Assembly (NCBI GenBank): GCA_950295325.1
Contig: OX485805.1
Span: 23,673,501 to 23,737,500, forward strand
DNA from: Polytrichum commune
Taxonomy: Eukaryota; Streptophyta; Polytrichopsida; Polytrichales; Polytrichaceae
Direction: 5' to 3'
DNA length: 64,000 nt
The notes beneath the pieces are model-generated. The model searched no databases and was not told the origin of the DNA. It worked only from the letters and a program-made list of their open reading frames with translations. Positions 1 through 64,000 of this stretch are shown piece by piece. Each line of letters begins with the position of its first letter. The first letter of the stretch is position 1. The position numbers and the translations under genes are program-made.

Positions 1-2900
1 GGGAAAACAAAATATTAAAAAAAAAAATCGGCCAATGGCTGATTTTCAGCCTTACGGCTCCCTTGATTTCCGTTGAGTCGAGCATTTTGCCTCGCCTCAA
101 CGGAAAACCCGTTGGACCATGGCACATTATCCAAATGGCAGATTTTAGTAGTTTTTGGGGACCTCAAAGTTAGTGGTCATTCTCCTTTTTTCAAGGTAGT
201 GTAAAGCCAAATGGGACCAAGAGCACTTTACTCTCCAATCATAGATTTTAGAATTTCATGGTCATGGCTCTTGGTCCATAGTGTAAACCGCCCCTGAGTC
301 AACGTTGGCACTTGTACTTCCTCTTAAAGTTATCTTGGTACATCTTCTAACTCCTCTTGCATCTCTCTCTCTACGTCTTCTATCTCGTCTTTAATAACTC
401 TCTACATGTTTCTCTATTGCACATACATGGTTCAAGGTACCACTAAGGCACATCACACTCTCTAAACCTTTGACATTGGAATGTTTGTCTCTAAATTCTC
501 ACGTAACGACAACAAACTTCCCTCTCCAAACGATATCTTACAAGTTTTCATTTTACATTCATCCACGACCTAATCTATGATGCCAACTTGTGATGAACCC
601 TTGGAATCACTACAATAACTCGTGTGGAGCGACACAAGGGATGTGAACACTTAACTTTCAATGCATGAGCAAAATGCTTTGAATTATGCCTTATAATAGA
701 GTTGTGGCTTTGTCATAAGCTCAAACAACCCAATCACAAGAGAGACAACAACAAAAAAACGATCTCCTCTCTGAGCTCGTTCTTATAAGTTAGTTCAGTT
801 TTCTATCCATAATTCTATCTTCACTTCGATAAAATGGCTAATGCAATTCCACTTCCAGTCATTATGAGTATCATCATCCTTTTTTTCATCTATCAATAGA
901 TATAGAATACCCTCTTTGAAACAATCTCCTCCAAGTCAAGCCAATATTGTTATTTATTTTGACATGCATCAATAATTTCATACCAAATAAGCACACAATA
1001 CATCTTGAGGTGAAGGCTTCACTTTCTCCATTTAAACCATTCCTTTTAAAGGTGAAAACCCACTTCACTATAATTGTATGCTTGTAATTTGTTGAGTTGA
1101 ATTTACTTAAAAAAACAATGAAAGACTCTTAATATGACTCATGTGAGTGGAATACATCACAATCTCATAGGGTGTGTGTATACTAAACTTTCTTCATTCT
1201 ATATGCAGATGTTGACGCAGTTGCATTGATTGCGTGAACTCCAATGGTTCTTGATGGCAGTGTTTTGGCAGGGCCAAGGTTGAGGACTCCATTGGTGGGT
1301 GGTTGGTGGAAGGGGGGGGGGGGTTGAGGAGGTAAGAAATATTATTTATTATCTATACTAGACAAAGTTCGTTAGGCTCATTGAATGAATAATGTTTATT
1401 CCTTTGTAACTTTTTTGGGACCAAATATGAATGTAAAATATATTTCAACAAATAAGTTAGAAAACACACTCACCCATTTTCACATGACTCCACATGTAAG
1501 TAAGACATGGGGTCGGGGAAGTTTTTTTTTTTTTTTAATTTTTTTTGGGGGGGGGGGGAGGGGGATGTGATTGAGGGTTAATGTGACTATGCTCAAAGTG
1601 AAGCGTCCCTCATTCATGTCAATTATGCAATACTGGCACATTTCCCTCTTTCTCTTTATATATGAAGATTAAGGGGTAAGGGTTAAAGGGTATGGGGTTG
1701 AAAGTTAAAGGGATGCAATAGAATAGAAGAAGAAGAAGTTCAAAGTGTTTTTGCAAACAATACCATCTTCACAATCAATAATCATACGCCTGAGTCGTAC
1801 ATGATGTGTTGACATGGGTTCAAACTAAGGAGATTATATAGGTGAAAGTTTAATCAATTACGGCACAAGATGTACATTATCAAATAATGGCCCTTAAATG
1901 GACACTTTTAGCTCTACACTTACTTATCGTAAGACACAACTAGTATAAAATGACTATGTGTATCTTTAGCAATAAATCCAAAAGTCTTTGCCCATTTTTC
2001 CTTCTCGAAACGAAAGATGACATCGACTGTGCAAAGTGTGGCATGATCGTGATTTGAGAACCTCTTCATGATGAGCTTTCTCCTCCTTTTTGGTGTTTGA
2101 CTTGAGACGTGGATTGATTGGTTGAAATCGTGAGTTTCATAATATGACTTTGTAAGTCAACAAACTTGATACTTTGTGTATATACTAACATTCCCGACGT
2201 TTGAGTAGACTTGTGCATTTATATTGAGAAAACATCTTTTCTTTGCATGAGAAGTATCTTAGCTAACTTTTTACACCTATTGATGTAACCCAATGTAATT
2301 TTGACAACCATGATAAGTTTGGTCAATGTAATTTTTCTTGACCCATGCTAAATTTTAGTCTACAATATTATATGTTCAAATGGGAACACAAAATCATTTC
2401 ATATGTAACATAAATTAGCATGGGTGAGAAATACTATCACATTGTACGAAAAAATTGTAATTATTTTGTTGAACAATCTAACAATGTATATTTCAATATT
2501 AAGAGCTCATTGATTTATAAGCCAACCCACGCTAAGTTTTAAACAAAGTATTAGGTGGGAAAGGTGTAGCTATACTTTGATCCTAATTAAGAAGAGTGAA
2601 AGAATACAAAATGTTTCCTTAATATTGGATTGAATTGAAAGTGAATGGAAGGACGGGACTTGAGAACAAGTTTTATGAGGTTAAAGAAGAGAATGCACTT
2701 CATGCATTGAATCATAACATAACACTACTCAACACTAATACAAAGAATTTTGTAAAACTTATCCTCCCCTTATGCTAAGCCACTTATGCGAAACGAACAA
2801 TACTCAACTCAAATATTGTCCACTCTCCAGGGTGAGTAGTTAGGCGGGCCATACACGATGTTCCAATACCGGAAATGGATACTGATTTTAATATAGAATT
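1..2900. other. gene-free AT-rich intergenic DNA
   Basis: I see no credible coding region. The stretch contains homopolymer runs (G run near 1313-1323; T run then G run near 1523-1560). A weak match at about 160-295 resembles the end of repeat family A: a 'catggtcatggctcttgg' stretch followed by a degraded 'gtgtaaaccgccc' end. Short reading frames here have no recognisable motifs. Confidence 0.6.
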
Positions 2901-2907
2901 TGAGTAC

Positions 2908-4060
2908 CAATCAACTAGCACGTCTGTCATGTTAAGCTTGACATTGGTTGTGCAAGTTGCCGCAAATGCAAGGCTAGCTGAGTGGAGATTCTATGCCCCT
3001 CATTTATGACCAACTTTGCATACACTAGATTAGCCTTCCTCGTTTACAATAGGCATGAACATAGAGGTTGTATAATGTTATGAATGTTGAATGGTTTGAT
3101 AATTTAATAGTGCCGTACATTTTTAATCACTTGGGGACAAAACATCAAATTTGATGACCAACTAGCACGTATGCCACATGAAGCTTGACATTGGTTGTGC
3201 AAGTTGCCACAAACGCAAGGTTAGCTGAGTGGAGAATCTACGCCCCTCATTCATGACCAACTTTTCATACACTAGAGTAGCCATCCTTGTTTACAATAGA
3301 CATGAACATAGAGGTTGTAGGCCACTCATAGTTTATAACGTTATGAACGTCGAATGGTTTGATAATTTTATACAGTGTCGTACATTTTTAATCGCCCCTC
3401 ATTTATGACCAACTTTGCATACACTAGATTAGCCTTCCTTGTTTACAACATGCATGAACATGGAGGTTGTATAACGTTATGAATGTCGAATGGTTTGATA
3501 ATTTAATATAGTGTCATACATTTCTAATCACTTGGGGGAAAAAACATCAAATTCACCAACCAACTAGCACGTTTGCCACGTGGAGCTTGACATTGGTTGG
3601 GCAAGTTGCCACAAACGCTCGGCTAGCCGAGTGGAGAATCTACGCCCCTCATTTATGACCAACTTTGCATACACTAGATTAGCCTTCCTTGTTTACAACA
3701 AGCTTGAACACATAGGTGATGTAACGTCATGAATGTCGAATGGTTTGATAATTTAATATAATGTCATACATGTTTAATCACTTGGAGGAAAAAAACATCA
3801 AATTCGCCAACCAACTAGCACGTCTGCCATGTGGAGCTTGATATTGGTTGTGCAAGTTGCCACAAACGCATGGCTAGCCGAGTGGAGAATCTACGCCCCT
3901 CATTTATGACCAACTTTGCATACACTAGATTAGCCTTCCTTGTTTACAACAGGCTTGAACATAGAGGTAATGTAACGTCATGAATATCGAATGGTTTGAT
4001 AATTTAATAATGTCGTATATTTTCAATCACTTGGGGGAAAATAACATCGAATTCGTAAAG
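2908..4060. repeat. tandem repeat array, unit about 250 bp, about 4.6 copies
   Basis: The phrase 'caactagcacgt' begins units at about 2911, 3158, 3561 and 3812. It is followed each time by 'gagcttgacattggttg', 'ctagc.gagtggagaatctacg', 'ccaactttgcatacacta' and 'gaatggtttgataattta'. A fifth, incomplete unit starts at about 3393, directly after the 'tttttaatcg' end of unit 2, so it lacks its first part. Spacings are 247-251 bp where units are complete. Units differ by scattered substitutions, so the array is not recent. No coding potential is seen. It ends about 350 bp before the GC-rich leader of the PARP16-like gene. Confidence 0.9.
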
Positions 4061-4249
4061 TAACAAGACTTTAAAGCCCACTTCAATGCAATGGGTTGCT
4101 CCGTTAACCTAACCTACCCTAACAACCCCCAAAAGGAACCTTCCAAGAGCCTTTCCATATCACAAAGTCCGCTTTTATAAATAGAAAAAAAAAGCTTCGA
4201 AGAAACTCAATAATACCAACTCCGGTAGGGACACATGACCGCAAACCCG

Positions 4250-4853
4250 CATTCTAGACTCACGCTCATGGAAAAGGTGACCACTAGGTGCAGTCCACGT
4301 CTCAGGCTCGTGTGCAGACCTCCCACGTCAGAAAATACACGCCTATGACCACTGAGGCGAATCCACGTGTCCCATGGCGCTCTCCTCCATCGTCCCCCAG
4401 CTTGCGTCGTCGCAGCGTACTTACGTACAGGGAAGGTGCGCGGACAGTGCTTCGCGTCGAGGTCTCCTCGCGTCACGTTTTCTCGGTGTTTTTATTGTTT
4501 CCTTCGTGTTAGGGTTGCGATGATGCCCGAGTCCATTTGGCCGTCTCCTGTCGCCAATTATTTTAACCCCCCCTGTTCCAATCCTTCTGTCACGTGTGGT
4601 TCGTGAGCAATCCCCTCCAATCGCTTGAGTGCGCAATGATTTCCACTTCCTCATTGTCCTCCTTGGTTGCGTCGTGATGGAGGCCGCAAGCTTTGTGAAT
4701 TGCGACCTCTGTCTGCTCCCCCCCTGTTCTCCTGATTCTTGCAGCCTCGGAATTAGACTTCCTTCTTAGAGAGAGAGGGAGAGAGAGAGAGGGACAAGAG
4801 AGAGAGAGAGAGAGGTCATATATGTATGTGACGGTGTTGCTGTGAGTTTCTTG
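4250..4853 (+). promoter_or_regulatory. GC-rich promoter/5' leader of the PARP16-like gene
   Basis: Base composition rises sharply from the AT-rich flank to a C/G-rich stretch at about 4300-4720. A purine GA tract (about 4768-4814) follows, immediately before the first exon. Short overlapping reading frames on both strands here look like by-products of the GC content. No TATA box is obvious. Assignment as promoter and 5' UTR is inferred from position only. Confidence 0.45.
4768..4815 (+). repeat. GA microsatellite in the 5' leader
   Basis: An almost pure GA/GGA purine run lies 40 bp before the first ATG. GA/CT tracts are common in plant 5' UTRs and core promoters. Confidence 0.8.
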
Positions 4854-7800
4854 ATGGAGAAGGAGGCGGAGCGCAGGGAGCTGGAGAAATCTATTTACGA
4901 GGCTTGCCGCCGATCTTTGGAAGGGTGTGACTTTCTTGTGTCAGCGTTTGTGCAAGCCTTGAACAGCTACCGCCGGTCATCCGGTAAGCTGTTTCGCTCG
5001 GCAGGCATGGTCAATTGGTCATGGCGGCCGTATATGTGCGTGTGTGTGCGTGTTAAGAGAGAGTGAGGGTCAATTTTAATGTAGAGGAGGAAGTGAGCAT
5101 GTCTTGAGGATTTTCCAACTGACTCTGTTCGAGCACGGTCAATTCGGTCTGGCAATGTCGTGGTGAAGTCTGTGTGGAATCCTATGTTGTGAAGTCGAGG
5201 TTTAGTTGCTTGCTTTTGTGAGACGTATGTACATCTGGGTTGAAGTGTTAATGTGACATTCTTCGCTCCGGAGGATTGTTGTATGAGTAGAATTGCTTGC
5301 TAAGGCGTAATTGCGATGATTATGTGACAAGGATAGGGGACGCTTATTGGTTTAAAAGCTTTTTAACATTGTTGTTTGTTTGTATGTTTGATGTGCTTTG
5401 GTTAACAGTGTGCACTCCATTCCCGTTAGCGTTATTTCCAACCTCCGGTGATTTCAACGACAAGGACTTCGCAGCTGCTGCAGCTGCTGTTCAGACTTTC
5501 CCGGCATTGCAACATATAGCTTTGAAGAGTCAGAGTGTTGATGAGCAGAACAGCCGTATAGGGAACGAGAACGACCGCACTCCTACTACAGGTATCCTTG
5601 TAAATATTGCACTCATCGGGACAATGTTGCAGTTTTTACTAACTTACAGCTAAATTTTTCCCCTTACAACTCTTAGGCCACATCTTGTGAGCATGTCCGC
5701 CACTGTTTTACTTCACTTCAGCCTATACCACCTTAGGCGAATTCTTGTCGACTGCGGTGAAAATGGCGACTCTCGAGATTCTACCACATCCCGTTTGAGT
5801 GTTTGTGTAGGCCTCTTTGTGTATCAGCCTTATGTTATGGGTATAACATTGGCAAGCAGCCTTTGGCATAGCATCGATGGGTAGAGTGCTGCTCAGAGGA
5901 TATCACCCCCTGAATAAATTGACATTTTATTACTTCCGAGTCTACGTTAAACCCCTTGGATTGTGGGAATGGTTCTTGTTGCGATTTTCTCCAACTTGAC
6001 GGAGTCTGCTACTTCTCTTAGATACGTTGGTGGATCGGTGCTCTAGATGAATTTGAACGTGTGGTATATTTGGATGTGTGTGAATGTTTTTTAAGTCACA
6101 GAGCATGGATGGTCATTTCCTAAATCAATGGATCGATGGGTGTTTGGCAGACAAGTCTGCAGCAACAATACGCGGGGAATCTTCAAGTTCATCAAAAGCC
6201 CACGATGGCTACACCGGTGGTTGCATTGAATCACCCATCTACTCGTCATGTTCACCAAGTGCCACCAGTCACATGCCGCTTGGGGCTCTGAAACTGCTTG
6301 ATTGGGTCTTACGTTACCGGCATCAGATCGAACTTGTGAAGGATCCAGCAACAGAGTTATCCGGCCTTTTCCCACTGGCTTCTTCTCCATGGGCTCCATT
6401 CAGAAGGGAGGTGTCATCTGAAGCGAGTGTCACACCACATTATGTTTTGAAGGTAGGGGATTTTGTCTATCCACTGCCAGTTTGAAATGAATAGACTTGA
6501 ATTCATGTACTTGAGTGAGAATTATTTTTCCACTCATCACGTCTCAATGTTCCTAAGCACACAATTCTCAAATGCTTACCTTATTGCAGGTTATTGATAA
6601 CAAGGACAATAAGAGCATCAAGGAGGAGCCTTGGCCCGAGGCTGTTAGAGAGGGGTCTGATACTATTTTAGCGTTCCATGGAACTTCTGCAGAAAATCTG
6701 CACAGCATTCTCCGATGTGGTACTTTCCTACACTGTTCTTCAATGACTCAGATAGGATAGCGTAATAATCTGCACTGGACTTGACAGGGCGAGTAAGAGG
6801 TGCCTGGGTCTGTTAATTGATGAGAATCAAGTATGATTCCTTCTATGCTGACATTGTCATCAGTATTCCGTTTGTATGAGCATTAACTCATTTTGTGTTT
6901 CGTGCTGTTTAACATGTTTATACACTCCTCTCTTTTCTTAGTACCAAATTTAGAAACAAATACTCACAGTGTGAAGAATTGTTGATTTGTTGAAGGATTT
7001 ATCAACCATATCTCATAATCACATCAACAATTACTCATAATTTGCTGATGTTTGAGGAATAACATGTTCACAATAATATGCTCACTGGTTACATGAGCAT
7101 CAACAATGATTGTCACTTTTGATTGATCAGTTTGCAAAGCTTGTTAGGTACTACATAAGGAAGGAACATTTATTGTTTGTAGATGTATTTACTATGCCTT
7201 AGCAAAGACAGGACGCTTCTTCCATAGAGAAAGGTTACTTAAAATTTCTTTTGCTTATCTTTGGAACTGGTGGATGTCTTTGATTTCTTTTATTTGAAAA
7301 TTGAGTATTTTGTACACATTCTAGACAATAATTTGCTTGAAAATACCTCCATAGGATTCTTTCTTAGGAAGTGATGAAGTCAGTGGTGATGTAGTGGAAG
7401 GTGACTTCCTTCATTCAGATTGTTGTAGATGGCCTCTAATTAAATGATCTGCCTTTATTTGACGATTGCTGCATGTTTGACTCTTCTGATTTATTGGTAT
7501 TTTTGATCTCTGTTGCTTCTCTATGCTTTTTTGCTCACTTTTTATTAGAGGATGTAACGTGCTAATCCTTCCATCAGTCTCTCCTGAATGTTATTTCTTT
7601 CCCCCCTGCTTACTGGTATTGGGGTGTCTTCAACAGTCAGTTTCTGACACAATTTCTGCCTTTGTTGTGTAAACAGGGCTCTTGAATATGAGCAACACCC
7701 AGCTTCAACGCAATGGGGCAATTTTTGGAGAGGGTGTGTATCTATCAACAGATCCTGCAGTTGCCTACAGTTTTTGCAAAGCTGGAGATGGGTGGGAACA

Positions 7801-8272
7801 GTCCTACTTTGGGTCGAGAGTGAGATATCTACTTGTTTGTGAAGTAGCAAGACCCTCCCATCACAGTGATTCATCATCATCTGGTGCTGCACGCAATCCT
7901 GGTAGCCACTTGAGGAAAGAAGTGAAATCGAACGGTGTTCCACAAAACTACATCCTTGTGCAGAACAGCGACTTGGTGAAGATCCGTTTCATATTTGTGT
8001 ACAGTGAGCCATCAAGAGTTCAAAGGCGTATTGGATCACCACCAATGGCCAAACCCAACAGGGTGACCCGACGCCCCAGCAGTCAAAGCACTTGTGCAGC
8101 TGGTCACACGGAGAATCTGAGGCTTGTTCAAGCATTCAGACGAATAGACTGGTGCAAAGCTTTCATTGTTTTGTATATTGCATTGTTGGCTGGGGTTGGG
8201 CTGCTGAGATCAAATACCGGCAAGTATGGGAAGGGTTCGTTTGTTCATCATTTCTGGCCTTTCTACCAGTAG
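4854..8272 (+). CDS. PARP16: PARP16-like mono-ADP-ribosyltransferase, tail-anchored
   Basis: Exons, joined by me at GT-AG sites with matching phases: 4854-4983, 5409-5599, 6102-6452, 6590-6719 and 7677-8272, giving 465 aa. The first ATG is at 4854; the frame runs upstream only through non-ATG codons. The N-terminal alpha-helical part (residues 15-60, with 'ALNSYRRSS' and 'TPFP') and the later 'LLDWVL' segment (exon 3) align by eye with animal PARP16. The catalytic fold has His254 (FHGTS), Tyr289 (FGEGVYLS) and Tyr376 (FIFVYS). This is the H-Y-Y triad of mono-ADP-ribosyl transferases, with no catalytic Glu. A single hydrophobic segment at about 428-444 and a short C-terminal tail ending HHFWPFYQ match the tail anchor that puts human PARP16 in the ER and nuclear membrane. 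It is longer than the human enzyme (322 aa) because of a Ser-rich insertion in exon 3 and a longer linker before the anchor. In animals PARP16 modifies ER stress kinases; that role here is inference only. Identification is strong; the exon 2/3 junction (donor gtaaat) is the least certain. Confidence 0.88.
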
Positions 8273-8774
8273 AATTTCTCAGGTGTGTACGTATGCCCAG
8301 GAGGTGTGACTCTCCCATTCACCCAGGCAAATATAGATGTACTTATCTTGGCTGTATTGCCAGGCTCCTGATTGTAGGGTGGTTGGAGCTTGATCGGGAT
8401 ACTGCACAGAATGCTTGGAGTTCCGATATCGCTGTACATTAGCGCTGTAACACTAAATTTGGTGATGTGATTCAGAGTATCACATTAGAGTTGAGATGGT
8501 CTTTTAGGACAGGAAAGCCATGGTTGTACAAAGTACACACAACTCTAGTTGTATATATATAATGTGTTGCACAGAGGCTCAGATTGTTTTTTGTACTTAT
8601 GCTCTTGTTTTTATTCTATCCTCAACCCACAGCTCATGGGAGTGAGCAGTGAGTGTTACCACAGACAACAAGTTTTGGTATGGAGTTCCAAGTTTTCTGT
8701 GGTCTTTGTTGTGCAATCTGCCGTGATGCTGTACGATAGGTGTAATGTTGTGGATGTTGTAAGAACTGACCTGG

Positions 8775-8780
8775 AATAAA
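8775..8780 (+). terminator. polyadenylation signal AATAAA, PARP16-like gene
   Basis: A canonical AATAAA lies 0.5 kb after the stop codon, followed by a T-rich stretch ('gttttagtttttg'). This fits a 3' UTR end near 8800. Other upstream signals cannot be excluded. Confidence 0.45.
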
Positions 8781-8799
8781 TGTTCCTTCTCTATTGTGT

Positions 8800-9845
8800 T
8801 TTAGTTTTTGCTCTTCAAATTGGTCATCGGTCCAATGGTTTCATGAAGGCTGTACTTGGAATGTGAAGTGAGATGTATGTTGCGAAAGGGACTGCTGATT
8901 CAAGAGCCCTGTAAACACATCTTAGAAATTGCTTTATCCCTTAAGCCACTCAGGGTTCACAAAAATTTCCCATGGGATGTTCATAAAAGCAAGATCAATG
9001 TTTTCAAGAGCTTGGGCATTTGTTGATATCATCTATTGCCCTTAGCAATGAATGTACTGCAATGAATGCAACTATCATTTATCTAACTAAAATCTTATGT
9101 ATCCTAGAGGGATTTTTTTTGGGATGATCTGACATTGAAAGCATCTTCAAAAACCTTGCATTGGTAGTCTGCGAGAGGGAGTAAGTTTATTGCATACCAA
9201 TGCAACTTCCATCCATCCAAACAAGAATGACTAGAAAATAATTTGCTTGGATACTCATAGAAGAGTGTTCATATCTACCGATGAAATTGTATAACATTAA
9301 TCAACTATCGGCTCCTGATATCGGCTCCCGAAATATAGCTTGGTTGACTTAAGCGTGTTATTTCTGGCTCAAAACTCCATTCAGTTACCTAGATTCAACT
9401 TTGAATTTTGAGTTTGGATGTGAATAATAGGCTTAGGAATTATCTAACTGTAAAAAACTCTTAGAATTTTGAAGACCAAGAGAATTCCTTCCTTGGATCG
9501 AGTATTGTTATGTAGCTTCAAAGAGCCTGAAATAGTCTAGTAAATACGTTCGAGATGAATTTCACCACACACATTTAGATGGCATGTTTATGGATGGATT
9601 TAAAATATGCTAGTGTGAGACAAATTCCTCTCCCCATGATGATAAAGTTATGTATCTGACTATATATATATTTATATAAATGATTTTGCTTATAAAATGT
9701 AACATGTCTTTGATTCTACAAACAACAATATATATTCTATAAGCAAGTGGGTTGAGAAAATTACACCTTTCACACCTACTATTGAGATCTACCGTTTTGA
9801 ACTTAAGTGTTGCTATAACTTTGTATTGATATTACCAATTTCTAA
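8800..9845. other. intergenic DNA, no gene seen
   Basis: AT-rich, with short ORFs only and no recognisable repeats except a TATA-rich patch near 9660-9680. Confidence 0.5.
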
Positions 9846-9849
9846 TCCA

Positions 9850-10110
9850 GGTGTCATGAATAGATACACAGTAAATATTGTATTTAGTGTCACCAATTCT
9901 ATTTGTTTTACCCAATACCAATTCTAAACCGCCTGTTTAGTTTCAACGGCACTAAAAATGAGCTCAACATTATTTGTCATTCCTTGTAAAAAAAAACTGG
10001 GCATTATAGATTTTATGTGTTGCAAAAACTATCACTAAGTGATTTTTCATGCAAATTTCAATCGTCCATGACAATAATTTGTAAACTCATTCATAAGAAG
10101 TGTCATTCGA
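9850..10110 (+). repeat. dispersed repeat family B, copy 1
   Basis: This copy begins with 'tattgtatttagtgtcacc' and 'aattctatttgt'. It contains 'atttgtcattccttgtaa', then 'cactaagtgatttt', and ends near 'catgacaataatttg'. The same ordered phrases occur at 19357-19590, 27184-27405 and, reversed, at 24690-25125. No coding potential. It is probably a MITE-like or solo element remnant. Confidence 0.7.
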
Positions 10111-10834
10111 AAAAGTCACATATTTACTAAAAAAACCTTATGACACCAAGAAACATAATGTATCTTACTTGATAAAAGTGATATTTTTAGTATAAAAAAA
10201 AATACGGTAAAAGGTGTATGTAGGTGTAGTGAAGCAATTTGGGTTCCTGACACCTATTGATGGGGTAATTGTAAAAAATGACCCCTACAAGTTGGTTGTT
10301 GATTCATCCAATTTAAACTCACTAAAGTAATTTAGGTGTATGACTTGATTTAAAAAGCAATTTAGCTAAAAATTGCAACATCTAGGCTCTACAATAGAAA
10401 TCAACATTTTCACCCTCCCCCCCCACTTCGCCCTCGCCCTCTGCATCTGTTTTGAACCCTCACTCCTCCCAATTAGTGCGTGCTACTATTCATAGTTACG
10501 CAGTGCAACAACATCTTACTCGTGAGAAATCTTTACCAACAAAAGTTCATCAGGTTGTTTGGACATTATACAACATAAATAAATTTGCTTTGCAGTCTCA
10601 TTGAATAGTTATAGCACTGCATTACTCCGACTAGGTGGTTAAAAATGGGGTGAAAAATCTTGGGTTTTATACCTCATCCCTTAAATCTCATAGCCCACAT
10701 TGTTTTTGAACACCTACACTAATTTTGAAAATCCGTTCCATAGACATGCTTGGATTTAAGTAGATCCAAAAGTCCCATTATGGCCTTCAAAACGTTGTAT
10801 GGACGTGTTCAAGTTTACTTATTTCACTTCAAAA

Positions 10835-10858
10835 TATCTATCTATCTATCTATCTATA
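10835..10858 (+). repeat. (TATC)n microsatellite
   Basis: Six uninterrupted tetranucleotide units. Confidence 0.9.
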
Positions 10859-11182
10859 TGCTAGGGCTCATGTGGTTGATCAAGATTCAAATACACATCA
10901 TACATATTCACATATTTCTTACGTATTGATTTTCACTTCCCCTAAGTTGTAGGAGGTTGTGTTAAATATAGTTTCAATCCATAGACTAACATAATCTCAA
11001 CAATCAAGCGGCAATGGGGTGGTAGTATGCTCTTTCTTTTTAGTATCAATCAAGTAGAAGTAACTCTAAATGGATGCGTGCTTGTAACTTGGAAAGGACG
11101 TTCCAAGCCGATTGACACTTGGCACGCTCATTCAAGTCTCTCCATGATTAGTATCTTAAACTCTCCTCGGGCTACTAATTAA

Positions 11183-11890
11183 GCACCACTTTACATGCGA
11201 GCCAAGAGCCGTGACCAAATTGTGAGAGCCCAAAAGAAGGTGTCCAAAGGCCGTCCCAAGTCACCAACAAAATCGTGTAGTGTGGTCATGGACCCTCAAG
11301 TGCAATGCGAAGTCATATGTGACCAGACTCTCAACCACATGTTATTTCAATGAATTTGTATTTAACGGTTGTGAGTGTTCAGAGACCATGGCACGAGACT
11401 TCACACACGAGACTAAGAGCCCATGACCATTACACTTCAAGCACTCTCATTGGTGGGAAAGGTGGAGCTCGTCCAAGTTTGCTTCACACTACGCTTGAGG
11501 GACCAACAGAGTATGTGAATGCAAGATGGATGTAAAGTCTACATGGATTCCTACATGGCATCAAATGGATCATGTTTCATGGTCACTTGGACTATTTTCA
11601 AAAACCACCTCTTGGAGGTAGGCCTAACACAAAACCGGGAGACTGTGGCACTCTGAACGCTCACAACCGTTGATTTATTCTATTTTACCATGTGTGAGGA
11701 CCCGCATGAATAGAAATTCATTGAATTGATATTTAGTTGAGGGCCTGGTCATACGTGACTTCACATTGTGCTTGAGGGTCCGTGGCCACACTACATGATT
11801 TTGGAGGTGTGTTGGGACGGCTTTTGGACACTTTCTTTTGAATTCTCACAATTTCATGGTCACGACCCTTGGCTCGTGTGTGAAGTGGCC
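11183..11890. mobile_element. repeat family A: composite of a partial and a full copy, head to head
   Basis: The first about 190 bp run in one orientation, from a degraded 'ccactttacatgcgagcc' end to 'ggttgtgagtgttcagag'. At about 11380-11400 the sequence switches to an opposite-orientation, nearly full-length copy that starts 'cttcacacacgagac' and ends 'ctcgtgtgtgaagtggcc' at 11890. The last about 190 bp are therefore the reverse complement of the first, so the transcript could fold into a long hairpin. It is non-coding. See the copies at 21617, 25498 and 41942 for the simple form. Confidence 0.8.
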
Positions 11891-12044
11891 CAAAGGTAGT
11901 GTCAATAGCCAAGGTGACAACCGCCTCTAAGTTTTGTGACTTGGCCCGGGCCCAACCTAGCCCACCTGCTGAGTCAATGAGAAACGGCCACGTGTGTATA
12001 TTAAGACGGGATTCGGGTTCCTACCTTCCTTGTATTCCGTGGCA

Positions 12045-12415
12045 TGATTAGAGTAGAGGAGCCTTATTCTTAATTAGGACCTCATCGGCAATCTATAGGA
12101 CACCGGAATTTTGATCAGGTGGACACTAATAGTGTCATGCCACATGTCTTAATTTGGAGTGCTAAAATAAGGAGGAATGAGTGCTTAAAATGAGCAGTTA
12201 TGGCAGACTTTAGACATTGGTAATATGTTCGGGCCATCTTTTGGCTTAGAAAATTCGCAATAACTTCAATTTAATGAATGAAATTACTTAAAATTTTGTA
12301 GTCCTCCTTATTTCTATCTTCCCGCACAGGGAAAATTTGCACCGCCTTATATTTCTCGAGATCTAACGAAGAGTCCCTTAAGTGATGGGCGCCTCTACTC
12401 TACATGCCTATCCTA
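12045..12415 (+). mobile_element. repeat family D (MITE-like), copy 1
   Basis: The copy is bounded by 'gagtagagg' at the left and 'cgcctctactctac' at the right, which are inverted repeats of each other. It contains 'ggcaatctatagg', 'tagtgtcatgccacatgtct', 'gaggaatgagtg' and 'gaatgaaattac', all in the same order as the two copies at 43.2-44.1 kb. No open reading frame and no obvious target duplication. Confidence 0.7.
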
Positions 12416-12939
12416 ATTAAAAACTCGGCAAGCTCAAGAAGGAAGCTAAGACAGAAGTGATGGGCAGGTGAGTGGTGAGCGGTAAGATGTGAGTAGTGTA
12501 GTCAACTATAGTGAGTTCCCATGATTAAAGGGGGTCATAAACTATTTTTGGTAATGTTTATTGATTTTAATCAATTGCGTCGCATTAATATTTCAAAAGT
12601 TCACGACTGAAAAGGACCTATTACCATGTACTACTGAAAAAATATTCAATAAGTTATTGATTTTGATTGTAAGTGTCCATAACATTGGTGCGTGCAACCA
12701 AAGTACACAAGAAATATTTCATGCCATATACTGATATCTTGAAACATTAGGGTGTACACTACACTAGCATCAATACTCGTGTTCAACAACACCAACAAAC
12801 TCAAATAATGGCATGACCTCGTTGTAGGCATGTGTTGGAGTGTGGATTGTGATATATATGGATTAAATATTTTATGTTGGATTATGCAAGAAATAAATAC
12901 TAAACATATTTTGTTGCACTTAACATGTGAGTAGATGGT

Positions 12940-13265
12940 GATTGGAGTAAGACAACTCCAAAAAATGGATTGGGTCAAATGACCCAAGAGAGAATGTTGC
13001 ATAAGGGCTAGACAACTCATGAAGGAATTATGCACGTGAGTTGGATAGCTCCAACTGCGAGTTAGACACCTCCCTCTTGAAAGATCTTTGTGTTGGAGTT
13101 AGACAACTCCAACTAGAAGCTATAAATTAGAGTTAGACAATTCCCAATGGATGGATGTTATTCATTGGAGCTAGACAACTCTCAATGAATAAATCTAGTT
13201 GGAAAGCAACAATTCCAACTAGAGTAATGGATGAATGAATCTAGTTGGAATTAGACGGTTCCAGC
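12940..13265. repeat. degenerate minisatellite of a self-complementary motif
   Basis: At least eight scattered variants of a 'ttagacaactcc' core occur near 12948, 13007, 13035, 13055, 13100, 13134, 13171 and 13250. The best copy (13094-13113) is a perfect hairpin: an 8-bp stem TTGGAGTT/AACTCCAA around an AGAC loop. Spacing is irregular (about 25-60 bp). An AT dinucleotide run follows at about 13289-13302. Confidence 0.65.
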
Positions 13266-13599
13266 TATAGGATTATGATTGAGCCAAATATATATATATA
13301 TAAATACATTGAAAATTATATATGTATATAAATAAGGAAGTTCAAGTCTAAATTTAGTCATAGTTGGGATTTCTAAAAATATATATTAGATACTATGGTT
13401 AAAGATGGATGAGACTAGGAGTGCTTTTGGGTATAATAGAGAGCTCGGGAGAGGAGAGGAGAGCATCTTGTGCCTCTCCTATGGTCGGGTGGTTTGAGAG
13501 CTCATAGCAATCACAATATTGTGATTAAGTTGTAAACCTTTTTTTGATATACAAAGTTTGAAAGTTCTCAACATTGGTGTCTCATGTGGATTCGTGCTT

Positions 13600-15630
13600 G
13601 TGCTATTTTTACGTAGAAGAGGAATATGACATGGATGAACTTCTCATTGTTGTTATCTAACTTGTATAGGAATATGAATACATAATGTAGGTGTTTGCAA
13701 TACACGCATTTCCGTTTCTTTCCCAAAGCCATGGAGGACAATTTGATGAAGTGTGGGCATGTGCATATTGTGGGATATCACCAAATTATGATAGATGAGG
13801 AGTTATTCTTCTGGAAGACGATGTTGATGATAACTTTAAATCTTTGATATAGAAGCAATAGCTCCAACAACACAATATTAGTCTATAAGTCCAGTGCTTT
13901 CTCATTTATTTTTGTGATATGATATTGGTGATGTTGGATTCTGATGCATTGTCTTTTGAAATTGTAGAAGTTGGTTGGCATCACGGTTTGATGACGCACA
14001 AAAATATAATCCAAAAATAGGGAGTTTTGAGTTGCTAAGAGCCTATGACGAGGTAAAAGTGTGTCCCTTTGTTGCAGTTAAAATATGACATCCTACATCG
14101 TTGACACCTTCTTTCCTTGAGAGAATGGTCCCTCCCTTCACCGACCTCGTGTTGGGTAATATAGGCCAATCCATAACATAACTCTTTTTGCTACTACTCA
14201 CACAATGCTTGATATTGTCAAGGCAAAACCAAAACTTATGCTCCACATTGTTGGTGGAAGGAAACTCCTTCATTTCTTAGTATGTTGGAGCAGAGGTGCT
14301 ATGTTTTCAAGTTCTGATTTTGACATTACACAAAGCTCATGTATTGGCTTGCACTGTCCAACATTGATTGGCAGAGCTTGGTGGCATTAGGAAGTAGGGA
14401 TAGTCACTCTCCATCATCAATATGCTATGTGCCACACCATGCTCTGCAAAATTAAAGGATTCATCTATGCATGATGAGCAATAAAGTAGTTTACTTTATC
14501 AGGTCGATGTGAGTTGCATCAACACAACGTGGCAAGTTGAGTTTTTGTTTGGTGGAAGCAAACAACTATGAGCCCTCTAAAGCACAACATATGGTGTTAA
14601 AACCTTCTATCCTTACGATAAGACTTCATGGCCTGTGCTAATAGCTTTGGAACTCCACACTTATAAAAAATAAGGTCTAATATATTCATTATAGATAAAT
14701 TTTGCACAAAACGTACATATAATATAGGGGTTTTATAATAATGAAACATGTTTACATGTAAAATACCATCACATATAATGCCCTCTTATATCTAGTCTAT
14801 ACATGTAAAATAGCGTGGAAACAATTACTAGGGGTAGCGGGTCTAGGGTAGGGTCTGTGCTAGTGGATGAAAAGAGGTAATTTTATGTTGAAAAAACTTG
14901 GATGGATGACTTCGCAGGATGGCTGACTTGAATGTTATTGAACCAATGTATCCAATGTGGAGCTAATGTTCTATACCTACGTGCCGGGAAGGAAAATTTC
15001 AGCGCGTTGTTTGAATTGCAATCTTCTTTCCAATTTTCTTTAGTAGTATAAGTAAAATAATGTATATTTATATAACCCCCCATTTATAATTATTGATAGG
15101 GTGTATTAAAATACAAGCATTTACCTTTATTTTGAAAATACCATACCTTATAATATTCTCTGCAAGGTAAATAGCCCCCGGATAAATAGGTCATGAGCGC
15201 ACGTGTATGCATTAATATAAGAGGGAGTGACTTCCCCCCCCCCCTCTCCTTGAGATCCAAACTAGCAGATCAGTGGAAAAAACATGTGTGCTCATGGCCA
15301 ACCATGGGTATACCCGGGTCACACACATTCTAAACTAAGAATTTTTTTCATGTCATATTCTCACTATTTAGACCTTGCCCGAGTTCTCATATACTTTTTG
15401 GAATATTTTTCATTTTCCAACAATCTCAAGATATAAAATTCAAAAAAACAATCATGCAACATTCCAAATTAATAAGTGCGATGACAACCCAATGACAACC
15501 ACATTCTAACATGCATGATTCATAAGAAAACATGTCTACTTTCTTGTACATTGCTCCCCCCTCATGGCATTTCCCAACACCTACAATCGGAGGTGCAATA
15601 CAAAGTTGCCCTTGTAGATGAATTACTAGT
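13600..15630. other. intergenic DNA, no confident gene
   Basis: Only short unrelated reading frames are seen. On the minus strand near 14480-14550 a few residues (LPRCVDATHI) faintly recall a PIF/Harbinger DDE region. The flanking frames are full of stops, so I do not call it. Confidence 0.4.
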
Positions 15631-15665
15631 AAATGGATATTAAAAGAATGTTATCTATTTCTTTC

Positions 15666-15690
15666 ATATATATATATATATATATATATA
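15666..15690. repeat. (TA)n microsatellite
   Basis: About 12 TA units; the neighbouring reading frame that translates through it (IYIYIY) is an artefact. Confidence 0.9.
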
Positions 15691-16554
15691 ACAAACAAGA
15701 GCCCACCCACCGCAAGGTAGGCATTAAACCCCACCATGCACCAAGGGGATTCTTGAGCAGGGTAGGGCCAACATGCCCAAATTCACGTCAGATTGCCCAA
15801 CGTTGGCTTTCCTTTTCTTTTCTTTTCTTTTATGAATTGTTAGGTCCAACTAAATTAACCCTAGTAGATAAATTCGGAGTCTTTTCACACCCATTTAGGT
15901 GTCCAACTGGATGCACCCCCTTTCCCCTCAACTTGCATTCCACATGGAAGTGCTCGGCCTTTTCTACTAGGGTGTTCAAAACACCGGCCAAAGAAGCTTT
16001 GCCAATATCGACAAAGCCTATTTTGCTTCACCGGAATGGCCGGCACATGGGAATTCGTGCCAACCTAACAAGAATTCAAAGCTTGAAACGAGGGACTCAT
16101 TGCCATGTCGAATATTTTGTTTGTGACAATCCATAATTTACCCACCCTTGTCACTATCTATTTGGTCGGATTGTGTGATGTAAAAGAAAGAGGGCACGAT
16201 GCTTGTCCCACAAAGTCTTTAGATTCGGTTTTGTTGGTTTTGTATTGTCCATTTGTCTTTACCTTGCTTTACTAATCCACGGTCAACTGTACATTAAGGG
16301 GAAGTGGTGGCTTTCCATGGGCATCAATGACAAGGGGAACGAGCTAACGTCACTTAATATTTAAAAGAACTCCACATAGCCATCCGAAGAATCCAACATG
16401 GCTAAGTTGTCCCAATGCACCTTGGCTTTCGAATCAAGTAACATAACCTATTAAGTATTGACGAGTACTAATTCATAAGAACTTGGGACTTGTCTTAGGT
16501 TTCAATGCACGATCTCTTTAACCGTTTTCAATGAAGTCTTGTTGCAGGTTTTAC

Positions 16555-16905
16555 CTACTAGGTCACTACACTAAATATGATATTTAGTGTTTGATACACT
16601 AAATACGAACGTATACAATAAATATCTTTAACCCTATGAAAGTAAGTAAAATTAAATGTAAATTCAAACACTAAATATCAACTATGGTAATATGTGGAAG
16701 TTACATACACAAATCTAGCATTAGTAAGGATATGAAAAAAAAATTTAACAATGATAAAAGGAGAAGGGAGGTGGCGGTAGGGAAGGTGGCAACACATTAA
16801 TGTCTAACACTAATTATCAAAGAATTAAAATTTAGTGTTGAGTAGGATAGGGTGGTAACAACACTAAATATAATCAAACACTAAATATCGTATTTAATGT
16901 AGTCT
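16555..16905. repeat. cluster of 'cactaaata' palindromic motifs
   Basis: Repeated 'acactaaatat' and 'atatttagtgt' words occur in both orientations (about 16568-16610, 16675-16690, 16840-16905). They are related to the ends of family B. This is probably a degraded family B relative with no clear boundaries. Confidence 0.45.
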
Positions 16906-16919
16906 TCACAATGAAAACA

Positions 16920-19350
16920 ATATAGGGGAAAATATAGGTATTGGTTGACATCATGCACAACGTGTTGCTAGAATGTTCATAACACATACCGAGGGGGAGG
17001 GTGAACTGGGGGAGGAGTAGAATGAAAATGTTGATAAGTATTGTGGAGCCCTTGATTATGGCCGATTTAATCCTTGGATTGGGATGAAAGACCCCAAATT
17101 AGTCTAGTGAGTTTGAATTGAGATGAACCGCCACCCGATGTTCAAAGGGATCTTTTTCTTTTTCTTTTTTTAAAACCCATTTACCCCTCCATAGGTGTTA
17201 TCATTGATATCAAGGGCAACTAAGTTTGCTATCACCACATTTTGTTTTGTTTTTTTGTATGTTCTTAATCTAGACCTAAACTATAACTTGTCACTCGGGT
17301 GAAATGTCCACTCATAAAGAAGCAGAGCAATGCCCCTCCCTACTCATTGGGCTCAAAGGAAATATTTTCTTACATTTTAAAAATTGTCTCTTAATTTGGT
17401 TGTTGAGCCCATCAAACCATGTAGGGAGGGACCCCAATTTGTGGAGGACATTATAATAAGATTGATTTCAAAGGTTTGGGCTTTCATAAAATGTTGGTGA
17501 GTTAGTGCAACTTTGCCATAGCGGCCTTCATCCCCAAATTCGCATGATGTTGGGGTGACACTTGCGTGCTCTCCAAGCTTCTCCAAACACAAATCGAGTT
17601 GTCATCTTGTGTTAATTTGTTTTCAAGAGTGTAGGAACACAAATTCTTTGCAGTTTTTGCGTATTCAATTTTCTTCTTCTTCTTTTACGTGTTGTGGTAA
17701 CGTACTTTAATATGTTTTGTGGATGAGGATTTTCATGTTTTCTATACGATATTCACAAGCTCTTTACATTCTCACCATGTTAGTACTACTTGAAGCAGTT
17801 CATCCTCTAGTCCCTAAAATCTTCATTTTTTTTTGGGTCATCACCTGAGTTTGTTAGTGACTTTAGAGTACTTAAAACTTTGCTCAAATCCAATTTCATT
17901 GTCTTTGCTTTGGAAGTTTAGTGGTGTTTTTAGACTCTTAACTAATATTTCATGAGCCGCCTTTTGCATCAATTCACTACAACAAAATGTGTGTTTGGAG
18001 GAAGAATATTTTCATCAACCTACTCCCCAAGACATTGAAAACCAACTGGAAATAAAGTAAGCTAGATGTTTTGTTTAACATATGTTGGCTAATGTTGGCT
18101 ACTATACATTGGCATTCAAATCAATACCTTTAGGAAAATGCACCTCTAAAGTCTTGATATCATGAAGAACATGATATAATCAAAGTGTCATACTAAAGGG
18201 CCACAAAAAGGCATTGTGAACTAAAGGCTTGGGATATGACACAAGTTCTCTAAGCAATAGAGTTATTTGTAAAGTAAAAGCAAATGTAACCATGGGTTTA
18301 GTCCCAAAACCCTGCGTTTATGAAAATTTACACAGAGTCACCCAAGTATTCTTAATGCTAATGTTACCATACACAAAGGGTGGTGTCAAACTATTAAAAA
18401 CTTGTTTTGTTAATTAGGATGGGTGGGCCAATCTAGTCTTGAATAGGCCGATCCGAGATTTAAGACAACAAAGCCCATGCGATAGCCTATTTTAATTCTT
18501 AAAATTTTGTCAAAATTTGAGAGGTGGATAGAGGAAATCCCAAAAGTTTCACCGAATTCTCAAAGCATGCCTACATGACGAGCTAACAAGCTCGTAATAG
18601 AAAGTGTTTTCAAAGAAAGATCGTTTCTCTTCGAGGGACTTCATGAATAACTCTACTTAGAGGGGGGGTGAAATCTGGATTTAGATAGGTCTCCTTGCCA
18701 ACGACATAAATCTCACAGTAAATAACAACACCTATGAAACAACAAAGCTAACATCCACCTCTTTGTCTGTTATGTTTCCTATTTTAATATAGTTTAAAGA
18801 CTTTTGTGCTAGATCGTCGTGCTTCAACCCTGTACACTAATATTGAAGTCCACCGTGTTTTGGTGAAAACTTCCACATTCAAATCCATAACTTTGAAGAT
18901 CTCTCTCTCTCTCTCTCTCTCTCCATTGTGCCTCACAAGGGTCATTTATGTAGTAACAAGAAACCACCACGTGTTTGAACTTTGCCTCCATCCCTCTTAT
19001 AAAATTCCATGAAATTGCAATGAACAACTAATCCACCTCTCGCTGCATTTGGGTAAACCAACCCATACACTCGCTCCTTGTTAAGGCCTAAACCCTTGCC
19101 TCCAAAGAACCAGTGTATAGGTTGGTCTGCTCTAGCCCTGTTGTTGCTCCTCCCACCCAAATTTCTTCCACTTCCTCTTATATGTGGAAGCCGTATTTCA
19201 AGTTGCGGGATGTTGTTTGCCAAGTGCATGATTGTTTTACGCACCTGCCATATCCATGCTCCTTGTGATAGTAACAATTTAATATAATGTGGAATATCTT
19301 TATATTAGTGTGGGGCAACCGAATTGCACATAACAACTTGTCAAGTTTAT
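16920..19350. other. intergenic DNA, no gene seen
   Basis: AT-rich, with no recognisable protein. It contains a CT microsatellite at about 18901-18923. Confidence 0.5.
18901..18923. repeat. (CT)n microsatellite
   Basis: Eleven uninterrupted CT units. Confidence 0.9.
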
Positions 19351-19356
19351 ACATAG

Positions 19357-19590
19357 CTAGGTACACTAGATATTGTATTTAGTGTTACCAGTTCTATTTG
19401 TCTTGCTCAATACTAATTGTAAATCATTCGTGTAGCGACAACAACACTGTATGTGAATCTTAAATTATTTGTCAATCCTTGTAAGTTTTTGTGGAGCATT
19501 ATTGAATACAATGTGGCAATAATTATCGCTCAGTAAGTGATTTATTTATCCAAAATTCAATAACCCATGGCAATATTTCATTAAATCAAT
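19357..19590 (+). repeat. dispersed repeat family B, copy 2
   Basis: It shares 'gatattgtatttagtgtta', 'ctatttgtcttgctcaata', 'aattgtaaatc', 'atttgtcaatccttgtaa' and 'cagtaagtgattt' with the other B copies, in the same order. Confidence 0.75.
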
Positions 19591-19765
19591 GTTAGAATGC
19601 AAACTATAATAAACGTCGTTTCAATGATTGGCATGGATTTCTACCAAATCCCAATCACCCATCCATGATAATGCTTTGTAGACTTATTCATAAGAAGTGT
19701 CACTAGAAAAGTTGCCAAGGTGACATTAAACTACCATGTAACAGTGTATACATTATCCAATGTAC

Positions 19766-20235
19766 TACACCCTAAACCCCGTAATATCAACCCCCATAAT
19801 GTCACTCACTCTTTGATATCCATAAACCCTAGGGAACGGATGTTCGTAGTTCAAATCTCACTCATTGTCACATTTTTTTCTTTCCCTTATATCATGAGAT
19901 TTGTAATTAATGCAAACCACCAACGAAGTTAACCCACACCCTCGCATTGCGCCATGTGTCAACATGTGGAGTGTCTTCTCCTTCTTATGCCACTTGTTGA
20001 ATGTTGGTGCATGCGTCTGCCACATCGCCCAGGAAGGCCAAGTGGAGTAGACCACACTAATGTAGATGACGGGACAACGAATCCAAATTGTCCTCACATC
20101 TCCTTTGTATTATTCCATAATGTCACATGCTACACTAATTCTATAATTTCATGCATTCATGTTAACACCACAAAACTCTGTAATATCATGTGCACTTTGG
20201 TTGCCACATGTGTGATACTACGGAGTTTAGAGTGT
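19766..20235. mobile_element. repeat family F (MITE-like), copy 1
   Basis: The ends form an imperfect terminal inverted repeat: 'tacaccctaaaccccgtaat' at the left against the complement of 'gtgatactacggagtttaga'+'gtgta' at the right. The internal phrases 'aaaccctagggaacggatgt', 'tattccataatgtcacatg' and 'taatatcatgtgcact' are shared with 22970-23315. It is non-coding, and no target duplication is identified. Confidence 0.75.
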
Positions 20236-20371
20236 ATCCACCAGCCCTGCAAATTAAGGTTGATGTGAAGATTCGAGAGCCAACTATATAATAAAATTCT
20301 TGACATGCAGTCCTAGTCACCAGATGTTGCACATTTGGCACATGATAATTTGACTTACGGTTGGTGAAGAA

Positions 20372-20372
<1 letters not shown>

Positions 20373-20404
<32 letters not shown>
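20373..20404. repeat. (TTG)n microsatellite
   Basis: About ten trinucleotide units. Confidence 0.9.
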
Positions 20405-20744
20405 GCATAGGATGATGAATCTCTATGAAGGGGACCCTAGCAATCTCACGCTGCATCATGCGCCAATCACACCAAAGTTTTTGTCCGGTTTTAACCGTGA
20501 AATTATTGGGGATTATGTTGAGAAATAGATGTTGGCCGACCACTTTTCACACTGTGAAAGCCGGAGATGCCGATGGATGGTGTTAGGACTGGCCGGTGTG
20601 ATGAACCCCTTGATATATAATGACTCCATGCTTCTGAAGACTAGGTGTAAGTGTTGGTTTACACGAGTCCCAAGTCACGAGTTCCAAGTCACTTGAGGTC
20701 AATCTGTGCAATCTCAATTGTTGAGAGCGTGGAAGTTGGGATTT

Positions 20745-20970
20745 ATCTAATGACCAAGGAGAACCAACTGCTAGTTATAGATGAACTGGTTGAGTTTGAG
20801 AAATAACAGGTCGAAGTTCAAGACTTCAAGAAAATACTGATCATTTTAGAGGAATCTATGGAATATATATCAATTTAATAACGAGAACCCCGAAAGATGC
20901 CAATTGTGACCGGTTGGATTGGTAACACTAGGAATTTGAGTATTGATTACGCTCAGAACTCTCTGCGGGC
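20745..20970 (-). repeat. dispersed repeat family C, copy 1
   Basis: In reverse complement it carries the family phrases 'cctagtgttacc', 'gaagtcttgaac', 'tatttctcaaactcaacc' and 'ggttcatctataact'. Related copies are at 24842-25065, 37712-37930, 44240-44412 and 52115-52350. Confidence 0.7.
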
Positions 20971-21536
20971 ATTGGACTTATCACTTCATATGGGGTCCTA
21001 AGTCCTAAGTCATGAGCATGACATGGATGCCTACATGACACCACTTTTTGAAGCCGAGACTTGGGACTTGTGTTACGAGTTGGGTCGAGCAAAAAGCTAG
21101 ACCCAACCCTCAACACAAGTCCCGAGATTCTTTTTTGAATAAATCAATCAAGATCCGACTTCAACGATTATAAACGGTATTTTAATGGTTTCTTGAAGCT
21201 CAAAAGTTGGGACTTTGCCTCCATGCTAGGACTTGCTAACACGAGTGACACTCAAGACTTGGAACCCAATGTGAACTGGCCCTAAGTAACAAACATGTTA
21301 ATAGTTTCCATTTCTATTTATTTATTCATTCATTTATTCCTATTCTTGTTTTAGACAAACTAAAAGTCCAATTACAAGAACGAAACCAAAATACAACCAC
21401 CTCAGAAGAACCAACGCAGTAGTTTCCATTTATAAGTACTAAATATGCAATTCTATCACTTTCAAAAATTTCACAAGTATTACTAATAAACGACAATTTA
21501 CTTGCTCTCAACTTCCGAAAGTGCGAAATACCCCCG

Positions 21537-21615
21537 ATGTACCCTCAAATGTACGACGATGTTTTGCTAATCGCGTCAAAGCATGCAGAGGAAGTGGTAG
21601 GCTTCAGCATCCTGA
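21537..21615 (+). pseudogene. coding-like fragment left of a family A insertion
   Basis: The frame reads MYPQMYDDVLLIASKHAEEV and has a protein-like composition. It runs into the family A element at 21617. A second coding-like stretch in the + direction resumes after the element (22116-22336). I do not recognise the family. It could be one disrupted exon or two unrelated chance frames. Confidence 0.25.
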
Positions 21616-21616
21616 G

Positions 21617-22113
21617 GGCCACTCCACACACGGGACTGAGAGCCCGTGACCATTACACTCCAAGCACTCTCATTGGTGGAAAGGACGGAGCCGGTCCAAG
21701 TTCGCTTCACACTACGCTTGAGGGACCAACGGAGTACGTGAATGCAAGATGGATGTCAAGTCTACATGGATTCCTACATGTCATCTAATAAATCATGTTT
21801 CATGGTCACTTGGACTATTTTCAAAAACCACCTCTTGGAGGTAGGCCTAACACAAAACCGCGAGACCACGGCACTCCGAATGCTCACAACCGTTGGTTTA
21901 TTCTACTTTATCATGTGTGAGGGCCCGCGTGAATAGAAATTCATTGAAATAACGTTTGGTTGAGGGCCCGGTCACATATGACTTCACACTACACTCGAGG
22001 GTCCGTGACCACACTACGTGATTGTGGAGGTGTGTTGGGACGGCCTTTGGACACTTTCTTTTGGGCTCTCACAATTACATGGTCACGGCCCTTGGCTCGT
22101 GTGTGAAGTGGCC
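21617..22113 (+). mobile_element. repeat family A, full copy (497 bp)
   Basis: It starts 'ggccactccacacacg' and ends 'cgtgtgtgaagtggcc', a terminal inverted repeat that continues for about 40 bp with 'gccgtgaccat'. The interior ('cacttcaagcactctcattg'-type phrase, 'gaccatgtttcatggtcact'-type phrase, 'ggtaggcctaacacaaaacc') matches 11381-11890, and in reverse 25498-25968 and 41942-42438. Non-coding. Unusually, the inverted repeat continues outside this copy: left flank 'cttcagcatcct', right flank 'aggatgctgaag'. No direct target duplication is visible. Confidence 0.85.
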
Positions 22114-22115
22114 CT

Positions 22116-22336
22116 CAGAGGATGCTGAAGCCGCAACACATGCTGAAGAGATTCCCAAGGTCCTATGTGATGAAGGGCCATTTTACAAATTAGAGAGGTG
22201 GAGGAAAATAGCTCCAAAAATATCCGAGGTACCTCCCCTTTGGAACATTGCAATTTTGAATGCCGATGAAGTAAAACGTGCCCGAGTGATAGCAGGGACT
22301 TCACTATTTACGGGAATACTGTGGGCCACATTATAA
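22116..22336 (+). pseudogene. unrecognised coding-like fragment right of family A
   Basis: About 70 codons are open before a TAA. They have a balanced composition including KVLCDEGPFYKLERWRKIAP and a hydrophobic tail (IAGTSLFTGILWATL). It begins exactly where the family A element ends, so its own start is lost. I cannot name it. It may be the remainder of an exon that the element interrupted, or a fragment of another transposon. Confidence 0.3.
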
Positions 22337-22969
22337 ACACTGAAGAAGGGCGCACTGAAAACATCCGGGGTGTTACCGTGGGATGCACATTATCATAACA
22401 TCATTATTAAGTTGAGTATGTACGATGGGTGGGGCCGGGAATAAGTCAGATTCTATTCATAAATCCACTATGGTCATTCTCAGAACACAACATTGTGTTG
22501 GCGGGTTCAGGCGTAAAAAAGTGCGTGCGAAGCAGTGTACTGGTATTGTTAGAATGGAATGGTTGATAGCAGCTGGATATTGTTATGATATTCCAACCCA
22601 CGATCGATGTAACATCGGAGGTCTATGTCGTCGGTTGTAATATGTTTGTTGGATGGGAAAATGATGTGCATTTGAGAGGCTTCTAACAAAGTGAGATCCT
22701 ATTCATACCCATTCTATTTGGGTGGTTTCGCATATTAAATAATGATATCTAAATCATTTCCAAAGTGGACTTTAAGATAATTGAGAATCGTCATTTCCCC
22801 ATCTTTTTTTAGGGGGTTAAATGTCATTTTCTAAAAAAATAACACATAGCAAAAATTCGGGTAGGTGGAGAGATTGATGCAAAAACAACCTCCTTGAGTA
22901 TAAGATTTCATACATTTTAATATGTGATGGTGTATAATGTGGGCCATATTATTAAAGGGTGTGTCACAC

Positions 22970-23315
22970 TACACCCTAGCCTCCGTAATGTTAGGATTGC
23001 CACTCTCTCTTATATCCCGAAACCCTAGGGACCGGATGTGCTTAGTTCTAAACTTTCTCCTTGTTGTCACATTTCCTTCTCATATATCACCTTTTTTTTC
23101 ATTAAAATGAGCCACCAAAGAATTCAAAACCACATACTTGCACAAATCCCAATGTCATCATCTTTATTATTGTGGTGTTGACTTTGTGTTATTCCATAAT
23201 GTCACATGATACACTAATTCTCTATTATCATGCATACATGCTAATGATGCATACCTCCTTAATATCATGTGCACTTCGGTTGCCCCATGCATGATATTAG
23301 AGAGGTTAGAGTGTA
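22970..23315. mobile_element. repeat family F (MITE-like), copy 2, internally deleted
   Basis: Same ends as 19766-20235 ('tacaccctagcctccgtaat' and 'agaggttagagtgta') and the same internal phrases, but about 125 bp shorter. Confidence 0.7.
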
Positions 23316-24689
23316 TAATTATGCCCAATTTTACCAAAAATAGTCTAGCTAGGTGATTGTGGACACCTCCAACCCCACAAAATATATACGACTTTTGGAT
23401 CACTGAGTTGCATCGCTCATTTTGCTAGTAAGTGTGAATGAGGAAATTGTTGTCCCAAAGTTTGCAATCAAAGTCCATATGCTCACAAAATCTTCAATCA
23501 AAGTACATTTTATATCACTTATAGAGTGGTGATGTGGGGGATCCTATTTTGAGGGAAATAGTGCTTGGAATGACATTTGTACGTCTCAACTCAAGTGTCA
23601 CATAGCATGTTTAGATAAATAAAAACCGTTGCCATGTTCAAACAAGTAAGTGTAGTGTATGAAACTCTACCTATAAGGCACTTGTAATATGTATGGAAGT
23701 GGTTCAAGCATGGTTACAAAATGAGAGTACCGGTAGTGTAGTGCCAATCTTTGATCAAGTGCCCATGTTTCTTTAATCATTTCATTGAAATTTATGAATG
23801 AAAGTAATTATATATATTTGGGGATGATAGGCTCGATGTATGCATAAAATGGTACGTTTACATGTGATATGCACATAGATGATTCTTAATGTGCTTAACC
23901 ATTAAATACCATAGAGTGCATTTTGACAATCTTAGAACCTTCATACCACACTTGAGCTGAAATTTGAAGGCATGTGTTTGAGAGAGAGGGAATTATCGTA
24001 TATGAGTGTATCTCTTGTTCATCGAGCATAAAAAAACAAATATGTGACTTGGAAGTTAATATTTAGTTGATTTGTTGTTGGATTCAACTTTAAAGAACAT
24101 GCACCAATCCATTACAAACTAAATGAGGTTAATCAACCACAAGCCTACATAACATTATTTAGATCCGTAAGAGTGTTATGTGGGACCGACGGTATTCCAT
24201 AGAATATTCCTCACATTCAGACCGAACATGGAAAAATTTAAAAATATTCCATGAAATATTGCCAGCCCACGAGACATTATTAGGGATATGAATAATGTTA
24301 TGTACACACAAACCTACATGGGTCATGTTTTTATGTTGGATTCATAAGAGGTACACTCTTATGCGATATTTCCCTCTCTCCATGTGCTTGAAGGCATGTG
24401 CTTTGCATGGCTTATGGGATCTGATTATGACCAATAAGAGCCCATCTTTGGAGATTCATGATATAACATCCACTAGGAGTCACCTCGCTATCAGCCAAAA
24501 TATTTATCATAACGTAGAGGTCTTAAATGCATACCACACTAGATATTGTATTCAGTACCATATGGTATTTAATGTCACTCACGGTAATTTTACTGATGCC
24601 ACTTATAATAAATAAACTTACGAATACTATCATCCCAGGTTGCTTACAGTTCATCCACTTTTGGTATATATTGCATCGTAACATTTATG

Positions 24690-25125
24690 TAATGAAATAT
24701 TGTCATGAATGATTAAAATTTGGATGGAAAATCGCTTAGTAAGTGACAATAATTGCAACCATGTAAACCTATAATGTCCAATTTTGTTTACAAGGAATGA
24801 CAATTAATGTTAGGTCTACATTTAGTATTGGTGACACTACATGCAATGCCTTGGAAGTTTGTGGGCATAGTCGGTCAAGATCCTAGTGATTCTAAATCCA
24901 ACCGGTTACAAGTTGACATCTTCCAGTTTTGTTTTAATTCATTTGAGGTATATTCTTCTACGGATTCCTCCAAAATGATCAATAATTTTCTTGAAGTCTC
25001 AAACTTCAACCGGTTATTTCTCAAACTCAACCGGTTCATTTGTAACTAACTGCCGAACCGGATTTACACTTAGTATTGAGCAAGACAAGTAGAATTGGTG
25101 ACACTAAACATGATGTTTTTATGTA
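24690..25125 (-). repeat. dispersed repeat family B, copy 3, split by a family C copy
   Basis: Read on the minus strand, it starts at about 25125 ('catgtttagtgtcaccaatt', 'cttgctcaatacta'). It is interrupted between about 25070 and 24840 by family C, and resumes with 'tagtgtcaccaatact', 'attgtcattccttgtaaac' and 'tgtcacttactaagcgattt' down to about 24690. Confidence 0.7.
24842..25065 (+). repeat. dispersed repeat family C, copy 2, inserted in family B
   Basis: The sequence contains 'gatcctagtgattct', 'tccaaccggttac', 'tgaagtctcaaacttc', 'aaccggttatttctcaaa' and 'caaccggttcatttgtaact'. It sits inside the reversed family B copy, so it arrived later. Confidence 0.75.
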
Positions 25126-25497
25126 GTGCTTACTTCATCAACTTTTCAATAAACATATCTTCCTTGTGATTTTGCAAAATATGGCGGTCTTTTATAATTT
25201 CTGAGACCGTCCAAATCTCAGGTGAAGATTATGCTTTGGTGTAAAAAGTGATGAAACAAAGACATACTAGCCCTAACCTAGATTTAGCCTGATTCATTAC
25301 GAACAAGCAGCCGAGGCTTCGTTACACCCATCGATTTCTCTATTCATTAAGTGTGGCATGTTGTGACACATTGCAGTAATAGAACACATGACTTATCCTA
25401 TATTTATTACAACTTTAGGGCTGGCCCCATGTGTGCTTTATTAGCATGCAAGAGAGATTTTGGTGGGAGCCCAATGCTTGTACTTAGGGCCACTTCA

Positions 25498-25968
25498 CAC
25501 TCGAGCCAAGCGCCGTGACCATGAAACTGTGAGAGCCCAAAAGAAAGTGTCCAAAGGCCGTCCCAAGATCACGTGGTGTGGTCGCGGATCCTCAAGGGTA
25601 GTGTGAAGTCATATGTGACCGGGTCCTCAACCAAATGCTATTTCCATGAATTTCTATTCATGCAGGCCCTCACACATGATAAAATAGAATAAATCAACGG
25701 TTGTGAGTGTTTGGAGTGCCATGGTCTCCTGGTTTTGTGTTAGGCCTACCTCCAAGAGATGGTTTTTGAAAATAGTCCAAGTGACCATGAAACATGATCC
25801 ATTCGTTGCCATATATGAATCCATGTAGACTTTACATCCACCTTGCCATACTTTGTTGGGCCCTCAAGCGTAGTGTGAAGCGTACTTGGACCGGCTCTGC
25901 CTTTCCCACCATTGAGAGTGCTTGAAGTGTATTGGTCACGGGCTCTTAGTGTTGTGTGTGAAGTGGCC
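25498..25968 (-). mobile_element. repeat family A, full copy (471 bp)
   Basis: The terminal inverted repeat is 'ggccacttcacactcgagcc' against '...gtgtgtgaagtggcc'. The interior is the reverse of 21617-22113, including 'ggttttgtgttaggcctacc' and 'ggttgtgagtgtttggagtg'. Non-coding. Confidence 0.85.
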
Positions 25969-26124
25969 CTCAACAAAGTGCTACATATGTAAGGTTCAGC
26001 CCATTGTATGCATTGGTGATTAATTGAAAGTTGTTTTGTCTAAACTTAAGAGTGAAAGTTAATTTAAGTTTTAGATAACTCCATCTAGTTTCTTGCATGA
26101 ATTTTTAGTTATCTAATAGGCCCC

Positions 26125-26190
26125 CCACACATACTGGTGGTGGGCAGTAGTGAACGGGCGAACACCATTTGCTGCCACCAGTATGTGTGG
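26125..26190. repeat. perfect 16-bp inverted repeat with a 34-nt loop
   Basis: The arms 26125-26140 ('ccacacatactggtgg') and 26175-26190 ('ccaccagtatgtgtgg') are exact complements. The match extends imperfectly through 'tgggcag'/'ctgcc'. It is similar in design to the inverted repeat at 27447-27549. Confidence 0.85.
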
Positions 26191-27183
26191 CCATGTTTTT
26201 CAGATTCTCAAAATATTACGGATTCCTTGTAGGTCAGCAGTTTAACCGTTTCTATCCATGTACTTCTATGCAGTGCTAAAGCACGGGTTTTATGTTTGCT
26301 TTATTTGCGAATGCAAGAAATCATGATCGTCTTACCTTGATATAAAACTTTCAACTCTATTGGAGATTTTACACCTTTGCTTGAAATGTAAATTCTGTAA
26401 ATTCCTTTTTCGACTGTAGAAAATTGTAATGGTTACGTTGTAAAAGGCTTGTTACTTGTATTTATTTACCACATGCACTCATTTGAATTCAAAAAAGTAT
26501 GACTCTCATTTGAAGACACGGCGGGTAGAACACCTTGTTATAATGAAATCAAAGTTTGCGTGATTTCTACTCTCATGCAAATTATGCTTAATTTATTTAG
26601 AATAATGCATCTCAACTGATTTGCTAGTTGTATTATCTATCCATATGAACATACATAGTCTAAGTTAAATTTCAGCCTCCATAATAACTCCATAATTCCA
26701 TAGTTGTGGAAACAAACTCCAAATCATGTCTTCAAAAGCTCAAATAACTTATTGGTCTATAGTACATATATCTTTAATACCAGGCTAGGTCAACCCCTCA
26801 CCCATTTATGGGTAAAATTATATAAAGGATATTCCCTTACTGTTCCTCTCGAGTCTCAACTGGTTTTTGTTTTTCCCAAATGTCAACTAGTGGGCACGAT
26901 TGTAACTAACTTGTACTTGCAAGTTGACTTAGGGTAAGTTTCCATGTAGGTCGCTTGCCTACTAGATTCTAGATAATAGTGGGTCGGAGGTGTTCGCATG
27001 TAGATAAGCACAAGACAACAACTAATCATATGATAGTGGCCTACTAGAATGTGGAGGGATTGTGGACACGGGCTGCTACACTTCTATGCAACTTACAAGT
27101 TACGGTCATCGACAAACTGAAGATTGATTTAAGAGGCGAAGGAAGTTAACAGGTGGACCCGGATTTGAAGAGACGAGAGTAAC

Positions 27184-27405
27184 TACATTATATATGATAT
27201 TTAGTGTCACTGATCCTAATTGTCTTGCTCAATTCTAATTGTAAACTGCGGTATAGTGTCACCGACTCTATTTGTAATCCCAATATTGTTTGTCATTCCT
27301 TGTGATTTTTTGGAGGGGAATATGAATTTACATTGTTGTAAGTATTGTCACTTACCAAGTGGGTTTTCGTCCAAATCTCATTCATCCATGACACTATAAT
27401 TACAT
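27184..27405 (+). repeat. dispersed repeat family B, copy 4
   Basis: It contains 'gatatttagtgtcactgat', 'ttgtcttgctcaattctaat', 'tttgtcattccttgtgattt' and 'gtcacttaccaagtg', in family order. Confidence 0.7.
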
Positions 27406-27446
27406 CACAAGTTGCTAATAGTCCACCTACACTTACCGGAGCGGCC

Positions 27447-27549
27447 CACCAATGAACGGTGAGTGTTGGCATTGGTTGCAACCAGTGGCTCTCACTGGCT
27501 AAACCAACTCTAAAAGTGGCCCATGCTGGTACTCACCGTTCACTGGTGG
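27447..27549. repeat. imperfect 19-bp inverted repeat
   Basis: The arms are 'ccaccaatgaacggtgagt' and 'actcaccgttcactggtgg', with 65 bp between them. The phrase 'gtggacacgggc' followed by 'cacttctatgca' occurs just after the right arm and again at about 27063, suggesting a larger degraded repeat around 27.06-27.6 kb. Confidence 0.7.
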
Positions 27550-28354
27550 CATAGGTTGTGGACACGGGCCGTTGCACTTCTATGCATACCAAGTAGGTCC
27601 CAAGTGAAAATATTTGAAAATAGATGACGGTTGCTAACTCGAGTAGGCAACACCAGAGATCCTTGAACTCCTATTTCAAGAGTTCTTGAGAATATTTGTA
27701 TTTGTTTGGGGTTATAGGTTATTATTTCATACCATCCATATTGCTTAAACTTGTTGTATATATTTGGAAGCTCATATTACTTATGTTTTTGTATTCTCTC
27801 AATAGTACGACAATTTTACGTCATTTGTCATATTAATGAGTAGACAACACCTCGATAATACAACTTTTTTTTGTGTTTCCCAAACGTGTCATTATACTAA
27901 AGAGGGAGATCAGTACTCCAAGAATTTGACAACCCCACCCCCACGATCTACTCCCAAACCTACAGAAACAGTGTTGGTTGTAACCTTGCAAAGCATGCGA
28001 CTGAGATACTACCGAAGATAAATTTGAGTTAGGTCAAGTACATTGGCGATGATCTCGACCGATTGATTTCATCCGTTGCTTCTATAAGTAGACACAGATT
28101 GATCGAAAACTGCTGAATTTACCAACCCCACCAGAACTTAAATGGCCGGTGACCACAGACTGATAATTATAAACACTTGATGAGGAATTGTAGCCGGGAG
28201 CCAAGTTTGATCCGGAGAAATACCCGGCGACGCAGGCGGCGAGCACCGAGCTGGTGCTAAATATGCCCACAACCCACCCAAACCAACCAATTCCAAAGCC
28301 GCGAATTCCTGCCTGCTCCGGAACGGCCATCCAACCCAATCATCATACTTCAGC

Positions 28355-28362
28355 TTATATAG
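28355..28362 (+). promoter_or_regulatory. possible TATA box of expansin 1
   Basis: TTATATAG lies 114 bp before the ATG at 28476, which suits a 5' UTR of about 85 nt. A second candidate (TATAAG near 28083) is further away. Confidence 0.4.
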
Positions 28363-28475
28363 ATCTTGAGTTTCATTGTCAAATTCGACAGAATCCCAAC
28401 AACAGCAGCTTGCAGCGCCCTCGAGTTCACAGTCTGCTTGCCATCTGCACAGTTTTTGCAGAGGGGGGACTCATC

Positions 28476-30191
28476 ATGGCTTCACAAATGTGGTTCCGTG
28501 CGGCTGCAGTTTTGGTTGTGTTGATGGTCTCTGCGCATCAGGCACAGGCAGGGTACTATGCTGACGGAGCTTGGGGACAGGCCCATGCTACCTACTACGG
28601 TGGAGTTGATGCTTCCGGCACTCAAGGTTAGAATCGCCGGCAACACTTTCTTTTGGCAGATTCAAATTCGTAGTGTCTTGGTTACAGTCTCAGGTGAATG
28701 AGGAGCTATGTGGTTGATGAGCAGACTATGTTAGTGGTAGTGCACGTAGCCGTTGTGATCCCTCGTACTAGTATTGGTGGGTTTCTACACTGGGTTGTGT
28801 AGAGACTTCAGCTCCTGTCCATTAGTAGACATGCAGTGAATACTGATGTGCTTCAGTAGTGTTGGTGAGCTTCATTTGGTTCTGGAGGGATCTTTACGTT
28901 TCATAGAGTGTCATCTTAGTGGACGTCAACGTGCGACTTCGGTTGCCATGTTGGCCTAAGCTTTCTTGTACACAGAAATCCAAATTTTCCATCTGGAGCC
29001 ATCTAATGAGAGTCACATATTGGAGATGTGTAGGTGATAGCTACGTGGCTTAGTGGTAGTGCAGCACTAGCAGCCGAAGCCTTTGTGGTTACATTAGGTT
29101 TTGCAGATTTCTTGTATTGTTTAGCTTATATAGATAGCAGGAGTGTACCTCCGTTTTACGGTAACATGTTTTGCTGGATTTATCTGTTTATTGTTATTCA
29201 GTGGCAACATTCTCCCACTGGATTGGGTCAGTGTACTCAAAGTTGGCAATTGGTTTTGCCTTGCAGGTGGTGCATGTGGATTCGGAAACCTCTACACTAG
29301 CGGGTACGGTGTTCAAACTACCGCTTTGAGTACCGCTCTGTTCAATAACGGTCTCAGCTGCGGAGCTTGTTACCAAATCAGCTGCGACCCGGCTGGCTCG
29401 AGTTACTGTTACGGTGGAAACTCAATCACAGTGTCTGCCACCAACTTCTGTCCCCCTGGTTCTCTGGGTGGCTGGTGCGATCCTCCTCGAGCACACTTCG
29501 ACTTGGCTCATCCCATGTTCATCCGCATCGCCCAGGAGGTCGGAGGCGTCATTCCAGTAAACTACAGAAGGTAGTTTTATTCACATCTCAGCTCACAACC
29601 TAGCTCAAGCAGGTCTGCGTTTCATGGAAAGGAAATACTATGAATCTGCAATCTTGATCCCGCATAGGTTCTTAACCGCTATTTTAATAAAATGTCTGCT
29701 TAGACTGCGAAGAGAAATGCATACGTGACTTTTTTAACAACCTGGGAGGCACTATATTTGAACTCGAGCAACACTGGAATGCGGTTTCCACCTGATATTA
29801 TAGGACGTGTCATCCAATGTGATACGTGGGTAAGATTTGCCACCGATGAAACTGATGTTGTTGCTCCATGGTTTGTAGAGTTTCATGCTTGAAGGCTGGT
29901 GGCATCCGGTATACCATTAACGGCAACCCCTGGTTCCTGTTGATCCTCGTCACCAACGTTGGAGGAGCAGGTGATGTGCAACAGCTATTCGTGAAAGCAG
30001 GCAACAGTCAACAATGGTACCCTTGTGCCAGGAACTGGGGAATGCAATGGCAATTCACCGGTAACAGCGGAATGCTAGGCCAATCTCTGTCCTTCCGAAC
30101 CATCACCAGCGACGGCAGCACTTTGGACTCCTATAACGCTGCTCCCGGCAACTGGGCATTTGGTCAAACATTCGAAGGCATCAACTACTAG
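28476..30191 (+). CDS. EXPA: alpha-expansin 1
   Basis: Exons 28476-28626, 29267-29570 and 29879-30191 are joined in phases 1 and 2, the classic two-intron layout of alpha-expansins, giving 255 aa. Residues 1-25 form a signal peptide (cut after AQA). The mature protein opens GYYADGAW. Domain 1 (GH45-like double-psi barrel) shows [13 protein letters not shown], the Cys-rich [10 protein letters not shown] and [12 protein letters not shown], and the hallmark HFD at 127-129. GGWCDPP just before the HFD identifies the alpha class. Domain 2 (CBM63-like) carries the aromatic and Trp residues (NGNPWF, NWGMQW) and ends [10 protein letters not shown]. Expansins are secreted and loosen cellulose-xyloglucan contacts at acid pH without hydrolysis. 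A paralogue lies 17 kb downstream in the same orientation. The ATG was chosen because it directly precedes the signal peptide. Confidence 0.95.
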
Positions 30192-31897
30192 TAATTAATT
30201 AATTTGGGAGAAATCTTTCTATGAAAGCTCATTTCAGTGCACTTACTGAATTTTATTTATGGGCAGAGATGTGTTGCAATCGACCGCTCTGTGAAAATTT
30301 ACCGTAAGATTTACCACTCCTTGTGGCTGATTTCTATGCTTATAAAGTAAGGCTGCAAAGGTATGGTGTCGATGATTTCTGCTCCATTAGTAATATGGCA
30401 GCGTAGGTTGCCGAGGTGTGATTTTGTCCACAACACCCGCTCCCTCATATAATGATATGACGAGGATGAAGATGAAGTGTGCTTTGAAAGCATTGTAGAA
30501 TTGAAGTATTGTAGTTTCATCTTCGTTCTTTAGTATGTGAGATTGTTGGCTACGCAGAGGTGGATGTGGCAAGTGCCACCCGCGATTTATTCCGAAAGAT
30601 TCAATTGAATGAAGGAGGTGGTGCACAAGCGCATTGCTTCCTATCTTCCGAAGTTATGCAATCGAATATTTATGGTGGTTTTTGAATGTGAAGTTTGTAA
30701 TCTCTCGTGGAACTTGTTCGGTAACCGATTAACTTAGTCAGACAGATAATAGCCCTTGATATGCAAAACAATTCGGGGGTGAACCGGAATTGTTTCCTCC
30801 ATTGTTTGTGTCATGAACCGGAAAATAATTAGATAATCGGAGAAAAGCCCCACGGTTCAGGTCCATCAAATTCTCATCCAACCCTCGGGGTCCGAAAGTT
30901 GGTCGTGGCGATCGCAACAGGATAAACATGTTCTCAGCATTTCAAATCACTCTGTAAATACGGCATAAAATAAGTGGTTCAGCATTTGTGTGTTGCTGAA
31001 TCTTTTTATCGATATCATTGGTGTTTCACGAACTAATTGTTTAATAATCATCGGTGTGCTTACTAACTAATGTTATTTGGGTAAAAGAAGATACTTTATA
31101 AAATGTTATAGCATTGCGTAACTTCACTCGGTGACCACTAATTAGACAAAACAGTGTGCCTCTCTTGATATTGTACAAATGGAAAATAAATAGCCGGTGG
31201 AACATGTAGTATTGGTGAAAATGCAATGGATGTATAAAACTGCGACTCTTTGTCAAGCAAACTAAAGATAAACCTCGACCACGTGGACAAGGGTCCTGTG
31301 CGGAGAGATATCAAGAAACACCTCTCATGATCCACATAGAAACCCTGGAAATATCACAAACTCGATTCTGCATTGCATAGCATTCTAGCGAGGTTAACAT
31401 ATGATAACCTATTTGATTCTGGAAAATTCTAACTGTAACACCACACAATGTCCCCGACATTTATCATCCGTCGCAATTTTCTTCAACGACAATATCGCCG
31501 CACCTATTAGATGCTCTACTAAACTGTTTGAAAGTACAGTTACAGAACGTACTTGGGAACAGTTGATCGGAGTGCGCTCTACAGTTGATCCAACTGGCCT
31601 GGTCGAACTCCCAGATCAAACCCAGTTGCCGATAAGTTAGCTCCATTCAACTTGAACTGACTTCGTTTATCCGACCCATGATCACGTTTCCCCATTTTCA
31701 GGAAGTTTTCAGTTCATTCAGCGCGCTGCACCGAAACCTAACCTATTCGTGGTGCCATCCACAAAATGTGGATCTGAGAGGCCACGTCAACTAGAGACGT
31801 TCAAACAACACCCGCAGCGCCGCTCATTTATTCTGACCCTTCGCCGCGAATGTACATCGAATATCGGCGCACTAGGGACATCTACAAGAAGGCCCAC

Positions 31898-33180
31898 CAG
31901 GGCATAAAATTGACACCCTGGGGGGTGTATTTTGCTTCCTAGAGTGTTCTAGGACACCCAAATCTCAAACAGGGTGTCCCCGAGGACACCCAAAAATCCT
32001 ACAAGGGTGTCCTTTTTACACCCAAAAAAAATTCAGGGTGTCCCCTGTACTTGTAGGGCCTATCAGCGTATATGTTTGACAAAGTTTTTGCAAGTTTTTC
32101 TTTTTTGACACGCAAAAACTTGCACAAAAAAGAAATGCACGTCAATTGACACGCACATTCTAGAAATCGACACGTACTGTGACTTGTGAAGAAAAAAATC
32201 ACACGTCAATTGACACACTAGAAATATGAGGAGTTTGGTGCGGATACCAAATTTGTGGCACAATTTTTGGACATTTCTAGAGGTGGTGAGATCCATTTTC
32301 AAGACTCTACAGGAGTGGTGCATTCACATATATTGCATTATGCACCATTGCCTCATGCAATTGAGTTTGGTGGTGATGGTACCCTCCATGGGTGCAAGGT
32401 GATTGCACAGGCCTATGTGGTTAAGGTGATAGAATCATTGCAGCAACGATTTCCTGATTTGAAGCCCTTCAATGCAGCTAAGCTATTTAGCCCTGTCTGT
32501 TTTTCAACAGACTTGACACTTCTTCATCGAAATGCTCGTTTATGGCTTCAGAGTTTCATTAACCACTTCTGCACTTATGGAGGGAATCTTTTTGATGAGC
32601 GTGGTTTAAAATCAGAGCTTTGAGGTTTTTTGGATACACTTCATATTTCATGTGGTGGTCTTAAAATGCACCAAGCTTGGATGGTTTATTCTTCCAATTT
32701 GGACTATGTTGGAAGATATCCTCATATGACAAAGTTGTGGCAAGTTGTTCTTGTAATTCATGCTAGTACAACTTCTTGTGAGAGAGGATTTTCTACTCAA
32801 AGTCATATTAAATCTACTTTACGGTGTAGTTTGGTATTAGAGACTTTGGAAGCATAAATGAGAGTTGCAATGGCAAAAATCCCCATAGAGGCCATTGACT
32901 TTGAACAAGTATGGGTAAAGTGGTGTGCTATGAAAGGCCGCCGCTTGTAGGTTTGATTTGCATTGCAAGTTATGATATGTAGTGATTTTTTTGATTTTTA
33001 ATTGAAATTTTGAAATGATATTATATATTTTTCAAAATTGTACCTATTTTGACCAAAAAAATAATTTAAGAGAAATTTATGAGGACACCCAAAAATTGGA
33101 GCAAGGTGTCCTTGGGACACCCAAAATTTGGGACAAGGTGTCCCCTGGAAATTTGGCTAGGGTGTCAAATTTATGGCCTG
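31898..33180 (+). mobile_element. hAT-superfamily DNA transposon, internally deleted, with 8-bp TSD
   Basis: The terminal inverted repeats are 'cagggcataaaattgacacc' at 31898 and the complement of '...ggtgtcaaatttatggcctg' ending at 33180 (20 of 22 bp match). They are flanked by an exact 8-bp target duplication, AGGCCCAC (31890-31897 and 33181-33188). Both subterminal regions (31906-32045 and 33082-33170) are packed with GGTGTCC/GGACACC words in both orientations, as expected of transposase binding sites. The body holds only the C-terminal part of a transposase. CAGGG ends plus an 8-bp duplication are diagnostic of hAT. The right-hand duplication coincides with the edge of a family A copy, so the hAT landed in it. 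Confidence 0.92.
32222..32950 (+). pseudogene. hAT transposase C-terminal fragment, two in-frame stops
   Basis: One frame runs from 32222 (KYEEFGADTKFVAQFLD) to TAG at 32948, broken only by TGA at 32621-32623 and TAA at 32855-32857. The segment before the second stop holds the hAT dimerisation signature: a conserved W, then ST.CERGFS followed by IKS..R. The N-terminal zinc finger and most of the catalytic core are absent, so the element is non-autonomous. The TAA sits where a Leu codon (TTA) would give a continuous alpha-helix, so it looks like a point mutation. Confidence 0.8.
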
Positions 33181-33181
33181 A

Positions 33182-33451
33182 GGCCCACTTCCCAGACGAG
33201 ACTGAAGGCCCGTGACCATTGCATTCTTCAATCTCTCATTCGTCGAAAAGGCCGAGACCGTCAAGTTCACTTTCACACGTGAAGGTATAAGGGCTCAAAG
33301 AAATTATCATGGAATGACAAGTCTACTTAGATTTTTCCATGGTAGATCATGTCAAAGTCAAGGGCTTACATAATCGGTATAGCCTTTGGATGAGATTCAA
33401 GGGTCCTCACAATTACATGGTCACGGTCCTTGGCTCCTGTGTGAAGTGGCC
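33182..33451 (+). mobile_element. repeat family A, diverged short copy
   Basis: It starts 'ggcccacttcccagacgag' with 'cccgtgaccattgca', and ends 'cacggtccttggctcctg' + 'tgtgaagtggcc'. The middle is shorter and strongly diverged. Its left edge was duplicated by the hAT insertion. Confidence 0.65.
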
Positions 33452-33974
33452 ATATATAGTCTCATTCGTGTGACTAACACTATTTTTCAATAATTTCATG
33501 AATATCCATTATCAATCAATCTATCTGTTTGTAGACGATTCAAATGGATAGAGGGAATTGTCGCACACGAACATATCTCCCTTCATCCAACATAGAAGCC
33601 TTCAAAACTAGTACACAATTCAAAGGTTTTATTTATTTATTTTTATCTCAGTTTTGGTGGTTTTGACATTGGTCACCAAAACCCTGAATTGGTCTACTTG
33701 AGGTCAATGTAGATGAATCGGCAACAAACCTATAATGGATAAAGTTTTTATATTTGATGGATGTGGGTTGGGCTTGTGCTTGGGGCCAAACAACCCGTAC
33801 AGTGGTTGCTTGGAGGCAAGGGTTTAGACATCCAACAAGGAACGAGTGTATGGGTTGGTTCACCCACATCGCTCGTTTGTATACAATAATTCCCTCTGCT
33901 TCATGTATTTTAGTAAGCATGAGGATTAATGCAATTTTTTTTACAAGTGTCTTTGACCATAGAATCATTCCTTG

Positions 33975-34322
33975 GAGACTTATGTGTAGGTTGTATAGTA
34001 CTTCTCGAGGAGGTTGTGGGTTCTATTCCCCATGCCGGCGTGGTGCTCACCACCTTAGTCCACCCAACTATGGTGGGGGGTCCTTGGACCTTGTTGTATG
34101 GGTACCTCAAAGCCCTTTGGGGGGATACCATGTCCGGTATCTTCAAGGCTAGCTAGGAACTAGTACAGTGTGTCACTATAGTGTCCATCCTCGAAAGGGG
34201 AGAGTAGTATTTGTCCCAATGTCCCCTTGTCCAGTGGGCATCGGGTCATTGGCATTATGAACGGACACTTTATTCACGCCGGCCCCTTGCTTAAAAGGGG
34301 TTGGAGTTTCTATCTATCTATA
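33975..34322 (+). mobile_element. probable tRNA-derived SINE
   Basis: A near-consensus RNA polymerase III B box (GGTTCTATTCC; consensus GGTTCGANTCC) lies at about 34018-34028, with an A-box-like 'tgtgtaggttgtatagtac' about 35 bp upstream. An unrelated body follows. The 3' part has 'attcacgccggccccttgct' and then a (TATC)n tail. The 'attcacgcyggc' word also occurs near the 3' ends of both LINE copies in this window. No duplication was located. Confidence 0.5.
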
Positions 34323-34329
34323 GTAATTC

Positions 34330-37300
34330 TCTTTTGTTTTAGCATTGTAAAATTATAGTTACTATTAATTATTATTTTATAAACACACAATGTATATATC
34401 ATGTTCGTTAACAAATGTCAAATTGGTTATTTGGACATTATAGAACATTCACATTTTTACTTGGTAAAATTTTACATGAACAATAAAAAGATATAACATT
34501 GTGTAACTCCAAATAGTAAGTGACACTAAATATAATATTTAGTGTATTCATTATCGCTCCAAGTTAATTGATTTTGCAATCATTAGGTGGCAACTATAGA
34601 AGTTATCCTATAACATTTGGTGTTACATGACAAGTTATAGAGATTACTTTAATTAACATGGTATACCAACTTTAATGCCACACTAATCATATTTTTAGTA
34701 TAATGTGGAGAAATATATATATATATATTCATATATTCTTATTTCTCATCCAATGCCACTAATGGCAAATAATTTATGTTGAACTTATAAAATAAATAAA
34801 AAGATTTATTTTATCTATGCTACTTTACATCTAAATAATAAGAAAATACCACAACTTAAACCACACCGTACATTATATGTAATTCATAAATTCACATTTA
34901 AAGGATGCTATTGTATATCTCAAAACATGTAGCTCATTCTGGTGAGGTAACGTGATGTCTAGTAAGTATGTCATGTGGTTATAGTGGGATTGTAATGTTT
35001 CCATGGAGATAGGTGTAGAAGTCATGTTGGCATATTTTGAAAAAAAAAAACAATAATGTGTGGAAATTTTGAAAGTAGTGAGTGAGAGACATGCCTTATG
35101 TAATACTAGTTGCACCTTTTGTGGCAATTGAAATAGGACCAATCCTTCTAGGCAAAAACATGTGCAAAGTTTGTCGAGTCATTGCAACAATTTCTACTGA
35201 GTTGATGACGAATAAAGTTCTGCTACAATTCTATAGTTCAACAAATATAAGGGAAGCCAACTAGTATTCTACAAATACCAAAGTTTGGGACATGGTGAAT
35301 TGGACGGGTTCAAAAAATCAAGAGGAGGTTTGGGACCAATGGGAGCAAATGGGGACCATGTAGGCAAACCATTGACTTGCAAAATAGATAAGCTCAAGTG
35401 AGCAAAACTAGAGTAACCTCACCCACTTGCATGGTCATGTTGTCATGGTATACTAATGCACCCAGTCAATTAAAATTTAAATATGTTCATAGTGATTGGA
35501 AATAGATTGATTCAAACCCTATGATTTCCATGGCAAATATGTCTTATAATTCAAACAATAAGTTGTATTCATGAGATCTGGTAGATGCTACCTCATTTGT
35601 GGCAAAGATCTAGCCTAGTTATAACTCAAATATTTTATTTTATTTGTTTTTAATCTTGTGGACCTAGTGATCTATCTAGATTTTGTGATCCATTTGGTGA
35701 TCACTACTACCCTATGAATAAGGTTATTTGCTATCGAGTAAAGGTGAGACTCGATCCTTCAAGTGACATTTTGGGCAGTTTTGGTGGCGATTCAAATTGT
35801 GTGGAGGATTTGTATATAAGTCACTCTATATGAACTTATTGCAATTATGTTATGTTTTTTTCTCCTAAATTTCTTAAGTGTGTATTTTCTCAGGTATTTG
35901 AAATAATGCCTATACAGAGATTTCATTAATTTGTGTGTTATCATTTTTGTATCTTCTTCGAGTGGTCTACTTCTCCCCTTGGTGCCCCACTCTAGATATG
36001 TGTAGTAATCCTATTTACAGCTCGCACTCTTTGGCAGGTTCTTTATTCTTTCTAGGTCATATTGTTTTCAAAAGCCGCTACTATTGGACCTTAAACAATT
36101 GCTGCTGAATTTAAATGTTGAACTTTAATACTATTGTTGAATGTATGTATGGTACAAATGTGTAGTTGGATTGAGGGTGGATACGGGGGTATATGTTTGT
36201 GCGAGAAACTTTTTGGTTGGGTTGAAGGTGTTGGAATTTTGAAGGCCCTTGTATGTTGAATACTTGAAGGTCAATTACAATGTAATGCTCATTGTTGGTA
36301 ATGTTGAAGTTCAATTCTTATGTGTATATTTCAAGGTGTATATTAAAGTTGAAGGTACAATGTTATTTGTTGTTGTTGAAGATTTATGTATGTTGGTGTT
36401 GATTTGTCATGTATGTTGGAGTTTAAGCTTAAATATGTTGTTTCTATACTGGTCAGATGCTAAAGCTTGTAATATGATGGTTGTATGTGTGTAATGTGTA
36501 GAGTAATATTTGCATAGTGTAATGTATGCATGATATACTATATGGGTAATGTATGTGCATATTGTCCACGCAAAATTCCTACTTCTTAGAAATAAGATAG
36601 AGTGATTATATTCATTCGCCTCTAAAATTCATATATAATGATAGGGTGTTAGAAAATACCATCCAATAAAAATTTCGCTACTTATAGGGTGGAAAATATT
36701 CAATGAAAGAAGGTAACCCCCCCCCCATTAAATAGGGGGTTCTTGCATGTGCATACATAAATCAAGTGTAGGTGCACCCTTGGGACTAATTGTTGTCATG
36801 ACATTATTTGTCGACCAACATTGATATATTTTTTATGCATTTTTTCTTAGAATTTTAGCATTTAACGCAAGGAGTGAGGAGGAAAATTTTACTCCTCAAC
36901 ACCTAAGGGGCCCTATATAGACCTTGACATGCACAAAGTTGTTTAAACAAGCTAAAATGGGAGTAAGTACATTGATATGTGCAATTAGGTTGCCTTTGTG
37001 AATAAGTTTCCTCTTCACTTATGCTAATTACCTCGGCTTCAAATCACATCACAAAAGTTATATATCTATTTAACATCAATATAGCAACCACAAAAAATCT
37101 GGTATACTATTCATTGTGATTCAAAAAGTACACTTAATGAAAGCTTCACATGCTTAGAAATAACACTATAAAAACCCAAATCATTCTTTTAATTGGTTAA
37201 ATACCTTGGTGTAATCAATAAATTTGATCAAATGCATGACACAAGTATGGGCCTTCAATGCAAACACATACTAGAATATCGATCATCAATTTTACATATG

Positions 37301-37700
37301 ATTTTTTTATTTATGATCTTTATAATGTTACCCTTCACATAGGATAATGTACTAAGCAAAGCTTCAAACCCATAAATAATTAAAACGAGTTGAAGAGTTG
37401 AAGAAGACTTGTAGAATTGGTGTAGATAAACCATAAATTGCCCCCTTTAGATCATTGGGGCTAAAAAGGTTGGTCCATCACATGTGAAAGACCTCTCCAT
37501 GTTATTTATAATATTGCAATAATTTTCAAGGTATTAAAAACATAATGCACTTATGTGTTCATAGAAAATAGAATAATAATCCTATATTAAAATATTAAAT
37601 ATAGAGTAAAGAATTTGTGTTTTGAGTTCTTAAAGTGGTGCATATAAACAACATTGTTAGACAAATATGCATGCTTTCTTGGCAATGGCAGAATTCATGT
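34330..37700. other. intergenic DNA, no gene seen
   Basis: AT-rich, with 'agtgacactaaata' family B-like words near 34515-34550 and a TA run near 34717-34730. A low-complexity G/T stretch (about 36100-36480) is full of 'gttgaag'/'tatgttg' words. No recognisable protein. Confidence 0.5.
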
Positions 37701-37711
37701 GGTCTTATTCT

Positions 37712-37930
37712 CACATAAACATTGTATGGGGAGGATTTTGGATATAATTGGTCAAAATCCTAGTGTTTCCAAGTCCACGTAGTTACATGTTGTGATCTTT
37801 CAGTTGTTCTTTATTTACTTGGGGCATATTCCATAGATTCCTCTAAATCGATCGGTAAGTCTTAAACTTTAACCGATTATTTCTCAAACGCAACCGGTTC
37901 ATCTATAACTATCGGTCAGTTCTCCCCTTT
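37712..37930 (+). repeat. dispersed repeat family C, copy 3
   Basis: It contains 'ggggaggattttggat', 'aatcctagtgtttccaagtc', 'gattcctctaaat' and 'tatttctcaaacgcaacc', in family order. Confidence 0.7.
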
Positions 37931-38119
37931 CATTGCACATAAAGTTGAGATTGTTCTAAGAACACAAAACTTCAGCCTAAAGTTAAAGGCTGGGGGCGGA
38001 GAATTTCCTTCAAATAAGGAGATCGAATGGTCAAACACATCGATCCACTAATAAATTAGTGCTCCAATCTCTGGGATTTGGGAAGGTACACTTGAAATCC
38101 CCAAAGGGAGTAATTAGTC

Positions 38120-38420
38120 GATGGTTAGCACATCCAAATTAAGGCCGTAGCCGCTTTCCTCATAATTTTTGGAGCTCATATGAGTATCTTATTCATTATC
38201 AAACTAAAGGTTCTCGTGCTCATAAAACGATCTTATAAGTCTTCCTCTCCAATTTTTTTGATTATTGAACTTAGAATGGTTATCATGTTTTGAACACATA
38301 CTCCAATCTCTTTGAAACACCCATTTTTTTTCTTCTAGTATTCGTTCTTAGATTTGCACTTAACCACATGCCACTCAAATAGAGTTGTTCCAATTAAGAT
38401 AAGTAACCAAATTCCTCAGT
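38120..38420 (+). repeat. dispersed repeat family E, copy 1
   Basis: It has 'aaggccgtagccgctttcct', 'tatcttattcattatcaaac', 'acatactccaatctctttg' and 'cattcttagat'-like words. It is shared with 45270-45430, 46466-46752 (reversed), 62790-62950 (reversed) and 63215-63480. Confidence 0.65.
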
Positions 38421-38654
38421 GCTCATTGAACAATGTTAAGTAGAAAAGAAAAGAAAAGAAAAGAAAAGAAAAGAAAAAGTAACGCCCGCACATTGTGCCG
38501 GCGTGAATGCGAGCCCGTTGTCCGAATGCTAAACACGGCGGGCCGTGTTGTAGCATGGGGAGTTATACCTCCGTTAGGAGGTGGGCTCTGTTAGTAAAAA
38601 GAAAGAGAAAGTGTAGTGTAAGGGGGTTATTGTAAAGGAGTGGTGGGGAAATAT

Positions 38655-39371
38655 TTAGGGGGGTGCAACGGGATTTTTTTTGTTATCGAGTTTTCTTTTA
38701 TTTAAAACGAGGTATGTGAGATATTTGATGGCATTTTGGTGTATGTTTTTCATGAGGATTTTGATATTAGATTTTGGGATTTTGAGGTCTTCTAATTTTT
38801 TGATGGAGTGTTCGTGTATGGCACCTCTAACTCCTGCTGTGATGGTTATAAGAGGGTTTATTTTCCATCCCTTGCTTTGTATAGTGTTGATTAATGGATC
38901 GTATTTGGCATGTTTGTGTGTTATGGCTTGTTCTGGGAATCTGTCGTGACAGTACGTGAATTCAATGAATTGGATGGTTCGTGCGTGGGATGGTAGCATG
39001 GGTGTTGGGGTGTGGTTAGGGGCTCCTATAATACATAGGATGTCGGGTCTTAGTCTAGCGTGACACTGACACCCGGTTTGAGGGCATAGACATTCGATGA
39101 GCCATTCGGGGACTGTTTGTTCTTGCTTGTTGTTGTTGATATTACCTGCATTTGTTAGTGTGTAATATCTGGTGTGTTTGTTGGCTTGGAGTGTTTGGAT
39201 GATGAGATGTACTGCCTTGTTGTGGCGTGCTATTCTTAGGCCCTTTAAGTATGGGTGTTCGCACGTTGAGAGTAAGTGTGGCCATGTATCCCTTTCATTT
39301 TTACGGCATAAGGTACAGTTTGGGTTTTGAAATTTGAGGGGCCAGAAAATATTCTTTCTATGGTTACCCAT
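38655..39371 (-). pseudogene. LINE ORF2 tail with CCHC zinc knuckle, frameshifted
   Basis: It continues the RNase H protein in a shifted frame; the two frames overlap by 8 bases. A C-X2-C-X9-H-X4-C knuckle (CTLCRKNERDTWPHLLSTC) is the typical C-terminal nucleic-acid-binding motif of LINE ORF2 proteins. The downstream tail (EWLIECLCPQTGC, LCIIGAPN, INPLITITAGVRGAI) is matched closely by the second fragment at 54.8-55.3 kb. Confidence 0.85.
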
Positions 39372-41616
39372 GTATTGGGCATATTTCGTATTGGGTGATT
39401 TGGGCGTCCGTTATTTTATTGTTTTTCCAAAAGTGGTTGGAGAGTTTGTGGCTTATTTGGTCGTTGGATAGCCATTTGTCTACATATGGGTGTTTATGTT
39501 GGGCCAGCCTAATTTCTTGTTTTTCGTGTGTTTTTGTGATGAATGTGTGCAAGTTGCGGATTGCCCCATTACGTGTGGCTGTGGGACAACTTGCTAGCCA
39601 ATATGGTGTAGCGTGTGCGATGTGTATATGGGGTGTGGGAGTGGGTTTTTCTATATTTGTGCCTTCGTTGGCTAGCGCATCGGCTATTTCATTTCCTTTG
39701 ATGCCCGTGTGGGCACGTACTTTATGTATATGTACTAAGTGTGGTGTTAGATAAATTTGGTGTATTATGGCGGCTATGAGGATTTTGTCCGGGTGGTGGT
39801 GTTGTGAGGTTGGGTGTTGTATATGATTACTAAGTAGATATATGCTATTAAGGCTATCTGTAAAGATGTGTGTTTCGATTTTTGTGACTTGAATGGTTTT
39901 GACTGCTATGAATATAGCATTTAATTCTGCTCTAAGTATGTTTTGATATCCTGGTAATCGTTCTGCTATACGGATGTTTGCGTTGGGGCTATATACTCCT
40001 GAACCTGCGATATCACCCTCTATTTGACCTTCGGAGTTCTTAGTTGGTGGAATAAATGAGCCATCTGTGTACATGCAATGTTGTGGGTGGAATTTGGGGG
40101 GGTGTTGGTGGTAATATTTAATGGGGAGGTTTGATTGGGGGATTGTTGGTGGGGGAGGGATGTTTTTTATGGGGGCGTTTTTCCATATGTTTGAGAATTT
40201 AATGTGGTAATTTGGCGTTGTGGGTTTGATGGGGAATGTGTCTATGGGTGCGTTGATGGTATGTTCTAGTACTTGTGCGAGGTCTTGTGGGGTTTTTAGG
40301 CTTGGTGTGAGGTGGGCGTGGTTATGTATACATAGTATTGTTGTGAGCGAGGGTTCCACGTATTGGTAGTATTTTGGCCATTCCGGCGTAGGGTTATATA
40401 GTATGGTATGCGGAGGGATGGTTGCGAGGGTGTGTATGTCGCCACTTGTGGTAAGTGGGATTTGTTGTGTGGTCCAGTCGTTATGGTTGATTATGAGTAT
40501 GGTGATCGTGTTTGAGTCTTCTTTGGCCGCCATTCTAGCCCAGTGGATGGCTTCAATGGTTGTTTTATGGTCTGTGGGGTAGGCTAAACCAATGCCTTTC
40601 CATCTAGATATTTGTGCGTGTCCTAGGGAGCCAAATATTATGTCTCGGTTATGGGGTGAGTGATATTGTGTGAGTTGTGTGGGGCATGTGAGTGGGGATG
40701 AATAGTAGGAGTGCGTGATTTTGAGGGAGTTTATTAATGTTGTGATAATTGTCGGGTGTATTGTATGGTGCATGTTTTGGGGTTGTATGTTTTTTGGCTT
40801 TCTTTTGGGGAGTATGGTTATGTATCTTTGTATTAGCCAAAGTATTTCAGTTTCAAAGTTTTGTGGTGGGGGTTGGAGGGCTTTTATAATTTGTGAGAAG
40901 TGGTGGTAAGAAAATTGGTTCCATAGCCATTGTAGCCTTTCTGTAGTGATGGTGGCCATGTAGTTTCCTTTTTGGTCATATATGTTGGCTTCGGAGTTTT
41001 GTAGTTGGATGGTTGGTTGGTTTACTTGAATGTCTTTATCCGGGTTGCATTCTTGTATGGATAATTTTAGGTTGGTGATGTGAAGAGGGGGGTGTATGAA
41101 TTTGTTGTCTTTTGATTGTATGTGATTGAGGCAATTAGCATATGTGTGGGTGGTTAATAGTTCAGCTTGCTTTGTGTGATATTGTGTAATACATAGTATG
41201 TTATGTTCTAGAAATATATTATCCGGGTGTAGTAGTTCTACCTCACTTCTCCATTGTTGTGTGATGCCTTGTGGAGTTTGCCATTGGCAAAGGTAGTTCG
41301 TCCTTATTGCTTGTGCACCCCATTTGTCTTTTTTGGTGGAGGTCTTTTCTTTTATTATTGTTTGGATTGCTTGTCCTAGGGGGGGGATATTCACCATGCC
41401 CTCGCTTTGTGTTGGTGTTTGTTGTATTGTGTTTGTAGAGTTTGTGGGTGGGGGGGGGAACATTATTGTTGCTTGTTGGAGAGCCTCCTTGATGGTTTTG
41501 GGTATGTGTTTGTAAATGGATTGAAATTCTTTCGGGGTTAGTATGGCTTTGGTAGTAGAGTTTTGGATTTGTATTAGTGTGGTAATGCCGTATATGTTAA
41601 GTAGATATTCTGGCAT
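39364..41616 (-). pseudogene. LINE C-terminal ORF with RNase H domain
   Basis: A 750-codon open frame. Its last third is an RNase H domain: Asp518 in YTDGS, Glu564 in RAELNAIF, Asp587 in FTDSLNS, and a final ADALAN motif with a preceding conserved His region (VRAHTGIKGNEIADAL). These provide the acidic metal-binding residues that degrade the RNA strand during target-primed reverse transcription. The N-terminal 450 residues are rich in Thr, Ile, Pro and His and show no motif I can name. The frame ends at TAA in 39364-39366 because of a one-base frameshift; coding continues in another frame. It is the surviving 3' portion of a larger LINE ORF2. Confidence 0.85.
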
Positions 41617-41941
41617 AACATTCTTTCCAGTTTACTACAAAATTTTAGACATTAGAAAGCATTTAAGGTGACTCTCAACCAAATCGTGTCATTTGTTTAG
41701 TACTGCTTGAACTTTGATATCTATGTAGTTTATGGGATTATGCATGGCAAATTCTCATCCTTATGATGGACGTCTTGAAAAACAGATTTTTTTTCTTCCA
41801 ATTTCCAATCTCTAGGTCATGTCTTTGGAAAGTTGGTTCTTCATGCACAATACTGTTGTGCCTTGCCAAAGAGGATCCCTGAAAATACAAATAAGGTAAG
41901 TAGTACTACTTCTTACAGGTGCACTGTGACCATGTAGAATC

Positions 41942-42438
41942 GGCCACTTCACACATGAGCCAAGAGCCGTGACCATGAAATTGTGAGAGACCAAAAGAAA
42001 GTGTCCACAGGCCATCACAACACACCTCCAAAATCATGTAGTGTGGTCACGGACCCTCAAGTGTAGTGTGAAGTCATATGTGACCGGACCCTCAACCAAA
42101 TGCTATTTCAATGAATTTTTATTCATGTGGGTCCTCACACATGATAAAATAAGAATAAATCAACGGTTGTGAGTGTTCGGAGTGCCATGGTCTCCTAGTT
42201 TTGTGTTAGGCCTACTTCCAAGAGGTGGTTTTTGAAAATAATCCAAGTGACCATGAAACATGATCCATTCGATGCCATGTAGAAATCCATGTGGACTTTA
42301 CATCCACTCGCATTCACATACTCCGTTGGTCCCTCAAACGTAGTGTGAAGCAAACTTGGACCAACTCTGCCTTTTCCACCAACAAGAGTGCTTGAAGTGT
42401 AATGGTAGCGGGCTCTCAGTCTCGTGTGTGAAGTGGCC
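41942..42438 (-). mobile_element. repeat family A, full copy (497 bp)
   Basis: Ends 'ggccacttcacacatgagcc' and 'ctcgtgtgtgaagtggcc'; the interior is the same as the copy at 25498-25968. It lies about 300 bp beyond the truncated 5' end of the LINE. Non-coding. Confidence 0.85.
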
Positions 42439-42439
42439 T

Positions 42440-43200
42440 TAGTGTCACATGCACAATAGTGTCACTTAGCCTATTTTGAGGCATATTGAACCAACAACTT
42501 CATCATTAGTGTCACCTCATGACACATGGCGGTCAAATGCGCTAACTAATATCTTGGCATGAGTATGTTCAATAGTGTTATGAGGTGTACATGTCTATGT
42601 TACACAATGGTCTACAAGTTGATTGAAGTGAACACAAATAACACTTGGCATAAGTATGCTAAAAAGTATCTTCCCCTTGCATACTGATATGCAACACTAT
42701 CACCTCAAGTATCCCAATGTCCTACTCTATGTGTCATAATGTAATTAAATTTCACTTAAAAAGTTGCTTATGTTGACATATAATATCATATTGGCAATTA
42801 ACAAATGTGACACTTTGAAACCTCTAGGCATCTAGTTTAGGCCCTTTGCAAATAGTGTACGTGACACTAAATACTATAAGTGGTGTAGACCAATTTAAAG
42901 GATGAATCCCAAACCAATATACATGAATGTGGCATTTGGAAGGCCAATCACACATGTGATCCTATAGTGTATGTAAATGGCCCTATTGTGAGCACTTTCA
43001 GCTCTGCAGGCAAGTTACAATTTTGATAGTTTTGTGTCATGATATTGGGATTTGTGTCATCCATTTAGCCAATAGAGTCGTAGTTCATATCATTGAGATA
43101 TAAAGGATATAGGAGGTGAAAGTGAAGATATGTTAGTATTTCTTTTTGAACAATCACATAGGTCCATTCTTAATTGTGTTGACTATTGAACATAGAATGG
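42440..43200. other. intergenic DNA with 'agtgtcac' words
   Basis: No gene is seen. 'tagtgtcac' recurs (about 42437, 42469, 42510). Near 43150-43200 there is a family E-like phrase. Confidence 0.45.
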
Positions 43201-43204
43201 GGTC

Positions 43205-44082
43205 TATAGTGTAGGTGCTTATTCCCGATCAGGATCCTATTGGCAATTTATAGGGTACCGCAATTTTGATCAAGCTATGATTGAATTTCCGGTCATGCTG
43301 GGACTGGATTTCAATTCGATCATAACCAATAGTGTCATGACACATGTCTTGGTTTTGAGTGCTAAAGTGAGGAGGAATGAGTGGTTATGGTAGACTCTAG
43401 ACATGGGTAATATGTTTTAACCAACATTTGGCTTCAAAATTGCATAGTAATTTTAGTTTAAGGAATGAAATTACCAAAATATTTGTAGTCCTTCTAATTT
43501 TTATCTTCCTACATGTAACAAATTTGGACTACCTTATACTTCTCTAGATCTGGCATAGAATCCCTTAAGTGATCAATTATGGGTGCCTCTACTCTATATG
43601 GGGTATATATTCTGAGCATGTGTCCAAATTCATATCTTTGGTGTCTATTCATAACTAGTAGATGCGCACATAATCTATCATTTAAGGGATTCTATGCCAA
43701 ATTTGGAGAAGTATAAGGCAATGCAATTTTTTCCCATGTAAGAAGATAGAAATCAAGAGGACTGCAAATTCTTTTGGCAATTTTCTTCCTTGACTTGAGA
43801 TTATTGTGAAGTTTTTGAAACCAAAATTGGTCCGAACATGTTACCAATGTCTAGAGTTTACCATAACCACTCATTTTAACTCCTCATTCCTTCTCACTTT
43901 AGCACTCAAAACTAGGACATGTCTCATGGCATTATTGATTCCAGCCTGATTGGAATTCAGTCCCAGCCTGATCAGAAATTCAATCCCAGTCTGATCGAAA
44001 TAGCGGTCCCCTATAAATTGCCAATGGAGTCCTAATTGGGAATAGGCGCCTCTACTACACAAGCCTTGCCATGCATGACTCA
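43205..44082. mobile_element. palindrome of two inverted family D copies
   Basis: The left arm (about 43205-43605) and right arm (about 43665-44082) are family D in opposite orientations, with about 60 bp between. Matching phrases: 'ggcaatttataggg' with 'ccctataaattgcc'; 'gtagactctagacatggg' with 'tgtctagagtttacc'; 'aagtgatcaattatggg' with its diverged complement. Each arm keeps the 'cgcctctact'-type end. The right arm has extra copies of 'cccag.ctgat', and the left arm also has a small private insertion. Together they would form a hairpin of about 400 bp. Confidence 0.8.
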
Positions 44083-44239
44083 AATATGCGTGTCCGATTA
44101 AGAAGAGTGACCATATAAGGCTCACATGCCTCACATCTTGAGTTCCAGCTTGCAGTTTTCTCCTGTTGTTGCACAAATCTATGATCCTGTTTTGACTTCC
44201 ATGCAGAATCTGTGCGAATTAACTACCAGAGATTCATCA

Positions 44240-44412
44240 ATAGGTCGAGACCCTAGTTAACCGGTTACATGTTGCCATCATTCCGTTTTTCTTTATTAAT
44301 TTGAGGTATATTCTCTAAATTCCTTTGAAAAGATGGGTAATTTTCCTGAAGTCTTGAACCTCAACCGGTTATTCTCAAACTCGCCCAGCTCATCTGTAAC
44401 TAGCGGTTGATT
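44240..44412 (+). repeat. dispersed repeat family C, copy 4
   Basis: It contains 'gtcgagaccctagtta', 'accggttacatgttgcc', 'gaagtcttgaacctcaac' and 'cggttattctcaaactcg', in family order. Confidence 0.7.
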
Positions 44413-44999
44413 CTCCCCGTTCGTTGAATTTGATCAACTCGTACCATAAGCTCATAAAGTTTACATTATTCTGGTCTTTGGAGGGCCAATCACATATGTA
44501 TAGTATATAAATTATGTTGAAACTATTCTTAATCCTCAGAAAGGTGCACGAGGTTGCCAGGTTGCACGAATGGATACAATCCTGTTGAATTTGAGGAGGG
44601 ATCACAGCGACGCACGTAGTGCAAGAGGACTTGGAGTCTTGCAGGAGGGTCAACCAGTTACCGCATGTACCTGAATTCGAGTTTGGAACCTTATTGCTTT
44701 AAGACATGAGCAGTGCAGGAAATCTTTAGTATTCGTCACCGTTCTCAACAGTTCCTCCTCCGACTCTCCGAGCTTAGTGCAGATCAACAGATCACGCCGG
44801 CCTCTCTACTTATATGTTATCTAAACTTTCCTAAACTACAGCAGTAAGTTAATGCGGAGGAAATAGTGAGGGAAAATGAGGGAGAGTGCATTGAATTGAT
44901 TAAGCTCACATACTGAACACATGAAGATCAAGTCTCGGTGTGAGAATGCTGCTACAAGGATCACGGGTTGTTACCACTGGTTCGCGGCCACTTGAGGCA

Positions 45000-45055
45000 A
45001 ATTTTAGGTATCCAAATCTATTGGTTTAATAGATTCGGATACCTAAAATCGACCT
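45000..45055. repeat. short inverted repeat
   Basis: 'attttaggtatccaaatcta' is followed by the near-complement 'tagattcggatacctaaaat', with an 11-bp loop. Imperfect at one position, it is a stable small hairpin. Confidence 0.75.
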
Positions 45056-45269
45056 CGAGAGGTCAAAATCCAGTGTTAACGACCTGTGATTCTTGTAGCG
45101 ATGGGACCAAATTTGAGGGTGGGAGGGTGCCTAATGTGGGTTTTTACTTTCCTATTTTCTTTTTAGTTTTTTAGTTTTTTTAAAAGATCATTCTTAGGTT
45201 GCTTAGCTGATCACTATTATCTCTGAGCCACTTCTTGTAGGACATGACACATACAAATAGTCCGAGATG

Positions 45270-45430
45270 ATTAGTAAAACCAAATTGTAGCCGTAGCCAC
45301 TCTCCTCATTCTTCTCGGAGATCGTATGAATGTCCAGTTCATTGTCAAAGTGGAGATTCTTTGAGTGTTAAGTGATCATATAGGTCTCTCCAATTATGTT
45401 GACTGTTGCATCTAGAATAGCTAATAGGCG
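45270..45430 (+). repeat. dispersed repeat family E, copy 2 (partial)
   Basis: 'ttgtagccgtagccactctc', 'cattgtcaaagtggagattc' and 'aattatgttgactgttgcat' match the first half of the E copies at 38120 and 63215. Confidence 0.65.
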
Positions 45431-46099
45431 CAATAGGCGCACATCATAAGGATGGATGGATCTCCGCAGCCATTTGCAGTACAGGATTCATTCCATTAGG
45501 GTTTAATTAGGGCTTAGAACTTTCGCATCTAGTTCATGAGAAATTTCCATTCCTTCCATGCGCTAATCCACACAGATCGCAAGGCCCTGGAACTTTACCC
45601 ACAACATTGTTTTTAGAAGTTTGTACTCCACCCACAACATTGTTGGAAGAGAACAGGTATCCATCTTGCAAAGTTTACAAAAGCACGGATGCCCAAGGAC
45701 AGGTTTCACAGAACAGGAACCGGTCCCAGAACTCGATCGAAATTGTACATTAGTGCGCACTTGGTGGGCCAATTACACACCTACATCTAAATTAGAACGA
45801 AACTAGGTTCTCTACAGATACAGTTCAGTTTGAGGAAGGCTCAAGTGTTGCACCCATGTACCACAATAAATTGGAGTTGAGAACTCATATATCTTAACAC
45901 ATGAAATCTACCACATTGTTTAGTTGTTATCAACGGTTCCATTCTAGTAATATTCATTGATAGTGCTTCACCCAAATCTCATTCATTTTTTAGGTCGAAT
46001 CTACTTATTGACAAGCATCTGTAAGGTATAATTCTAGCACCTTACATGACATATTTCTAGTCCCACCCAACCTAGTCACTCAACTGAATAATGTTATGT

Positions 46100-46220
46100 C
46101 TTTTTTGTAGTCTACTATGCTAGAATTGTGTGGGTTACATTGCACAAGAGAATGAAGGAGGCCTTCAACGAGGTCATGGACAACTTTGACTCGTGTGGTG
46201 AGGCAACAAAATTCTCTACG
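46100..46220 (+). other. short coding-like patch, unassigned
   Basis: The frame reads WVTLHKRMKEAFNEVMDNFD over about 30 codons without stops. It is too short to assign and is probably a transposon remnant. Confidence 0.2.
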
Positions 46221-46465
46221 TCCATCATTCTAATTCTACTATCTTTGGAATGTTAAGTTGCCTTATGTTGGCTTAGTTGACCATGCTTAGACATCATACC
46301 TTTCTTGAGGTTGTTTGGTTCCATCACGGGCACCTATAGAGTTGTCCCTCTCTTTGATTCATGTCCCAGTGGTCTTATATGTTTGGACAATGACATAGAG
46401 TGTTTCATTTATCTCAAATCAATAAATTCAAAAACAAAAACAAAAACCTCTCTATAAAGTAAGCG

Positions 46466-46752
46466 GACTTATTTTAGTTACTCAATATCTTAAACGGACA
46501 CCTATATTCGAGTAGTACGTGGCCAAATGTGGATCTAAGACCGGACACCCAAAAAAAAAGAAAAAAAAAACATGTTTAGAAAGAAAAAAAATCAAACTAC
46601 GTTCTCAAAATTTGTTAACCATTTTGTAAGCTCAATAGTCAACATGACTTTGGGAACCCATATGATCATTTAATGAGAAACAGAACCTTTACTTTGACAA
46701 TGAATAAGATATTCATTCATACGAGCTCCAAAACTCATGAGGAAAATGGCTA
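46466..46752 (-). repeat. dispersed repeat family E, copy 3
   Basis: The reverse complement matches 38120-38420 over 'attcattgtcaaagtaaagg', 'gatcatatgggttcccaa' and 'tgttgactattgagcttac'. It includes an A-rich interruption near 46551-46590. Confidence 0.65.
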
Positions 46753-47358
46753 CAGGCATGATTTGGATTTGCTGAAGAGAATCTTGCACTCTAATTGCAT
46801 GTTTCATATCCTCCGAGAAGTGGGTACCTGGCTACTGCTTAAAAGTGTCTGTCCAAGGGCCACTTACCATGTATTTGTTGTGAGTGAGATGACTCAAGTG
46901 CCTCAAAAAAAATTGTAATTTTTTTTAAAAAAATGTCTACTATATATTCCGACTCCAAGAGTGTAAATCAAGAGATAACACCGCCCATGTATGCAGTTGA
47001 ATGTGGAGAAAGCGGCCAAGAATGGATTCCATAAATGGACACGTGAATCAGGACCAAGTCTCGGCGGGAGAAATGGGCCAGATTTGAGGTCACCTCCGCG
47101 CCCCGCCGCAAGGACGAACTCCACCGCCCCTCCCTCTCTCTCCCTACGAAAAGCTACGTCACGAACAGATTGATCCATCTTCACGACCATCTGCATTCAA
47201 CATAACTTAGTACTAAACTTGTTAACCTACATGACCTTCTTCAGCTCTTACGTAACTTCCTGATGCGGCCGCTGACTTGCAGAGCTACCAATCAGTTGAT
47301 TGTTTAAATAATGGCCGTCGCCGATCCTCGTTACCCCCATGGATCGTCCTGATCATCG

Positions 47359-47364
47359 TATATA
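47359..47364 (+). promoter_or_regulatory. possible TATA box of expansin 2
   Basis: TATATA lies about 170 bp before the ATG, with a CT-rich leader (47441-47461) in between. This is a typical plant core-promoter arrangement. Confidence 0.4.
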
Positions 47365-47440
47365 CATCACCACTAGTCAGGGTGCACCTGCAGTCTTCTT
47401 CTCAATCACTCACAGCTAGCTTAAGCTAGTTCTCTCTCAC

Positions 47441-47461
47441 ACTCTCTCTCTCTCTCTCTCT
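47441..47461 (+). repeat. CT microsatellite in expansin 2 leader
   Basis: About ten CT units, interrupted once. Confidence 0.85.
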
Positions 47462-47533
47462 GTGAGCTGATCGAGCAGCTGGCAGCTTGTTGATGACATT
47501 TGGGGTGCTAGCTGGTTGGGTGGTAGGGTAAGG

Positions 47534-49630
47534 ATGGGGTACTTAGTGTCGAGTTCTTGTTCGCATGTTGTGGTGCTAATTCTGATATTCATGTCCACTC
47601 TGAGCTTCCTCATGGAAGGTGTGGTGTGCGGGTACACTGCGGGCGCTTGGGGATCTGGCCATGCTACTTTCTACGGAGGTGCTGATGCCTCAGGAACTCA
47701 AGGTATCCAGTTAGTGAACATGAATTAATGCATCATGAGGTGCATGCAGAGAGTACTAGCTACTTCATTTGATCATCATCATCATGTGCTTTTGCAAAAT
47801 ATGTGGGTCAAGTAACAAAAACTGGGTTATATGGTGAAACATGGTGCCGCCGCAATATTGTAGGTGGCCGAATCTGAAGAAGAAAACCATGATGAACAAA
47901 CAAATCAATCCATGCAGGCAGTGTGTAAGTAACTGTGCAGGAGTTATGTGTGATCAGAACAAGTTCACTGAGTATACTTGTTCGGATCGAGTCGTGTAGG
48001 TTAATGGGAGTATAGATATTTATATATTATATGCCATGGTCACTAATCAATAATGTAACAGTCTAGAAATGGGCTAGAAGTCTAGAAGAGAATGTAGCGG
48101 CATGATGATGATATCACTTGCTTCCTTTCTCTTCTCTTGTATAGTTCTTCTTCCTTGCGTCATCTCAGAAATTATGGGAGTTAAAGTCTTAAGTAGTTTC
48201 ACATAGCGCATTTAGTTTGTTAAAAAGATTTCTAGTTGACCTAGTCCGATGGCACAAGCATGAGCTCTGGAGAGGAGATGAATTCAGAGCAAGTAACATA
48301 GAGAAGAGGATGATCTCATCTTAACCTTGCTCCCATTCTCTCCACTTCTTTAACTCCCCGTGCCTCATCTTCAGAGTGCCGGAAGCTAATCTAAAAGTTG
48401 AGACACATAGCTCTATTTAGTTTCTCATAATAGTTCTAGTGAAGTTAGTGGACCATGGAACATTATATTTTAGAGTTAAAGTCTAAAGATCATTTCTCTG
48501 GTCGATGAAGATTGTATTTGATTGGTGAGTGTTTTTGTTTTTTGTTTTTTGTTTTGCAGGCGGTGCTTGTGGTTACGGAAATCTGTACAACAGCGGGTAC
48601 GGGGTTAAAACGGCCGCCCTCAGTGTGGCCCTTTTTAATAGCGGCGCTCAGTGTGGAGCCTGTTACCAAATAGCCTGCACTCAATCTAGGTGGTGCATTT
48701 CTGGGGCTAGCTCAATCACTATAACCGCCACCAACCTCTGTCCATCCGGCAGTACGGGCGGATGGTGCGATCCTCCCAAGCAACATTTTGATCTTTCACA
48801 GCCAATGTTTACATCAATCGCCCTGTACGCCGGCGGCGTTGTTCCCGTCAACTACAGAAGGTATAATTTCCTAACCATCGCGAAAGTAAGTAAATATGAC
48901 TCATGAGTTCATCACCTTTGTCCCACTATCTAAGAAACTTCCACTTGTGATACCAGATCTAACCTTCATTCTTGGAAATTTATTCTCAAAGCTGGAATAG
49001 AAAGAGAATGTCAGGCTTACACATGCTTAAGAATGTATTGGACCACATAACGGACAAGAGGGGACTGGATGACGAGAGCTGCAATATAAGCAATGAGACA
49101 GCCATCTACTCTCAACCCGTTATGGGACATAATCGGTCTGCTCATAGATGTAAACTATAGGTTCTGGAGGAAATGGCTTCTGCGTGGATAGTGAAGCGCA
49201 AGAGAGTTGTTGGAAGTGCCCTCCACTTGGATGCGAGACGGGTTATGTGCATATGAAACAGGGGCCTACGCGAGTGCATTTTAATCTTCTGATCATGAAA
49301 TTGCTCTTGTTAATATACAGGGTTGCCTGTGCGAGGCAAGGTGGCGTGCGGTGGACAATCAATGGAAACCCTTACTTCTTCTTGGTCCTCGTGTACAACG
49401 TGGGCGGGGCGGGAGATGTGCAAGAGATGTACGTAAAAGGATCCAGCACTGGGTGGTATAACATGTGGCGGAATTGGGGCACAATGTGGACTGCGACTCC
49501 CAGCGGCCGTCTTCAAGGCCAGGCTCTCTCCTTCAGGATTGTCACCAGCGATGGCAACTCGCTCACCTCCTGGAATGCTGCACCTTCCAACTGGGCTTTT
49601 GGGCAGACCTTTGAAGGCAGCCAATACTAA
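47534..49630 (+). CDS. EXPA: alpha-expansin 2
   Basis: Exons 47534-47702, 48560-48860 and 49321-49630, phases 1 and 2 at exactly the same protein positions as expansin 1; 259 aa. Residues 1-32 form a hydrophobic signal peptide, and the mature start is GYTAGAW. Domain 1 has [41 protein letters not shown] and HFD at 132-134. Domain 2 has [13 protein letters not shown] and MWRNWGTMW and ends [10 protein letters not shown]. The ATG at 47534 was chosen over an in-frame upstream non-ATG start because the signal peptide begins right after it. It is clearly paralogous to the gene at 28476. Its introns are longer (857 and 460 bp against 640 and 308 bp) and share no obvious sequence with those of expansin 1, so the duplication is not recent. 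Confidence 0.95.
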
Positions 49631-49639
49631 GTTAGCAAG

Positions 49640-52110
49640 CACACCACAACAGTCTTCAGGTCACCCAGATTGTATATCGGGCCCGGAGTGTAATAGAGTG
49701 ATGAATGCGAGCCAAACCTCCGAGATGCTTAGGTTCCTCTGATTTCATACTAAATCTCAATACCATAGGATATTCGTATACAAAATTTATGGTAGTTGTA
49801 CTAGATGGCGCTCGTGGATTAGAGGGAGTTCAATTTTCCATACCCGAGAAATTCAAGGGCGTTCAAGGTAGCCACTATCCCTGAAGATCCCGCGTATAAC
49901 CCAATGGCATTCCCATACCCTTCTGCCTACTGACGATCCTTACGCCCCAATTTCACTAGCTAGCAAACGCATCATAAATTAGCATACTTGGAGAAGCGTA
50001 GCTGAGCAAGAGGACGTTTGTGGGTGCTCCAGTTCCCGACCCGCGAATCCAAGTGCGCCCTTAAAAACCTAGCTGGTGGTTGATCCCGAACCCTTCTGCA
50101 GCTTGTTCTTGAATTAACCCTTGCGTTCGTGGATGCTCCTATGTTGTCTCTTAATAGACATCCCTTCCGCCCCCACTAGGTTCTAACTTTCTTCCTCGAA
50201 AAAGCAAAGGGAAAATCCAACCAAGTTTTTACGACCCAACAACTCCAGTGTAATCGGCCGGTCGTCCAAGGGAGAGAGCATACACTTACAAGACCTCCCT
50301 GCCCTGTGCTTTTCGATCCACGCGGGGATCAGTTCATCCATAACAACATCCTGTTCCTAGATCTGTGCATGAGCAGCAGACCGGGTGTGCCCCATAAACA
50401 GCTTGAGTTTGTGGGTCATCCACTCTCCTCTTTCACTTATGTGGTCTGTATATAAGTCCATTAAGTTACGTAAGATTTTTGATTCGAGCAGAGGCGTCGT
50501 AGCATCCGCCCGCTCCAGCAGTATCAGAACTCTGAACTCGTGAAACTATCTTGAGTATCCGTGCATTTGCAATATATCTAAAAATCTACAATATTGAGTC
50601 TTCAATTCGAGGGGCGTCATTGGGGAGATTGAAGAGCAGGGCCGCCCCCAGGTGGATTTGCCAAGTGCATGCATTTTTGCTCACTCGCTGATCATTCAAG
50701 CATTGTCATCTAAATTTCTTGCTTCAACTCATGGAGGAAGCTGAGCTCCACCACTGCAAGGCTCCTCAAACTCTGCAAAGTTTGCACAATTCCGTGTCTG
50801 CGATGTAAATTAATGTCCATCATTGTTTTCTTATGATGTATTGCTTCAGGGCAGAGACAAACAGAGATCTTTCCTAAAGGCATGGTTTTGTTAGTCTAAT
50901 CAGAAATAAATCCGAAGTTTCATGGCAGCTACGCTAACTAGTGCTATTAGTGTGGGTGGAGAATAACGTGGGCCACATTCATTTTCTACTCAAGGTGGAA
51001 ATAATGTGGGTCCAAGACCCCGGTCTTCCCCTAAGTCTTTGTGAAGACTACCGAACAATACAGTAAAGTACTAGTTATACGACAAAGGTAACACAAAATA
51101 AAATAACCATCCACATAAAATTTTCAAAAAAAACAGTTAATGTGGTCCATGCTAATTTTCTAGTAGAAATTTAAAGTGGGTAGACAATTAATGTGGCCAT
51201 AGTAATTTTCATTATGAGAATTAGTGTGGGCTCTAGAAAATTATGTGGTTCACAGTAATAAGAGTATTCAATGTACCATGGGGGAAGATGACAACGCAAA
51301 GGATTCCTGTAAAGCCCAAGGATTTGTGAATTTTTTTTAATGAGCTAAACTAGGGTGATAGAGCCCGATTTGATCGAGTGGGATGAGAGCGAAACTTAGT
51401 TGAAATGACTTAACAAGAAGTATGAGAGAGGCAAGTTTTTACCACACCCTAGAACCCTACCATGAACTTAAAACATGTTTCTTTCACTCAACACCGCCCA
51501 AAAGCTTGCTTGCATGCTTGTTCTTTTCCTTTGTTTCTACAACAACAACAACAACAACAACAAAAATAGCAAGTCTTTTCAAGCTGCAAGTTTCATTCCT
51601 AGATGTTTCTCTACAGTGATCCCTGTATGTCACGAATGGTGGATGTGAATGAGGTCCACTAGGAGAACCCAGTTTTATATTAATTTACTCCTTTTTTCGA
51701 AAGAGAGAATTGACGAGAACCCCTTTCTAGCAAAAAGCCTCCTGGGCCGCCAATCTATTTTTGCAGCCGAGCTCTACCACTTCTACCTCCATTAAGACAC
51801 CAACACTGAATACTTATTACAGATTAACGGACTTGGGATCCATAAATTTCTGGAATCTTATCACGTGCCCGATCATCACTTCCTCCTTTTCACAAATCAA
51901 GCACCACTGTGTCAATACAACACAAATAAGTCAAAGTCACAAAGCTACCAGAATAAAAACAATCACACGCACACTCTATTCGTGGTGGCAAACGTCTGAA
52001 AGTTTGCCGCTAATGTAACTTAGTCTGGAATAACAGAATGATAATACGAAATCTTCCTCAACAGTGAAAGCAAGACTTTGTGCTCACTTTGTGCAAGTCT
52101 GCAAATCAAT
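49640..52110. other. intergenic DNA, no gene seen
   Basis: The first part is the expansin 2 3' region. At about 50940-51260 the phrase 'aatgtggnccat'/'agtgtggg' recurs five or six times, in a loosely inverted arrangement that suggests a degraded foldback element. A (CAA)n microsatellite lies at about 51538-51563. No recognisable protein. Confidence 0.5.
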
Positions 52111-52114
52111 AATG

Positions 52115-52350
52115 AATGAGAGAGAACCGGCTGCTGCAAATTACAGATGAACCGGTTGAGTTTGAGAAATAACCGGTTGAAGCTCCAAGACTTCAGGAAG
52201 ATTACCCATCATTTTAGAGGAATTTATAGAAGAATATACCCCAATTTAATAAAGGAAAATTGAAATTTGTCAACACATAAGCAGTTGGACTTGGAAACAC
52301 TAGGATCTCGACCGATTATGTCCAAAATCCTCCCCAGACATTGCTGCAAA
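52115..52350 (-). repeat. dispersed repeat family C, copy 5
   Basis: The reverse complement carries 'ggggaggattttggacat', 'gatcctagtgtttccaag', 'aaccggttatttctcaaact' and 'caaccggttcatctgtaa'. It is the best-preserved copy in the window. Confidence 0.75.
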
Positions 52351-52535
52351 TTGTGGGACTAGTATGAAGGGGTGAAATAATCTTACCTTGCTCAGCTACT
52401 CCACTTTGTCCTATTAGTGTGGGTTGACGTGTGGTGTGGAGCTATAGGTTGCTATAACTTATTAAAACTGAGAATATCATTTTTTAACCTAGAAAACATA
52501 TGAATAGTTAGTGATTTTCATATAATTACTAAGCA

Positions 52536-52745
52536 CACTATTTTGTCTAATTATTGTGGGTTATTGTTTGGAGTTACGTGTTACTATAATTTTTACTAAA
52601 ATTATCATTTTTCACCAACTAAGTTCAATGTATCAATGTGCATACTAGCTACTTATGTCATTTGGGTAAAGAATGATACTCTCAAGAGAATGTTATAGCG
52701 ATGCTAACTCCAAATGGTAACCCACACTAATTAGACAAAATAGTG
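52536..52745. mobile_element. small foldback/MITE element G (210 bp)
   Basis: 'cactattttgtctaatta' at the left end is the exact complement of 'taattagacaaaatagtg' at the right end. The inverted match continues imperfectly for about 55 bp ('tgtgggttattgtttggagt' against 'actccaaatggtaacccaca'). A half copy ('ctaattagacaaaacagtg') lies near 31136-31155. Confidence 0.8.
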
Positions 52746-53394
52746 TAGCTACATGATGGTCTCTTTCCAAAGAAAGAGTTTGCGATTAAAACACTATGAT
52801 AATTTATAGTGATTTGTTGAAAAGTTCACAATATACTACCCAAGTGCTCACCGTAAACAGAAAATCCCGGATTTGAAGGAGAATTATGATCCTGAAATAT
52901 TTAGTCCCACAGAATGCAGCCAAGGAGTTGTGTAATGTTATGTTTGACAAGCGGGGGCATATATATATATATATATATTTAAAATATTTAAAAACAGTCT
53001 CCGTCCACTTTAGATTCATGCTAGATTTGAATCAAGAATATGCATCCTACACTTGTATTGAAAAATCAAAATTTAGCAAGTTAAGGTTTAAAGGTGCAAG
53101 CCCAATTCTCCCCAACATTGTTTAAACAATGCCATCCCAATTCAGCAACTTAACCTTTCATGGTAGATTCGACCATATGGATGGCATGTTTATAACATTT
53201 AGTCTATTGTTTATACAAATTTTGAACAATCCATGTATCTCAATTAAGAAGATTATATTGTAAATGTGTACACTAGTACGGACAGGTAGTGGTGGTTGCC
53301 TTGACCAAAAAAAAACTCAGGTTTTAGGGGTTAAGAACACCTCCACTCATGGACCCGCAAACAAGCCTCCTTCTATCATTAATATTTTTTTGCT

Positions 53395-53625
53395 CTTTAT
53401 TAGTGAGATTGCATGCTACGTCCCACCTCTAAGTCCATAAATATTCAAAATTCTCATTGCCCACCGATTATGTCATAGGGGACCCTCTCTTGAAAGCCCT
53501 TCGACACACCATACTTGATGAGTCGAGAGATGCCCCTATGATATAATCGGTGAAAAGTGACTTCTTTAATTGCATATAGGGTCTTATGGGTGGGACATAG
53601 TAACCATGCTAATTTGCCTAAAAAT
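53395..53625. mobile_element. foldback element H (about 230 bp)
   Basis: The left arm (about 53410-53490: 'gcatgctacgtcccacc', 'caccgattatgtcatagggg') and the right arm (about 53530-53612: 'cccctatgatataatcggtg', 'gggtgggacatagtaacc') are imperfect complements over about 80 bp, with a short central loop. Confidence 0.75.
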
Positions 53626-53663
53626 GTCTAAAAAGCTAGTGGTATTGGCATGATTGTGGCATC

Positions 53664-54050
53664 ATGAGTGATGTTCTAGGATATTCATGTGGAAAAAGGA
53701 ACAAGCAACATTTTTTGAATAAGCAAGACACAAGTGACAAGTACGGACTACTAACCATTGAGGACGACATTCATGCTGCTTGGAAGAACATTTTCAAACT
53801 TTGGAACACATCCGTGCTTCTCGATGTGAAGGGGTCTACCAAGTTTACAATCTTCCAAGAGCATGGCGAGGACTCTAGATATAGGGAGGTCTCAAAAAGG
53901 CTACCACCTTTTTGGTTCAAAGACTTAGAAGTTGTATTAAGGTTACTACAGGGGTTCATGTTCATAATATAATCCTTGTGGATGATTCTCCACACAATAC
54001 TCTCTTTAATAATTCATTCAATGTTGTGCATCCAACTATCTTCAGCAAAA
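53664..54050 (+). pseudogene. possible HAD/FCP1-like phosphatase fragment, frameshifted
   Basis: About 95 open codons are followed, after a one- or two-base frame change near 53955, by VHNIILVDDSPHNTLFNN. The IILVDDSP core resembles the DDSP motif near the end of the FCP1/CTD-phosphatase-like HAD domain of plants. The upstream part does not show the expected DXDXT motif, so this is at best a decayed fragment and could be coincidence. Confidence 0.25.
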
Positions 54051-54825
54051 AAAAACACAAGTTATCCTCATGAGACTAAGTGCTCACCACCCTTTGGCCA
54101 TACATGTTCATAATGTAATATTGAAGTGAGTTTGTTCAGAGGTACACAAAGCTGGAGCACTTGTAGTTGTCTCTGCCACATATGTTTCTAGATAGTCAAA
54201 CATGTAGGAAACTTTTAGGAGGCTTTGGAGGAGCATGTGGCCTTTGGAGCAAGAAAAACCACAACATGGAGAAACACAAGTGTATCTATTGGCAATTCTT
54301 ATGGTACCAATACAAGTTGGGTTGGTTGGTCGTATTGTTGTCGCCAATAGTCACCATGTATTTTAGAATATCGTGTGCCACTAATTGTTCAAAGAAATAA
54401 GATTTCATGGGTTTAGTTACTATCAATCGCCAATATATGTTATGTTGTTCTCTATGTGGTTGTCAGTGTATGTTTATGTGTTTTTCATTTGAGTTTTTCA
54501 TATATGCAGTGTTGGTGATAGAACCCAATGCATTTAATCTATTCAACATACACATCATTGTGACCTACACAAAACCACTTTGTTGGCTCATATATATTCA
54601 ACATTTCGTGTTGGAATGTCCCATGTATAACCCCACTAGAGATAAATCTCCATCACTATTTGAGAATGTAGTTTCAAGAAGCCTCGAGTCTTTCTTCCAA
54701 TTAGACCATCAAGTTGATATTAGCCTTTATCTCATGGAGGCTACCACACTCCACCACTCTAGAGAATTAATTGGTTTCAAACCATCTTGATGTGCTTTCA
54801 ACCCCATTACCCTTTTCGGCTTCCC

Positions 54826-55490
54826 AGTTCTTCACACTGACCAATGCATGCAATCTTAACAACAAACCACCATAATAACCAATCATGGAATGGCTCCTCA
54901 AATGCACACGTTCACAACCAACCTACCACTACCAAGCTAAATTAAGTCGGGGCATCCTATGCATAAGAGGAGCCCCAAACCAAACACAAACACCAATAAC
55001 ACCCTCTCCTACACTTACAATCCAACTCATTGAATTCACATGCTACCATGACATATTCCCCAATCAAGCTCTCACACATAAAAACACCAAATACGATTCA
55101 CTAATTACCACCATACAAAACAATGGTCGAAAAACCAACCCCCTCATTACTATCACAACATGAGTAAAAGGGGCTATACACGAACACTCAATTAATAAAC
55201 TTACCAACCTTAAAATCCCAAAATCCAACATTAAGACCCTCATGAAAAATATCCACTAGGAATGCCATCAAATACCTCACATATCTTGTCCTAAACAAAA
55301 GAAAACTTGACAATAAACAAACACCCGTCCCCCCACCCCCAATAAACTACTAATACAACACCAGAACCCACCTCTTAAAGGAGATAAAAAACCTTAAATT
55401 ACATCACGGACAAGCGTGATCAACATAAAGCCAACGGACTCACATTCACGCTGGTACCTAGCTACGGGCATTTTTTTTTATTGTTTTCTT
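54826..55490 (+). mobile_element. LINE 3' fragment, second copy
   Basis: Homologous to the tail of the LINE at 38.4-41.6 kb but on the plus strand. EWLLKC, ILCIRGAPNQTQTP, IQLIEFTCYHDIFPNQALTH and NPLITITT align residue for residue with the other copy. The match continues past stops through 'cacgaacactcaattaataa' and 'aaaatcccaaaatccaacat'. The 3' end keeps 'ctcacattcacgctggta' and a T-rich tail with 'ttttcttttcttt'. The start near 'ttcacactgaccaatgca' is a 5' truncation. It ends about 110 bp before the TATA box of the dTMP kinase gene. Confidence 0.85.
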
Positions 55491-55603
55491 TTCTTTGGCT
55501 TCCTTTAGACCAACTTCATTTCATTGTGTAACTATCAAACAAGATACCCGGATCTCACCCACCCGGCGGGTATCGAATACGCCGATACCCTCCCGCGCGG
55601 CCG

Positions 55604-55611
55604 GATATAAG
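55604..55611 (+). promoter_or_regulatory. TATA box of the dTMP kinase gene
   Basis: GATATAAG in a GC-rich context lies 99 bp before the first in-frame ATG and would place transcription start near 55636. Confidence 0.5.
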
Positions 55612-55640
55612 AAGCTCCCGCCAAATCCAAGACTCCTCCG

Positions 55641-55667
55641 ATGGCCTGGCTTCGGAGGCGAGCTTGA
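55641..55667 (+). CDS. upstream ORF (8 codons) in the dTMP kinase leader
   Basis: ATG GCC TGG... TGA encodes MAWLRRRA in a different frame from the main start at 55710. It ends 42 bases before that start. If transcription begins near 55636 it is the first AUG and may damp translation. The gap is short for re-initiation. Confidence 0.4.
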   Translation: MAWLRRRA

Positions 55668-55709
55668 GAGCTTGCGTTGCAGCAAGCGCAACGCAACGCA
55701 AGGCGAGGC

Positions 55710-58700
55710 ATGGTAGCGGGGGTGGCGTACCAGCGACTGGCATCCGCGATGGCGATGGCTGGAGGCAGGGCGAAACCCTCGGCGGCAGCTCTAGCTCCCA
55801 TTAGCAGCAGCAGCAAGCGAGGGGCGCTGATCGTGCTGGAAGGGCTGGACCGCAGCGGCAAGAGCTCGCAATGCGCGCACCTGGCGTCGTTCCTGGCGCA
55901 GCGAGGCGTGGCCGTGGAGGCGTGGCGATTCCCCGATCGCACGACGCCCATGGGCCACATGATCTCCTCCTACTTGGCCTCCGAGACCGAGCTCGACGAC
56001 GCTGCCATCCACCTGCTCTTCTCCGCCAACCGCTGGGAGAAACGGTACTAGTCTTCCTTCACCTTTTGTATCTCTCCTACCCTCCCTCTTACAGAAACTC
56101 CTCTTGTGGTGAGGATTTGCGGAAGCCATTTACATTTAAACGATTTCAAATTAAATTCGTCGCGGCGCACGTAATTTCCAGCGGGAAAACGTTCGTGCTC
56201 TCATTCTCTACATAACCTCATCTCGAGGGGCCATTTACATCTAAATGGATTTTTTTCTTACAAATTCAATTTGATTTATTTAAGTCGCGGCAATTATGCT
56301 CTCCACCTGACGTTTCTTAGGGTTAATCACACATTCAAACATGTCCATTCAGAAAATGCCATACGGTTCAAGAGATCCCTTCATCTCGCTCTCGCTCCCT
56401 ACAGAAACCCCTCCTGTGGTGAGGATTTGTGCAAGCCATTGAATTCAAAATATTTCTTCCTTTCAAATTTTCTTGTCGGAGTGAAGTCGTGGCGCGACGT
56501 AATTTCCATCGGGAAAAGATTACTCTCTTCACTCGAAGTTTCTTAGGGTGGACCATAAATTCAAACAATATCCGTCCAGAAAATATGATATGTTCCAAGA
56601 GATTTCTTCATCTTGCTCTCTACAGAAACTCCTCCTGTAGAGAGGATTTGTGCAAGCCATTCACATTCAAACGAGTTTTTTTTTTTTTCATTTTTTTTTT
56701 TCATTGTCGAAGTTAAGTGGCAGTGCGACGTTATTTCCATCGGGAAAAGAATGCTCACTCTCTTCAGATACTCCTCTTGTGGTGAGGATTTGTGCAAGCT
56801 CAAAGGTTTATTTGTAATTTTTTTCTTAATAATTTACATCATCGTGAAAAGATGATGCTCATCACTTGAAGTTTCTGAGGGTGAACTACACATTCAAACA
56901 CATCCACCTCATTTACCACGTGTACTTAATTTTCACTGCAGTCATATGTTCCAATAGATTGTTTACAAAGCTCTTCAACGACGTGCATTAGATTATGGCC
57001 ACTGGGTGGACCTGGCTGGCAGCCACCTCTGCTCGGCCAGGTTCAATCAATGGCCATTATCTAGTATGTAATGTTCTTAATAGCCTATGTAGTCTTCTGG
57101 TGCAAGTGGGCCAATTCTTAGCTTGTTCGATAGCAAGAATGTTGCCATATGGGGAGCACCCCTTCAATTGAATCTTGGTAGATGGGAGAGGCTTCATGTC
57201 CAAAGATAAGCATTATGAGGGCTTGATGAATGACAGCTTGCTACTTGACTATGCTTGGCATTCATGCGCGCATGGGAGGACCTTGATTCTTGGAATTTTA
57301 TTCTTGAAGCTAGAATAGAAAGGGAGCGTCCTTACAAGGCTCAAGAATGTTATGAAGTATGTTAAGTGCCACTGCTTTCTAGAAATTTGGGCAGGCATGT
57401 TCGTCAATTTTAGCACAAATGGTTGGACATTGTTCCAAAAAAATTGTTTGTTTATTTTCTTTTGTATCATAAAAAGTCTTTTTGAGCCTACATTGAAAGA
57501 ACAGAGATTCATGTGAGATGGAATTCTGATAATGTGGCAGTGCACTGATGGAATCAAAGTTGAGGGCGGGTACGACATTGGTGGTCGATCGCTATTCGTA
57601 TTCCGGAGTTGCGTTTTCCGCTGCGAAAGGTCTTGATCTAAGTTGGTGCAAGGTAATAGCCGATTTCTTGTTTGATTTGCTTCTGATGGCCAATATCCAG
57701 ACTAGGGAGTGATCCTGCCTTGTGACCAGCAGCATGGCCCTGAATTATACCTTCTGCTGAACTGAATGGCTCATAACGTAGCTACTTATGGTTGCGAAAT
57801 GCTTCCTAGTCTAAGTACAAGAGAATCAAGGGTTTGTTGTTCCTATATAATGGGACAATTTGTATCTGGGAAACACAGCCTTGGAAACATTTGTGACTTG
57901 CCATCACTTATAGGTCTTTACTCCATTCTGTATTAGGGTATTAGTGTTACCAAGGTAACACAGTTGCAGGCAGTAGAAATTACAGATTTTTGGTAGTTGG
58001 ACTCCAGCCCATACAAGTGCTTTAAACATACAAAATCCAACCTCATGCAAGTCATGCAGTGCTGCAGGGTCCAGAGGTAGGGCTGCCTGCACCAGATGTT
58101 GTGTTCTATCTCGACATCTCTGCTGAGGTAATTTACCCGTGCTTCAAACTCTTCTTGTTTTTTCTAAGCAAACAGATGCAGCCAGAAAGGGTTGATATTC
58201 TAGCGAAAGTTGGAGAAGACTGGACCTCAGATTGGTTGATTCAGCTGATGCAGGGAGGACTTTGTCCTTAAGAATTGTGGAAACTTTGATACGCAAGATT
58301 TTTTAGTTGCCATCTGGTTTCAGGGTTTTGCATCTACCAAATATTATAAGTGCAAAAAATAGTCATGAAAGTCTTTGTAGGTCACTGCTCTTTACCAAAT
58401 GTACTTAATTTTCACAAGTATTGAAGAGATTATCATTATCCATACTGTAGAAGGTTAGCTGTATGTCTTGTTCACCATTTATTGAAGACAATAATTGGCA
58501 GCATGCCACTCAAAATAATCTGTGGAGCTAGAGATTGATTGTTAAAGCATCCTAACCTTGAATCCCCACAAAGCCCAAATTTGAGCCATTTGCATGAAGT
58601 AACACAAACTAATTGGTACTGCGCAATCCTTAGCCAATTGGGCAAACATGGCACCTCTCAAAATTGGGGATCCAATTGATGGAATGCTTGGGTCTGCAAA

Positions 58701-59902
58701 ATGACCAATACCATTTGAAAACGTATGCTTCACAAATAGGGTATCCAAAATCATTGTGTCCTGTCCTTCAATCCAAGACATGCAATCATTTCATAATGTT
58801 TGTTTCTTTGAAGTGCATTTTTCATAAATGCCCTAGGTTTTTATCATGTCATACTAGGTGAGAAACAAAAGATGGATTGAGTAGCAGTTGACCACCTTGA
58901 AACAATGGCAAAAGTGACTATGTGGTCAGTATGGCTGAAAGTGTTCAAATTAAATTGCTCTAGAAGTTATTTTTACAGAGGTGAAAATGACAATTAACAG
59001 TGAGAAGAAATGCTGTTCCAGTAAGAGTTAATGTCCCTTCTTGGCCCTCTTGAGAAAAATCTTTTAAGTTTCTGAGCGTCTAAACGGAATACCTGTTATT
59101 GCAGGTAGCTGCAGAGCGAGGAGGCTATGGAGGTGAGAGATATGAGAAACTTGAATTTCAAAAGGAAGTTGAACAAAAGTTCAAGGCTTTGAAAGATTCA
59201 ACCTGGCAGGTACAAACAAACTTCCAATTGTACTCGAGCAGTGAGCTCAGCATTGGTTTCATATCAACTTCCACCATCTTGGCCAATTTTCTGCCACTTA
59301 TTAGAGCTGTCCTCTCAACTCAACATGAATTTTGGTTGTGAGTTGGTTGTTTTGCAAACAATTTCTTCTATATTCGGTAAGTTTTTGCTGCATGCTTGGA
59401 GGTAGTGTGGAGTTTTGAACGAAGGACATTCTACATCAGTTCATTAGGGTCAAACTAATTTTGGCATGCTAAGAGGTGCTAAACCGAGTTGCGTCCTCAA
59501 TGAACCAAAACAGGTTGCTCTTTATACAATGTAAACACTACCTCCGAGCATGCACCACAAGTGGAAAATAATTATTGATTGTGTATGCAAACCAACCAAC
59601 CAAAAATCACAGGGGAACAACTCCCAATGAAAAGTCTCATTGAATGAAAGGATAACTCTATTAGCATAGTCTTTATAAGCATCATCTGTGTTTCATCCCT
59701 GTATTTTGATCTCCCATGTGCATGTTCTTCTGTTTACAAGTTTTCTTGGGTGTTGCAGAATGTGGATGCCACACAATCAATGGGTGAAATACAATCAGCC
59801 ATCCGAGAGGCGGCCATGAAAGTTGTAAATGAATGTCAGTCTGGTGCTGAGCTCGCGCATATGTGGCCATTAGAGACATCAAAGATTCCACTTCAGTCCT
59901 GA
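55710..59902 (+). CDS. TMPK: thymidylate (dTMP) kinase
   Basis: Exons 55710-56044, 57541-57652, 58068-58127, 59105-59209 and 59759-59902, all GT-AG and phase-consistent, giving 251 aa. The enzyme phosphorylates dTMP to dTDP with ATP for DNA synthesis. P-loop GLDRSGKS at 45-52; dTMP-binding region with the DR(Y) motif at 128-130 followed by [24 protein letters not shown] core strand; lid region [11 protein letters not shown] (173-183). The first about 36 residues are Ala/Ser/Arg-rich without acidic residues and look like an organelle transit peptide. Internal Met14 or Met16 could give a cytosolic or nuclear form, as reported for dual-targeted plant dTMP kinases; that is inference. The length without the extension fits the family (about 210 aa). 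Intron 1 (1.5 kb) contains a tandem array. The region between exons 3 and 4 is AT-rich and holds nothing else. Confidence 0.93.
56070..56880 (+). repeat. irregular tandem array in intron 1 of dTMP kinase
   Basis: The phrase 'acagaaactcctcytgtg', then 'gtgaggatttgtgcaagcc', recurs at 56091, 56401, 56622 and (cagata variant) 56765. Associated words are 'acattcaaacga', 'cgacgtaatttccatcggga' and 'cacttgaagtttctnaggg'. Spacings of 310, 221 and 143 bp show unequal deletion within units. Each unit carries a splice-acceptor-like TACAG and a donor-like GTGAGG 15-18 bases apart. Confidence 0.8.
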
Positions 59903-59999
59903 CGCCACAAGCGAGCAAGATTGCAACTGATATATCAAAGTTTCCTAAGTATTCAAGTCTGCAACCGATTAGGAAGTACTTAAAAACGAGGTTGGTGGT

Positions 60000-62110
60000 T
60001 GAGCTGAGGTGAATCATTCAAATTGATTCATCATGATGTGCAGATCCAGTTAGGTGAAATCATTTCACCTAACTCATCCAGTTTTGTACATATAAAGACA
60101 GGTCAATTATGATTGCCATGGGTTATGTGTGGCTTCACATCTCCCTTCAGAAGCGAAGATTTACATTTGACAGAGTTTGCTGTATGAAAAGACTTGGTGA
60201 TGGCTATCAAGCCTCCCACTCAACACACCTGCTGGTTCTTACCAGAAACCTTCGATCAAATGGTAGAGATGATCAACATAGTCATTTTTCCAACAAATGA
60301 TTGAGTATGATAGATTGATGTAAGGAAAAAGTGAAGTAAATCAGTGCCTCAAGGGGCTTACAATTTCAGAACAAGCAACTGAAATTCCTTTTTTCTGAAA
60401 TTCTCGTGTACTGTAATCTCTTATTTCATTTATCAGGTAACTTAGCTTAAATTTTTAATTTACTACAGCGGCAAATTATCTATAATTTCGGGCCTAGTCC
60501 AATTACTTGTGTAGAATTATTAAGGCTTTGAATTCTGCAGGTCATAGTAGGCAACATTGGAGGGACTATTGAAAAGTAGCACTGACCCAAATTAATTGTC
60601 TTGCAATCACTGGATTGCAACTAGAGGGTATCATGTGACACTTGGTGACCATTCACAAAGACCACTCTCATTAACATGTCACACTAAATCAGATATTTAG
60701 TGTAGCGATCTCCTAATTAGCTCTAAATGCAGCAATTGCAATTTGAGTGTCAAATTTCTCAAAACTGTAGAAGTGTACATGTGTATAGTTGTAGAGTTCA
60801 AACTAGTGTAGGTTTGGTATTGTCTATTTGTATATCATTTGGATATATATGATGAGGATTTCATGTTTTTTGATACCAAAGGGTACGGGTATTTGATAGT
60901 ATTTTTTTTTTCGATACCATTTTGGTCTATATACCATGCAAGAATCTTCATACTTAGGTGAAATCACCCTAGTATCAATATAGTTTAGAACGGTATTGAC
61001 CCAAATAATGACTTGGGTAAACAAAGATTCTCTCAACTCAACATACCCACCAAACATCAATTTTGATACCATGATTGATGATGATTATTGAGACTATGCA
61101 TTCACCCATATTGGTTCAAACATTGGTTCAAACACAAGCCCTTCAAAGTATTATAATCACAAAAACATGAAATTGCACATGTTGCAACTTCACTTGCAAA
61201 TCAATACATTATCACAACTCTCGTGAAAACTCGAACCCCCAAGCTACATACATAAGGTAGATGAGGCTAATTCAATTAGCCTCCTTAATTGGTCACCTAT
61301 TTTTGGCTCCTCATCGCTTTAGTTCAGTGGGTGACATATGAAGGCCAAATCATTGGTGGATACTTCATGATATTTGGGTAAGTCACCTCCATAATGAGTG
61401 CTATCTACCAAGCTATGACTTGCTTGATTTTGTGTTTGAGGTGGGCAAATTAGGAGGCGGCATGTGGCTATGAGGTGCCAACCATCTTGTATTGTGGGTA
61501 TTTTATAGTGAAAAAACAATTCAGCAATATTTTATCATACATGTGACCACTTTAGAGACATGACACAACCAATATTGCCATTAAGTTAAACTTGATTTTC
61601 ATTGGCAAATGATCCATGTAGAATTTGCTACTGATGTTGTCCAGTTACACAACATTGAGCAAATAAAAGAGTTTCACCCATAACACCACATTGGGAAGTA
61701 GAGAATCTTTGATTCCGGAGCTTAGATCAACACCTTCCTCAGCTCAGATTTCAACAATATGAAATTCTTTGGTCCCGATTCACAATTGCTAACATGCTCC
61801 AGCTTCTAATGCTCGAATCCACCGGCTGGATGATTCCACAGAGCTGGAGATGTCCACATTAGCCTCATCTACCTTAGTCCATGGTAAATGATACATGATC
61901 CACTTCTGAGGGGTAATTAAATTATGAGGATCTCAATCAGCTTCAAAATATCTGATAAGTCACTGAGACAGACACCTTATCACCTTCGGATGTACCTACG
62001 TAATATAGTTTCTAGTTTCTAAGGAGTAGACTCCATTATGTAACAGGAGGAGCTAAACCCTAAACCTAAGAACCACTCTAAGAATTATTAGAGAACATAA
62101 ACCTTACCTA
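60000..62110. other. 3' region of dTMP kinase and intergenic DNA
   Basis: No gene is seen. 'gatatttagtgtagcga' near 60692 is a family B-like end. Near 62055 'taaaccctaaacctaa' is a chance-length plant-telomere-like word. Confidence 0.5.
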
Positions 62111-62114
62111 CCCA

Positions 62115-63764
62115 TTACCATTCGGAACCATCCGGAAACCGTTTCAACGCATCCGTGTTTCCTTTCACGTAATAGTCTACAATTGCAACCATACGCTCAT
62201 ACTTGTCTGGGTGATAGTTCACGTGGATGGTTACGGGTTTATATTCACCAAACTTGGGGTCCTTCCTCAATGTCTTGAAGAGCACTTTGCTATTCAAGAA
62301 CAAAAGGTAGTCTAGCACGCGGCGAGACGCGTGAAGGCCTTCGTACCCGGGATGCGAAGGGAAGAAAAGCTCTTCATTGAACACGGCTTGGTCCCATGCC
62401 TTTTCTCTCGCAAGTTTGGCTGTCACACGGTCGAGCAACTCGATGGAGGGAATCGTAGGCCGAATGTAAAAAAGCCCTGAATTGAACACCCATATGCGCA
62501 TCGTGTGTGCATACCGTGACCACCCCATCGAAGGGTCGTCCATAACATCATCGTATCCATAGGCCGTTTGATTATCAAATCCATCCGTCATACTTTCAAC
62601 GTCACAGTCGCGGTGAAGGTGCAGGAATGGGTTTTGCAAGTAAACAATGTCGACGTCCGAGAGGAGGACGCTGTAGCCGAGCACCAGAAACTCCCGTAGA
62701 AGGTGGAATTTCAGCCCTGAAATCCAAGAATTTGGCACGTTAGAAGAAAACTCTAAAAACTGAGGTAGATGGGTCTTGACGTATGCGAGTGTTATTTAGC
62801 CACTTTTCTTAATCGGACGCCTATATTTGATAGGTGTGTGGTTTAGGTGAGGATCGAGAAACAAACACCATGAAGACACATATTTGAAAGAGATTGGACT
62901 ACGTCTTCAATTTTTATTAACTACTCCACAATCAATAGTAAACACTGTTGGGAGGACCTATGTATTCAGTTAAGGAATACACAAACATGCAATTCTGATA
63001 ACCGTAACAGAATCAAGGGAAATCTGATTTTCAATCCAATTTTTGCCGATGCTCCATCATAGATTTGCTAATGCAAGACAAGTTTTGTTGTGTGAATCTA
63101 ATCAGTAGAAGTTGGAGAACACGAAAAGTGAACCAATTAACACCCACATGCCTTGTATGATGGCATTTTCCAATTAGCCCAGTTCTCCTAGGAAATGAAA
63201 TACGCGATTAGTTCATAATGATTAGCAAATCCAAATCAAGGCTGTAGCTATATTTGAAACTCTTATTCATTATTGAAGTGAAGATTCTCTTGCTTCTGGA
63301 ATGATCATACAGGTCCCCCAATTATGTCAACTCTTGAAACCTAGAATAGGTAACAAATTTTGAGCATGTAGTCCAATCTCTTATAAACACATGATGTCTT
63401 TTTGGTGTCCATTCTTAGATCCACAGCTACCCACACACCACTCAACTATAGGTGTCTAATTAAGACACGTAACCGAATTAGGCCTGTCCACCTTAAAGCT
63501 GTTAGAAACGTCAATAAAATAAAGGGTGACCACAACTTGAAGAAACCCTCACTTATTGTGACATTTTACAAAGTTGCCAAACAAGGCAGGCTACATACCT
63601 GATATTGCGTGATTGTCGCCAGTGTCAGCTTGCACCTTGGAAATAGTAGCATCACGTCTGTACACAGGCACATTGTGCTCTTCACAGAAATGTGCAATCT
63701 GATCGTCTAAGGCAACCACCAGGTAGTTTTTCACACCCACACGCTGAATGCTTTCAAACCACAC
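62115..63764 (-). CDS. RRA: RRA-like extensin arabinosyltransferase (GT77), 3' part
   Basis: The last two exons on the minus strand are 63764-63599 and 62716-62115, joined phase 1, giving 255 aa ending FPDGSEW. It is a nucleotide-diphospho-sugar transferase domain: NYLVVALDD near the start, NHAISGLKF across the splice junction, the metal-binding DVD (residues 76-78 of this fragment) in [14 protein letters not shown], then the [40 protein letters not shown] and [11 protein letters not shown] blocks. These follow the Arabidopsis RRA1-3 proteins, Golgi enzymes that add the second beta-arabinofuranose to hydroxyproline-linked chains of extensins. The N-terminal membrane anchor and stem lie on exons beyond the right edge of the window. 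XEG113-type GT77 enzymes are the alternative, but the blocks fit RRA better. Confidence 0.9.
62790..62950 (-). repeat. family E copy 4, inside an RRA-like intron
   Basis: The reverse complement shows 'gtagtccaatctctttcaaa', 'tgtcttcatggtgtttg' and 'ccacacacctatcaaatata', matching the copy at 63215-63480 in the opposite direction. Confidence 0.65.
63215..63480 (+). repeat. family E copy 5, inside the same RRA-like intron
   Basis: 'tccaaatcaaggctgtagct', 'attatgtcaactcttgaaac', 'gtagtccaatctcttataaa' and 'cacaccactcaactatagg' follow the family order. It is inverted relative to copy 4, 265 bp away. Confidence 0.65.
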
Positions 63765-63944
63765 CTGTATTGAAATTTGCAGACAGTAAGGCACTGAAAC
63801 TCATGGAGACTTCAGAATATGGAAGAATTTACACCCTGGTGCAATCAAACTCTGCAAGCCTAGAACTCTTAAGAGTTACAGGAAAAACTCTTTCTTGACC
63901 TGGTTCATTTTCATCTCAGAAGAAGGATACTGAACTAGTACATG

Positions 63945-64000
63945 TCAGGGCCAATTTAAACCAAGGGGCCGTGACCATGACATTGTGAGGGCCCTTGAAA
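63945..64000 (-). mobile_element. repeat family A, partial copy at the window edge
   Basis: 'agggccaatttaaaccaag' followed by 'gggccgtgaccatgacattg' and 'tgagggccc' matches the left end of the A copies at 25498 and 41942. It is cut by the window end and lies upstream of the second-last RRA-like exon, probably in an intron. Confidence 0.55.

Follow-up and report, generated by a model that had tools for sequence, protein, structure and literature searches.

A PARP16-type gene with a helical N-terminal domain and a predicted C-terminal membrane anchor in the moss Polytrichum commune

The 64,000-nucleotide stretch of Polytrichum commune DNA analysed here (the window) corresponds to C3:23673501-23737500 of the source genome (G000; 407.8 Mb in 64 contigs) and carries a five-exon gene on the forward strand at window positions 4854-8272. 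All introns have GT-AG borders, and the reading frame is open throughout and encodes 446 amino acids. Exon 1 (4854-4983, +) comprises the ATG and residues 1-43 plus one nucleotide, is defined by its open frame and a GTAAGC donor, and contains the beginning of an ARTD15_N domain. This domain continues over the exon 1/2 junction into exon 2 (5409-5591, +; alternative end 5599), which was delimited by open frame and splice sites. Exon 3 (6151-6452, +; alternative start 6102) encodes a linker and is defined by its open frame and AG/GT borders. The catalytic domain starts in exon 4 (6590-6719, +), which includes the triad histidine H235 at 6677-6679, and continues in exon 5 (7677-8272, +) with Y270 (7739-7741) and Y340 (7949-7951), followed by a predicted membrane anchor, a short tail and the stop codon TAG at 8270-8272.

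A first-pass annotation of this DNA had proposed a five-exon gene, and its coordinates, strand and GT-AG borders were all correct. The length of 465 amino acids given there was recovered by joining an exon 2 ending at 5599 to an exon 3 starting at 6102 (intron 2 at 5600-6101 instead of 5592-6150), the 446-residue protein being a second in-frame model. The two versions differ exclusively within a serine-rich linker and are equally compatible with the data. Homology spans junction 1 (residue boundary 43/44, within ARTD15_N) and junction 4 (248/249, within the PARP domain), and junctions 2 and 3 as well as exon 3 are defined solely by open frame and splice sites. For residues 106-226, mostly encoded by exon 3, comparison with the matching stretch of human PARP16 gave no signal, as 1110 of 2000 shuffles equalled the best local score. 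The lack of homology support for exon 3 and two junctions would be in line with a decayed or silent copy from which no protein is made. However, the five exons are in phase without any stop or frameshift, the triad is present and a single copy was found in the genome search, which renders decay or silence unlikely. The gene is real, intact and well classified.

The helical N-terminal domain of PARP16, ARTD15_N, was identified at 4905-5548 (+; residues 18-90), split by intron 1, with a Pfam match (PF18084) of E=2e-12 and 47.5 bits at a cut-off of 26.3. The PARP catalytic domain (PF00644) covers residues 220-306 with 1.3e-13 and 51.3 bits (cut-off 26.7). Both matches are far above chance; one further Pfam entry appeared up to E 1 and stayed under its own cut-off, and a search of the 465-residue model against NCBIfam gave no match. 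The N-terminal stretch was also aligned with human PARP16 (4f0d) by phmmer at an i-Evalue of 0.0034. When the human N-terminal stretch alone was used in tblastn, the window was hit at E 0.039, and the same value was obtained for L015, a chlorophyll-protein locus without relation to PARPs. Because this signal is weak, the claim of an N-terminal domain is based on the Pfam profile and the phmmer alignment. Of the four sequences listed from solved structures up to E 1, those at 1.7e-21 and 1.9e-21 are human PARP16 and the remaining two have E values of 0.17 and 0.39, leaving human PARP16 as the sole convincing match.

The residues H235, Y270 and Y340 were aligned opposite H152, Y182 and Y254 of human PARP16, with Y182 presumably being a triad member there as well. 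H152 and Y254 are described as NAD-binding and predicted catalytic residues of the human enzyme (PMC3372510). Overall identity is low: global alignment with the human chain paired 262 residues, of which 85 are identical, and required 187 gap positions, and the catalytic stretch aligned separately (130 human against 133 moss residues) contained 43 identities. Downstream of the catalytic domain, a single transmembrane segment is predicted at 8150-8206 (+; residues 407-425), where 19-residue hydropathy is the highest in the protein (mean 2.12). The sequence after this predicted anchor forms a tail of 21 residues (8207-8269, +; residues 426-446) ending in HHFWPFYQ; in human PARP16, a histidine presumably precedes FW as well. 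For exon 5 alone, the predicted structure had a mean pLDDT of 43.8 and was not informative. Human PARP16 is a type IV tail-anchored ER protein of 322 amino acids with its anchor at S288-I308 and a tail facing the lumen, and its C terminus, as read from a printed primer, is FWNRAKR (PMC3372510). The moss protein thus has in common with animal PARP16/ARTD15 the helical N-terminal domain, the PARP domain, the H-Y-Y triad, a single C-terminal anchor, which is predicted here, and a short tail with FW near its end. In contrast to the human protein, it is longer (446 or 465 amino acids), contains the serine-rich linker between N-terminal and catalytic domains and a longer stretch in front of the anchor, and its tail ends differently. 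The assignment to the PARP16 type from helical domain to predicted anchor and FW-bearing tail, made earlier from the sequence, therefore agrees with the Pfam domains, the structure match, the hydropathy profile and the tree described below.

Searching the source genome with the window protein recovered, besides the five exons of the gene itself, a single further locus, L003 (5.6e-11), located on the same contig at 47.13 Mb. L003 comprises a 475-residue frame in which a Clade 6 PARP core is joined to an E2 domain of UBE2Q type (1.4e-19); it is the closest relative in the genome, with 35% identity across residues 228-318. This raises the alternative that the window gene is paralogous to L003 and encodes a PARP6/8-type member of Clade 6 which acquired its membrane anchor within this lineage. 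With the catalytic stretch of human PARP16 as query, the window gave the best match (4e-13) among the window and loci L001-L021, followed by L003 (5e-10). In addition, human PARP16 was the only PARP among the best 60 of 256 solved sequences found with L003 (6.6e-7). As L003 likewise selects human PARP16, the best match alone does not separate the two Clade 6 genes. A tree was calculated from partial sequences with human PARP16 as the only other PARP16; L006 was left out since its histidine-bearing exon was unassembled. The window protein, human PARP16 and L003 grouped together with 100/99, apart from the RCD1/SRO and PARP1 rows. The tree has 13 rows and 70 columns. In it, the pair of window protein and human PARP16 received 91/88, a value that does not reach the 95/80 mark set by the tool itself, and the path from the window protein to L003 (1.34) was slightly shorter than that to human PARP16 (1.54).

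The two moss proteins share the Clade 6 catalytic core, but they differ in several respects which argue against the PARP6/8 alternative. The window protein has ARTD15_N, whereas the open frame of L003, upstream exons of which are unassembled, is without it. The third triad position is Y in the window protein and I in L003 as judged by eye, and where the window protein ends in a predicted membrane anchor, L003 carries its E2 domain at the C terminus. No UBC match was found in the window protein by Pfam. A UBC domain has been described in the PARP6/8 homologue of Physcomitrella (PMC4245714) and is reported for some further PARP6/8 homologues, and on account of this E2-type domain and the isoleucine we infer that L003 is PARP6/8-like. 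The cysteine motif CX2CX9-19CX4C, which the same survey places ahead of the PARP domain in PARP6/8 homologues, occurs in neither model of the window protein, but it is also missing in the partial L003 frame and is, therefore, not discriminating. Taken together, a PARP6/8 identity of the window gene is improbable.

It was further considered that the gene may have been acquired by transfer from an animal or another eukaryote. A survey from 2010, in which Clade 6 members are described from both chlorophytes and Physcomitrella, called the PARP16 subclade 6C animal-specific (PMC2964712), and a 2014 survey states that the helical domain is always absent from non-animal PARP16 (PMC4245714), so that a full-length copy in a moss could look foreign. 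However, the gene has four introns of 137-957 bases whose G+C content (36-44%) is lower than that of the coding sequence (49%), and its low identity with human PARP16 does not point to a recent transfer. In addition, the 2014 survey lists PARP16 in Chlorella and Volvox; as both these and the Clade 6 proteins of chlorophytes and Physcomitrella are already in print, transfer is unnecessary as an explanation, and we regard it as quite unlikely. The first-pass annotation was right in assigning the PARP16 type, but in view of these published records its interpretation was overstated (PMC2964712; PMC4245714). The PARP16 family and its presence in Viridiplantae are known already. New, as far as the open-licence literature that was searched shows, is a full-length land-plant PARP16 with the helical domain. 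The green-algal proteins are likewise of PARP16 type within Viridiplantae but, compared here by description only, reportedly do not possess the helical domain which is present in the window protein (PMC4245714). The latter argues against the published statement on non-animal PARP16, which is also in some tension with another passage of the same survey, according to which five of six supergroups have homologues that contain the two characteristic domains (PMC4245714).

The PARPs usual in plants, PARP1-3 and RCD1/SRO, share the PARP fold superfamily with the window protein but have other accessory domains and another position in the tree; as commonly described, this plant set includes no enzyme of the PARP16 type. 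Loci of both kinds occur in the source genome: the joined exons of L001 matched PARP1 (2.1e-33), L002 and L006 with their neighbours are by eye broadly of the same kind, and L007 (C2:10.58 Mb) is RCD1-like with a WWE domain and a PARP domain. This would favour an ordinary plant PARP with a chance membrane segment. In the window protein, however, Pfam identified neither WWE and RST nor WGR and PARP regulatory domains, and its third triad residue is Y as opposed to the H-Y-E of PARP1-3. The full protein retrieved no structure of PARP1-3 or RCD1/SRO up to E 1, and its middle part alone reached PARP2 at E 0.4 and PARP1 at 1.7. A position inside RCD1/SRO or PARP1-3, which had been named beforehand as speaking against the PARP16 assignment, was looked for in the tree and not seen, the window protein grouping with Clade 6 and apart from the RCD1/SRO and PARP1 rows. 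Membership in PARP1-3 or RCD1/SRO is contradicted by Pfam domains, structure matches and tree and is very improbable. The gene thus also argues against a view of plant ADP-ribosylation as consisting of PARP1-3 and RCD1/SRO alone; in the main text of a plant review from 2019, PARP16 is named once, among the human enzymes (PMC6479469).

Among the other PARP loci, L007 retains H and Y as the first two triad residues in the alignment, unlike the Arabidopsis RCD1 and SRO1 rows. L004 (C2:32.29 Mb) is of uncertain kind and lies outside the usual plant kinds; the human proteins closest to its PARP catalytic frame are PARP15, 14 and 12 (3.5e-6 to 1.5e-5). A PF18084 profile search of the source genome gave no match and missed the window gene itself, in which exons split the domain, and control genomes were silent as well, so that this search carries no weight for an absence of paralogues; the PF00644 profile search likewise missed the window gene. 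In viral and prokaryote contig sets, 6 and 49 stretches matched a pattern and none was confirmed as a relative, which says little on plants.

Contamination or assembly error, for which nothing in favour was found, deserves hardly any weight: contamination is unlikely because the gene is positioned at 23.68 Mb inside a 59.2-Mb contig with plant-type neighbours, namely an expansin-like and a nucleotide-diphospho-sugar transferase frame among the seven other window frames of at least 150 amino acids, and because the same window contains one representative of an element family that occurs on contigs C1-C7. Contigs C1, C2, C3 and C5 are 77.9, 70.3, 59.2 and 52.9 Mb long, and C4, C6 and C7, as judged from the matches on them, extend to at least 59.1, 40.7 and 40.3 Mb. 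These seven contigs, which might correspond to the seven chromosomes that would fit Polytrichaceae, therefore account for no less than about 400 of 408 Mb. Together with the expansin-like and sugar-transferase frames, the 58 chlorophyll-binding matches in the genome show the host to be a plant. The initial reading of the locus as part of a plant chromosome is thus borne out by the size of the contig, the neighbouring frames and the genome-wide element family.

The reading that we favour, with a probability of roughly 0.7, is that the gene is an orthologue of PARP16 (ARTD15) which was vertically kept in the moss and encodes a tail-anchored mono-ADP-ribosyltransferase of the ER that acts in stress control of secretion. 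Its vertical descent, ER location, topology, activity, targets and stress role are inferred from sequence and from the animal proteins. The C-terminal segment would insert into the ER or nuclear-envelope membrane, leaving the catalytic domain cytosolic and the 21-residue tail luminal. During stress, the H-Y-Y site may transfer single ADP-ribose units from NAD+ to the enzyme itself and to nearby proteins at the ER surface; the helical N-terminal domain would regulate the active site, and the luminal tail would report the state of the lumen. By analogy, IRE1, as in human, and Sec16, as in the fly, are likely candidate targets. In human cells, PARP16 modifies PERK and IRE1 upon ER stress, and mutating its 23-residue tail impairs both modifications, as summarized in a review (PMC12377720). 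In fly cells, dPARP16 modifies Sec16 upon amino-acid starvation, and neither catalytic mutants nor a form without the membrane segment make Sec bodies (PMC5127640).

An IRE1-type RNase domain was found in the source genome with two matches at C1:13.48 Mb. The presence of Sec16 is only suggested by one weak domain match (6e-4), and five macrodomain matches were obtained, the corresponding proteins being possible readers or erasers. A more far-reaching proposal, which we put forward tentatively and consider doubtful as a whole, is that mosses possess an entire stress pathway of ER-anchored mono-ADP-ribosylation, in which the luminal tail acts as sensor and IRE1 or Sec16 is the target, and that the helical domain and the FW tail come from an early eukaryote and were later lost in seed plants. 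If so, a domain described as animal-specific would be ancestral. The gene makes it possible to test how old the PARP16 layout is. Mosses can be genetically edited and PERK is not known from plants; in a moss, PARP16 signalling through IRE1 or Sec16 could therefore be studied alone.

Some further features of the window and the genome were recorded. Directly upstream of the gene, a tandem array with units of about 250 bases occupies window positions 2887-4055. The frame representing the element family, 755 amino acids at 39364-41631 on the reverse strand, has an RNase H domain (1.5e-14) and a PCIF1_WW match near threshold (3.1e-7; 30.6 bits at a cut-off of 31.1). In the source genome, where 59 of the 5110 candidates were scored, at least 61 matches were obtained, some of them within frames of more than 2,000 amino acids, and the frame may belong to a mobile-element family carrying a piece of a PCIF1-type protein. 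Contig C8 is plastid DNA (rbcL, psaA/psaB), and its unit length of about 126.25 kb was deduced from an exact overlap of 9,061 bases. Between rpl32 and ndhD, the latter assigned by eye, no frame of the size of cysT or ccsA was seen, with 32,500 of the 124,361 letters examined being N; RpoA is encoded on this plastid DNA. These plastid features might fit a moss that branched off early. At C5:1.75-1.85 Mb, fourteen chlorophyll-binding matches with identical Pfam score lie within 95 kb.
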